From Xanthostigma xanthostigma (taxonomy: Eukaryota > Arthropoda > Insecta > Raphidioptera > Raphidiidae): 64,000 nucleotides of DNA. This document shows, piece by piece, positions 1 through 64,000 of the stretch (position 1 is the stretch's first letter; every line of letters starts with the position of its first letter). The stretch spans positions 43,556,001-43,620,000 of the forward strand of contig OY754466.1 of assembly GCA_963575645.1 (NCBI GenBank), in the 5' to 3' direction. The notes beneath the pieces are model-generated. The model was not told the origin of the DNA and searched no databases. It saw nothing but the letters and a program-made list of their open reading frames with translations. The position numbers were made by a program, and so were the translations under genes.

Positions 1-677
1 TTGTGAGTTACAGCAATGCGATGTGACGGTGAGCATTAATGTGTGGTTTTACATCACGTGGCGGTCATCCGATACCCGGCTGCAGCTCTGCGGAGAGACA
101 GCAAATTGTTTACGGAGTTCGTTTCGATAGAAAGGACGAGCCTGAACGGTGTCCAATTCTCAAACGCTTGAGAAAACACGCAAGTTTGATACGAAAATTA
201 TTCTAAAAGTTTCCACGCCCGATTTTCACGTAGATACCTCAAGGGATATCGTTGCACACGAGAGGCTGGTTTTGCCGCTAGATGTGCTGCTTGATTTCGC
301 TGCTAGAGACCTACCTACCTAGAGAAAGAACGTATCTCTGAGACTCGCATTGCCTAGGGGCCTCTATGAGGCCCAATCCCGTCCTGGGGAGATACGTAAC
401 CTGTGCCAGAAAGAAGTCATCAAAATAGTAACATTCCAACAGAAATTCATCACTATTCGCTGAGTGCGTGATGGCAGCACCGCTTACCGTCTGCATTTAT
501 TCATGGTCTTAAAACATTGTGTCAAATGAATATTTTTCAAATAACTGTAATAATAATTAAACGAAACTTTTAATTATCAAAATTTTTATACCTATGGTTA
601 AGGAGATATAGTGTTTATATTGCTGTACTGAAAAAAACACATATTGAGTAAAATTATTACTTGGAAAAATGTAAAAA
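1..677. other. No recognised gene
   Basis: Moderately GC-balanced to 500, then AT-rich. A 61-codon minus-strand frame (311-496) has no recognised motif and no splice context. Nothing else seen. Confidence 0.5.
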
Positions 678-815
678 AATAGTATATTGTGCGACTAGTG
701 AGAGAAGGAGAAGATTCCAAGGGCGTGAAATTTGCCGCACGAGCGTAGCGAGTGCGGTAAAACGCACGCGAGTGGAATATTCTCCTTCGATCAATGGTCG
801 CACATAATACTTTAT
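678..815. repeat. Inverted repeat with GC-rich hairpin
   Basis: Outer arms TAGTATATTGTGCGACTAG and (complement) AGTATTATGTGCGACCATTG; inner hairpin CCGCACGAGCGTAGCGAGTG. MITE-like. Confidence 0.55.
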
Positions 816-1340
816 TCAACTAGCAGGAGTAATATGTTCCCTGATAAAAGAGGGAAAAATAATAAATCACTTCATTGATTGACGTACCCACACAAGATTG
901 CCATGACTTTCGCTGAATTGCGATGCTGTTTTCATATAAGTAGATATACAATACCGCCTACCACCTTCCTATTGGTCCAGAAGCTGCGTGCAGTTTTTTT
1001 TCATTATTTCACGCTTGGGCTTGCTACTGAGTTTCTATTGGTCCAGAAAATTCATTATCACACTGTACGGCTTATTATTAGCACTCTGCGCGTCAACATG
1101 AAGTAATTTATTATTTCTCCCGAGTTTAGCAGGGCCCCGAAACTACATATTACTCACGCGTGTTGAATAAAAGTATATTATTAGACGTTTACTTCTACGA
1201 AGACTGCCAGCGTCGCTAGCAGGCAATAGAGCTGGATTCAACTGCCCTATTATTGTTTTAAACCACTGACAGGGAACGCGACAAAAAAGGCATCTGACGG
1301 CCAGATGAAATCATCTATAACCGTTGCTTATAACAATTTA

Positions 1341-1589
1341 TGCCCATATTCATCGAACACTATGTATAGGTTAGGACTAGGTATTATATGATCTATGTGG
1401 CTGCGATTATTGTTTTATCAGGCGAAAAAATATTTACACCCCCGAAATAAGATAGAATAGATTTATACCTGCCGTAAACAATAATGCTTGGTGAATTGAA
1501 TTATCGCTATTTATTCAGAGAAATAGCTACCTCAAGAAGAAATGAGCCGAATAAATAACTAGGTACTACTTACGTTAGGTGAATATGGC
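1341..1589. repeat. TIR repeat family 5, internally deleted copy
   Basis: Ends TGCCCATATTCATCGAACAC and GGTGAATATGGC; body matches 15590-15777 (GATTTATACCTGC, TTGCTTGGTGAATTGAAT). The hAT element at 1597 inserted just beyond its right end. Confidence 0.65.
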
Positions 1590-1596
1590 CTAAAAG

Positions 1597-2333
1597 TAGA
1601 GAATACAATCCCGATCATGTTTTTCAATCCCGGGATTACGTGATTTTTGATGCGAAATCTCGGGATTCCGGGGCTATCCTGGGATTAGACTATGTGGTTT
1701 CTAATCGGACTGAAATGAAAAAAAACTTGAGTAATTGCTTAAAAAATATTTTTAATATCGTTGCACAACACAAAAGAAAATAGACAAAACAAAAAAAAAC
1801 TTTACTTTTGCAAGAAATCAAAAAGACAACACAAAAAAACTATTTAGAATTTCGAAAATACAATCGCAGAAATATCAAAGCATCCAATGTTTGACTTCCA
1901 AGCCTGGTTTGTAGTTTATTGCCAACATAAGCAGCAGCTGAAAACGCTCGCTCAGGTTCTAAGCTGGTTGGAGGAATATTATATGCTGTTTCTAAGTGAT
2001 ATCCACGAACTCGGAACTCCTCGATTTTCGAACAGGCTTATTTCAAGTTTAATACTATTTGCCAATCCCGATTCATTTTCAGGATCTGGAGATTTTATAT
2101 TCTTACATATCGTACCGCGTATTTAAGGATTGTTTTTTGTCGTTATGTAATAAATAATATTAATATAATCTAGGCAAGGTAATTGTCAAGGCGCAACGGA
2201 TTACGGAATGCAAACTAGATATCTTTGTGGCAATCTCGAAAATCCCGAGATTAGCCAAGTACGGTTCCGGGATTTTCGGGGCCAGAAAACGACCGGGATT
2301 TCGAGATTCCGGATCCCGGGATTGTATTCTCTA
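1597..2333 (-). mobile_element. hAT element with transposase C-terminal relic, 8-bp TSD
   Basis: The 737-base element has TIRs TAGAGAATACAATCCCG and is flanked by the exact 8-bp duplication CCTAAAAG (1589-1596 and 2334-2341). Near-terminal CCCGGGATT/AATCCCGGG motifs recur at both ends. On the minus strand, 1985 down to about 1850 encodes a hATC dimerisation segment (IPPTSLEPERAFSAA, then LDALIFLRLYF, then a stop). The preceding part (KLEISLFENRG) is in another frame, so a frameshift near 1988 breaks it. The rest of the transposase is missing. It inserted at the end of an older TIR repeat (1341-1589). Confidence 0.85.
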
Positions 2334-2719
2334 CCTAAAAGGTACTGAATAAATACACTATAAATATTGAGAATAGGTACCGCAAGGTGTTGTGCGTTTG
2401 ATAATTTCGGGTGTTCGATGTTCAGTATAACGTGAAACACGACTAAACGGATTTGACAAAACGACGAACACGACCGGCCGATGGCCGATCAGATAACAGA
2501 GCGTTAATTGTTGGTGGTCCGACCGACAGGTTCAACATAACACTAATTCGTCGTGCAGTTTTTCTCAAATATTATGTAGGTACATCCATTTTGTTATACG
2601 GTTTCGAGACACGGAAATCGAGTAAAAAAACGGCAGGTCTTTATAACCGATCGACGACTCCGAAAAATATTGAATATTTCGGTAGCGACACAATTCCGTT
2701 GAAAATACACTTTTGAGAA

Positions 2720-3410
2720 TTTTTGACGTGATAACGTCTTATAAATTGATGAATCACGTCAAAATAAAAAGATGAAACACCGGCTGCATGCACGAAAAAG
2801 TGTAACGTTCCTGACGTTACTAAGTGAGCGACTAGATTGCCTTCGGTAATTTTGAAGCAGATATCATCAACCGATTGAGATGAAAATTTGTATACACGTT
2901 TAGTTTGAATGACAATGCATGGTTAGCTGTGTGACGTCACTCTAAATCCAATATGGCGGACTTATAAAGATGGCGGAAATGCCTTCGGTAATTTTGAAGC
3001 AGATATCATCAACCGATTGAGATGAAAATTTATATACACGTTTAGTTTGAATGAAAATGCATGGTTAGCTGTGTGACGTCACTCTAAATCCAATATGGCG
3101 GACTAATTTTATTATGCTTTCCTACAATATGGGTATCAAATGAAAGGGCTTGCTGAGAATAACTTGAAAAATAAAGTGACGTCACTCTAAATCCAATATG
3201 GCGGACTAAGTTTTTGACGTGATAACGTCTTATAAATTGATGAAACACCAGCTGCACGCACGAAAAAGTGTAACGTTCCGTAACGTTCCGCCTGACCCTG
3301 TGCGTGCAAGCGAGAGCGCAGTAATGTATTATTAAATATGATATTCGAGCGGAATACGTAATCACGTAAAACTATCGTCCGTAAACCGACTTTAGAGACA
3401 ACCAATTTTT
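2720..3410 (+). mobile_element. Family 3 element, composite, with tandem repeat
   Basis: The left end TTTTTGACGTGATAACGTC occurs twice (2720 and 3207) and the right end GACAACCAATTTT once, so a short copy sits inside or beside a longer one. Between them a unit of about 140 bases is tandemly repeated (see 2840-3100). Confidence 0.65.
2840..3211. repeat. Tandem repeat carrying CRE- and YY1-like sites
   Basis: Two units of about 140 bases (from 2840 and 2981) plus a partial third (from 3177). Each has GTGTGACGTCACTCTAAAT or GTGACGTCACTCTAAAT, a perfect CRE palindrome TGACGTCA, followed by CCAATATGGCGGAC, a YY1-like site. Confidence 0.75.
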
Positions 3411-3528
3411 CATTATAAAAAAATTTACCGGAAAAAAAATGATTGTGTGTAGCTTTTACGCGCGCTTGAAGTAAATCTTTTTTTTATTTGTATTTACCAC
3501 GAGCAAATTAAATCACTCGTGAATGATT

Positions 3529-3735
3529 GGTTTGCGTACGTAGCTATGTTTCACCATTCGTTCAAGATGGTTTCTATACAGACGCGTTTTGATGCCGTCA
3601 TCTATCAGTTAAAATAGTTAAATAGCGGAAACCGATCACAAAATTGGTTTGCGTCCGTAGCAATGTTTTAAGATGGTTTCTACGTTGCCGGCATCCGTCA
3701 ATCGATTGCCTTTAAATAGCGGAAACTGCGCCCGA
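3529..3735. repeat. Tandem duplication of about 110 bases
   Basis: ATTGGTTTGCGT-CGTAGC-ATGTTT and AAGATGGTTTCTA and TAAATAGCGGAAAC each occur twice in the same order (3529 and 3643 onward). The second unit has a deletion. Confidence 0.7.
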
Positions 3736-3870
3736 AAAAAAAATCTGAGTTACTCTCAAATCGCGCCTAAAGAAATTTTAATTCAAAATTCTCAAAAATG
3801 TATTTGTAACGTAGATTCTGATAAAACGAAAAACTATGGATAGACTCCATTTTCAAAGCTGAAGACGACA

Positions 3871-4332
3871 CAGTGATGGATTTACGCCTAGGCCCATGAG
3901 ATCCGGGCCTAGGGCGGCATAATTTGAAGGGCGGCAAAATTTTTGAAATGACAAAATTTTAGAGGCGAAAAGTAAAAACAATCAATTTCAAAAATTGGTT
4001 CAGATTATTTTTCATAAAATTGTTTCTATACCTAGAATATATTATAATTCAATTCATTAATTTACTTCTCAATCTGTATGGGTAAGACGTTAATTTTTTA
4101 ACAGATCAATTATATAGTCTTTACCGAGTAGCTTACTTTCTGTTCCTTAGTGAGATTAATTTATAACTTATTTATCTGTCATGTTTATTAGTTATATTTA
4201 AAAATTATATTTCAATAAATAAAGTTATTTTTAAATAAAAATATTGGATCAAAATTAATATAATTCATTTTATCAAAAAGGGCGGCGCATCGAATGAGGC
4301 CTAGGGCGGCAGCAAGCCTAAATCCATCACTG
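3871..4332. mobile_element. Non-autonomous hAT element
   Basis: TIRs CAGTGATGGATTTA and its complement, with GGCCTAGGGCGGC motifs repeated just inside both ends. Flanks AGACGACA and AGACGGCA form an 8-bp duplication with one difference. The interior is AT-rich with no coding capacity seen. Confidence 0.8.
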
Positions 4333-4340
4333 AGACGGCA

Positions 4341-6383
4341 CGATCGAAAGACGTCGCATAAGATAGTCTTAAGTATATTATTTTTCACGACTTTACCCGT
4401 AAAATGTAAACAATTCAGTTTTTAATGATTCAAAAATTAACACATAAGGCGGGTTTATATTATACAGCGTAGGTCAATACGAGTAAAAAATTAACAGAAA
4501 TAAAAAATGACATATAAGTGGGTGGATTCTGAAGATCATTTAAAAAAAAATAATAACGCCTTACGGTGTAGATTAACGGTTCTTCCAAAGGGGTTGGCGA
4601 TGTTCATTCATAAAAGAGAAATCTTATATAAAATATATTACAATAGAAGGGAAACAGAAATCGATTCAATTTGTTTCCTTTCTTTAATGATGTAATATTT
4701 AATTCAAATGGAATATAGGTAAAAAGAAGAAGAAAAAATCCAGATGGCTTGACACGTGAAGTGTGGTCGCCATATCTTATTAAAAATTCTATTAATTTTT
4801 GACTGAAATCGATTGTTATTTTTATACCGTATAAACCACAACTATTTTATTGATACCTTAAATCTTCTATTCATTGTAAAAAAATGAATGATTATTCGGT
4901 TGGTTTGAAAGAATAGAAATCAGTTATAACAGAAATGATATGTTTTTTTTTTTATTTTTGTGTCCGCACTAATAGCTTATTGACTTATTTATCCAGCGTT
5001 GCCCCATCGTATTGCTCAATTTATAATAAAACGATTTTTATAAAAAAAAAATAAAACTACTTCAACTTTTTATATACTTTTATTGACTTCGACTTCCAAT
5101 TTCAAAATGTTTAATTTTTTAATGTTTCGTATATACTATATAAACGGACCAATAAATGAAACACTTTGGTGTCCGTCTGTCAAAATGCGATTTTCTCTGA
5201 AGCTATTTGACGTAAAAATTTAAATTTTGGCACGGCGACAGAGTGTGGTGGCCCAATCACAGACGTGAATTATTAAAAGCTTTTTTTAAATTTTTTTTGG
5301 AAGAAGGTTCAATTTTTCACAGTTAAGTGACTTATTTCCAATACCTATGTAATTAGCTTATTAACCGATTTTTTATTGACATTTGATTACCAAACTAGAA
5401 AAACTACTGAACCGATTTAAATAAAAATTATCTATATACGACTACCTTGAGACCCTTCCTCTTGATAACGACCAAAAAAAGGAAAATATGTGATTAGTAT
5501 AGAAAAAAAAATTCCTGAACACAATAGTCAAAATCATTCAAATTGGTTAGTCTCTCGAGAAGTTAAGGCTATACCTACGCGTGATAAACCTCCTTCTTTG
5601 ATATCGGTTAAAAAATTCGAAAATATGAATTCGTATCAGAAAAGGTCTTATACTGGCTTACTATTAAATATTTTTGTGCTATTAATCAGTACCTGTTTTT
5701 TGGATACATGTTAAATAATGTTATTATTATTATATTATATTAATAGGACAGTGAAACAACACTACCTATACCTACATAAAAACACAAATTTTAAAAATTA
5801 TCATAATTTATTTACTTTCCAGACATTAATACAGACTAATATTACATTTTCATTTGAAGAGCCGAAAGCAATGCAGATTACGACGTTAAATTATTTAATG
5901 TTAAAGTCATTATCATTAAAATTGGCTTGTCTTAACTGTCGGAAAAATAGTATAAAAGAAGTTAGGTTATGGATTCATGAATAATAAAAAATGTCGAAAC
6001 ACAAACCCTTCCATTAATTGAAGCATTAAACAAACATTAATGCTGTTAGAAATTTAAACATAAATATGAACTCATTCCTTGTTCAAACTGATTAAAAAAT
6101 ATTCTAGAGTTGAGAAAGTTCAATATTCGTTGAAACACGATGGCATTAGACAGATCATTACGGGTTACATCCGACCGTAACGGGTCACGTGTAACCGGGT
6201 TACGCACTATAACCGCGCGTAAATGTTACATGCATACGTTTCTTGTTGTATTGTGTGTTCTTGATAGTATTATTTTTTACGGAACGGAGGAGGTATATGC
6301 GTTTAGGGAGAGAGATTGTTTGTTTTAGTATATTATTATTGTAAAAAATAATAGTAAATTTTAAGTATAGTCGGACTCATGTA
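4341..6383. other. AT-rich intergenic DNA
   Basis: Short frames only (for example 4507-4695, 5490-5984), all low-complexity. A patch of GGTTAC/GTAACG sequence at 6160-6200 resembles the hAT interior at 7090-7380. No gene supported. Confidence 0.5.
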
Positions 6384-6814
6384 CAGTGTCAACTTTATAT
6401 AGCGACACTCAAGAGACTTTGTGGCGTTGTTGAGAGTTGTCGTTACACGGAGAGAAGAAATAATCCATTAATATTTTTTTTTATATAATTTGTATTTACT
6501 CATAATATATATAAAATTTACAACAAACTGATCAACAAACATTCAGCTGAGCTAAACATATGAAAGATCCCAACAAACGAATTTCTTAGAATCTTCGGTA
6601 CGCATAAAGTCGACAACAAAGCAACAAAATAACAAACAAGTACTGTTTATTGCTTAATGATGACGTATTGTTGTCGTTATTTAGAGTGGCTGCGTCGTTA
6701 TTCAGAGTGTATCATTGTATGAGCAATAAGGTAAGCCAACTATAGAGTTAAGTAATTTTGACGTTTTAAGGAGTTTGTCGTTATATCGAGTGACGTTAAA
6801 TGGAGTTTATACTG
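6384..6814. mobile_element. Pogo/Tigger-like MITE with TA duplication
   Basis: Ends CAGTGTCAACTTTATATAG and (complement) CAGTATAAACTCCATTTAA are flanked by TA (6382-6383, 6815-6816). GTCGTTAT...AGAGTG motifs recur near the right end, as expected for subterminal transposase sites. No ORF. Confidence 0.6.
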
Positions 6815-6969
6815 TATTTTCAACACCATCTATTGTCAACTGTTTTTAATTACGTTTTCATGATCTTAATTTTAACAGTAATCTCCAGAAATGTTGATCT
6901 ATTGAGAGACGTATTCTACTACCGATAAACACGGTGATTATATCAAATGTCTAGCAAAATTTTTGTTTA

Positions 6970-7450
6970 TTTTTTATTTTGCTAAGCAAAGTGACTATCT
7001 AAATAGTATGTTAAACATCAGTGACTATAAACAGTGCTTATAAATTGTGTAACTGTTGTGGTTACGTAAAAACAGTAGAGCTGTAACAAACCGTATGTAT
7101 TCGTTACTGCAGAGTAACGGGTACATCGTCTGACTCGAAGTAACGAATCGTTACTTACAAATTCATTTCGTTACTCGCATGTTTATACTTATAAGTATTA
7201 ATTCATAAAGTACGAAGTAATGACTCATGTCGTATCACGTATGCGACGCGCTTTGTGCGAAGCTACATGCTTATTGCTTGATGCTGTTAAGCACACTATT
7301 GTATGTCGTATGAAAAGTACCGAGTAACGTAACGATACGAAAGTAACGGGTACTGGTTCTTTAAGTAACGAATACATACGGGTACACAATTTCTCGTTAC
7401 TTTTACAGCTCTAAAAAACAGTAATTAGTACACAAATAGTCAATATATCA
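6970..7450. repeat. Dispersed repeat, split by a hAT MITE
   Basis: TGTTAAACATCA, then ACAGTG and a GGTTACGTAAAAACAGT segment match 41250-41345 (TGTTAAACATCAATGATTAC; GTCACATAAGAACAGTG). In this copy the hAT element 7076-7413 interrupts it. Confidence 0.5.
7076..7413. mobile_element. Non-autonomous hAT element, 8-bp TSD
   Basis: Ends TAGAGCTGTAA/TTACAGCTCTA lie inside an exact 8-bp duplication AAAAACAG (7068-7075, 7414-7421). The interior is packed with short GTAACG/CGTTAC repeats near both ends. No ORF. It sits inside an older dispersed repeat also seen near 41.2 kb. Confidence 0.85.
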
Positions 7451-8249
7451 AATTAACGGTTGTCGTTCAGTTCCAATATCTGCCACCATGAGCGCAGTAA
7501 GTCAATTATTCTTAGATTTCTTTCATAATCTATACTGCGATTATAAAACGCATAACAAAAATATTTTGACGCAGTTAAGTTTTGGAACGAAGCGTATACT
7601 CACAAACAAACGCAGGGGATGAAGCCTTTACAATTTACAACAATAATGGCATTACATGATTATAGAATTTGTGTAAATATTTGCGTTACAAATTACACCA
7701 TAAAAATTGTTGACCGTTTTAGTCTAATCGCTGGCTTGTAATAGTAATTATTATTATTGTTAAGCGCCCGTAGCTAGAGGTTTGGTTGGGTTAGGACCCG
7801 ACCTGCCAATTTACTGTATCAATATAATAGTTCTCAATTATTATCGAGAAGCTTACTAGCGGCGCCTGTCTATAGTGTCGAATCTACCACTTGTTAACTT
7901 GTTACCGTTCTGAATCAAAATACCTGATATGTAATCAATTTTTTAAAATAAAATTGGTGCTGCAAGGATCGCAACCCCTTGATATCTTCTGTGTAACATT
8001 TCCGTTTAGAGGTTTTACACGTCAAAATATCGATAAACAATTTCTTTGTTGATTTATGAACTGTTCTGATCCTTAAATATAGAGGACGTAAAATTTGTGT
8101 TTGTTGAAAAGTCGTAATGACTTTATAAAAATAAAATTGAGTCGTTCGTGGTTGGTTTGATTCGGCTTTAATGGAAAGGATAATAATTTTTAGACCAATA
8201 CAATTGTTAAAAAAACAATTAGAAACTAATTATTAATCAATTTTTATAT

Positions 8250-8375
8250 TTTTTAGATTAGATGGTCCAAATCCGGACCGAAACGTTAATGTATTAATTA
8301 ATTATTATTTTTTGTTAATATATATTTGTCTGGAAAATTGGTCGATAATTTTATTTATTGAAGAGTTCTCTAATC
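8250..8375 (+). repeat. Dispersed repeat with degenerate hammerhead core, copy 1
   Basis: Shares GTTAATGTATTAATTA and ATTGGTCGATAATTTTATTT with 46460-46575. The hammerhead-type segment at about 8261-8287 has a perfect stem II (GGTCC/GGACC) followed by GAAACGTT, but the CTGANGA half of the core has decayed to ATTAGA. The motif type is known from Penelope-like retroelements. Confidence 0.45.
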
Positions 8376-8529
8376 AGACGTTAATTAAAGATTTGAATTA
8401 TTAAAAGAGTCAATAAAAACAAAAACATTATGACGTCTGTCTTCATACGATCAAAAACGCTTACTTACATAAATATTTTTGTGTTTATTTGAAATCAGAA
8501 AGAAATGATTTATGTGTCATTTTATTGTT

Positions 8530-8955
8530 TCTATATATCTAAAATTCTCGTGTCACAATTTTGGCCGCGCTAATCTCCGAAACCACAGAACCGATTTTAA
8601 TGAAATTTTGTAAATGTATCTTGCTTGGTGCAACTTACGCTATAGGATAGTTTTTATTAAATATTTTGTGCAAAATTACGGTGTTCTTTCAAAAAAAACT
8701 GTTTTAATAACATGCAGCGACATCTGATAGCATTTGCTCAAAGTTATTAGTTCAGAAACAAACAAAAAAAAGCGGTTTTAGTACCAAGTGGCGACATCTG
8801 ATAGAATTTGCTCAAAGCTACTAGCTCAGAAGCAAATCTGGTAGAACTTGCATCAAAGTTATTAGTTCAGACGCCATAGGTCGAAAACGAAATACATTTT
8901 GCAGAATTATGTCTTTCGCACCCGGGTGAAACCGGGACGGACCCCTATAATACAA
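8530..8955 (+). mobile_element. Probable degenerate Helitron
   Basis: Starts TCTATATATCTAAAATTCTC, a start type common in insect Helitrons, and ends near a CCCGGGTGAAACCGGG hairpin like the 3' end of the element at 48288. Between them a unit around GCGACATCTGATAG is repeated (8714-8740, 8790-8820), with a diverged third copy. Ends are approximate and the 3' CTRR is not clear. Confidence 0.5.
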
Positions 8956-9899
8956 TTATATAATAATAATTCCGTGCAAATACCCTATTGCGTATATTTA
9001 AAAAACCAATAATTCGATTGGCACCTTATAATCGCGGACATCAAATTATAACCATATTGTGGTTATTCCTTGGACTTTGCCCTCAATATTTCAGAAACTA
9101 TTTAGCCTTCTTGATCGAAAAAATACCTATAGGGTGCTACCAAAAATAAGAAAATTGTTTTGGCCACAAGCGGTGCAACAATTCGACATTCAAGTCAAGT
9201 TGTGATCCTCTACGAATTATTTAACCTCTCAAACGTTTCAATATCTATTAAAAAAGAACAAATTAAATGCGTTTTGCACTAACACCATTGGGGAGGGGGG
9301 TTGGCAGATATATTGTAATATGCACGGAGATTTTAATTGTACTGGAATTTGTAAGGAATACAGGTGGAAATAAACAAAAATCAGCAGGGAATTGATCCAC
9401 ACGTGACTCGAGGCACATTCAATTGTCTAGCGGACATATGTTACGCATCTCGGTCGCCGCGCTGTGCACCCATTATACCGAACGTCCTGGTTAAGATTCG
9501 ATTTTATCCAAATTTTTATTTTTTTTTTGTGAAATATTCAGCACAGTGTGAAAACTGTTATTTTCCAATAACGTTCCTTAAAAAGAAGCTGTTATGGCAA
9601 CAGTTTTTCTGTTGTAAAAATATACTCCCGAAGGCACCATGTAATGTTTTTTACAATTTCGACTTAGGGCTCTTGTTATCGAGCGTTTTAATCAACAGGT
9701 AACGGGCCGACTCGAAACGGTTACCTTTGTACACGATCCGCTAATATAACATGAGCGCGTCCGTTGTAAGAAGTGCAAGTACAAAAAAGTGCAAAATTTG
9801 CTTGTTTATTTTTCTTGTCCCATTATTATGAACTATTATGGACAAGGCTAATTAATAAATCCATATCAATACACTTTTCTCCATAAATGAGCAGCAGAA
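8956..9899. other. Intergenic, one doubtful frame
   Basis: A 112-codon frame at 9364-9702 starts with GTG and has a richer N-terminal part (GIDPHVTRGTFNCLADICYA) but then turns into AT-rich low-complexity sequence; unsupported as a gene. Confidence 0.4.
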
Positions 9900-10185
9900 G
9901 GTAGGTAGGTAGGTACCTATAAAGTATAAAAACGTGCCGGCACATCCGTCGTCGTCTTCTATGAAATGACGTCGTCCACTGCATCAGACCGACCGCCGTC
10001 GCGCCGAGAGGGCGACGTGCGGGTATCCGATGAGTTTTGTTGCAACGGTTACATGCCCGTCGCGTTAACAAACACCCGCACTAACCTATTGAACACTGCG
10101 CGTCGGCCCGTCGCCCGTCACAAAAATTACGTCTGTTAACGGGTTATAGCGACCTGTGCAAAGTTTCATCGCAAAACAGGAGAAA
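9900..10185 (+). promoter_or_regulatory. CpG-rich presumed promoter and 5' leader of the orphan gene
   Basis: This stretch has many CG dinucleotides (for example around 9940-10030 and 10080-10110), unlike its AT-rich flanks, and it lies directly before the first ATG. No clear TATA box is visible. It starts next to a short GTAG repeat (9900-9916). Promoter function is inferred from position and composition only. Confidence 0.4.
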
Positions 10186-11108
10186 ATGATAGAATTAGGC
10201 GGGCTGTACGACAATTACGATCGCTCAAATGCAATCACTGTCAATTGCTTGAGTAGTTACTATCAACCGCTCGAGCCAGTCGCTGAAATCCTGTGGCAAC
10301 ATAGATATAAAGGTAAGTTTTCCTCTGTTCTGTGTCGCGTTGACTAAATAATCAATAACTATGCTCGAGCAGTCAGTATATGTTTTGCAACTACATGGCG
10401 TTGTACTGCTGACTGCTCGGTGCTATCGTGACCGCTCGGGCGGTCGTGGGTATGTCAGTGAAATATCTTCTATGGAGATTTGTAGTTCGTTATGCAGTTG
10501 ATGGTTTGAAGCAGTCAGTTACGAAAGCTTGAAGCTGCTCGTGTACGGCCGATCTTACAAGGCTGTGACATGATAAAGTAAGGGCTCCTAGTTTCTACGG
10601 AACCCTAAAACTGATGAGATCATAAAAAAAATAATAATATCACATCATCTTAGCCGTTACTAAGTTTTTCTTTTATTTTACAATTAATACAGAAAACTGT
10701 CATAAAAAGATGCCATCGTCTTCAGAAGAAGAATTTCATGGTTTCTGCAAATGTCAGCTAAACGAGGAATCGCAAAAAAGAAAGCCACATTGTGCCTTAG
10801 TCGAGTTGGATCAGTACATCGTCCGCTGGGAAATGGAAAATGGAGAAATACCGATATTTAGAAATGCGAAACGTCCCGCTAATTTGTCCGAATCTGAGAC
10901 AAAACATGTCGTCGGTGTCAAAGTGGCTTCAAGCAATATTGTATGCGAGGCCCTCGAAGAGACCAATCGTCTAATCGAAAATTTGATTGGAATATTAAAG
11001 CGCGAAAGTCAAACCATCCAACTTGGCGTGGAATGTGAAGATATTAATAATCTCAATACCGATAGACTTTTAGAAATAAATGCCACAGACTTCTGTTCTC
11101 TTCATTAA
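10186..11108 (+). CDS. Unrecognised two-exon protein, 180 aa
   Basis: Exon 1 is 10186-10312 and exon 2 is 10693-11108; the 380-base intron starts GTAAGT and ends TACAG, and phase 1 joins as g|aa (Glu). ATG 10186 is chosen because an in-frame TAG lies at 10147-10149 and no other ATG intervenes. The product starts MIELGGLYDNYDRSNAITVN, has a Ser/Glu-rich patch (MPSSSEEEF) and a small Cys cluster (FCKCQL) at residues about 49-63, and a possibly helical C-terminal third (EALEETNRLIENLIGILKRE) before the end FCSLH. There is no signal peptide or membrane segment. The region upstream is the most CpG-rich of the area, as expected for a promoter, and a polyadenylation signal AATAAA lies at 11244-11249. 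I do not recognise the family. Composition differs clearly from the AT-rich surroundings, so I think it is a real gene. Confidence 0.7.
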
Positions 11109-11317
11109 TGTTTCTGCTTTAAGTTTTCTATTTTCGAATGAAATGATCAGTTATCTCTCGATATTTTAAAAGTATATCGACTTCATTAAAAAGCTACGTT
11201 ATATTCGAAAAAATATTCATCCATGATGGGCATTTTTATTGAAAATAAAATTACTTTTTAGTACAGCACCACTACAATTTTTTTTTTATTTCAATCACCA
11301 TGTCTCTTAGAAAAAAA

Positions 11318-11972
11318 AATTCCAGCCAATTGGGCGACGGGAACATTCCCACTTCAAAAATGTTGGCATTTGATTATAATAAAGAAAATAAAATTTCTGA
11401 TATCATGTGAGGTGACACGGGTAATTGCTAGTATTCAATATGATATTTGCAATTCGTTGCCATGGTTACCTACATAATATGTTCCACGTCATGTAAACAT
11501 TAATCAAAGCATGCCAAACTTGTTTATTTCTGACAGATCATAAAACAAAAGAGCGGCTGATTTTTTTTAATTTTCAAAATATTTCCGAAACTATAAAGTT
11601 TAGAACAAAAATTTTAACGAAATTTTCTTGAAAAAATAAATAAAATAATAAGCCGTTATGAAAAGTATACCATTATTATATAAAAAACATCGTTATAGCA
11701 AATATCTCTTCTGCGCATGCGCCGATTTTCCCCAAAAACAATAGGGCTCTTCATATTTGCATACCAAACATCCTCCCAAAATTTAGTTTCGATCCGCTCA
11801 TCCGTTTGACCTGTATCGTGTTCACAAAGACTAACAGACGCACAGAGTTTTTCCAAAAATATGTTTTTTGGATTTGGGGAACCTCAAAACGGAAAGATAT
11901 TGTAAAATTTTTGAAAAGTGATTTTTGACCTAAACTAGTATTATTTCCTATTTGTGGGTTGGAATGGTAAAA
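11318..11972 (-). mobile_element. MITE family 2, copy 1
   Basis: Reverse copy of the roughly 650-base family; contains the complement of CGGCGCATGCGCAGAAGAG near 11715. It lies just downstream of the orphan gene. ORFs in it (such as 11656-11856) recur in the other copies and are not genes. Confidence 0.75.
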
Positions 11973-12016
11973 TAGAAGCCGATTCTGAGTTGAATATGAC
12001 CAGATTACCCTAGAAC

Positions 12017-12380
12017 AGTGATCGCGAACCTATGGCACGCGTGCCACAGGTGGCACACGACAGGTTATTGTCGGGATCATATTGATCAACCTGCAGCTGA
12101 GTGGAAGTTTGGCGATAAAAGATATCTATAGACAAAGAACGGGGGTATATGAGAAAAAACCTGCAGGTCGACTTAAATAGGACGCTCTGCATGTAGTCAA
12201 TGCGTATGTTATTAAAATAACCCCCTCACCTACTGTTTGAGATTACCACCCTTAATTTAAATCTGTTTATATAAACATATGTTTTAGGATTATTTTTTTG
12301 TTGGAGTTACTAGTGAAATTTGATATGATGTAACGTGGTCGGTGCCACAAGTAATAAAGTATTATAGTTTTTTCATTCAT
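12017..12380. mobile_element. Probable truncated hAT-like element
   Basis: Begins CAGTGATCGCGAACC followed by a GGCACGCGTGCCACAGG stretch, the type of start common in animal hAT elements. No matching right end or duplication was found before the next repeat at 12454, and a GGTGCCACAAG motif near 12342 may be a remnant. End coordinate is approximate. Confidence 0.4.
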
Positions 12381-12453
12381 AGGTTTCTTACTTTTTCCGT
12401 TTAAAAAAAAAAAACAGAAATCTACGACAACTGACGTTATGCTTATAGAAAAA

Positions 12454-13097
12454 TTCCAGCCAATTGGGCGACGGGGCCATTCCAACTTCAAAAATGTTGA
12501 CATTTGAATAAAGAAAATAAAATTTCTGATATTGCGTGAGGAAACGCGGGTAATGGCTAGTATGCAATATGATATTAACTATTCGTTACCATGGTTACCT
12601 ACATAATATGTTTCACGTCATGTAAAAATTAATCAAAGCATGCCTAACAAAAGAGCGGCTGATTTTTTTTATTTTCAAAATATTTCCGAATTCCGAAACT
12701 ATAAAGTTTAGAAAAAAATTTTTTTTAACAAAACTTTCTTGAAAAAATAAATAGAATAATAAGCCGTTATGAAAAGTATACCATTATTATATAAAAAAAC
12801 ACCGTTTTAGCATATATCTCTTCTGCGCATGCGCCGATTTTCCCCAAAAACAATAGGGCTCTTCATATTTGCATACCAAATATTCTCCCAAAATTTGGTT
12901 TCAATCCGCTCATCCATTTGACCTGTATCGTGTTCACAGATAAATAGAATAACAGACTAACAGACGCACAAAGTTTTTCCAAAAATATGTTTTTTGGATT
13001 CGGGGGACCTCAAAACGGAAAGATATTGTAAAATTTTTGAAAAGTGATTTTTGATCTAAACTAGTACCATTCCCCACTTGTGGATTGGAATGGTAAA
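12454..13097 (-). mobile_element. MITE family 2, copy 2
   Basis: Reverse copy with the same ends (CCAATTGGGCGACGGGGC and GGATTGGAATGGTA). It differs from copy 1 by small indels, including an extra AATAGAATAACAGACTA segment near 12944. Confidence 0.75.
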
Positions 13098-14200
13098 AAT
13101 CGCGCTGAATCAATTCCAACCAGTTCGGTATCACTAGTTGTTTAGAAGTTATGACGTTTTTAAGTTTTTCTCTGATAATATAAATAAACGCTCATATCTC
13201 CGAAATCGAAAGCGATACATGGTTGCGGATTGTCGGGGTCGATTCAGCTTGACATTTGCTATAAGTTCGGTTAATAAAAATCGTTTAGTGTCTTCAAATT
13301 TGCATATTTGCAAAACGCATGAAAACTTGAATCGATTTACGATACTTGGAAAAATTCATATATTACTTAAAACTACTCGCTAAAAACATATTATTCCCCT
13401 TTGACATAATATCAAACATAAACTGCTTTTTTTCCACAGCCTACTCATAATATATATTATCTAATTTGTTACGTTAAAAATCAATTTTTTTAACATCAAT
13501 TTTCACTCCTGAAAATCCACTTTTCACAATTATGACACCATATTGCACATCTCGTCGAGCTCTTTAAAACGCCACCTCGTTCGTCGAAATCGGTCTAGCG
13601 GTCTAGGAGGAAATAGCCGCACAAAAAAAACTGCTGGCCTATTAATGTATAGATTATTGATATTCACACACCAACTTGAAGGTTAGTAAATGAAGGGGTT
13701 CAGGTATTTTTACCTTTTCTATAAGAAAATAACAAATATAGTTGATACATCATGTCGGATAAAATCCAGCCTACTGGACTACTGTGGGAAATGTCAAAAA
13801 AAAGGACAGTGACAGATATTATATTATGTTTCCGGTAATTTTTTACTGGAGTCAAATGAAATTCCACGCCTTTTAAATATCACATTAAAAAAATATTTTG
13901 TAAAGTTGAAAAAAAAATATATAATCGTTTGAGCAATATCCTCGGGATATAAAATACTTAAAAATCCTTTTTTGTAATTGCGTGTCTTCTTAAATTATTT
14001 TCTTTCAGAATTGGCCTTTTATGTTATTTGCAAAGCACGGTCATTTATACTCATTTATCGCTTGTATTAGGTATGTAATTTTACAAATATCGATTTTTTT
14101 GTATTAAATATTAAAAAAAATTATATCTTCGGGAGAACGGCACACGCGCCTAGTTTATTTATTGATTAGTAAATAAAACGGATCATTTATTAATAAATAC
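13098..14200. other. AT-rich, old repeat remnants
   Basis: 13560-13650 (CGAAATCGGTCTAGCGGTCT) looks like the 3' part of a retroposon-type repeat. No gene. Confidence 0.4.
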
Positions 14201-14747
14201 TAGTGATGTGCCGGATATCCGTATCCGTATCCGCGGATATCCGAGGGAGAAGAAAGATCCGTATCCGTATCCGTTAGTTTTTGGCGGATCTTTTACGGAT
14301 CTTTTACCTTATTAATTTTCAATTCATAAATGAAATTTTATATTTATATAGGTGATTAGGTAATAATGAAAAACTGTTAAATTCCATTCAGATTATTTTT
14401 TATTTTTGAAAATCGTATTTGGCACCTTTATATTGCAAACATTTATCGTAGTGAGTACCATACCAATAGTATATAACTCAAAGGTACTAAAAAACTATTT
14501 TTATAATGAGATATTGCACATCGATCTTTGGAAAGAGACAATCTGTTGTGAGAGTTAACTCTTAAAGAGGTCAATAGCTTTTTCCCATAACAGATAGTCT
14601 CTTTCCAAAGGTCGATGTGCAATATTTACCGCCGCGTACTCTAAGAAAGTTAAGATCCGTATCCGTATCCGCGGATCTTGAAACCAAATATCCGTATTCA
14701 AATCCGTATCCGCGGATATACATTTTTAACGATCCGGCACATCACTA
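14201..14747 (+). mobile_element. hAT MITE family 1, copy 1, 8-bp TSD
   Basis: TIR TAGTGATGTGCCGGATATCC and exact 8-bp duplication ATAAATAC. Arrays of CCGTATCCG/CGGATACGG lie inside both ends, and an internal inverted repeat (about 14514-14625, around CTTTGGAAAGAGAC) forms a central hairpin. 547 bases, no ORF. Confidence 0.9.
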
Positions 14748-14854
14748 ATAAATACCTACAGTGTAAAATAGCGAAATTGCGTGCATTTTATTGCGCTATA
14801 AAGAGTTTTTGTTAAACGGAGAGTAAAAGAAAACAATATAATTTTACGAATAAT

Positions 14855-15777
14855 GACCATATTCATCGAACACTATTAAAGATAGAAAATATACTAATAT
14901 TGGAATAAATTTATTCGTTACGATAAAATTTACTTTCAATTCACCAACCAAATTATCAGGTAAAATAGTTAGTTGAAGAATAAATACACACTGCACTATA
15001 CTCCTTGGTATTTTTGTTAATTGGTTAATTCGCTTCTAAGTCCAATGATATTTGAAACCGAAAATAAGTAAAGGAATAAAAGCAGTAGCTTTTTGTTGGT
15101 TAAAGCTAGGTGTATTAAGTGTGGTCAGTGAAGCAGCTAGGTGTTTATAAAATTAGCTGGACACTAATCAGTAGTAGGTATTCTTCAAATGACGACGCTC
15201 GAGCAAGAAAATTTCCGAACCAAAAAATAATGCCCATATTCATCGAACACTATTAAAGATAGAAATTATTAATTTTGGAACAAATTTATTTACTTTCAAT
15301 TCACCAAACAAAATACCAGGTAGAAAAGTTAGTTAAAGTTTAAAAATACACTGCACTATACTCCTTGCTCTTTTTGTAGAATATTTTGACGTTCACCCAA
15401 AAATCCGACCGATGGCGTTAGTGCAAACGTCAAAATAATGTTTTATCCTAACCCAAATTGCACACAAAACTTTCACTAACTTTAATGTTTTACAACTATA
15501 CACTTCACAAAAGGTTAATAAACAACACATAAATAAATTCACAAGAGAAAACTGTAAATATAATACTCCACGTTTATAGGTTAGGTATTATGATATATGT
15601 GGCTGCCATTATTATTCTATCAGGCGAATAAATATTTATACCCGAGAATTTGGACAGATTAGATTTATACCTGCAGTAAACATAATTTTGCTTGGTGAAT
15701 TGAATTATCGCATATTATTCGGATGAATGAAAAAACGAACCGAATAAATAATTACTTACGTTCGATGAATATGGCCA
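14855..15777. repeat. TIR repeat family 5, copy with duplicated left end
   Basis: Left end CCATATTCATCGAACAC occurs at 14855 and again at 15233; right end TTCGATGAATATGGCCA stops at 15777. A partial copy therefore lies directly upstream of a full copy (15231-15777). Confidence 0.65.
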
Positions 15778-16003
15778 TAAGTGGTTTTAATTTTGACTAT
15801 AAATTAACAAAATTATGATCTTTTAACTTTGTAGTAGGGAAGTACAGTAATTAAACTCGTGCTAGGCAATTGCAACAAAAACGACATATCACTAGCACAC
15901 TAGATCACTCCAGCGCGGCAAGACATAAATTGCAGGAGACCGACTGACGGCAGTTGCTAGTTACTGGCTACAGGTGCTGATCTAATGTGCGCTACTTCGT
16001 TAA

Positions 16004-18209
16004 TAGTCCAAGAACGATCTTCGTGAAATACCTAAAATCTCAAACGGCTAAAAATTTCAGTGATCGTTCTTGGGGTTACAAGAAACTATTCTGACTATGA
16101 AAAAGTGTGCTCCGATTTGCAGTTAGGGTAGAAACCGCCCCTTTAAATTTTGTTTTCTAATTATCTCACAAACTATAAGATATATGAAAAAAGGTTTCGA
16201 CAAAAAATTGTAGATTTTTATATTTGCTATAAAAAAGTACTCCACCCTCTTACCCCTATCTACAATAGTTTACCCGTAAACCGCCCCTAAATGTGAAAAA
16301 AATGGAAATCATTTGTTTTTTCGGCAGATTCGGGTTTTTTGTGACGTTTTAAGAAGAAAATAGTCTTTGCGTTTTCTTCGAAAAATGAACATTATAGAAA
16401 TTACAAAAAAACGATACCCCTTTGCACGATACTGTAGTGAGAGAGATAGCGCGATTGTCGGAGCTTGTCCCACTATATCATCGTCAGCTGTCAGATTTAA
16501 AAACAATAATTATTAATATCAACATTAATTACTAACCATAGCAATTAATATAAGTTAGGGGGTATGGTACTCCGTTTTACTATTTAAACCGTAAAGTATT
16601 TTTACAAAATATTATATAAAAATATTTAACACTTTCAATTTCAGAATTTTTTTTTGAAAATATTTTTTAACTTAAAATATCCTGAAGAAAAATAATAAAA
16701 TTATGCCCTTACATTATATTTTTTGTCACAAGATCATAAAAATAATCTTATTTTTTCAAGAAAAGAATCCTAAATAATTATAATTACTTATGTCGCAACA
16801 TAATTATTATTTTTCGGTTTTCGTATTTTTTCCTATGTATACCTACATATGCATTTAATTTTATGTCAGGATATAATAATATTGTATTTTGTTTGTCAGT
16901 ACCTATCTACCTACATAAAAAAATCCACTCAAAAAATTTTTCTGAAATTGAATTTGTTAAATATTTTTATATATTTTTTTACATTCGAATTTTTATTATT
17001 TATTGTTAAAAATTTATAGTCAACATAAACTTGTTACCATGTTTTTTGTCTTAATGTTGATTTTCATAATTATTGTTTTTAATTTTCTGTATGTACTTGA
17101 AAAACTCTAAATCTATAGATTTAGACATTTTCAAGTACACACTTGAAAAACTCTAAGTCTATAGACGTCTATAGATTTAGACTTTTTCAAGTACATGCAG
17201 AAAATTAAAAATAATAATTATGAAAATCAACATTAATTACTAACCATAGCAATTAAAATAAGACAAAAAACATGGTAACAAGTTTATGTTGATTATAAAT
17301 TTTTAACAATAAATAAAAAATACTAAAAATTCGAATGTTAGTATTCATAACATAATATAGGTAGATACCTATTATATGCACAATTTTTGAAAATAATTTT
17401 AAAATCAATAATTATCATATTAAAAATTATCAAACACATGGAATCATTCAATAAAACATTCTTATTGAAATTAAAAAAAAATATACTTTTTGGGCAAGAT
17501 GTTTTGATTATTATTGAAACGTGTCTTTTTTGCGTGGCATTTCTGTGACTTCATAGGCCATTTCAAAAATTTTGTTTAAAAAACCATAAAAACACGCCAC
17601 GTAAACAACGGTACAAATAAATTTCTAAAATAAATGTAAAAATATAATTCAAATTTTTTGAATTTTCAAGTTTGATTTTGAATTATAGTTATGGTAACGT
17701 TTATTTTAAGTTTGTTTTACATTTTAAAATCATGGATACGATTTCTTTATAATAATTCACGACAATTAGATTACACTATTGTGCAAAGGGGGTAATATCC
17801 GTTTTTTTGTAATTTCTAAAATAATCGTTTTTCGAAGAAAATACCAAGAGCAATTTCTTCTCAAAATGTCACAAAAAACCCGAATCAGCTGAGAAAAATA
17901 ATAATTTTCAATTTTTTTACCTTTAGGGGCGATTTATGGGTAAACTATTGCAGATAGGGGTAAGAGGTTGGAGCACTTTTTCGTAGCAAATATAAAAATC
18001 TACAACTTTTTGTCGAAACCTTTTTTCATATATCTCATAGTTTGTGAGATAATTAGAAAACAAAATTTAAAGGGGCGGTTTCTACCCTAACTGCAAATCG
18101 GAGCACACTTTTTCATAGTCAGAATAGTTTCTTGTAACCCCAAGAACGATCACTGAAATTTTTAGCCGTTTGAGATTTTAGGTATTTCACGAAGATCGTT
18201 CTTGGACTA
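16004..18209. mobile_element. 2.2-kb palindromic element, TAA flanks
   Basis: Ends TAGTCCAAGAACGATC and complement, flanked by TAA on both sides (16001-16003, 18210-18212). Arms of roughly 500 bases are near-identical inverted copies; each arm tip is itself a small palindrome (CCAAGAACGATC...GATCGTTCTTGG). A second palindrome (about 17030-17290, around TCTATAGATTTAGAC) occupies the centre. No ORF of note. The 3-bp TAA could indicate a Harbinger-type insertion. Confidence 0.65.
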
Positions 18210-18212
18210 TAA

Positions 18213-19031
18213 ATAGCGTATGTACATTCTGCATGAACAGACATTTTGTTCCATGCTGTGCAGATCGTGCAGGTTATGCTTGATACGTGTGCGCGGTTTT
18301 TAATAAACCGCACCAAAAACAGTTCATCCCTCTTTATGAGGTTAGTAAATTATAATCTGGGAACCAAGGGTATCTAAAAGATAAACTATACGGAAGTCAA
18401 AATTCTCAGTTTGTGTTTTCACAAGAAGTTATTAAAACCGTGAAGAATATCTCCATTAAATCTTTTCCATTAAGACTGCTGTTGCATTTTTTTAACAACA
18501 TCCGGCAATATATTGTAATATCTGCCCTAATTTTGACCCACTTTTTGTATACGCATTTACTTTATAATAAACATTTTATATTGCCCTATAATATTAGGTA
18601 TATGAATATAAGAATACATAAAGCCGACTAATTTTTTTTCTTGCGACGATATAAAAAATAGAATCCTCATTCTCTTTAACTTTTATTATTATTATATTCC
18701 TGTACATCGGTTCTCTCGTCACTAATTGTAGGTGTTTGATGCCAACACTACGTTTACATTTATCAAACAATGAACGATACAAAAAATCTTTGAAAGATGT
18801 TTTATTCCTCGAGGCTTCAAATATTATTTTCATGTTTTCCCGTCTGAGTTTTTGTGTAAAGATTTCTTAATAAGTATTTGAAAATCTAATTGATATTTTC
18901 ACTAGTTCTCTATATACAACAAGATTTCTCTCCGCGAGAACACTTTTTCGCCAATAATTTCGCAAAATTCCAGCAATTTCACTCCCCTCGCGCGCAGACG
19001 TTCTTTGATTGGGCCATATATTCAATACCAT
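18213..19031. other. Intergenic, shared repeat fragment
   Basis: 18955-19010 (TTTCACTCCCCTCGCGCG, GACGTTCTTTG) also occurs in reverse at 29385-29460, so it is repetitive. No gene. Confidence 0.45.
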
Positions 19032-19680
19032 CTATATATTGCTGGCAAAGATCGGGAGAAAGACTTAAACACCAGGATGCAGACATATATACTGTCTTAT
19101 TTATTATACTCTGAGTCTCATGCGCATGTTCTTGAATGGATGCGCGTCAGTTTGCATATGGAATTAAGCTGTGAAAGGGAGGTGGCTTGCTCTATTCCAC
19201 TTACTAATTGCCCCACTACAGACGCGACACTTGCGCACAACGGGTCAAGTAAAATAAGAAACCACGACGCAAGTGAAACTTTTATTGGATTGTAGGCGTT
19301 GGATTGTAGACACTTATCCATCACGATTAATTATAAACAACAATATTCACATGAATACACGAATAAAAATATGTAAACACTGTACAGCACTTGCCCGCAT
19401 GACAGACTGACTATGTGTTATACATACTACACGGTCAGCTGATGCTAACCATGGGCGCCGCCATATTGGCCTTGGCTGCTCTACCGAGCGCCTACTCCGA
19501 GCGCCTTTCACTTTACCCCTACTCCGCGGCCGCCTGTAATGCGACATGCAACAGACCGCCAGAAAAATTCGGGGCGATAGAATAAAAGTTTCACTTTAAA
19601 ATAAAGATATAGAAAAAACGGTCTTTTGCTGTCTCACTTCATGGGCCGCACGCTTCCACTTACGGCCACTAGCAATATAG
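19032..19680. mobile_element. Repeat family 4, copy 1, with nested MITE
   Basis: Ends CTATATATTGCTGG and GGCCACTAGCAATATAG. The same sequence occurs in reverse at 53691-53998. In this copy 19271-19596 is an insertion with ends AAGTGAAACTTTTATT and complement. Confidence 0.6.
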
Positions 19681-20315
19681 AAGTTATTAAAGATACACAA
19701 TAATTTGTAGATCGTTTGTAGAGTGCGCGTATGTGAACGGCGTATCAGTGGCGGCGGCCCATATGGCATCAGTGGCGGGTGCTCTATATTACGGTCACAC
19801 ATAGAAGAGTGCGGCGTACGACAAGGGTCGAACAGATGGCCAACATGGGTCGGGTCCTCTCGATTTTCTGTTTACAGCAATACACAAACTACCGCATAAC
19901 TATATAGCTTACAGCCAGCTCCCGACTGCCGGTTGGGTTCAATTGTGCTGCCACACTTACAAACAATCATTATCTATCGTCATCCCAGTGTTACCAGCAT
20001 TAGAAGAGCTACTCAATTTGATTTACTATGCAAGAGACTTTTTTTGTCAATGAAAAAACTTATTAAAAACTGATGTTTTTATACGCAGTAGAAGTTAAAT
20101 GCTTACATTTTATGAATCTACTTGCATACAATGTCCAGTTTAAAGTAAAGAGTTGACAGGCACACATTAGTTATTTAATTAATGAAAAAAACAATGGAAC
20201 GCGACGGCCATTTTGAATGTGCACGTTACAAAACAAAACACTGAAATTGAATATTTTTTAATCAACAGGCATAGTTATTTGAGCGTCTTGAATTTTCATA
20301 CTTTCAATTTATTAT

Positions 20316-20960
20316 TACCATTCCAACCCGCAAATGGGGAATGGTACCTACTAGTTTAGGTCAAAAATCGCTTTTCAAAATTTTACATGATCTTTTCGTT
20401 TTGAGGTCCCCCGAATCCAAAAAACATATTTTTGGAAAAACTCTGTGCGTCTGTTAGTCTGTGAGCACGATACAGGTCAAACTTAGGAGCGGATTGGAAC
20501 CAAATTTTAGGAGGATGTTTGATATGCAAATATGAAAAGCCCTGTTATTTTTGGGGATAATCGGCGCATGAGCAGAAGAGGTAGGTATATGCTTTAACGG
20601 TGTTTTTTACATAGGTAATAATGCGGTATACCTACTTTTCATAACATCTTATTATTCTATTTATTTTTCAAGAAAATTTCGTCAAAAAAACTTTTTTTCG
20701 AAAATATTTTGAAAATAAAAAAAATCAGCTGTCTTTTGTTTTGCAGATCTGTCAAAAACAAACTATAGTTAAGCATGCTTTGATTAATTTTTACATTAAG
20801 TGTAACATATTATGCAGGTAAACATGGCAACGAATGGCAAATATCATATTGACTACTAGCTATTACCCGCGATATCAGAGATTTTATTTTATTTATTATA
20901 CTATATCAAATGTCAACATTTTGAAGTTGGAATGGTCCCGTCGCCCAATTGGCTAGAATT
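20316..20960 (+). mobile_element. MITE family 2, copy 3
   Basis: Forward copy, more diverged (CGGCGCATGAGCAGAAGAG). Starts TTACCATTCCAACCCGC and ends CGCCCAATTGGCTAGAA. Confidence 0.75.
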
Positions 20961-21880
20961 TTTTTAGTGGATATGCAATATGTAGTTTGCACGCCATCAA
21001 ATATTTATGCTGTACATAAAAAGACAGAACAAAATTCCAGTCGGAACACCCCGGCAGACGCCTTGAAGGGGTGAAATAAAAGATTTATAGTAATTGATAA
21101 AATTAATCATCGCCCACAATCATAATGACGCTATTGCATTTCAATACCTAAGTATTAAGGGAGACAATTTTTTCAAATTGTAATACATGCCTACGTCACT
21201 AGAGTCAAAGTACGTTTGCTGCAAATATTATGAGTACTTTATACAGACTGTTTCTAAACATGTGTCGGAAAATAAAGGATTTGATTCCTTGGCTAATTCT
21301 AATCTGCAATCTATTCTATCCTATATACATAGCGTATTTCATTAATACGCTGATATAGCGTGACCATATCACAAAAGAGAAAAAAAATTATCTCCAGAAG
21401 AAAGAAATAACCCTGATTTAATTCAATTTACAAACACGTAACCATTTATTATTTTTAATATGAAAATATATGTCATTCAGTTAACAAAACAAAATCAACT
21501 TGTATTTCATTTGTCATTCGAAATTAATTTATAGTAATACATTCATTCATTATTTCTCTTTCATTCTTTCACTTATATAAAAGTAATTTTTACTAATGCG
21601 ACTTTAATTATATGTGAAATTTGATTTCTATATTATTATAACAAAAGTCAAATCTCTGCGTCTACCTGATTTTGATGAGTTTTATAATTTGGAAACAAAA
21701 TTATTGTATTCGTCACAGCACAAATATTATTTACTTTATTTATTTCGAAGAGCAAAACTGGATTATATTTGAAATGCTTCTGTTTTCTAAGGAACGATCA
21801 CTAAACAAGATGAAGGGCATATTAAGAGGAACGTATTAGCGAATAACGACATGTAAAACACAACTACAAACTAACGTTTT
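20961..21880. other. AT-rich, no gene seen
   Basis: Nothing beyond simple AT-rich DNA. Confidence 0.5.
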
Positions 21881-22395
21881 CATAAAATTTTTAAGTCCGG
21901 TCCTGTCGGGCCGATTTTAATAAAATTTTGGCAGCACATTTTTATCTTTACTAGTGGGTTAAATTTCAATTTTGAAACGATTCTGAAATTTTTTTCGGTA
22001 TTTTTGAACCCATAAAATTTTTTCAACCCCTATAAAACCTACCCTTAAAGTGGCCCGATTGGGCCCATTTTAAATAGGCTTTTTGCGGTGATGGATTTCA
22101 ATATGTGGTCCAAATTTCGTTAAAATTAATTAACTCCTTCGAAAGTTATTGCCCGTACACTTATTAGGTCCCGCCATCCCATACCGACGCCAAAGAAATA
22201 GTGTAAGTGCCTTATGGCAAATACACTACCTAATAAACATAACATACATAAAATATAGTTTGCTGTTGTTATGAAACACACATTGGTACAGTTACAAATG
22301 CAATGTAAGAAAAATGTACTGTCAAACAATCTCTCTCTCGGGGCTCAAACCCGAAACTTCCACTATCGCGGCGGATGAGTTATCATTTACTCTGC
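21881..22395 (-). mobile_element. tRNA-headed SINE, copy 1
   Basis: On the minus strand the head (22395-22325) has an A-box-like CGCGATAGTGG and a B-box-like GGGTTTGAGCCCC; the tail runs to GGACTTAAAAATTTTATG at 21881. The head is shared with 42177-42245 and the tail with 57240-57411. Confidence 0.5.
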
Positions 22396-22496
22396 AATGA
22401 CCCATCTGAGCAATCAATAATTCTCATAATATAACATAATTGCAACTATAATTGAAATACTTCGGGTTTATGTGTAAAAGCGAAATAGTAAACAAA

Positions 22497-22654
22497 AAAT
22501 TGGTTGTCTGTAAAGTCGGTTTACGGACGATAGTTTTACGTGATAACGTATTCCGCTCGAAGGTCAGGCGGAACGTGACACATTTCGGAACGTGACACTT
22601 TTTCGTGCATGCAGCCGGTGTTTAATCAATTTATAAGACGTTATCACGTCAAAA
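22497..22654 (-). mobile_element. Family 3 element, short copy
   Basis: Has both ends (AAAATTGGTTGTCTGTAAAG and the complement of TTTTGACGTGATAACGTC) but only about 120 bases between them. Confidence 0.7.
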
Positions 22655-24308
22655 GGAGAAAATGTCACTTGTAATTCGCATTTACAAAGTAGCTCTCGTT
22701 CGAGTGAAGGGCTCGTATTCAACGAAGCCTAAGCTCAAAATAAACAATGAGCCGCAAGATACTTAGGTTTTATGTAATTCGTTCCGGCTCATTGATTTGT
22801 TTTTCCAACGAAATAATTGTATTAATCTTTACATAAAAAAACGAATTTCAATTAAATGAAGAACATTTGAAGATCACTAAAGCTCCGTTGGGAGATTTTT
22901 GTGCGCGGTAGGTCCTTATATTGAAACAATCAACCCTTCTTTATCATTAAAACAAAACAATAACCATAATACACAAACTAAAATAATACGTGACTGCTAT
23001 ATGGTTTATATGCAATCTAGAAATATCTATAACTATATACTAGGTGTTTTTTCATGGTACACATTATTCGCATTTCGAAGCGAGGTTATTTTTTGACAGC
23101 TAAGTCGAACGTTTGGTAAAGATCAAACATCGATTTTTTCTTTATTTTTCGAGTGTTTTTGACAGTTTTTGTAATGTTTGATTTTTGTAACTTGAAAAAA
23201 AAATCAAACGGTAATATATTATGATCATTTAAAAAATCTAAAATTACTGTAATATCAAACTGATTTTAAAGATTTTTTGTGCAAGTAAAGCGATTGTAAA
23301 ATGGACCATTTCAGGCTAATGCCTAAAATAAAACAGAAGAAATGCAGTTTTACCAATCCATGTCAGTTGTTATTTAAATCTACATGAGCAACCGAGTCAA
23401 CAAAGTAAACGTTTACTTTGCTGACAAATATTATGTCTTCATAATCAATTCAAATAGATTCAAATATTGCCGGACACGAACTGCCAAACATATAAATATA
23501 GGTATACCTACTTATTGTGATGTGAAAATCATTTATTTTATAAAAAGAACGTGCCAAAAATGCAGTATGTATCTCGATTGTAACGCTTTCATGACTCGTG
23601 TGACTGATAAAACTCAGAAATCACCCGTTTTAACTTAATGTCACAGCTCATACATAAAATAATGCATTACAAACAAGACACATTATCAACTATAAAAATC
23701 GTCTATTTGACAGAGACTATCTAAAATTATCTGCAAATATACACAGAAAATTGGTTGTAAAATTTTTAGGGTAAAATGATTTTTTTCATTGTGAGGCATT
23801 TTGATTCATTTTTATAAAATCGGTTCAATTAAAAAAAAAAAAAAAACTTCACAGTTCTAAATGACATTATGTATTTTAAGTTTGGTAAAAAATAGCATTG
23901 CATGGCGTCGACGCAACATGCATCAAGTTTGACATGACACCCTTTCTAAACGAAAATTCGGCGGTGGTCAAAAACAGACCGGCGGAAGCCAAAGCGTTCA
24001 AAACGGATCATTATAAATTATTTTAAATACAACAAATAACATATTTTTGACACTTTATATGAGGTATACAGTGGTTGAACATTACGAGATTTTGCGGTTT
24101 GTTTTCTTTTTTTATCTATATTTAATGTCTTTTTTCGCAAATGACTAGATATAGTCATTTACCTTAAATCAATTTTACGATTAAAATTACTCTATATATG
24201 AGTCCCATTGTCATTTTTCGATGCTAAGGCTCGATCCACACTATCAAGCTAATCTCAGGTTATTCCGGATTTGCTCTCGCTCCAATAAAATCGTATGATA
24301 GCGCCTAA
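22655..24308. other. No gene recognised
   Basis: The 84-codon frame 23384-23638 has no recognisable domain or splice context. A 16-base A-run is at about 23831. Confidence 0.45.
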
Positions 24309-24605
24309 AGGGGTCATCTATAAATTACATCACACTTTAGGGGGCAGGGAGGTTAGCTCAAATTTGTGACAAAATATTACAGGGAGGTTCGAGGGATGTC
24401 CCAAAGTTCAAACTTTAAAAAATATATTTTTCAATCCACGGATCGGTTGTATTTAAAGTTACTTGTTAAAAAATATTCTACGAAATATTAAATTATACAC
24501 GGGAATAATTACTCGAGACTCCGGGAAATTTTCTTATACCAACATATAGCAAAAACATTAGGTTCTTTAGAAAATTTTTAAATTAATTTAGCAAAACTAA
24601 TTCAT

Positions 24606-25876
24606 TTTACCATTCCAACCCACAAGTGGGGAATGGTACTAGTTTAGGTCAAAAAACACTTTTCAAAAATTTTACAATATTTTTCCGTTTTGAGGTCTCC
24701 CGAATCCAAAAAACATATTTTTGGAAAAACTCTGTGCATCTGTTAGTTTGTTTGTCTGTGAACACGATACAGGTCAAACGGATGAGCGAATTGAAACCAA
24801 ATTTTGGGAGGATGTTTGGCATGCAAATATGAAGAGCCTTATTATTTTTGGGGAAAATCGGCGCATGCGCAGAAGAGATATATGCTATACCGGTGTTTTT
24901 TATATAATAATGGTATACTTTTCATAACGGCTTATTATTCTATTTATTTTTTTAAGAAAGTTTCGTTAAATTTTTTTGACGTGATAACGTCTTATAAATT
25001 GATGAATCACCAATCTTATAAATTGATAAAACACCGGCTGCATGTTCGAAAAAGTGTAACGTAACGTTCCTAACGTTCGTAACGCATAACGTTCGTAACG
25101 CATAACGCGTAACGTTCCGCCTGACCCTGTGCGTGCTTTTCTCGAAAACGGCCCTAACGATTTGGATGAAATTTACTGAAAAGGGATTTTGGGGGGCAAA
25201 AAATCCTTTTAGCTAGGTCTCATCTCTCGAAAAAATCGTTTTCTTACAAATTTTATCATTATAAAAATCAATTTTTTGACGTATGAAAATACTTAAATAT
25301 TGTAAGTAGGTTTTGGAATTTTATATTATAAACAGTGAAGCAATTGTTTTATAAATATTATGACAGCTAATCTTTGAGACTTAAAATAAATACGGAATAA
25401 AATATTATTTATTAAGAAATATTATATGGTGAGTATTTTAAATAAATAAAATTAACCTAAATTTGAAGCGAAAGATGCAATATCATAGATTCGAATTATT
25501 ATAATTATTATATAAATTTAGGTTATGTATTACGGATTACGTTATCACGTAAAACTATCGTCCGTAAACCGACTTTACAGACAACCAATTTTTTTTTTCT
25601 AAACTTTATAGTTTCGGAAATATTTTGAAAATAAAAAGAATCAGCCGCTGTTTTCTTTTATGGATCTGTCAGAAATAAACCAGATAGGCATGTTTTGATT
25701 AATTTTTACATGACGTGGAACATATTATGTAGGTAACCATGGCAACGAATAGTATATATCATATTGAATACTAGCCATTACCCGCGTCACCTCACACGAT
25801 ATCAGAAATTTTATTTTCTTTATTATAATCAAATGTCAACATTTTTGAAGTTGGAATGGTCCCATCGCTGGAATTT
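24606..25876 (+). mobile_element. MITE family 2, copy 4, interrupted
   Basis: Begins ACCATTCCAACCCACAAGTG and ends near the GTTGGAATGGTCCC signature. Body matches 11318-11972, 12454-13097 and 20316-20960, including CGGCGCATGCGCAGAAGAG. Interrupted at 24974-25598 by a family 3 element. Confidence 0.75.
24974..25598 (+). mobile_element. Family 3 element, inserted in MITE family 2
   Basis: Left end TTTTGACGTGATAACGTC and right end (complement) GGTTGTCTGTAAAG; ACGTTATCACGTAAAA near the right end mirrors the left end. Inside is a short CGTAACGCATAA tandem (25060-25110). The host MITE resumes with CTAAACTTTATAG, so the insertion boundaries are clear to within the T-run. Confidence 0.7.
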
Positions 25877-26300
25877 TACTTATTAATTTTTCACGTTCCT
25901 TATTTTTTACTCTTAAATTACAGTACAAAATGTTGACTTTTTTTAATTTTTACGTTGTGCTTGTGAATAATTGTAACAAAAAAAAATAATTTGAACAGGA
26001 ACAATCCACGATTACCGTGAATTAAACAGTAATTTTACTGAAATTTTCTTTCCGTGTAGGATAGAAGTGACGTCACTTGGCATGGGTCCAACGAAAATGT
26101 GATATAGGAGAGGGAGAGGTCTATAGAAACCTTAAAAATCGTGTGACGTAATTTATGAATGACCCCAATGAAGTTTTACTTCAAAAAACTTCTGAACGAA
26201 AAACAGAAAGGCGAGACATGGATTCTGTATTGTAGATTTTAGCATGCAAAAATCCTAATTTAAATTTTGCGTAACAAATACCGTGTAATATTATGTTAAA

Positions 26301-26521
26301 ATGCATTTCCCATATAAAAATACAGTTTCTTCGAGAAAACGCGCTGCGTCTTTGTATAGAGAGGCTACACGGTCCACGCATGAACCGAGTCGCAAATCGA
26401 GCAACCCTTCAAATTTCACACTTAATAAAGTATACGTTGAATGCGTACCGCCATCCCCCAAGGCACCACTTCTCGGCGAATTTTTATGTGACGCACAGGA
26501 AATTTATAACTTAACTTGGCG
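26301..26521 (+). CDS. Candidate coding exon, possibly upstream exon of the cPLA2-like gene
   Basis: Open frame of 73 codons from ATG 26301 (context TTAAAATG), ending at a donor (GGCG|GTAACT) after ...EIYNLTW plus two bases. The segment is richer in C and G than its flanks and has a biased, non-repetitive protein (SSRKRAASLYREATRS; VECVPPSPKAPLLGEFLCDA). Its exit phase (2) is what the first recognised cPLA2 exon at 58947 needs; joining would give Arg followed by YDKIYEIVH. An alternative start of the exon is an acceptor (ATACAG) at about 26331. The 32-kb gap and the lack of any known homology keep this tentative; a shadow of a gene on the other strand is possible. Confidence 0.3.
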
Positions 26522-27043
26522 GTAACTGTGTCTCATATTCCATCATAGAAAAATTATCTGAACTAGATAAACACGTAGGTTGGGTTTCAGAAAGCATTGG
26601 CAAACATTTTTATTAGGCTATGCCCTTAGATTGTGTTGTCAATAAGAAGAGTAGTTCAGAATTTAAAATCGATCCTGCTCGAATAATAATTAATTGATCG
26701 ATTGACACGATATTATTTTTAACTGATGTATCTGATAGATTTTTGTACCATTTTTCTATGCATTTTGATCAAAATTTAGCATCCAAAACGATTCTTTTTC
26801 TATGTAGATCAAACATTTGTTTTTGTGTAAGTATAATCTAATATTTTACATGACAGTGAGCTTGAATACAACATTAGACTGTTCCTGCATGTATAAAAAC
26901 TGTAATTGAATGATCACAATCTAAGGTCAATGTCCAAGAATATTTTTTGACATTACAGTCGTTGTTTTTATCGAAGTTTAAACTGCGATAATAGGGCATT
27001 AAATTAGTATTGTGAAAAATTCTAAAAGTAGAAAATGACTCAC

Positions 27044-27093
27044 CAAGAATAACTGGTACCCATCACGAACGCACTGCGCCGATTTTTCCAGTA
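27044..27093 (-). CDS. Candidate 50-nt internal exon on the minus strand
   Basis: On the minus strand a T-rich tract ending ATTTTCAG is followed by 50 bases and a consensus donor GTGAGT. The segment is GC-richer than its flanks. Two frames are open: one reads YWKNRRSAFVMGTSYS, the other LEKSAQCVRDGYQLFL. The splice signals are among the best in the window, but no neighbouring exon was found and the protein is not recognised. Confidence 0.3.
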
Positions 27094-27324
27094 CTGAAAA
27101 TATAAAATAATAAATTAGTTTTTACACAATAAGGAAATCTACAGTGTTACCGATAGTGGTAGCAGTGAATATAATGCTTGTATCCTACAAAAAATAAAGT
27201 TTGAATAGTTTTTTTATTCAACACAAAATTTCCTATCAGAAACTGCTGAGGTATATTTTTTTTTGTACTTTAAAATCAACCGGAAGTGTACCTACATGCA
27301 TTTTTTTCAAATGGCAACATATAT

Positions 27325-27600
27325 TTTTTACATTTTCGAAATCTCCGTTTTTTTCACGATACATTCATATAAAATTGTCATAAGGTTACATAAGAAAATA
27401 TTCGAGAAAAGCTTTATTAGTTTTTAAACACACAGTAACAATTATGTTTCATAGCACACAAGTGTAAATATTAACAATAATTCTTGCTGTCTGTTTAATT
27501 AATAAATCGGTAACATTATTCTCGAATATTTTCTTATGTAACCTTATGACAATTTTATTTGAATTTATAGAAAAACAAACGGAGATATCGAAAATGAAAA
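27325..27600. mobile_element. Palindromic MITE
   Basis: Left arm ...GTCATAAGGTTACATAAGAA near 27376 and complement near 27547, with CGAAATCTCCG and complement further out. Loop near 27440-27500. Outer boundaries uncertain. Confidence 0.6.
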
Positions 27601-27700
27601 AAAATTATTACATTTATTAGAATACTAATTATTCAGCTTACTTTAATGCTACTTGTATATTCAATTTTCTAACATAAGTTATAAACACAATACAAATATT

Positions 27701-27745
27701 TTGGCTGAAGATGAGAGCATAGCTCCCGAAATTAATATCCGCTCA
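27701..27745 (+). ncRNA. Possible hammerhead-like motif
   Basis: CTGAAGA (27705-27711) is followed by a stem GAGAGC-ATA-GCTCCC with one mismatch and then GAAA. The same extra T before stem II is seen in the motifs at 8261 and 44261. Helix I is only GG/CC, so this is weaker than the 44.2-kb motif. Confidence 0.3.
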
Positions 27746-28095
27746 TAAAACTGTTGTGGTAAGAAGTAACTATTCTTTATTTTTTATAAGTTATAAAAGT
27801 GAGACATTTTGCAATGCTATGTATTACACATATTTTTTTACAAATTGTCTTTCGAAATAATATTTAATATTTTAAATTTTATTTTTTTATTAATTTAGTT
27901 TGAAAATCTATCTTTTCCCGTACATAAACGTCTGGTAGAAGCACAGTGTTCTATACATATAATGAAAAGTTTGACAAAGATTGTAGAGTGTAGAGTGTAG
28001 ACTATTCTTGCACATATAAAAACTGCAATTATATGATCTAAGATCATTGCCAAACCAGATTTTCTGAAATCCAGCATGAATCAGTGTTGCCAGAA

Positions 28096-29543
28096 CTTTT
28101 TTGTTTTGCGTACTAGATTAGGGTTGAAAAAAGTACTAGATAGACAGGTAAAATTTAAAAACGTCTGCAAACTAACTACAACTAACAATGTAGCTAAAAA
28201 ATTTAGTCGTGTGTACAAATAAAGAGCAAAAAAAAAAACAAACAATAACAACCTAGCTTAAAAAACTTTGGCGTGTGCACAATTGAAGAGAAAAAAAAAA
28301 CGAATAACCTTGTTTTAACAACCTAACTTGACAATTTTTTTTCGTTTGTTGTGCCTGCGATCTTGATAAATCCTGGGGGGGGTAATTTCCCTTTTTTCGT
28401 TTGTTGTAGTGGGTGTGTGGACATTGGATATTAAAATGTACTAGATTTTTTAAAAAGTACTAGATTTTTGCTTCAACGTACCTACTAGCGTACAGAAAAT
28501 GACTGGCAACACTGGCATGAATATCGTTTCGTCTATGGTGAGTCTATGGTGGTCCGTGTTTTAGTTATTCGATATGTGTATTGTATATTATTTTAATATT
28601 TCTCTCCGCTGCAGGCCAGTCTTAATTTATTGTCCTTTTAACTCTGCTACAGAAACCGTTTGCTAAAATGACCGTAGCCAATTTCTCTGTTTTAGGTTAA
28701 TGTTATACAAATTCATAACCTCATTTATACAAAGACTAATAACGGAGATAAATGGATCCAGTTATTGTGTGAACGCCATCAAATTATTACCTTCAACCTT
28801 TTTTTCTCACCTTTTTTTGAAAGGTTTTTAATCTAACAAATATTTTCAGAAAGTTCTTGTATAGATAAACATTAATTAAGTAATTAATGTACGTAACGTA
28901 ATTCATTTCTAGAGATATTTTTTAAATCAATTTATATAGGTATAGTGTACAAAACTAAAAGAATTCAAGTAATATTTCACAAATTAAAATATGACCTTAA
29001 TATCTATCATTATTACAATAAGGGTAATTAAACATTGTTACTAACAAATACATTTACAGCCCCTTAACTTAACCCCGTGTGTCAGTTTTTTTTTTCTTTC
29101 TTTTTCTTGTTATCATAAAAACTCGCATCATTTACATATTTAAATTATGACCTACTGCCCAAACGCAGATATATCTAAAAATCTTAAAAATTCAATTTAG
29201 TATATTTTTGACGGGGGTGATTTATCAAGGTCAGTGTGATCTTTAGAAAAAATGAGAGCCGCTTCCTTGTAAACTCACCGTCCAAAATTTTGAAACATGA
29301 ATATTAATTTTACCGAATCTGTCCAGAAGAAAAAAATTTCACAATCAATTTTCCCATGTCGACATTTTGCACCAAATATAAGTCTATTCCCAGCCAAAGA
29401 ACGTCTCTGCGGAAGGGGAGTGAAACTTCTAGAATTTTGCGAAACTACTATATACAGGCACAGAAGATGTTTTCGCGTAGTGGGTCGTTCGATTATCAAT
29501 TATTTGTTGTATATAATATTTTATTAATATTGCTGTAGGTATA
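28096..29543. other. AT-rich intergenic DNA
   Basis: Contains a repeat fragment at 29385-29460. A minus-strand frame there ends at a good-looking donor (GTGAGT, about 29274) but is repetitive. Confidence 0.45.
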
Positions 29544-30002
29544 TACAGGGTGTTTGGAAGCTGGGTGCAAAGCCTTAAGGGGGTGTTAGTATAGACCATA
29601 TAGAACATTTTGAGCCATATTTGTCCTAACCAAAGTCTAATAATTTTTTTATATTTTTTTAAATGTCTATAAAAATCCACTTTCTTCTTTTAATTTTTTT
29701 TTCTGTTAAGTTTAAATAGTCAGAAAGTTATTTTTTTTAGTAAAAACGGTGCTTAAAAATTATTTGATACCATTAAACACACATTAGGCTAATAAAGTAC
29801 ATAAAAAAATGAACATTTCCACTTAAACTTTGCGTTATTAGCACTTTGGAAAATTTTGGGATTTTGGTACTAAAATCGTAAAAGTTCCCAAAAAAAAAAA
29901 AATTACCAGACTTTGGTTAGGACAAATATGGCTCAAAATGTTCTATATGGTCTATACTAACACCCCCTTAAGGCTTTGCACCCAGCTTCCAAACACCCTG
30001 TA
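29544..30002. mobile_element. MITE with TACAGGGTGTTTGG ends
   Basis: Arms of roughly 100 bases are inverted copies starting ACAGGGTGTTTGGAAGCTGG, flanked by TATA on each side, suggesting a TA-targeting family. It ends 41 bases before the foldback element at 30044. Confidence 0.75.
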
Positions 30003-30043
30003 TATATAAAGACTAACGATTCACACAAATCTCTATAATAGAA

Positions 30044-31308
30044 CAAGAGCCCGCGGCAGCCAGACCTTCGTCTTTTTATAAAAGCTGAAAGTTTTTCTAT
30101 GGATGTCTCCAATACAGGTAAGAATGATCCCCACCCATGAAACCTGAGTAGTGGTGGCTTTGGCAGGTAACAGGTATTAAAGGTGTACAAAATTCCATCT
30201 CAAATTCGTCATTGTATAAAACTCAATTTTTTAATATTTCATTCGTAACAATATTAAAACTCGCGTCGCTCATTGCCAGACACTTAGTATGGTTCCAACC
30301 CCCTGCCAGACACCCTTAAACTATTATAATTTGTATAATTATATTTACGTTATTTTATAAAAGCTGAATTTTATATATATTGTTTGGAGAACTATTAAAT
30401 AATGTTTCATTAGTAGCCAGACAGTTTCGAGGGTTCTATCATCCTGCCAGACGCATTAAAGTGTACAATTTTCAAATCGTTTTTGCTTTATAACTTTGAA
30501 AAAAGGTACTCTTGATAAAATTCGATTACTCTCATAGTTTCGACAAAATTTTAATTTTAGTAATTTAGAGCATTTATATGCCTTAAATTACTAGAATTAA
30601 AATTTTGTCGAAACTATGAGAGTAATCGAATTTTATCAAGAGTACCTTTTTTGTAGTAAATGAGTCTCGTGACCCAGATTTCATACTCAAACTGATTTTT
30701 TTCCATTGGCGTAGAAGTTTTAGATGTTTATTTATCGAAAAAATCAAGTTCTACGCCCATGGAATGATATTCATCATTATTATGATATGGGTTTTATTGC
30801 CCAATAAAGCTATGCCAACGTACCAAATTTGAGTAAAATCTCATGAGCCGTTTCAAAGTTATAAAGCAAAAACGATTTGAAAATTGTACACTTTAATGCG
30901 TCTGGCAGGATGATAGAACCCTCGAAACTGTCTGGCTACTAATGAAACATTATTTAATAGTTCTCCAAACAATATATATAAAATTCAGCTTTTATAAAAT
31001 AACGTAAATATAATTATACAAATTATAATAGTTTAAGGGTGTCTGGCAGGGGGTTGGAACCATACTAAGTGTCTGGCAATGAGCGACACGATTTTTAATA
31101 TTGTTACGAACGAAATATTAAAAAATTGAGTTTTATAAAATGACGAATTTGAGATGGAATTTTGTACACCTTTAATACCTGTTACCTGCCAAAGCCACCA
31201 CTACTCAGGTTTCATGGGTGGGGATCATTCTTACCTGTATTGGAGACATCCATAGAAAAACTTTCAGCTTTTATAAAAAGACGAAGGTCTGGCTGCCGCG
31301 GGCTCTTG
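30044..31308. mobile_element. 1.27-kb foldback element with GCCAGAC motifs
   Basis: Arms 30044-30655 and about 30695-31308 are inverted copies starting CAAGAGCCCGCGGCAGCC. Each arm holds five GCCAGAC motifs (left arm near 30057, 30276, 30306, 30416 and 30451). The centre is a perfect smaller palindrome (about 30507-30652). Identical reading frames in the two arms are a by-product of the symmetry. Confidence 0.75.
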
Positions 31309-34300
31309 GGCTATAACAAATCTCGTCACTGGCACGTCATCAACACCCTTTATTGACACAGCTGGATATTGCATAAGAAACACCTTAGGTTACCCCATTC
31401 AGATATGTCTGGGCTACTGAAATGTCACAATGTGACAAGAACGTTTTATATAACTTAACATTCCTTTGCTAGTTGGATAATAAAATGCATGTTAATTTAA
31501 TTATTGTAGCACGGACAGATACGTAAATAGACAAACTGCAGACACTAAAAATTGCAATCTAGCGCAGCTTTGGTTGTAGACGTTTAATGATTTTTTTGGT
31601 AGGGCAGTGTAAACAGCCGAGGGTTGTTCCCGAAGCATTAAGGGCTGTGAAGGCAACCAGCATACATCTCAGTCAGGGAAACAAACGATCAAAGGGCGAA
31701 CACCGGCCGAACGTTTACTACCACAAAAATCTCACAGTTTCACATGGATAAGTGATTTTTCATAAAGCTTACTGCAATTAATAATAAAACAAATGCTATC
31801 CGCAGATATATGCTTTTGTTTTTTCAAATATTTCACATTGTTTTTATTTTACTGTTATACTGTCATATTAACATTTCAACAACATCTTTACGTATGTTTT
31901 TTTTATCTATGATCTTTTTTTTAATCGTCCAATGTTCCGTTATGACGAAAACGTATTTAAAAAAAATAAATTTTGAAATTATTTTTATACACTAAGTAGA
32001 TGTCCCGTCCGGGTGTACTCTATTCGCTTCTTAGAAAAATAGATGAAAGGGACACACATTTTTTGCTGCCCGCAACTAATCACATCTAAACGAATTCGGT
32101 GAAAACAAATCTATAATATAATTGTTGCCAAACTGCAAACGAGCATTGCATGATATAATTGACAAAGCATAGATTAATAGACATGACACATTCAAGACAG
32201 ATTGTATAGATAAAATAAAATAAAAAGAGGCAGTTTGCACCCAACACTTTATTACTCTTCTTTTTTAAGCTGTAGCAGCCAAATTACCAATTTACATCTT
32301 TTCTGTTTTGGGGATGGCGAAAAATGTTCCTAATATAGGCACACTGAGTCGTCGAAATTCCTTGTTTTTCAAAGAAACTACTCATTACCTTATTAACGTT
32401 TTTGGTTAATTACCGATTTCTAATTTGTCTAATTATAGATGTCTAGAACCGATTTACGATCTTCTACTGTTTATCCAAAAGTCCAGTGTGAGAAATTAGT
32501 CGCGCAGCACGGAGCCAATTGCGGCATTCAAACAACTGCCACACTTTAATTTTCAATGGTCAGACAGTCTTTTGTTAGTTTTTATTGGTGCGATATTGTT
32601 TTCTGTTCTGTCTTTCATTGTTTCGATGATTTTCATATTGTTTTCAATCACTTATTGTTTAGTTAATTTTTTGTATTTTTTAAAAATAAATGCAGTCGAT
32701 GAAAGATCTTATTATTTATTTAAAAGCGTGAAGTTTACGCTGCGTTATTTTTTCATTCTAATTTTAATTAAATTTAAAATAAAATAATAAAATGATTCTG
32801 ACAAGTTATCTATTAGTAACTTTGTATTAGACTAGACCTTATTTTTTTTAATGTCATGAATACAAAAAATTATCGAATAAAAAAATATTGAGAGGTGCTG
32901 GGAGGCTGAAAATTTGTGATCATATATTTTTTTTTTACATGAGAAATCCAAAAAAAAAAATAGGTCGAAAAATTAAAAAAGAAAAAATCGGGATTCGGTA
33001 CAACAGCGCCACTTACCGGGTTCAACTATAGCTAAGAATTATCCAGGAGACCCCATAAAAAATCATCAAAATCGGTCAAGTCGTTTAGGAGAAGAACACA
33101 CGGACACCGAAATTTTATGCGCATCTATACTAATATATAAAGCTGAAGAGTTTGTTTGTTTGTTTGTTTGATCGCGCTAATACTAGATAAAGATAGCGTA
33201 GGACCTCACCATATCTAAACCCTGCAATGAATATCTTTCTGCCATATTATCTAATATACTAACAAATAAATAAAAAGAAAGAATTTACAGTATTAGAATA
33301 GCTGCGGCGAAAGATGAAGCCACCGCGTCATAGTGACGTGAACGCATTGCGCCCGCCTTCTAGCTTGCTATTGGCTGTTTCGGAGATCCATGTGCGTCGA
33401 GTGTTTATTTTTATTCTACCGCTATACCTACTTTATGTCGAATTTATTCCACCCGCCACTGTCTGCGGGCAAGTAGGCGTTCACTACCACATTATTGATG
33501 ACGTGCCTGGCTTCAACTCTCACCGCGGGCACTATTAGTTTGTATCAACGTACTAAATCTTCTAAAAAACAACGCAAAAGGTTGGGATTAAAAAAAAAAA
33601 CGTGCAAAGTTTAAAGTTTCCAATTTCCGATGGCAGCACTTAAAAATAAATTTTCTCACATTTCGGTCAGATTTTAATCGGTCACCAATAAATCCCGATA
33701 CAAAGTGTTAAAAACGAAATCGAAAGTATCACTTTAGTATTGCGTTCACACAAAAAGTATCAAATGTTTATGGTTTATTAATTATATGCATCCTTTGACT
33801 TCTGGCCATCAAAGGCATTAACACCTGCCCATAACGCAGGCTTATCTTCCTAACGTCTGTATTGTTATGTTAATAAATTTTTGGAAATGCCCTGCCAAAA
33901 AAAGTGACCGTACAAAAAAAAGGATAGTTTATTATCCTGTACACTGCCGTCACATCTAGTTATCCTCTTTCAATGAGAATAATATCTTTACGGTGAACAA
34001 TTTTTAACCGAAGGGTTGTAAAGCTAAGGTTACGTGTCAACGAATGAGATAACAGTATAGTTATATTAAAAGACTGTGTATTTCTGTCTCATTTCTGCAG
34101 ACTTCACAAGGACAATCCTAAGGATCAGTTGTAATTCATTATATCGAAGCTTGTCATCTAGGGCTTATACAGGATGCATTTAACAAACTTGTCAGCGCGT
34201 TATTTTTATGTGATGTTTTGTTGTTTGATCAATTTTAAAGATAAGATGTATTTTGTGTTCAGAGGCATTTAAAGTATCGATTTGAAGTAACATTATTTTT

Positions 34301-34471
34301 ATAACCCGATTCGTAATAAATATCATGTTTTAACTATCCAATTTATGATTGTTGTTTAAACTTCTAAAAAATTCGTGTAGATTGGTTTCCAAAGAAGATT
34401 AAAATGTAAGCTAATTCATGTCTCAAAGTTAAGTACTTTTTACCGTTGCTTGTGTATGTAATTAATAATTA
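31309..34471. other. Mostly unassigned, AT-rich
   Basis: Holds the Helitron 5' end at 33123. A GC-richer island at 33310-33540 has a 74-codon frame without recognisable domain. Confidence 0.4.
33123..33300 (+). mobile_element. Helitron 5' end (fragment)
   Basis: After A at 33122 the sequence starts TCTATACTAATATATAAAG and continues GAGTTTGTTTGTTTG, the same 5' end as the element at 48288 in opposite orientation. The similarity fades after about 60 bases and no 3' hairpin was identified, so the right boundary is arbitrary. Confidence 0.5.
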
Positions 34472-35756
34472 CAGTTGAATCCCGATAGATCGACTTCGTT
34501 TATAAACGGCTAACTGCTTTTAACGACATAAATGCAACCTCAAGTTTAGTTTTCATAAGACATAGTAAAAAAGTATATCCGTTTAGTACGACTCCGGTTA
34601 AAGCGACCGACCGCTTTGAGCGACGTAATTTAATAAAAATCATCCGGTTAGAGCGACGCGCGTCTCAAAACAATTCATAATTTCAAAAACGAATACTTCG
34701 CATTATCTTGCCGCCTCCACTACCTTCCTTCCCAGATGCGCGTTATATTATTCCCAAGTAAATCATTTAGTATTTTGTCACCTTTTGATCAATCATTGCC
34801 TTAACTTTGTGTCAATGGACTTTCAAAATTTAAGGAGGTTGATGCGTTACAGTCCCAATCAAAAGTAAGTCGAATTCTAAATGGGAACTTTTCCATAATA
34901 CATTTTTACAAAAGGTGATAAGTCGATGATACTAATAAATTATTGTCATAAAGGCGTAAATAAATAATTTTTTTTAATATTAAGTAATTATTTCAGTATT
35001 TTACTTAATGGACTAACTTTTGAATTTTTTGTACAAAGTTAGGTTAGAAATAATAAATTTATGTAAATATCTGTATTTTACATATTTTTTTCAGTAAATA
35101 ATTAAAAAAATAAATAAGAAGTAATAAAAATTAAAATTAAATCATAAAAAAATTGAAAATTCAAATAAAATTGTTAAAATTGTCAAGAATAAAAGTCAAT
35201 AATCGAAAAATGCTAAGGTTTAATAATTTTTTTTTATTGATTAAAAGTCTCCTAATTAAATTGGAAAAAATATTAAAATATGCGTAAAACATCGATGCTT
35301 TACATAGTTAGTTTTCGAAACTGTTGACATTATTTGGTTATTTGCAAAAAAATAAATTGTACCGTTTAGATGCTAGGTTGACATATTTTCCATAAGACTA
35401 CATGTAAAATTTTTTTTTAATTTTAACTTTATAAATCTAATGATTTTGGATTTTTTACAGAATATTTTGTCATAAAAAAATCTATTAAAAAAAAACTTTA
35501 TTTCAGATTTTTTCATTATCTTCGTAAAACGGCTCAACCTCCTTAGTTGAAGAAAAGAGTGTTATAATACAACGCTTATAGAAGCATAGTGAATCGAATG
35601 TTACTTTTGAGAAGGAATTAGATGTGTCTCATTCAATAATTAAGAAAAATAAACACAAAGTAGCCCTTGAAAATTTCAGGCCGTTTTGTGCGTCGTCCGG
35701 TTAGTACGACGTAATATCGCCGTCCCCTTGATCGTCGTTTTATCCGAATTCTACTG
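34472..35756 (+). mobile_element. Pogo/Tigger-like element relic with helix-turn-helix remnant
   Basis: Ends CAGTTGAATCCCGATAGATC and (complement) CAGTAGAATTCGGATAAAAC lie between TA dinucleotides. GGTTAGAGCGACG-type motifs recur inside both ends. At about 35548-35690 (+) the sequence reads ...ESNVTFEKELDVSHSIIKKN with one stop upstream, resembling the N-terminal CENP-B/Psq-type helix-turn-helix of pogo transposases. Most of the interior (34833-35547) is a separate AT-rich insertion, so the transposase is lost. Confidence 0.65.
34833..35547. mobile_element. TIR element nested in the pogo relic
   Basis: Ends AGGAGGTTGATGC and (complement) AGGAGGTTGAGCC, flanked by TA on both sides, consistent with a Tc1/mariner-type insertion. 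The interior is very AT-rich and has no ORF. Confidence 0.5.
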
Positions 35757-35771
35757 TATATGTATATAGAT

Positions 35772-36315
35772 TAGTGATATGCCGGATCGTTAAAAATGTA
35801 TATCCGCGGATACGGATCTGAATACGGATATTTGGTTTCAAGTTCCGCGGATACGGATACGGATCTTAACTTTTTTAGAGTACGCGGCGGTTAATATTGC
35901 ACATCGACCTTTGGAAAGAGACTATCTGTTATGGGAAAAAGTTATTGACCTCTTTAAGAGTTAACTCTCATAACAGATTGTCTCTTTCCAAAGATCGATG
36001 TGCAATACTATATCATTATATAGTTTTTTAGTACCTTTGAGTTATGTACTATTGGTATGGTACTCACTACGATAAATGTTTGCGATATAAAGGTGCCAAA
36101 TACTATTTTAAAAAATAAAAAATAATAAATAATCTGAATGGAATTTAACAGTTTTTCATTATTACCTAATCACCTGTATATATAAAATTTCATCTATAAA
36201 TTGAAAATTAATAAGGTAAAAGATCCGTAAAAGATTCGCCCAAAACTATCGGATACGGATCTTTCTTCTCCCTCTATATCCGCGGATACGGATACGGATA
36301 TCCGGCACATCACTA
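35772..36315 (-). mobile_element. hAT MITE family 1, copy 2, 8-bp TSD
   Basis: Reverse-oriented copy of the element at 14201, with exact 8-bp duplication ATATAGAT on both sides. One TIR base differs (TAGTGATATGCC). The central hairpin is kept. It inserted 15 bases beyond the pogo relic ending at 35756. Confidence 0.9.
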
Positions 36316-36361
36316 ATATAGATCAATCACTGGTTTTTGCGTAAGTACTTTAGATGACAGG

Positions 36362-36455
36362 GAATTTCGCATTAGACTGTCCCTGCAAGTGCAAAAACCG
36401 AAATTATATGATCACAGTCTAAGGTCATTGTCAAATCAAATTTTTTGACATTGCT
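36362..36455. repeat. Dispersed repeat family 6 (five copies)
   Basis: Core CTAAGGTCATTGTCAAATCA followed by TTTTTTGACA. Related copies at about 26870-26955, 27995-28065, 37860-37910 and 41478-41520. A preceding CCTGCANGTATAAAAACTG segment is shared by the first three. No ends recognised. Confidence 0.55.
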
Positions 36456-37126
36456 CTCTGCAGCCCGGCATAGGTATACCAATCGATTATTATAGTTTCT
36501 GACACTATAGAGATATGTGCATTGTGCAGTGTTTTGTTTTTGAGAGGACATGGTGTACTACACGCTCGCCAACTGTCGATGTGTTTTTACAGGTTGATTA
36601 CACATTTCCCTTCCTCGAGTTGAGGAACGATGCGCGCGCCAGGCGCGTGCGGTCATTAATAGCAAATGGCCACTTCCGTTTGCTGCCTCCCTCCCCCTCA
36701 ACTCTTCCGAATATTGCTAAATCATTTCAACTGCAATAATTTCCTTATTTGCTGTTCAAGTATTTAGATTCACGCATACTTTTAAATTATATTTGGACGG
36801 TGTTCAATAGGCATGACGACAGACTTTGAAATTCAGTTCTATATTGGCGGTGCAAGTCTTTTATTTCAGGAAAAAAAAAACATTATTTCAGCAACAAATT
36901 AAATTTTAACGCAAATTATTGCATTTTTAAGTTTCTATTTTGAAGTAATCGCGAAAACGTTTGTGACAGCTGACATTAGATGTTGTATTTATAAGTGTAG
37001 AGCTGCGGTTCAGAGGTATTTCTTAGAAAGCTATGTAAATTTACATAATGATATGATTTATATTAAGTATTTTCTAAAAAGTAAGTACTTACTAATAAAA
37101 ATAGTACGGTTTTCATTAGTTGTAAC
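36456..37126. other. Intergenic with a GC-rich patch
   Basis: 36515-36739 has CG-rich sequence (GATGCGCGCGCCAGGCGCG) and an unrecognised 74-codon frame. Confidence 0.35.
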
Positions 37127-37667
37127 TAGTGATGTGCCGGATCGTTAAAAATGTATATCCGCGGATACGGATCTGAATACGGATTTTTGATTTCAAGATC
37201 CGCGGATACGGATTCGGATACGGATCTTAACTTTCTTAGAGTACGTGGCGGTAAATATTGCACATCGACCTTTGGAAAGAGACTATCTGTTATGGGAAAA
37301 AGTTATTGACCTCTTTAAGAGTTAACTCTCATAACAGATTGTCTCTTTCCAAAGATCGATGTGCAATATCTCATTAAAAAGATAGTTGATTTAGTACCTT
37401 TGAGTTATGTACTATTAGTATGGTATTCACTACGATAAATGTTTGCAATATAAAGGTGCCAAATACGATTTAAAAAAATAAAAAATAATCTGAATGGAAT
37501 TTAACAGGTTTTCATTATTACCTAATCACCTATATATATAAAATTTCATCGATGAATTGAAAATTAATAAAGTAAAAGATCCGTAAAAGATTCACAAAAA
37601 AACTAACGGATACGGATCTTTCTTCTCCCTCGGATATCCGCGGATACGGATATCCGGCACATCACTA
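37127..37667 (-). mobile_element. hAT MITE family 1, copy 3, 8-bp TSD
   Basis: Reverse-oriented copy with exact duplication GTTGTAAC. Very similar to copy 2, including the central hairpin and the CGGATACGG arrays, so the two probably shared a recent source. Confidence 0.9.
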
Positions 37668-37910
37668 GTTGTAACTAACCTCAAAAATAACCTATGACAT
37701 AAGTGTTACAAAAAAAAAAAACGAATAAACAGCAAATCAACTAATTAAATGATACAGAAGTGGATGATCGCTACAAAAAATTAAGTGACACGGTGATTAT
37801 TTACTTCAAGTGTCTATATTCTCTTTGATTTAAGAAGGCGTGACGTCATTCGGTGTTTCAGTCAACATGCTCATAATCTGAGGTCATTGTCAAATCAGAT
37901 TTTTTAACAA

Positions 37911-38651
37911 CCCTTTCGGCAACCTAGCCTAAGTGCTCGCGAAGGTCATGTGAGTGTGTCAGACGAGATAACCGTCAGAATGAAACACGAGGTGGGGTGG
38001 TAAGGCGCCACAGTTGGAGTAATTTTCACGTGTGTATAATACATAATATTTGGTTATAACAATTCCAGCACACGTGCACGCAGTGGCCCATATGGCGGGG
38101 CTCTGTAACAATGCAAACGTATTATAGGTACAAACAGCCACCTACGATACATCGAATGAAAACTGAATCAAATCGAGGGTGGCTCTGGTTTGGGAACAGA
38201 TGGCGAACATGGCCGACGCAGGTTCGCCGCCGCACATAATCAACCGAAATCGTCGTTACAAATATTCTGTATCTTTGTTAATTTTTCGAATAACTATAGT
38301 CGAGTCCGTTCAAAAAAGATCCTGAAAGCAACACTAATAACAAAATTGTAAAGGAGATAACACACGATCACTTTTCTATACATCGGAAAATCTTTTGTCA
38401 GCGTTCGAAGATCTCAGATTAACAAGTGACCATCAGACGTCAAAAGAGACGAAACTGTTTCATATGAAACTTAAAGTGCATCAAATTTCGCGCAATAAAA
38501 ATCTTTGCAATTTTTTCGTAACTTTGTCTAGAAAAAGTCCGACGGATAGTTCACGCATCCAAACGTTTACGGGAGAAATAGTTTAAAACTTCTTGCAATT
38601 TTGGATACGAACACTCGATTATTATTATTCCATTAGTATACAGTATGTAAA
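37911..38651. other. Intergenic; weak similarity to 19.7-19.87 kb
   Basis: GGCCCATATGG and AACAGATGGCGAACATGG have counterparts at 19757-19847. The frame 38395-38586 is not recognised. Confidence 0.35.
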
Positions 38652-40216
38652 CGCGTAAGGTGCACATAGGGAAATTAGCATTGGGAAAAAATACTTGGAT
38701 TAGAGCTAGCCATGACTGCATTAATTGTTATTTCTATTGAATTATCGTGGTAATCTTGAGGATTTATATTTTATTTTTATTTATTTTTATTTACTTGGCT
38801 TTTTTAATAATAAAAAGCTCTTATAAATCATTATTTTAATTTTTTTGTACAAAAATAAAACAAAAAAACAACTCCATCTGTTTGGAAACATTTCATTCAA
38901 AAATTGTCTGACTGGTATGATGACGTATGCGCGTTGGTAAATCAGTGACCCAATGTCTCTAGGTTCAACACGAATAGGCGGAGATGTTTGATCTCGCACC
39001 ATATTTAGTGCAGGGCATAGTGGCGCATTCGTTTGCAAAATTCGTTTGGTTCGTAAATTTTTTTTTTTAATGTCCAGGAGGCTCTCCTGATTATAACAGT
39101 GTAACATGACACTCAAATATCTGTTGCCGTTATTGTTTAAACAACGAAAAATTGAAAATATTGCAAAATAATCTTTTTTGCAATAAATAATTTTTTTATA
39201 TATTTTTCAGACTATTTTGAATCCAAAAAAGTCCTTACACTCATGATCGTATCTTCAACCGGTGAATTTTTATGAATTTTTAAAAATTAAAAATCGTTGT
39301 AAATCGTGATTTTCTTGAATTAAATAGTACACCTGAAAAAAAAATACCGTGATTTCTATTTTTTTTATTAAATATTTAAACTTTAATAAAAAAAATGGCG
39401 TAATCAGATTTCAAATATTTTATTAATTATTATGTTTATTATTCATAATAACAATATGCTCTTTACGCGCATGCACATTAAGGATAGTAGTATTGTCATC
39501 TCACTCCCAGTCCTATGTATGACATTAGTAAGAGAGAGGCAGATGGTACGCTTCGACAAATTATTGCATATTGTTATTATGAATAATAAACATAATAATT
39601 AATAAAATATTTTAAATCTGATTACGCCATTTTTTTTATTAAAGTTTAAATATTTAATAAAAAAATAGAAATCACGGTATTTTTTTTTTCAGGTGTACTA
39701 TTTAATTCAAGAAAATCACGATTTACAACGATTTTTAATTTTTAAAAATTCATAAAAATTCACCGGTTGAAGATACGATAATGAGTGTAAGGACTTTTTC
39801 GATTCAAAATAGTCTGAAAAATATATAAAAAAATTATTTATTGCAAAAAAAATTATTTTGCAATTTTTCAATTTTTCGTTGTTTAAACAATAACGGCAAC
39901 AGATATTGAGTGTCATGTTACACTGTTATAATCAGGAGAGCCTCCTGGACATTTAAAAAAAAAATTTACAAACCAAACGAATTTTGCAAACGAATGCGCC
40001 ACTATGCCCTGCACTAATTTAAGTATTTTTGGGAATTTAATGTCCCATTAATAAAAAAAGTCCGATTATGTTGTAATCATTTAAATATTTTCTTCGGTAG
40101 TATACACATTCATTTTGCAAAGAATATTATCTGTCTAATTGAAAAATAAGATTTCAAGACTCACTCTGATCCAGTCATTTTTTCCCAATGTCAATTTCCC
40201 TATGTGCACCTTACGT
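38652..40216. mobile_element. Two nested palindromic elements
   Basis: Outer inverted repeat: CGTAAGGTGCACATAGGGAA near 38655 against its complement near 40197. Inside it, 39004-40018 is an independent palindrome with ends TTTAGTGCAGGGCATAGTGG and long arms meeting around 39430-39600. No ORF is convincing; 38787-39116 and 39716-39916 are mirror-image frames. Confidence 0.65.
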
Positions 40217-40946
40217 GTTGAACTGTTTTTTACAGGTAAATGTGTCCAATTTAAAACTGTTTAAGACCGCACTGCAGAAGTGAAACTTTTTGACTGCTTT
40301 GCTTCCCCAACCATAGATATCAGTGTCAATAGAGCGTATTGTTTAGTTCATAAATAGTGCGTTAGTCGTTGATTGTGCTCGATCTTTATCGTGTCACTTT
40401 TTCCTTTAATCACCTGATGAACTAAACGTCACTAGCAGTTTCATTTAAAAAAGGACAGGGTATATGGCCACCGTAATAATTACTTGTTAAACAGATGTGG
40501 ATACAGAATATCTGGTCTTACGCCTTATGTCGATGCATAAATAGTTATTCAGTCGTTAATGATTATTCGGCAATTGTCTTTCTGCAGGTGGAAGCATCAC
40601 TATTTCTCCGAAATATTAATTACGCAATGTATGAAATTACATACAATTAAGTATATTGTATATTGCACTTAAAATTTGCTAAAATGTTTCTATCAAAAGA
40701 TCCTCCGTTTCTCATTTGTGGTCAGTAATGGCTTTTCTAGAAGTCGAAGCAGCATCTTTGATGTGTTAATTAAAACTCGAAAAGTTGTTGGAAACAATTT
40801 TGAACTCGTCAATGGTACAACGATAACGAAGTGAGTTTTTAAAAAGTGGCAGATTTTACTATTCAGAATTCACTGGGAATCGGAAGTCTGACGACTTCAA
40901 GACATAAATGGTATTTGATTTGATTTCGAATTTAAAATCTTCAGGC

Positions 40947-41161
40947 CTATTCTGCCGTAAAAAGGCAAAAGGCAGTAAGTGACCAACTTATGAATTTGAG
41001 TAAATCAAGATTTACTAAAAATGTATTGACCGTCCAGAATTTTAAATTATGGAAACCAAAACATGGGAAAACATTTTTTAAACAATAAAATTATTGCTGC
41101 AGTATGAACTCATTTTTCAACAAATGTCACTTACTGCCCTTTGCCTTTTTAGGACAGTATT
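40947..41161. mobile_element. Short TIR MITE
   Basis: Ends TATTCTGCCGTAAAAAGGCA and complement-like ATACTGTCCTAAAAAGGCA; the inner part GGCAGTAAGTGAC is also mirrored. No coding potential. Confidence 0.7.
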
Positions 41162-41219
41162 CTACTAACGATGACCACGATGATAACCAAGTGCTTAGCA
41201 AAATAAGCACTCTGGCTAA

Positions 41220-41350
41220 TCATTTTAGTTTGCTTTTAATTATGTTGAGCAAAGTGACTAGGTCTATAGCTTGTTAAACATCAATGATTACAAACAGTGG
41301 TTTAAATCACTGTGGTCACATAAGAACAGTGATTAAAACGCAAATAGTAG
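41220..41350. repeat. Dispersed repeat, uninterrupted copy
   Basis: Counterpart of 6970-7450 without the hAT insertion; both contain AGCAAAGTGACTA before TGTTAAACATCA. Confidence 0.5.
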
Positions 41351-42176
41351 AATATGGCTAATTATATCAGCAATGAATCGTTCCTCATTTGTTAAAAAGC
41401 TCTATAGTTGTATATGTTTTGTTGACTACGGCCACCAACAGTTAGGGTTACTTGGGTCTAACACCAATTAATAAGTATACTCACATAATCTAACGCCTTT
41501 GTCAATCAAATTTTTGGATAAGGTTTTCTGCAACCTAGCACGCATTGGCTCATTATCCAAATCTCCTATATTTCTTCCACTCGCATATACATAACTATTA
41601 ACGATAAGTTGAATTTTAAAAAGTGTGAAAAATAACATAGTGGTAAATAGAAGATGGTAATGGTGTGGGTTGCGTCTATTATGTCATCATAATATCGAAG
41701 AACGTACTATAAACGTATTATTATTTATTATTAGTCAGTTATTTTACACACTGCAAGAGATCACCCAAAAAAAAACAAAATTACAAATTGGGTCAGTGGC
41801 GTAAAAGAAAAAAAACTAAACTAGGTGGAAACAGATCATTTTACATTAAGTTACATAAATAGGTTGTAACAGATTAGAAATCAATGACCTACATAGCATT
41901 TGATGTTTGTAACTTCGACTTCGAATGAGCTGTTAAAACTATTTTACAAGACGTATCAAATTTCGCTGTAAATCATAAAACTGCAACGCAATCTACCAAT
42001 TTGTTCTCGGTTGTTAGTTGGTTTATGGTTTTCATAGATCGGCTTGCAGTGCTAATTGGTGCTTTTATTGTTAAGGAAAACAATAATAACATTAGAGGTG
42101 TAGGTATATTGTTTGTTACATTGTTAAGAAACATCCATTGTTACATCGCAATATTTGAAAAAATTATTTCTCTAAC

Positions 42177-42245
42177 AATGTCACCGTCGGGATACGAACC
42201 CCGAATATTTCCACTATCGCCACGGACTGAGTTTCCTTACAAGGT
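42177..42245 (-). repeat. tRNA-like SINE head, copy 2
   Basis: Minus strand reads GTGGCGATAGTGG (A box) and GGGGTTCGTATCCCGAC (B box), then CATTGTTAGAG. The sequence that follows differs from the tail of the copy at 21881. The A box lies too close to the D-arm end for a functional tRNA cloverleaf. Confidence 0.5.
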
Positions 42246-42717
42246 ACACAGTGACACATCATATCAATAAATCATTCTAATATATTTATAGCAATTTGGT
42301 AAGATGTGGTGGGACTCCCTCTCCACCTCACATGAAAATTACCCTATATAATTTTCCAATGTTATCTGTTATAACAATGTGTGTCCTTTGAATTAAAAAG
42401 TTAATGTGAGGTTTTCATTGACCCCCCTCTCCTTTTAAATGAGATTTGGAGAGATTTTTCCCCCATTTTTACCACACATAATTAATGGACGTTTCCTAAG
42501 TGCACGTTTTGACCCGACTACGGCGAAGCCAAAAGGAAGAATTATGAGTTTAGCAATCTGTATGTATGTTTGTAGATGTAGTTACAGAGTACAGCGCCTA
42601 AATTATTCATCCGATTTTGATAAGTAAGGTGTCAATCGATTCGTTATTATGGCCCGGGTAACATAGCCTACATTTATTTTTGAATGTTGGTCCCAGAGGG
42701 GAGCAAATTAAAAACAA

Positions 42718-42795
42718 ATAAAAAATAAGTTAAAAAAAATAATTTAAATAAAAAATAAGTTCAAAAAAAATAGTTTAAATAAAAAATAAGTTCTA
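42718..42795. repeat. Tandem repeat of about 37 bases
   Basis: Two to three units of TTTAAATAAAAAATAAGTT followed by an A-rich stretch, just before the MITE at 42801. Confidence 0.7.
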
Positions 42796-42800
42796 AAACT

Positions 42801-42945
42801 AAAACCCGACTACTAGAAAGTAATAAAACAAGAAAATATTCTCATCTGAGGATAGCCGTTGTCGTATGCCATCTCATATTACATGAGGCCCCTCTAGATG
42901 TATAGCGTAATGCACTTTGCCCTATAAGAGCTTATGATCGCTTAC

Positions 42946-43015
<70 letters not shown>

Positions 43016-43152
43016 TTTCTCTTTATTTGTTACATCTAGAGATAATTACAGTTAAAATGTAATGTTCTGTTAGGGTAGGTGGCATACGACCACGACTTTC
43101 CTCAGATGAGAATATTTTCTTGTTTCATACATTTCAGTAGTCGGGTTTTATC
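42801..43152. mobile_element. MITE with a (TAA)n loop
   Basis: Inverted arms AAAACCCGACTACT...AGAAAATATTCTCATCTGAG (left) and complement (right) surround an (AAT) microsatellite at about 42947-43013. Confidence 0.7.
42947..43013. repeat. (AAT)n microsatellite, about 22 units
   Basis: Uninterrupted AAT/TAA run in the loop of the MITE 42801-43152. A shorter run of about 10 units is at 46966-46995. Confidence 0.95.
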
Positions 43153-43156
43153 GACT

Positions 43157-43618
43157 AAAGGCCGCTGCACACGAGGCTAGAAACGCTGCTAGATTCTTTG
43201 CTAGAATTGCCTACTAGTTTTCTAGCGCTGGTTTTCTTGATTGCTGTTAAGTGCTCGCTTCACACGAGACCATTTTTCAAGCTTGATTTGTGGATAGATC
43301 TGGTGCGCGCGCAGTGACAGTTCGAATATAAACACACTGCAAAACGTGTCTGTTGTCTGGCTCTGAACAGAATGCGACACATTGTTGGTTTGTGGGTGTT
43401 TGTTCAAGTGCCTACGTGACACGATACTGCTTCCTGATTGGTTCTTGCTCATACCTAGCAGCAAATCTCGTAGGGAAAATAGCCCTTGTTCTAATTTTAA
43501 AACCTATCTTGTGAGCTAGCAGATCAACTCGCAGTGACGTCATTTCTAGTTTCGTACCCCGCCTACCGGCTAGCAGAACTCCTAGCAGCATTTCTAGCCT
43601 CGTGTGCAGCGGCCTTTA
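43157..43618. mobile_element. TIR element with GGCCGCTGCACACGAGG ends
   Basis: Inverted ends AAAGGCCGCTGCACACGAGG and complement, with CTAGCAG/CTGCTAG motifs inside both. Compositionally distinct (GC-richer). Target duplication ambiguous (TA or 3 bp). Confidence 0.65.
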
Positions 43619-44069
43619 GATGTACAATTTAAAATATAGTACTATCTAGCCAGAATGAATCATTTACAGTCTGTCAGTTTTTTGTTTCGGGTTAACTACT
43701 GAACCCATTTTGATCACACATTTACTGTTATAATCACTGAAACAAGATAGGCTATAAAATTAGGCTTTTATTATTTGTAAATTGTGTATACGTAAGGTCT
43801 TTAATCTGTCAGACGAAACATAATACTGATTCTGCGACGTGTTTAATTTTTGCAAAATGATCGAAGCCCTCCAAGTAAGACATGGCACATGCACACAGAA
43901 CGCTTTACGTGTCTTATTCTCACCTGTTGTATATTATGTGCCTAAAATTCAAATCAATAATAAAATAAAATTAAAAAAAAAAAAACGTCATACCTGTGTA
44001 AAAAGGTTGATAAATATAAACTTTCGTAAAAACCAAGTTAAAAGTATTTTGTGGATCGGAGCGTCGTAG

Positions 44070-44160
44070 TGTCCGACCGAAAGTAGTTTTTACGACCGAA
44101 TTTCGAAACCGAATTTCGGCTTCAGTCTCAGTTTCGGCCGAAACCGAAATTTCATGTTTT
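44070..44160. repeat. CGAAA-rich short repeat
   Basis: Repeated CGAAACCGAAATTTCGG-type units on both strands, resembling the end of a hAT-like element; the opposite end was not found. Confidence 0.35.
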
Positions 44161-44198
44161 CGTGGGAAAAATAAAGTAAACATTATATTATAATCAGT

Positions 44199-44385
44199 TG
44201 AAAGAGATTTATTTGGTTGAGGAACAATTGAAAAATAAGCTTAACCAAAGTATCATTTGTGGCCAACGTTTCGAAAATTATATTTTCATCCTCAGGGCCT
44301 CAAAGCTATATTTTGGTAAAGCTTATTTTTCGATTGTTCCTCAACCAAATAAATCTCCTTCAATACATATTTTGGAACAAAACTT
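44199..44385 (-). ncRNA. Hammerhead ribozyme-like motif at the tip of a long hairpin
   Basis: On the minus strand, 44299 to 44261 reads GGCC, CTGAGGA, stem II GAAAAT-ATA-ATTTTC, GAAACGTT, GGCC. All conserved core positions (CUGANGA and GAAA) are present and the flanking GGCC segments pair as helix I. Further out, GCTTTACCAAA pairs with TTTGGTTAAGC, and about 45 more bases on each side (44205-44250 against 44325-44375) are near-perfect inverted repeats. This fits the minimal type I hammerheads described for Penelope-like elements, but with a very long outer stem. No reverse transcriptase ORF is nearby. Confidence 0.55.
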
Positions 44386-45633
44386 CTACTAACAGTTATA
44401 ATCAGTCTTTATTTATTTTTTTTTATTTTTAAATCAATCACATATATTATTTTTTATAGAACAGGGCGAATTTCCCACAAATAAACTATTTTTTCAGTAA
44501 AAAAGTATATTTCACGGTAATTACAATCAGTCCTATTTTAAGATTTCTTCCAGTAAGCTGACTCCAAAAGTATATTTTATAACTAGAAAAGGAAGTTCGC
44601 ATTACGTACAATTTTACAGAATTTGACGGCCTTTGGTGGCAGCAAAGCAACTAACTCGTATCATTAATTTTTTTTTTAACGTAGCACAACTCCTCGATAT
44701 TAATTTCCTAAATTATTATATAGAATGGACTATTCACGGAAACGTTAAAAATAACATAAAGTTTGCGCCTTCAACTTCTGACCACCCACCCCATACATCA
44801 TTTTGTCTTGAACCTAACACGAATATTTTTGCTGACACTCGAGTTATTAAAATACTTGGAACTGTCATATTTTTTGCTTTTCTCGTGTGGGAAAAAGAAG
44901 TGGCGACAGCTATTGTTTTACGAAAAGACATGCAAATGTTGTTAATGGAAAAATAAAATATAAGTAAAACACTTTTTAAAAACAAACTTTTATTAAAATG
45001 TATTAAAACGAAGAAAATAACCATCATTTTATCATTATTGTTCTCAAACGTTTAAATTATTAAATAAATTATTAAATAAAATCAAAATATTAATTTTTTT
45101 TTTATTGGTGCCCTATTTTACCTATTTAAAGCACGCCTCAGAGTATTTAAATCGACCTTTCAAAAACGCGCGTTTTTTAAAGTTACCATGGGAAACATCA
45201 ACAACTCGAGAATTTTTTGATTATTGATTTGACAGGAGTAGCGTGTAACGTCAAATAAAATATTACTAACAAATGCAAAACATTTATTCAAACATTCTTA
45301 AACAATTAATCTTTAATGACAAATTGCAAATTAATTTCTGTTTTTCTCATTTCCATGACAACGAAAGGTATACTGATGTCACATCACGAATTCAACCATT
45401 TTACATTATTAGTTTTTATTTCCATTTTTTTGTAGTAATAATACCAGTATTTATGATTTCAAAGTGCACCAATAAAAAAAATAGTTGGCAAAACCAAAAG
45501 TGCACATCCCGCAAGTTTTCCACTGTACATATTATAATGAAAAAAAATTGAGAAAATAGATTTAAAAAAAAAACAATTAAAAAAATAGAAAAAAAAATAA
45601 AAATAAAATGGAATAGAAAAAAAAAATATTACT

Positions 45634-45718
45634 TGGTGTCAGCGGGAATCGAACTCGGCACCTTGCTATTACTGGACTACACGTTTAACCACTCGGCCAT
45701 TCTGATATCCCAGCTTGC
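45634..45718 (-). pseudogene. tRNA-like sequence, Leu/Ser type
   Basis: Minus strand reads ATGGCCGAGTGGTTAAACG (class II-like A box) and GAGTTCGATTCCCGCTGAC (B box), followed by ACCA-like CACCA and a run of T. Acceptor and T stems pair poorly (about 4 of 7 and 3 of 5), so a SINE head or tRNA pseudogene is more likely than a gene. Confidence 0.45.
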
Positions 45719-45982
45719 GTTGTTATTATGGTATAGAAGTGGAGCAGTTATTCTACGTAATACACTACATTACAATAACAGTAATAGGTATTTTTTTGTT
45801 TTTTTATGTTTCTTATTTTAACTATTAGCTGTCAAAAATAATAAAATAAAACTGTTTATAAAAATTAAACTACTGAACACATTTATGTGAATTTAAATAG
45901 GGTTCTGGTCTGATAGTAAACAAAGTGAATAAAATATAACCCAAGGCAATCCGACCAAAATTGCGATCTGTAGAGTCGTGAC

Positions 45983-46023
45983 GTACGTACATACGTACAT
46001 CCCTACATACGTACATACGTACA
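45983..46023. repeat. ACGTACAT microsatellite
   Basis: GTACGTACATACGTACAT-type repeats with one CCC interruption. Confidence 0.8.
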
Positions 46024-46288
46024 GACCAACCGACAACTGCTGTTTGTAACTTTCAATTACAATTTTAATAGTATTTATGAACTCGAATTGATTTAAAAAT
46101 GGTTCTGTTTTATAGATCAGAATCTCCTCTTTTCAAAAAGCTTCAATTTGAATGGATTTCGTGTGAAATTAACTTAGATATAACTTCTTATATGAACGAA
46201 AGTCAGCTCTGATGCTCAAAGCGATAATAAAGCACATACCGCTAATTTAGCGTTATGTGCAATAGCGTAAAGTATTCGTGGGTAACTG

Positions 46289-46365
46289 GTCTTTAAAACA
46301 CTTGCTCTATTTCGAGCACTCCGGCTGCGCCGTCGTGCTCGAAAAATCACGCGTGTTTTAAAGAC
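46289..46365. repeat. Perfect-stem hairpin with GC-rich centre
   Basis: GGTCTTTAAAACAC pairs with GTGTTTTAAAGACC, and CGAGCAC/GTGCTCG encloses TCCGGCTGCGCCGTC. Likely a MITE remnant. Confidence 0.6.
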
Positions 46366-46459
46366 CTTATACTTTAAAGACTTATACTTTAATATACTAA
46401 TTTTATTTAATAATTTTGAAAGATATTTATTAAAATAAAATTAGAAATTAAATATTAAT

Positions 46460-46575
46460 TATTTTTTAGATCAGTTCTGAAGAAAGTCGAAATCCGGATC
46501 GAAACGTTAATGTATTAATTATATATTTTGTTAATATATTGTCTGAAAAATTGGTCGATAATTTTATTTATTGAA
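46460..46575 (+). repeat. Dispersed repeat with degenerate hammerhead core, copy 2
   Basis: Homologous to 8250-8375. CTGAAGA is intact at 46477-46483 and GAAACGTT follows at 46501, but stem II (AGTC against GGATC) is mismatched. The two copies have lost complementary parts of the same ribozyme-like core, so their ancestor probably had both. Confidence 0.45.
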
Positions 46576-47224
46576 AAATAAATGCAAACCCAATCCAGTA
46601 TTGCAGTTTAATTTGATTCAATTACCATTTTTTTAAACCTCAAGTACAATGTATTACACTACAGCTTCACAGCAACATCCCTTGTTTTTGAGAAAGCGGA
46701 CACGTTTCCTGATTCGTCGAGAGAAACAAAACACAATAACGAACAAATGACGTCAACTATAATAATAGCAGGTAACGACGGTGTCCAACCTGTGAGAGGT
46801 TTCTGCACTTCCTGTTCCTGTCTTATACATTATAACGTTGAGAACAACACTAATTATACCGAATGTCCATTCTACATACACTTGAATTATTATTTACTTA
46901 GCCAATACATATTACAAAACTGCAAAATATACTTGTAAAAAGTAGGGTTAATAATAATTAATCAAGGCAGATAATAATAATAATAATAATAATAATTCGT
47001 TTACCGTCCTTTTCACGACTTCATGTCATAACAGACGCCATTCGCACCATTACTATTTTCCATCTATCACACTTCCCGTTATTTTCTACATTTTTCAAGT
47101 TCCACTTAATTAATAGCAATGGGCGAATGAAGGAATTTTAGGACATTAGAATAAGGTAAGCAAATAATGAGCATATAGGAGTTTGATAGGAACCATCTCG
47201 CTATTTATTTGGAATTATTGAGGG

Positions 47225-47375
47225 AAACCTCAATAAGATGGCCGGTACAGGAATCATCGTTTCTCGACGAGAGGCAGCAGGAAGAAGACCCAGCCACAAC
47301 TGCCCCCGCCGGGATTCGTACCCGGTACCTCCCGAATGCGAGTCCAGTGCTCTCACCAATACGCCACCCCGCTCA
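47225..47375 (-). mobile_element. tRNA-derived SINE fragment
   Basis: Minus strand contains GGGGTGGCGTATTGGTGAG (A box) and ACCGGGTACGAATCCCGGCG (B box) with CTGGACTCGCATTCGGGAGG between, a head type recurrent in arthropod SINEs. Sequence continues to about 47225 with GGCTGGGTCTTCTTCCTGC. Confidence 0.55.
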
Positions 47376-47572
47376 TATCGCGGAAAGTTGTCAAACTCAA
47401 ATTTTATAGAAAGAAAATTTGTTATTTTGAAAGATTTAAAAAAATTCTTTTGCAATTAATTTTGTTAACTTTTAGCACTATGAATAAGAGTAACAAAAAA
47501 TATGAGAAATTTCCTAATTGAGAATCGATGTCAAACTGTTCAGAACGCATAGTCAGTTTGTTGAATAATTTA

Positions 47573-47790
47573 AGTAGGCGAGGACGGGGTCAATTGTAAC
47601 ACGGGTAAAGTGTAACAGTGACTATTTTAGTGACAGCTACCAACAAAATGAGAACATGATACTACTGCATTGATGCACATTTAGTCGCTGGTGACTGAAT
47701 GTACACCAATCCAGTAGAATCATTTTCTCATTTTGTTGGTAGATATCACTAAAATAGTCACTGTTACAATTGACCCCGTCCTCCCCTACT
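47573..47790. mobile_element. Short palindromic MITE
   Basis: Ends AGTAGGCGAGGACGGGGTCA and (complement) AGTAGGGGAGGACGGGGTCA; arms of about 90 bases, loop near 47680. Confidence 0.75.
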
Positions 47791-48287
47791 CTATTCTAAG
47801 AAAAATTAATAACGTACAGCAAAATGTATATTTCCCAGACTGCTCTATTATTTTATGATCTGAGTAAATCACGCATTTCGGTGTTTGTTTTCAGAGAAAT
47901 ATGAGACCCACCGCATAGAAATTAAACAAATCCAATTCATACAGCGCTATAAACTTGATTGATGCACTAATAAGTTAATATTCACCTGAAATTAAATTCG
48001 GAAGAAGCATCGAGCATCAATGTTAACAACCCTTAAATTATTATTTAAAAGGGTTGTCTTAGATGCCGGCACAGAGAAGCCGAACTGTTGGGTAAACGAT
48101 ACATTTCTCGACACAATTTTTGTTTTAGTTTTTTTTTTATCACAAAACATGCTCGTCAATATGCTGGAGTGAGATTAGTGATTACACTGCATACTAGTCT
48201 AAGATCCGGTATTAGAAATATTATGTACCCTCATCTGTTATATGATGATGACAAAGATTATAATATGTTAGATAATTTATACATTGA

Positions 48288-48895
48288 CTAGCGGTCCCGC
48301 CCGGTTTCACCCGGGTGTAAAAGAACGAATGGGGAAGGGAGGAACATGAGTACACACATTCACCTTAGTTTACCGAGATGAATGTTGTGTCCAAATTTCA
48401 TGATGATCGGAGTTACCGTTCAAAAGTTTTTGTCGATAAAAAGCAGTATTTATACTTTTTTTAAATAATAATTTTTTTTTATTTAATTAAATAAAATTAA
48501 AATAAATTTAAATGTATGCCTTAGAAGAAAGCAATGTGGAAAATAAAAAAAAAATAAAAATATATTCGCCCAACATAGAGCTCGAACCTACGACCCTGAT
48601 ATTGACAGTCGTGTGCTCTACCGATTGAGCTAGTCGGCGTTGTATTCTGGCAACGCTAATATGAGTATATTTAGTTAGTGCATTTCACCTGAATAGAAGC
48701 TTATTTTTGAGATGCACTGCAACATTTTTCATTAATGCTCCGCTCCTAATGGTTGTAGCCTGATTTTATATAGCCTATAGCCTTCCTCGATAAATGGGCT
48801 ATCCAACAAAAATTTTTTTTTCAATTTGAACCAGTAGTTCCTGAGATTAGCGCGTTCAAACAAACAAACTCTTCATCTTTATATATTAGTATAGA
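48288..48895 (-). mobile_element. Non-autonomous Helitron with a tRNA-Lys-like segment
   Basis: On the minus strand it begins TCTATACTAATATATAAAG and ends with a GC-rich hairpin (CCCGG-GTGAAA-CCGGG), then GACCGCTAG, with A before and T after: 5' TC, 3' CTAG, A/T target and no duplication are the hallmarks of Helitrons. The unoccupied site (ATTTA|TCAATG) is present at 49281-49290 in the opposite arm of the palindrome that hosts it. 608 bases, no Rep/helicase ORF. The interior includes the tRNA-like segment at 48574-48646. Confidence 0.85.
48574..48646 (-). pseudogene. tRNA-Lys-like sequence inside the Helitron
   Basis: D-arm (TAGCTCAATCGGTAGAGCA), variable region and T-arm (GGTTCGAGCTCTATG) and 3' acceptor strand (TTGGGCG) match eukaryotic tRNA-Lys. 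The anticodon loop reads CTGTCAA (GTC) and the anticodon stem (CACGA/TATCA) does not pair. It therefore cannot be a working tRNA; it keeps the pol III A and B boxes. Confidence 0.7.
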
Positions 48896-49454
48896 TAAAT
48901 CACACATGGATTGCTTAACTGAATCGCGTACCGAAGCTGTAAAATTAAATAAATTCTGATTGACTTTTTTGGACCAATTTCCCTCAATTTGTTAATCATA
49001 AAAATCGAGCCTAAAATGAGAGAATATGACACAAGGAATTGGAATATACCATTGATTCTATACATAAATGTAGATCATCCACATAAACATGCCTTGTAAA
49101 TAGTTGTGTTCTGTGTACTCTGAGCTTATTTGTTTTTTTTTTACATTTTATTTGTGTCATTCTTTGATCTTAGGCTCGATTTTTATGATTAACAAATCGG
49201 GAAAGTTGATCCAAAGAATTTAATTAGTTTGTTTCATTTATCAGTATCGGTACGCGATTTAGCTAGGCAACCTATGTGCGATTTATCAATGTATAATATT
49301 ATCTAACATATAATCTTTGTCATCATCAAATAACAGATGAGGGTATATATTTCTAATACCGGATCTCGCACTATACGGACAGACAAATGCATTCAATCAT
49401 GAGGCAGTGGGCTCGTCCCACGTTTTAAGAGAAATTTTCGGAAACTTCTTCTAA

Positions 49455-50035
49455 AAAAAAAAAAATTGGTTGTCTGTAAAGTAGGTTTACGGACGATAGT
49501 TTTACGTGATAACGTATTCCGTAATACATAACCTAAGTTCTACATATAATAATTATAATAATTCGAATCTATGATATTGCATCTTTCGCTTCAAATTTAG
49601 GTTAATTTTATTTATTAAAATTACTCACCACCTATAATAATAATTGTTTTTTTTAACTTTCTTTCTTTCGTATTTATTTTAAGTCTCAAAGATTAATTGT
49701 CATAATATTTTGAAAACAATTGTTTCATTGTTTATATAAAATTCCAAAACCTACTTACAATATTTAAGTGTTTTCATACGTCAAAAAATTGATTTTTATA
49801 ATGATAAAATTTGTATGAAAACGATTTTTTCGAGAGATGAGACCTAGCTAAAACGATTTTTTGCCCCCCAAAATCCCTTTTCAGTAAATTTCATCCAAAT
49901 CGTTAGGGCCGTTTTCGAGAAAAGCACGCACAGGGTCAGCCGGAACGTTACACTTTTTCGTGCATGCAGCCGGTGTTTCATCAATTATTTATAAGATTGG
50001 TGATTCATCAATTTATAAGACGCTATCACGTCAAA
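49455..50035 (-). mobile_element. Family 3 element, full-length copy
   Basis: Closest relative of the insert at 24974-25598, in opposite orientation, with the same interior (GGCCCTAACGATTTGG complement near 49905). No ORF. Confidence 0.7.
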
Positions 50036-51376
50036 AATAATCCCAAAAGTATTTTTCAATGTAATTTTGAACATTGAATAATTCCGTTACGGAGATACGT
50101 CATCGCTATATAGACAGCCTCAGCTGATTAGAGGTAACAAAAACAGCATCGGTTACCCTACTTAGACAGGAAGGGTGACCATAAAATTAAATATCAACAA
50201 TCAGTTTTATTATTACGACTATTATTTTTGACAAAAAAAGAAGAAGACAGTGATTTCAAGTTGCATAACGTACGTGGTTTTTAACCACGGGTGGTCTGAA
50301 CCAATCAGCGATTAGTTTAATCACCAAACTACCCTTTTCTCATCTTCTCGATTTCTTGTATCCTTCGGTTATTATTAAAGTACTAATCGTTTACCGGATT
50401 TCTTGAATATATTAAATAAAAACATACAATGTAAATTACTATTAAGACATCTTATTTACATAAGATTTACATTTTTCGTGAGTTTTGTAATTTTATTCTT
50501 TTTAAAAAAGTTATTAAATGCAGTTTTATGATTGTTTTCAGGTTTTTGTTTTTTTTAGTGAGCCACCATATGATGAAAGGATTTCTCGGTCAAAGACTTT
50601 CGCGAAAATATTGACAGCTTCTTTTACTTTTTAAGAACTAGACAAAATATTAGGGAAGTGCAAACTATTTGTGAATTTTTGTTATTAAAACTATTTTTTT
50701 TATTTGTTTTCCCTTTTTTGGCGAAATGATTGTATCATGACATTTTTTCGATTATGAGATTTTTGAATATAATATTACAATTAATAAGTTTCCTCGCATT
50801 AATATCAATGTTGACAGGAATCTTATCTTACCTATCCCGGATGAAAATTAAGATTTTGCATAAATAACATGCACTCCCTTAAGTTGATATCGTCACCGTA
50901 TCAGTGAAGTCGTAGTTAGAATAAAATTTTAGGTATAGGGCATCAGAATTTTGAAGTAGGGCGCAAGATTAACAGAGGTGGAATAATCTCTTTATTTAAA
51001 ATTCCCAAGGAATATAATAGCGTCATAAAAGTTACATTAAAAATTTATATTAAAAAAATCGTCAATTGTATATAGGCAATTAAGGACAAGTAATTGTTCT
51101 ATTTTATTTTTAAATTTTGTAACGGGTAGATTTTTGTATTGTTCAGGAAGATGGTTAAACAATTTAATTGTATGCTGACTAATTTATTATCTATCCTCTC
51201 TATGCTCCCCTAATAACATCCCTATAATATTAAGTTTAATCAAAATCATTCCAGTCATTTAAGTACAAGTTGCACAAAATTCTAGAAACATGTATATCTA
51301 AATATACAAAATACGTATCCCAAAAAAATTAGCAAGAAATTGAAATTATAGACACAAAGTCACGTAATAATTTTAC
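50036..51376. other. AT-rich, no gene seen
   Basis: Only a small CGTGGTTTTTAACCACG palindrome near 50270 stands out. Confidence 0.5.
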
Positions 51377-51647
51377 TTAGGGATCAACGCACACATTCTA
51401 TACATTTTGTATCACGATTGTGCGATTAAGTCGCTTGTAGAGATCCAGATGCAGCTACCAATAATTCCGCACGCTATATTCACTGAAATACACGACCGAT
51501 GTATCGTAAGCGTGCGATTGTTGAACACACTTCAAACGAGAAACATTCGAACGAGAAATTTCGAATAGCTGAGTGAATCGTCAAAACGCTATGCAGTTGC
51601 TAAACCGCGCGTTTTCGATTCGAAAAGTAGCATGTGTGAGCTGGTCC
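51377..51647. mobile_element. TIR repeat ending in a GTGTGAGCTGGTCC motif
   Basis: Left GGGATCAACGCACACATTC and right (complement) GGACCAGCTCACACATGC are imperfect inverted ends. A related inner sequence (GAGTAGCTGAGCATCATATC) lies at 60240-60310 next to hAT copy 4. Boundaries approximate. Confidence 0.45.
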
Positions 51648-52186
51648 TTACATGCAGGTATACCTGTTACCAACTGAATAAAATTATGAAGGAAAAAAAA
51701 CTAACTCTCGTGACGACAGACAGTAGTTTTAAATCTGACAAAGTGATTGCATGTTTGTCACCTAATTATTTTTCAAAAAATTTAGAATGTCGGTTTTGTC
51801 AAAAAAAAACCAAACATTTTTATATATTTTTTCTTTTCTATTTGAGTATAATAAATGGCAACGGTACAACTATTATAGTAATAACCGCAAAATCAGCAAC
51901 TTGTCGTAAAATAATTATTATGTACTATCAAATGCTTAGATCATTCAATATTTTCCGGGTAAGTGGTCACAGTTCGACCGTAATCGATTCGATATACAGA
52001 TCTTTATTTTGCTAGTTCGGAAGAGCGCTTTTATGAGTGAACTAGTTCGCAGCCAGTCAAGAAATCAGTGCGTTAAGTTTAATAATCTATTTTTGTGTGT
52101 GTTGGTAGAAGGTTGATATCATGACGCGAGTGTGCGACTGGAGCGTGTCGTTACTTGATTGTTTCTTTGTTCAGTTAACTAACAAA

Positions 52187-52262
52187 ATATCGATATTGAA
52201 AGGTGTCGATATTATCGATATCGATCCGGTGTCGAAATAAATATCGATATAATTATCGATAT
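52187..52262. promoter_or_regulatory. Cluster of TATCGATA motifs
   Basis: Four complete TATCGATA palindromes plus partial copies in 76 bases. In flies this octamer is the DREF/BEAF-32 site found at promoters and boundaries. No gene is visible next to it, so transposon subterminal repeats are an equally good reading. Confidence 0.4.
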
Positions 52263-52660
52263 TAAAATCATTTTGCATCCTTATTTGAAAGAGTAGCGGT
52301 CGGATACGACTGCACTGTGACCACGCTCTAAGAAATAATATAGGTAATAATAATACCTTGTTAAATTGTTTTAAATAATACATTATGTCAATAACGTTGT
52401 TATCCATTTTAACTAAATACACAAAAAATATATACAAAACGCAAAAACTAATTGTTTCCGAAATGCAATCGCGCTCGCAAAATGTTTATAATATTTACAT
52501 GTTGTGGACAAATGCAAAAATCATTTTGTTATTTTTTTCAATTTTTTAATGAGCTTCATATAATTTCAAAATAATCAAGTAGTCGGAGAGCTTGTGACAC
52601 ATTTTGGGTAAGTGTTTGATTCACTTAGCAATTTTACACGATGGTACCGTTGGGATAGAT

Positions 52661-52951
52661 CAGGGATGGCAACCTGCGGCTCTCCACAAAATAATTATTT
52701 TACTATATAAACCCTTAAAAATCGTCCAATCGATCCATGATAGAGTACCATGTCTATCTCTCAGCCATTTCCACTCGTGTCTCACCCGCACCGCCCCCGT
52801 CGCGACGTGTCGTCCTCGGATATATATATTATAACTATATAAGCAAATACTATAATACTGAAACGAAAATGTATAGTGGCTCTTTAAAAACTGGGAAATA
52901 TAGTAAATTGTAACTTTTGGCTCTTCCGTCTCAAAAGGTTGCCGACCCGTG
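52661..52951. mobile_element. Short non-autonomous hAT element, 8-bp TSD
   Basis: Starts CAGGGATGGCAACCTGCGGC and ends AAGGTTGCCGACCCGTG; both flanks are exactly GGATAGAT. GGCTCT and its complement recur near the ends. 291 bases without coding potential. Confidence 0.85.
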
Positions 52952-53327
52952 GGATAGATAAATAGGGACTCGAAAGTTTGTCTGAGCTTTCTTTGTACAG
53001 AAGGTACTGCGCATAAAACAAATGATCAAAAAATATGTATCAAAAAATCGTTTAATTTACGAGCAGACAAAAACCTATTTAAAAAAAATATATACAGTCG
53101 AACATAGAACCTCCTCCTTTTTTGAAGTTTCAAACAAATGTAGCTTAACTACACAATTTCAATGCAATATTTGTTTGGCCGCTGCCGTATACTTAATACT
53201 CCTATATTGCCAGTAGGGGTCTAGAAAAAGATGACGACCCAACGGTGCAGATATACGTCAGTTTCCGTTTAGATCTCAATATATTTAATAACATTTATTA
53301 TTTTCCATTTTAACGTCCGTAATATTT

Positions 53328-53680
53328 ATTTTAAATAATTATGAATAATGGGAATGCGAACACAAATAATTCTTTTCTCTTTATTTCTTACGTTTCGTCA
53401 GTATTTCTGACTTTTTCAAAGCTCAAAAACAATTTTTTATATTAGTAAATAAACTTTAACATAAAATTATATTTATTTTCAACTTTAGAAAAATCTTCTT
53501 AATTTTTTATTATGTTAAATTTAAAAAATAAATATAATTTTATGTTAAACTTTATTTACTATAATATTAAAAATTGTTTTTGAGCTTTAAAAAAGTCAGA
53601 AATACTGACGAAACGTAAGCAATAAAAAGAAAAGAATTATATGTGTCCGCATTCCCATTGTTCATAATTATTTAAAATAT
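53328..53680. mobile_element. Palindromic element with hammerhead-like motif in each arm
   Basis: The arms 53328-53475 and 53520-53680 are inverted copies joined by an AT-rich centre. Each arm contains stem II GTCAG-AAATA-CTGAC followed by GAAACGTAAGC, with GCTT before and AAGC after able to pair as helix I. The CUGANGA side is degenerate (TTTGAAAAA or TTTAAAAAA), so activity is unlikely. No target duplication was recognised. Confidence 0.5.
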
Positions 53681-53690
53681 TTAATAACTT

Positions 53691-53998
53691 CTATATTGCT
53701 AGTGGCCGTAAGCTAAGCGTGGTCCATGAAGTGAGACAGCAAATGACTGTTTCAATCTCTTTTTTTACTTGACCCGTTGTGCGCAAGTGTCGCGTCTGTA
53801 GTGGGGCAATTAGAAAGTGAAATAGAGCAAGCCCCCTCCCTTTCACAACTTAGTTCCATGTGCAAACTGACGCTGCAACTGACGCGCATCCATTCACGGA
53901 CATGCGCATGAGACTCAGAGTATAATAAGTGAGACAGACGTATAAATGTCTGCACCGTAGTGTTTAAGTTTTTCTCCCGATCTTTGCTAGCAATATAG
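53691..53998. mobile_element. Repeat family 4, copy 2
   Basis: Ends CTATATTGCTAGTGGCCG and GCTAGCAATATAG; body is the complement of 19032-19270 (for example GTGTCGCGTCTGTAGTGGGG). A further fragment of the right end is at about 54075-54135. Confidence 0.6.
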
Positions 53999-54967
53999 AG
54001 GGTATTAAATATATGACTTGCCCACTACAGTCGCAACGCTTGCGCAATGGATCCAAAATAAATAAGTGAGTTAGAATTATGCTGTCTTGCTTGATGGGCA
54101 ACACTTCCACTTACGGGAACTAGCAATGCAGGACTTATTAATTTATATGGTCGCTGCTGAACGTATACGTACCGTGTCGATAAAATAAAATCTATCTTAA
54201 TTTATATGCCATAGGACGAGTTTTCTGTAACATATATTCGATAGTAAACGATTCGTTCCTTTGGGCTGACGCATAATAACCGGCCACCATCAGACCCCCC
54301 ATATTGCGACTGCTATTTGTCAATTTTTCAGTCAGAGATATCTGCACTTCTTCATAAAAAAATACATTGTTATGTTTTATTATAAAATATAACATGTAGG
54401 TAGATAATAAACTGTTACACAATACTTAACGAGCAATCTAACTACCGATACAGTTGCGGTTTCTGGAAGAGACACGCTATTTCACTTAACGTAGAGCGAT
54501 GGCACGCACCAATTATTGTCCGTAGATACAAATTAAATTAAAAATACAATAAAAACTTGTCTTTGATTGGACTTTTAAATGTGACCATATTATCTAGCAA
54601 AAAACAAGAAACTCGGCTGCATAAAATTGAAATTAATAACTAAATAGAGGAACACAAGTCGGAAAATGTCAACGAAGAGCAGATGGAGACTTATTTGTCT
54701 CTTTACTTTGTTTTTGAATGGGTCTCCACGCGCTGCATGTTGCGATTTTCCAACTTGTTCTCTTCTTTTTAGTTATTAATTTCATTATTGTGCAGTCGGG
54801 TTTCTCGTTTTTTTTTTTAAATACATAATTTTTTTGTTCTAAAAATAACATGTTTATTAATCATTATAAGTCAAGATCAATATTTCATTCTTCATATTAC
54901 CAAATCTCTCCCTAATTTTCATTCCTTGTTGCTTAAACTTATTGCTATAGTCATTTATAGCGATATA

Positions 54968-55446
54968 CAGGTGAGTTTTAAGTTGATGCTTTTTTTTACA
55001 GCGTGTCAAAATCAAATAGACGAGCAAATATTTCAAATAGTTTTTTTATCAAAACCCAAAAATAAGAGAGAAACAGCCTTTCGAAGTTTAAATAAATTTT
55101 ATTAAATTTTCTTTAATTTTGAGGTCGGTCCTGAGGTTATATTATGTCACTATGGAAATATGTTATTATTATCAAGTAGTATTCACAGAAATAATTGAGG
55201 CACACACAATTCTCTCAAAAATAGAACAATACACATACTTGATAATAACAACTTATTTCCATAGTGACATAATATAACCCCAGGACCGACCTCAAAATTA
55301 AAGAAAATTTAATAAAATTTATTTAAACTTCGAAAGGCTGTTTCTCTCTTATTTTTGAGTTTTGATAAAAAAACTATTTGAAATATTTGCTCGTTTATTT
55401 GATTTTTACACGCTGTAAAAAAAAGCATCAACTTAAAACTCACCTG
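54968..55446. mobile_element. Palindromic MITE, TA flanks
   Basis: Ends CAGGTGAGTTTTAAGTTGAT and complement, flanked by TA. Arms of about 215 bases are nearly perfect inverted copies with a short loop near 55200. Confidence 0.75.
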
Positions 55447-57239
55447 TATTTAGATTATGATGATAAATTTTCGTTTCAGACTTTGACTTACGCAATATTT
55501 AATTTGTTAGAATATGACAAAATCAATAAATAATTATAGAATAAAAGCACTGTTATCTTATCACAAATCATTACTTTATTTTCAAAAGAAATGTTAAATT
55601 GTAACTTATAAATTTACTGAAAATCCAAATTTGATTTGTACTAAGCAGTAAGTGTATTTTTAATTTATTTTTTTAAGCCATGTTTTCTGAGGCACTGAAG
55701 TACAAGTAAGATTTTTCTGTAAATCAATTAAAAACCTAACCTCATTCACGTTTTTTAAAAGAATTTTTTTCTCAAACCGGGCAAACTATACTTAATTTGG
55801 AAGCACAAATTTTACTTATTAAAACGATATAATATAGTTTTTAGCATAACAATAAAAAATAAAACTAGAAATCACTAAAAGTCTTACCTTCAAGTGACAT
55901 CCGAGCACAAATTTTAAACACGTTATATTGAAACACTTAAAAACTTAAAATAACGGTTAATCAATATAATATTATCACTAAAATGACCACAAGAATTTAT
56001 TTAAACAAATTATTGTAACACTTAACTTGACATCATAAATTTAACCGGTTAATTTTTAGTTTTTGTTACTCAGGAAATGCTTAAGGATGTATATAACATT
56101 TTTGAATTCAAAGATTTTTGCCTAAATTTAAAATATGTTATAGAATTAGACCTCCTGCATCGATTAAAACCAAAAAATAGATACCTTACCGACCTTTTTT
56201 ATGAAAAAAATCATTTTAAAATCATCATTCACTCCATGTTATTTCTACCGGAAGTGTTAAAAATTTTGAGAAGATTAAAACATTTATCATTTTATTTCAA
56301 ATATTTATGATTCAAAAACTTATTATCAGTTTCTTTGTACAATTTGCGATTTTTCAAGCCCAAAAAAACGTGGGATTACCGGCAATTTCACGGAAATATT
56401 TTATTTTGAAAGTGATGAAATCAATTCTCCGAATCTTAATCTTAATTAATGGCGGATGTAATGAGACAATGGGGCAACGTCGCGTTTCTGCATGTCGATA
56501 ATAAAGATCGCATTTATGAAATGTCATATTACGTGAACCAACTGTCAATTATTCTGGACCTGTCATTTTTGAGATTTATGTGCATTTAGAACACAAAATG
56601 CGTTTATATGTCGGATAAACGCTGTAATGTACCTAACAAAAGTATGTAAAAGATTTGAGATATTTATTTCTGTTTGGAAAACTAAAATGTTTGTACAGAT
56701 TATCTGCAATTAATTTGAAAAAACTTTGCTTTAACAAAAATCTGCCAAAAGTAAACTTTAATTACTGACTTTATGTATCCGTTTATTATTTTGTGTAATG
56801 ATAATTGATTTCTTAATCACCACTTTGATTGCTTAATAATAATTCATAATAAATAAATACTTTCTTTGAATTTTGATTTGACATTTTTATTTATTATTAT
56901 TTTTATAGTATCCATAGCTTCAAATTTTTGAGGTCAGAAATTCTATCTCCACGTTATATTTCAGAGTGTCAGAAGACCACGTGGACAGCCATGTTGCCTG
57001 ACTGTTTTTGACGAAAGTCACAGTAGTCAAATTAAATGTTAAATATTTGTTCATAATATTTAATTATAGGAAAATTTTTAGAAAATCTATCATAAAAAAT
57101 CATTAAAATTAACACAAAGTCGTCGCAAATGAAAATTTTTATATATTTATGATTTTGAAAATTTAATTAGATGTACTACACAATTTGACCTTATACACAT
57201 CCTTAATTACTGAATCCTTCTAGAATAAAACAAAACACT
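55447..57239. other. AT-rich, no gene seen
   Basis: Frames at 56077-56310 and 56307-56548 are low-complexity. If the exon at 26301 belongs to the cPLA2-like gene, this and most of 26.5-58.9 kb would be intron. Confidence 0.45.
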
Positions 57240-57411
57240 GGTCGCACTGATAGATGTAGCTATCTTAGCATGGCCTACTAAATATTGTTAGTGCATTACT
57301 TGCAATACGGAACGCATACACTATTGGCGTCGGTCGGATGGCGAGGCCTAGGAGTTAGAATTAACTAAAATTTTAATAGACTCGACAGGACCGGACTTAC
57401 AAATTTTATGA
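57240..57411 (+). repeat. SINE tail fragment
   Basis: The complement of this stretch matches the tail of the element at 21881 in reverse order, including CCGACGCCAATAGTGTA and AAGTCCGGTCCTGTCG. The tRNA-like head is missing. Confidence 0.5.
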
Positions 57412-58292
57412 ACAAACCAGTTTGACTACATAATATATGGAATTATTTACTGAAGGAAGTATTACTATTGAATTTGATGTAGTTGTTAGATTGCTATAAA
57501 CATTGAAATTAAGAAATAAAAATATTTAAAGGAATGTATTAAGGGATTATTTTTTACATTTTGTCCAAAAACAAAATTAATTTCCCATAATACACTGTCC
57601 GTGACGGTAGGGTTTGACAATAACTAACACGAATTTTTTTTTAACCACTGTTAAAGTTTGTTATAGGCAACGACTGTCTGCTCTGCTATTCAACCGATTT
57701 CATGTGATTTTCACAGAGATAAAATATGTGGGAAGGTTTGACGTTATTTTTCAATACACTATCATAACAGCGGGCCGTTATTCCCAGGTAACGCTAGACT
57801 AAAGCGGCTAATGTCATAATATATATAAAAAAATAGAATCATAGAAACCTTATAACATAAAATTTAAAAATATTTCAGTTTGACATTCAATTTCGAATAG
57901 TGACAGTTAAATAATAAATATTTAAAATTTGTAGTAAAATTCCAAAATGCAGAAACATGATCTGGCTACACACATTAGATGCGAGTAAGAAAATAAAATT
58001 CTGATTTTTTTTAAATTTTAAATATAAAACAGAAAAAATGCTCGCGTCTATCCGTCACCGTTACACAAAAACTTTCCAAACGATGAGTTTTGGTCATGCA
58101 ATTTACACAGTTTATTGCGCTTGGAAAATCTAGATGAATGTGACTATAGGTATCAAGATTTGAGGAGTCATATCACTATAATACGGTTTGGAGCAACAAG
58201 GCATAAAAACTATGCTATCTGTATTACATTGTGAAGTATAATTAATGTGTGATCCACTTCTTCAATTTTGAATTTGTATAGTATGTAACCAA

Positions 58293-58928
58293 ATATCGCA
58301 CGTTGAAAACAAAAGTGACAAAACTACATTTTACAGTAGAGCACTTTTTAGTTTTAATAATATTGTTTTGTCCTAAAAAAGTTACTATTAAAATACTGCT
58401 TATAGAGATTCTTTTGTTAATAATGAGACAATTTATTATTGTTTTAATTTATTTGTTGACCACAATGTTAAAAATAAAGTTATTAAAAAAAAGACCTTTC
58501 AACAATAATTTTTTGTTTATTGTCATAGTTGTCATAACCTATAATCAGTAAATTGGAGACTTCAACTGCAAAAAGTGTCACTAAACAAAATGTGTCATTT
58601 TATGTATTTACTTACTTGCATTAATTTTTGTAGCAACTGTAATCAGTAAACTGTCATTTAACAAAATGTGTCACTTTTTCACTTACAGCGACGTACGTAC
58701 CAAACAACTGCTTTGACACAATTAAAATAGTGTTATATCATACACGACCATGGGCAATTCTTTCAAAATATAAAGTGACACTAGCTCAATCTAGCGGAAA
58801 TAAGTGGATTTATGAGCAAACGGAAATTTTCGTATAGTGACACTCTTGCAGTAAAACATGAATCTTACAAAAGGTGAAAAGTTAACTTTTTTGTATATAG
58901 TGTCATTATTGTTTTCAACGTGCGATAT
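58293..58928. mobile_element. TIR element immediately upstream of a cPLA2 exon
   Basis: Inverted ends ATATCGCACGTTGAAAACAA and complement at 58909-58928. AAAATGTGTCA and AGTGTCACT motifs recur inside. The 82-codon open frame at 58303-58551 is low-complexity and not believed to be a gene. The right end stops 18 bases before the exon at 58947, leaving only the tract TTCTTTTATTTTTATAG. Confidence 0.6.
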
Positions 58929-58946
58929 GTTCTTTTATTTTTATAG

Positions 58947-60475
58947 CTATGACAAGATTTATGAAATAGTCCACCGCACTGTTCATCTGATCACACTGGA
59001 AATTATGGATGGATCGAACATTTGCAATGGAGCTAATTTAAGTATAATTATCCTTTTATATTAGCTACGTTCATCGACTCTTGCCTTTTATTCCGGAAAA
59101 GATTATTATTTGTTAAATTCTATAACAACATTTTAGTTGTGTTGTTCATCGGATTTTGGAGTATATTATCATACCTATTCCTAACTTCTCCTTGGTCAAA
59201 ATAAAAGATTATTACAGTCAGCCCAGATTTTCTGACTCTCAAACCAACAGTAGTCAATGAACGGTAATTATAATTTCAGAGCTTCCTGTGGAGACGTACA
59301 TTCAAATCAAGGTCATGGATACACCGCATGACATGAAAAGGACAAGAACAGTCCTTAGCGAGGGCAGTCCAGTGTGGAAGGAGAAATGCACCTTCTTTGT
59401 CCCTATCAAATTGAATCCAATAGTCGGTAAAGATCCTATTCTATATTTTAAGAAAAGCAATCGTCGTGCCCTGTGTCGACAAAATACAGTATTTGCAAAT
59501 AGATTCACAGTGATATTATGTGAGCAAAAGTTTTTGGATAAAGTAAAAATGTGAACCGTCGTGGAACGCCTGGCAGATGCGAGCTTCTAGTAACTTTTCA
59601 CCCTGCCATCTAACGAAATTCTAGTATCTAAATTTCGCCATGTATCTGAATTTCGCCCTGTCATCTATTGGAGATGTAGCTAAAATACGCAGCTGATGTA
59701 TTGCTAGTAGTGATGTGCCGGATATCCGTATCCGTATCCGCGGATATCCGAGGGAGAAGAAAGATACGTATCCGTTAGTTTTTTTGCGGATATTTTACGG
59801 ATCTTTTACCTTATTAATTTTCAATTCATAGATGAAATTTTATATATATCTAGGTGAGTAGGTAATAATGAAAACCTGTTAAATTCCATTCAAATTATTT
59901 TTTATTTTTTTAAATCGTATTTGGCACCTTTATATTGTAAACATTTATCGTAGTGAGTACCATACTAATAGTACATAACTCAAAGGTACTAAATCAACTA
60001 TCTTTTTAATGAGATATTGCACATCGATCTTTGGAAAGAGACAATTTGTTATGAGAGTTAACTCTTAAAGAGGTCAAAACCTTTTTCCCATAGTCTCTTT
60101 CCAAAGGTCGGTATGCAATATTTACCGCCACGTACTCTAAGAAAGTTAAGATCCGTATCCGTATTCAGATCCGTATCCGCGGATATACATTTTTAACGGT
60201 CCGGCACATCACTAATTCCGAGAAACCTACGAGCGAGTAGCTGAGCATCATATCGTCAAATCGCGATAAAGTATCCTATAAGTCGCGTCTTTTCGATGCA
60301 AAAAGTAACATGTAATGATCACGTATGCGTAATGTGACAGAGAGTATTGTTTATTTCAGAATTTCATATAATGAATCCAACCGAAATGGGACCCACAAAT
60401 CTTGGTACGTACTATTTACAAATGAGGGACATCCAAGTAGTCGATTGTCTTCCGCTTTCGTTCAAATATAAACAA
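58947..60475 (+). other. C2 domain of the cPLA2-like protein, calcium ligands substituted
   Basis: Three exons encode about 119 residues resembling the cPLA2 C2 sandwich. Aligned by eye to vertebrate cPLA2-alpha, the loop-1 Asp43 position is Glu (ETYIQI against DPYVEL), loop-2 Asn65 is Ser (LSEGSPVW), and loop-3 Asp93 and Asn95 are Asn and Thr (IMNPTEM). Calcium-driven membrane docking is therefore doubtful. The loop-1 residues equivalent to Asp40 and Thr41 fall near the exon junction (GANL-K-LPVE) and are also not conserved. The alignment is manual and loop placement could shift by a residue or two. Confidence 0.7.
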
Positions 60476-63400
60476 GTAAGTAGCTTTCAGTGTTCTTTAT
60501 ATCTCCAAAATTGTTAAAATAAATAAGGCTTGAAAATAGCCGAGCACAAGACTGTGGACTATAAGGCTCATTTACACGGGTATAGTTGCGGGTAGATTAA
60601 AGTAGCAAGTAGAGTGCACTCTACCGTCCGCTCTTGCTCTACCGTTTCATCTCTGAATTTGGTCACACAACGTATAGTACTGATGCTAGCATAGTGTGAT
60701 GTGGTGTCTGTTGGACTCCAAAGCCCCCCATTGCCATTCTTTCCACGATTTTATTTTCCGCAGCTTGCTTCATATTTTTATTTCTGTAGTTTACACTACT
60801 TAAATTCCATAAACACTCGTATTCGCCACACAACTCTACAAGTTTTAAAGTTTCATCTTCGCTGAATTTCATTTTCACTATTTTATTTAAACAAGACACA
60901 ACGTGGCTTCAGCCGGAATGACAGCGTCCTCTCTCCTACCTACTATACTCTACTACAGAATCAGACCGCGTTCCATGGGTAGAGTGCGTAGGCAAGTGGA
61001 TATTTTGACGGTGGTGGTGGTAGTAGAGTAGACTTACTTTGTCACATGTCGCTAGTAACTCTACTCTACCACCTACTACACACTCTACTCTACTGACTGT
61101 TTATACGGGTAGAGTTACTTTACTCTATCAAGTACTTGCCTCATTGCCTCATTAGGCCCCAGGCACGATACGAGCGGCGAGCGTCGAGCGGCACTCGAGC
61201 GTCACCAGAGCGGCGAGGGTGGTCACGATACAAGCGGCGTTAGAGCTGCTGTTTGAGCGGCAACCTTGATTTGTATCCAGCCACCAGTGTGTCGCAATAT
61301 GCCTTCGAGTGAGGACCTAGTACATCTTCTGTTGTTATCGGAAAATTCAATATTGAAAAGGCGGGTAGTTCGGAGGTGCAAGCGTGGGATAAAAAGAAGG
61401 GGGGTTCATCCCATTCACAGGAGAAGAAAGGGTTTATGGAGAGTACCACCATCTCATCAAACAGGGATGAACGACACTGAGCTACACATATCAAATTTTC
61501 AATTTGAGTATCACTAAGCTTTTTCAAAGCAACAATGTCCTTTTTCTTAAGTTTGCCGGAGGCCCACGTAGTTCTTGCTCCTTTGAGATCTTGAACTAGA
61601 CTGAAAACCGTGGGAAGAATCATGACTCATCTAAGCGTCGAGCGTCGTACAAAAAGTAATCGGGTAGGATTTGGCGGTGCCTTCGACGCTAAGCGGCGCC
61701 GCTCACTGTCGCTCACCGCTCAGGTCTATCGTGACACCCCTCTTCAAATTTGCACGGCAACATATGGGGCCCGATTGCACTGCGGTGCCGCTCTGACGCT
61801 TGACGCTCGACGCTCACCGCTCGTATCGTGCCCGGAGCCTTACTCTACCCGTGCAAATGAGCCTGTAAGTTGTGATCATACACATATCTGTGGTTGTGAC
61901 ACAGTGTGTGCTATTCATGATCCGCGCAGAACGGGGGCAAGCGCACGTTGCCTGTTGTGCGTCTAATTATTCAAACAATAATAGAGATTCAAATAGTCAT
62001 TATTATTATCTCTATTGTCGTTTTAATCAACATAATAATTTCACATATCGGCGTACAGAATTGGACTGCTGTAGTCCCCCAGTACACATTCAACGACGGA
62101 GGAAAGAGAGGACAATAAATTTAGGGTATTGCGTACGCCTCTTTGTGACGTAATTTTCAATGAACACAGTGAGATATTTTAGAAAAACAATATCAACGTA
62201 ATTTATAGAAGTAAATCAACTCCAAAAGTAAAAAATAATTGTCCCAATTAATATCATAATATATCTTCATTACATTATGTTGAGCTGTCTTCGCAAGACG
62301 TAATTTTTGAAGTAAAACTTCAAAGGCACGCTTGACTTGGGGAGTAAGCTGGTGAATGCGTGGCGAGAGATTTACGGAAGTGTGATCGGGCGAGGCAAAC
62401 GGAAGTTGAGAGGGAGATATAAGTCAGTGAAAATAGAAAGAGGATGACAAATACTTCACTGGCTAGTGACGCCATTAGGTGGCCGAAACAAATACTTCAC
62501 TGGCTAGAGGCGCCATCAGGTGGCCGAAAATATAAGCAGTACTAACAATACAATGACACATACTTTACTTGCCAGTGGCGCTATCGGGTGACAGAAAAAA
62601 GTTTTGTAAACCTACTTAACTTGCAGAGCTAAATAATATTTAATAAAGATTTACGCTTAAAATCCAACGAGAGTTAAGTAATTGCAATGTATTACTTTTG
62701 TTTTCATTATCTTTATATTTCTTTCTTCTTACATTACACTGTTCATTTCGTTCTTGAACAATTTTATAAATTAATATTTTGTTCAATACAATAAATATTC
62801 TACGTTTAAAGTGAATAAAATATTGTAAATTCATTTAAAGTTCATATTTTGTGAATTTTCAGGTGAATAATAAATTATGGCAGGAAGAAGTTTTACTTCA
62901 GTCGTGTGGTTTAAAGCACACTCGTTTTTTTTATGAAAACTGCCATATTTACTTTTGGAATTGATTTATTTTTATAAATTACTTTGCTCTCTTTCTGACG
63001 TTTCCGTATTAGACGTTTATCTTTGAGGTTTCCTTATTGGCGCTTTACTATCAGTAGATCTGCGTATTGTTGGTGAACGATGAAGGAGTGTGCCTCCACT
63101 TTATCGTCCTCTCTTTCTATATCATTTAACTCCCGCAGTCTAGACTAGTCATATGCTTTTACATATTATCGCAATGTGTTGTTGCAGGGCGCAAGAGTAA
63201 ACATTTTGTATTCAAGGAAAAGAGAGTAAGTAACGTATTTAAGAGTTCTCTTAAAATCTTAAAACATAACTTTTGTTCATTTCATGATTACGTCAATTTG
63301 AATCAAACTCTAAAATCTGAGAAACTTTATGCCAACATTAAAGGAATCGTTAGAGCGCTAAACATGTCTGTTACGAATTATTAAAAAAACACACATGTTT

Positions 63401-64000
63401 TCATTAAACGTAAATAATCTGAATTAAAATATTTTTTAGTGAAATACCGGACCTATGGATTGCGAATGACATTTCACTTACTGAAAAGGTTTTCTATAGA
63501 AAAAGAAGGCAAATCATATTTAATACAATAAGAAGAATGTTGCCAGAATCAAAGAGACCAGCAAGCATAGAAAAGGTGAAAAAATGTGAATAAAAATCTA
63601 TAAAGAAATTAAATTTACGACTTTTGAGCTCATATTTTCAGACACCAATAATTGGGATCGTGGCATCAGCTGGAGGTATACGAGCCAGCATTGCTTTGGC
63701 AGCTGTGATAGAAGCTTTACAAGAACTGAAATTATTTCAATTGATTATGTATATATCAAGTCAAGATGGTTCTTCATGGTATGAATTATATTCTTCTTTA
63801 GATCCAATGTACACTCAATTATAGTTTTAAAAGTTTCAAAATTAACGGCGAAATTTTTTTTAAAAATATCTTCAAAAATAAAATAAATATTTCTCTCGTT
63901 CTTCTGCTACATTCTGTATAAAAAGATTTATTTTACATTTTCGCTATTCTAGGTATTTATCTCAGCTTTATACACACCCTCAATTTATGGAAAAAGGCGC
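58947..64000 (+). CDS. Cytosolic phospholipase A2 (group IV)-like gene, partial, 7 exons, possible pseudoenzyme
   Basis: The family binds membranes through an N-terminal C2 domain and releases fatty acids from phospholipids with a Ser/Asp dyad. Exons are 58947-59041, 59280-59426, 60360-60475, 63188-63225, 63440-63575, 63642-63778 and 63953-64000. All introns are GT-AG and every phase joins, giving 239 codons. Order: C2 domain (start YDKIYEIVHRTVH; middle KRTRTV...SPVW; end NLGTYYLQM), linker PDLWIANDISLTEK, then lipase start TPIIGIVASAGGIRA and YISSQDGSSWYLSQLYTHP. Family members have a GLSGS nucleophile elbow; here the aligned stretch is SQDGS, so the catalytic Ser is Asp. The oxyanion Gly-Gly and the Arg two residues later are kept. 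The first coding exon is not identified (58947 starts mid-codon) and the C-terminus lies beyond the window. Splice sites and frames are intact, so it does not look like a decayed pseudogene. Family assignment is from recognised motifs, not a search. Confidence 0.85.
59708..60214 (+). mobile_element. hAT MITE family 1, copy 4, inside a cPLA2-like intron
   Basis: Same TIRs and central hairpin as the copy at 14201, but 507 bases long because of small deletions near the right end. Flanks ATTGCTAG and ATTCCGAG are an imperfect 8-bp duplication (6 of 8), suggesting an older insertion. It lies in the intron 59427-60359 and leaves both splice sites intact. Confidence 0.88.
60663..60899 (-). CDS. MADF-domain protein fragment of a transposon
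   Basis: 78 codons on the minus strand. The core MKFSEDETLKLVELCGEYEC, then LWNLSSVNYRNK and KIVERMAMGGFG, is a near-textbook N-terminal MADF (Adf-1/Myb-like DNA-binding) domain. Only the first part of the domain is present before the frame ends, and no downstream half was found, so it is a remnant. It lies entirely within the TIR element 60564-61864 and is antisense to the host gene. Confidence 0.7.
   Translation of the reverse strand: MSCLNKIVKMKFSEDETLKLVELCGEYECLWNLSSVNYRNKNMKQAAENKIVERMAMGGFGVQQTPHHTMLASVLYVV
61155..61839 (+). mobile_element. PIF/Harbinger element, deletion derivative, TTA duplication
   Basis: TIRs of the form GGCYCCRGGCACGATACGAG; flanks are TTA (61152-61154 and 61840-61842), the 3-bp duplication typical of Harbinger. 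On the + strand 61299-61470 resembles the start of a Harbinger transposase: RRGVHPIHRRRK, then in another frame YGEYHHLIKQG, so a frameshift is present. A remnant of another ORF runs on the minus strand (LKKKDIVALKKLSDTQIENL, about 61485-61623). The two meet head to head where the middle was deleted. Confidence 0.65.
61865..63187. other. Rest of the large cPLA2-like intron
   Basis: Apart from the tandem repeat at 62449-62600 only AT-rich sequence is seen. Confidence 0.5.
62449..62600. repeat. Tandem repeat, three units of about 50 bases
   Basis: Units contain AATACTTCACTGGCTAG and GCGCCATCAGGTGGCCGAAA; the third is more diverged. It is inside the 2.7-kb intron 60476-63187 of the cPLA2-like gene. 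Confidence 0.7.
63642..64000 (+). other. Start of the cPLA2 catalytic domain, nucleophile replaced by Asp
   Basis: Exon 63642-63778 ends in the middle of a Trp codon (tg|gtatga) and exon 63953 onward supplies the last base, giving SSW-YLSQLYTHPQFMEKG. This matches the family block STWYMSTLYSHP and fixes the alignment across the elbow: family YVAGLSGSTW against YISSQDGSSW here. The nucleophile position (Ser228 in cPLA2-alpha) reads Asp. Glycines of the oxyanion loop (SAGGIRA against SGGGFRA) are retained apart from the first Gly, which is Ala. The partner Asp of the dyad lies outside the window. Confidence 0.8.

Follow-up and report, generated by a model that had tools for sequence, protein, structure and literature searches.

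The locus holds an intact-looking gene related to group IV PLA2 (cPLA2), of which 20 exons can be joined in phase from position 58947 to 82918 (Table 1). Numbering follows the window, which is the whole stretch of 64,000 nucleotides that was analysed (C3:43556001-43620000, in an assembly of 623 Mb and 28 contigs). The locus was extended rightward from the window on contig C3, and numbers above 64000, including those of the last exon (82850-82918), lie to its right. The joined exons encode a product of 1,204 amino acids with a stop codon at the end and no internal stops, and 19/19 introns have GT-AG borders and compatible phases. The preliminary description had considered the exon frames and splice sites intact, and this holds across all 20 exons and 19 introns of the extended gene. 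Exons were picked by eye under the guidance of the human sequence, and the phmmer alignment of the product served as the check. This alignment spans product residues 7-406 and 945-1176; for the exons of residues 407-944, which lie outside it, the only criteria were splice sites, phase and an open frame.

Table 1. Exons of the cPLA2-like gene that lie in or enter from the window, in window numbering.
Feature	Position	Strand	Basis or content
First recognised exon, start of the C2 domain	58947-59041	+	First base completes a split codon
C2 domain exon	59280-59426	+	Human cPLA2-alpha D40, D43 and N65 replaced by L, E and S
C2 domain exon	60360-60475	+	Human cPLA2-alpha D93, N95 and Y96 replaced by N, T and E
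Short exon, end of C2 domain and linker	63188-63225	+	phmmer alignment
Exon entering the catalytic PLA2_B domain	63440-63575	+	phmmer alignment
Elbow exon	63642-63778	+	Oxyanion-loop Gly-Gly and Arg200 kept; GLSGS replaced by SQDGS
Exon YLSQLYTHPQFMEKG...	63953-64000, running on beyond the window to 64175	+	phmmer alignment

Since the first recognised exon begins inside a split codon, at least one further coding exon is expected upstream of 58947. Scanning 30001-58940 with patterns based on the human N-terminus found no first coding exon, and the product as joined is therefore without its N-terminal residues. A candidate exon near 62863 (VNNKLWQEEV) was dropped because its phase, worked out by hand, does not fit. 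A further stretch of 26 codons at ~64262-64341, to the right of the window and in phase 0-0 (by hand), was omitted from the model and has no Pfam match. It contains PFPLFQALS (~64265), which resembles PFPIYSCIS of the next real exon, with 5/2000 shuffles scoring as high; against human alpha and delta, 24/2000 and 47/2000 shuffles do so. This stretch is a possible cryptic or duplicated exon. The window also contains nine ORFs of at least 110 residues, none belonging to the cPLA2-like gene, and Pfam searches of two of these gave no match. A fragment of a MADF DNA-binding domain lies on the reverse strand in intron 3 (60663-60908; Pfam 25.8 bits, cut-off 22), perhaps derived from a transposon inserted there.

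Searched with phmmer against PDB chains (E <=0.01), the joined protein matched five distinct sequences, all cPLA2, namely 1cjy (alpha, 2.2e-104), 5ixc (delta, 3.4e-63) and 5iz5 (delta, 3.8e-63) and the C2 structures 1bci (1.1e-4) and 1rlw (7.8e-4). Pfam assigns the protein a PLA2_B domain at 111.7 bits (cut-off 23) and a C2 domain at 26.3 bits (cut-off 22). PLA2_B scores 26.6 bits on the 61-residue fragment from exons 63642-63778 and 63953-64175 alone; as both PLA2_B scores exceed the cut-off, the likeness to cPLA2 is not due to chance. NCBIfam, a library of prokaryote families, gave no match to the protein. Most types of group IV PLA2 contain a C2 domain, with gamma lacking one. The combination of PLA2_B with an N-terminal C2 domain, together with the match to 1cjy, upholds the earlier proposal of a cPLA2 homologue, and on sequence grounds the locus belongs by descent to group IV PLA2.

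The closest comparison is with human cPLA2-alpha (PLA2G4A; 1cjy), which has C2 and PLA2_B in the same motif order over 627 aligned positions, 201 of them identical (26/124 in the C2 part). Both proteins have Gly197, Gly198, Arg200, Asp549, the RPQRGVDLI block and, in the C2 domain, R59 and R61. Human cPLA2-delta (5ixc, 5izr) is collinear in the catalytic domain with 132/416 aligned positions identical, and unlike the insect protein it retains GISGS. Where alpha and delta are identical to each other, the insect protein keeps 84/144 positions and has changed 60/144.

The elbow exon has TTTCAG upstream and GTATGA downstream and reads TPIIGIVASAGGIRASIALAAVIEALQELKLFQLIMYISSQDGSSW; the Trp codon of YISSQDGSSW is split TG/G between it and exon 63953-64175. 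In the phmmer alignment the elbow block matches 1cjy and 5ixc without gaps (YVAGLSGSTWYM and YFSGISGSTWTM against YISSQDGSSWYL). Unlike in human cPLA2-alpha, the position of Ser228 is occupied by Asp219 (codon GAT, 63765-63767), and the preceding Gly226 and Leu227 are Ser and Gln. An Asp at the nucleophile position, aligned without a gap and with the Gly-Leu before it replaced, had been read from the window beforehand, and the two structures support each part of that reading. The available text of PMC6550875 gives Arg200, Ser228 and Asp549 as the catalytic site residues. Arg200 and Asp549, as expected of an active enzyme, are present (Arg191 and Asp1006 in the joined protein), and the Ser nucleophile in GxSGS is absent. 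Also kept, in human alpha numbering, are Gly197, Gly198, Gly229, Ser230, Trp232, Gln565, Arg566, Gly567, Asp569, Arg579 and Thr680. Changes besides the elbow are Gly196 to Ala, Thr231 to Ser, Val548 to Gly, Ser577 to Asn and Ser550-Gly551-Leu552 to Gln-Thr-Pro, which leaves the dyad Asp in GDQTP where human alpha has VDSGL. By its sequence, the predicted protein is a pseudoenzyme in that it lacks a residue essential for catalysis in a fold predicted from homology.

Faulty assembly or sequencing is extremely unlikely to explain the elbow, and no sign of either was seen; a sequencing error at this site was among the caveats of the preliminary description. Going from Ser to Asp alone takes two base changes, and by a hand count the replacement of all three residues takes four or more, so a single base error cannot account for the elbow. 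The frame is kept on both sides, and the C2 ligands are changed as well, in other exons. Another caveat, that transcripts might use a different exon supplying GLSGS, finds no support in the extended locus, as G-x-S-G-[SGTA] is absent from the three forward frames of 57001-84000 (27 kb). The same absence weighs against an ordinary active phospholipase, in which an adjacent Ser, a splice variant or an RNA edit would provide the nucleophile. Ser residues do lie at -3, -2, +2 and +3 from the elbow Asp, and cPLA2-type activity is listed for Rhodnius and Spodoptera, without a gene, in the accessible part of PMC6375067. However, the alignment is free of gaps on both sides of the elbow, human alpha and delta have the +2 Ser as well, and by the genetic code A-to-I editing turns GAT into a codon for Gly, not Ser. 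An active enzyme of this kind has little probability.

The Asp itself could conceivably serve catalysis, with the carboxyl pair Asp219-Asp1006 forming a new, Ca2+-independent catalytic centre in the cPLA2 fold. Although Ser is lost, Arg200, the oxyanion glycines and the counterpart of Asp549 remain, and Asp, unlike Ala or Gly, can act as a nucleophile. The elbow also keeps a small-x-nucleophile-x-small pattern (Ser-Gln-Asp-Gly-Ser), as in haloalkane dehalogenases and epoxide hydrolases, where Asp is the nucleophile. However, the cPLA2 fold is not known to have a general-base His, and the neighbours of the dyad Asp have changed too, although human delta has VDAAY at this site. Chemistry by the Asp219-Asp1006 pair is unlikely, and very little probability is given to a new centre as the explanation of the gene.

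The C2 domain has changed at its Ca2+ binding loops as well. In the part of PMC6550875 available, the Ca2+ side-chain ligands are Asp40, Asp43, Asn65, Asp93 and Asn95, with Tyr96 as the choline reader. Compared with human cPLA2-alpha, 0/5 of these ligands are identical in the insect protein, the change of D43 to Glu being conservative, and Tyr96 is Glu. The assignment of D40 to Leu is the least certain due to a two-residue gap in the loop-1 alignment. L33 is in or beside the split-codon region at the start of exon 59280-59426. The five side-chain ligands of a Ca2+-switched C2 domain of the cPLA2-alpha type are thus not found, and their loss makes the usual Ca2+ switching unlikely. Arg59, Arg61 and His62 are tied to ceramide-1-phosphate binding in the same partial text of PMC6550875; Arg59 and Arg61 are kept and His62 is Thr. 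Some electrostatic lipid binding by the insect C2 domain is possible on the predicted residues.

A further difference from human cPLA2-alpha is the distance between two aligned blocks of the catalytic domain, which is 538 residues (407-944) in the insect protein versus 74 (415-488) in the human enzyme. The insertion is encoded outside the window, falls at the position of the phosphorylated linker of the human enzyme and, like the loss of the C2 ligands, was beyond the preliminary description. Residues 431-731 are 39% Lys plus Glu, and the insertion exon contains an in-frame tandem repeat of 72 bp/24 bp that codes for Lys/Glu-rich sequence (L004:537-911, in the extended locus).

The main rival to a maintained protein is decay, with relaxed constraint from the loss of catalysis onwards; the gene would then still be intact through chance or because its release is very recent. 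Divergence is fast, and the 201/627 identity to human alpha, compared with the 60% given for shrimp and horse cPLA2 by TBLASTX in PMC3792876, counts against maintenance and is also compatible with relaxed constraint. The changes at 60/144 of the positions identical in alpha and delta, the loss of the Ca2+ ligands and the swelling of one exon by tandem repeats likewise favour decay. Among the positions identical in alpha and delta, 4/8 are kept in the two catalytic motifs versus 80/136 elsewhere (Fisher p 0.72), so the active site has eroded no more than the rest of the protein. This even spread of losses suits decay and counts against a maintained pseudoenzyme. However, the 20 exons and 1,204 codons contain no stops or frameshifts, the introns are GT-AG throughout, and the dyad Asp, Arg200 and the oxyanion glycines persist.

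How long such a gene could stay intact without selection was estimated from the 5.5% of single-base changes in the 1,204-codon frame that create a stop, on the assumption of 0.05 x 0.85 frameshifting indels for each substitution and of 76 bases needed for splicing. The probability of an intact gene is then 0.12, 0.014, 0.00019 and 4.9e-10 at 0.5, 1, 2 and 5% divergence, respectively. Under neutral drift, the probability of at least four substitutions in the nine elbow bases is 1.6e-7, 2.5e-6, 3.8e-5 and 0.0012 at the same divergences. Had Gly and Leu been replaced earlier, leaving only Ser to Asp (two changes in three bases) for the time after selection was released, the value at 1% would be about 4e-4 (by hand). 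A 1% divergence is therefore too short for the elbow changes under the assumed neutral rates, and the gene would already be intact with a probability of only 0.014. As both probabilities are low, they argue for selection on an intact protein after loss of the nucleophile. On intactness in one genome, the assumed indel and splice rates and a site chosen post hoc, selection for the intact frame probably went on after the elbow changed. Decay is considered unlikely, though it carries some weight.

It is reasonably likely that this intact-looking insect gene is a group IV PLA2 turned maintained pseudoenzyme, with a role as a binding or scaffold protein. By homology, the protein would fold like cPLA2. 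With Ser228 missing the acyl-serine intermediate would not form, so PLA2 chemistry should be absent, and membrane translocation by the usual Ca2+ switch would also be lost. The fold and the long, partly Lys/Glu-rich segment may instead bind phospholipid, membrane or a protein partner, and the protein would then be a putative scaffold or regulator instead of supplying arachidonate. A Ca2+-independent role of this type is favoured because many catalytic-domain residues are kept, the Ca2+ ligands are lost and a long, partly charged segment has been gained. There is precedent in the human enzyme, as the available portion of PMC7226022 describes vesiculation in cells that express cPLA2-alpha with no functional catalytic domain; phagocytosis dependent on membrane binding by C2, but not on catalysis, is cited there as well. 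In the same portion, membrane bending by cPLA2-alpha is Ca2+-dependent and requires both Ca2+-binding loops, and tubulation needs catalysis. The membrane-bending precedent may therefore not carry over to an insect C2 domain without Ca2+ ligands.

The genome is that of an insect, as shown by 78 matches to the insect-specific odorant receptor family PF02949; its mitochondrial tRNA genes run I-Q-M and W-C-Y, an order that argues against ditrysian Lepidoptera. The gene appears to be single in this genome. A search of the 623-Mb assembly with PF01735 gave one match (3/3 candidates scored), which is one exon of the cPLA2-like gene. Searching the genome with the joined protein at E up to 1 gave 12 matches (12/12 candidates scored), all at the one locus. 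Neither a second PLA2_B locus nor a paralogue with an intact Ser was found in the 623 Mb; as the family search misses 19/20 exons of the cPLA2-like gene, a divergent paralogue could be missed. Among viral contigs, three stretches fit a pattern for relatives and none were confirmed. The same genome contains 11 matches to group III-type secreted PLA2 (PF05826) and four to patatin-type proteins (PF01734). One patatin-type protein (iPLA2-like, locus L029) differs from the cPLA2-like one in having kept GTSTG and DGG. Patatin-type proteins and cPLA2 have a related Ser-Asp dyad hydrolase fold. A forward-only view of the fragments at the other three patatin loci contained no patatin-like GxSxG stretch.

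Three published papers, among them PMC6375067 and PMC11059263 in the portions available, state that cPLA2, or the cPLA2-type C2 domain, is not known from insects. This agrees with the remark in the preliminary description that many insects reportedly lack group IV PLA2. In the accessible text of PMC11059263, the statement concerns an 'F.' species, in which no cPLA2 was encoded. In the accessible part of PMC6375067, cPLA2-type activities in Rhodnius prolixus and Spodoptera exigua were recognised from their dependence on Ca2+ and their sensitivity to MAFP. An insect with a full-length group IV gene runs counter to the published absence. Among other arthropods, cPLA2 is reported from Penaeus monodon and, by citation, from Daphnia pulex in the excerpted text of PMC3792876, with 60% identity between P. 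monodon and horse cPLA2 by the authors' TBLASTX. These crustacean proteins are group IV PLA2 by the authors' annotation; unlike the insect protein, and as compared by published description, they are reported in the prostanoid pathway. No report of an inactive cPLA2 was found in the open-licence literature, and insect 'cPLA2-like' database entries may exist. With nucleophile and Ca2+ ligands both gone, the predicted protein suggests that at least one insect retains a cPLA2 that is no longer an enzyme. Such a protein would offer a natural way to test the function of the cPLA2 fold when no lipids are cut, a question already raised for the human enzyme by the catalysis-independent effects described in the available portion of PMC7226022.

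Two further features were observed elsewhere in the genome. Of 18 contig ends examined, 13 (L032, L034-L038, L040-L042, L044, L045, L048 and L049) consist of tandem repeats with units of 21, 24, 42 or 44 bp, for example TTTTTTCCCTTTTTTGGCCCG, and not of plain TTAGG arrays; in C3 and C6, the terminal 42-bp unit includes one TTAGG. No such array is present at the other 5/18 ends, which are the starts of C2, C7, C11 and C14 and the end of C1; C1-C13 are 18-84 Mb long and C14 only 24 kb. The contig-end repeats possibly represent an unusual telomere. Lastly, COX1-like matches with stops occur on C6 and C2 (L007 and L008), though a TGA by itself would be read as Trp in mitochondria. These matches are probably nuclear copies of mitochondrial DNA.
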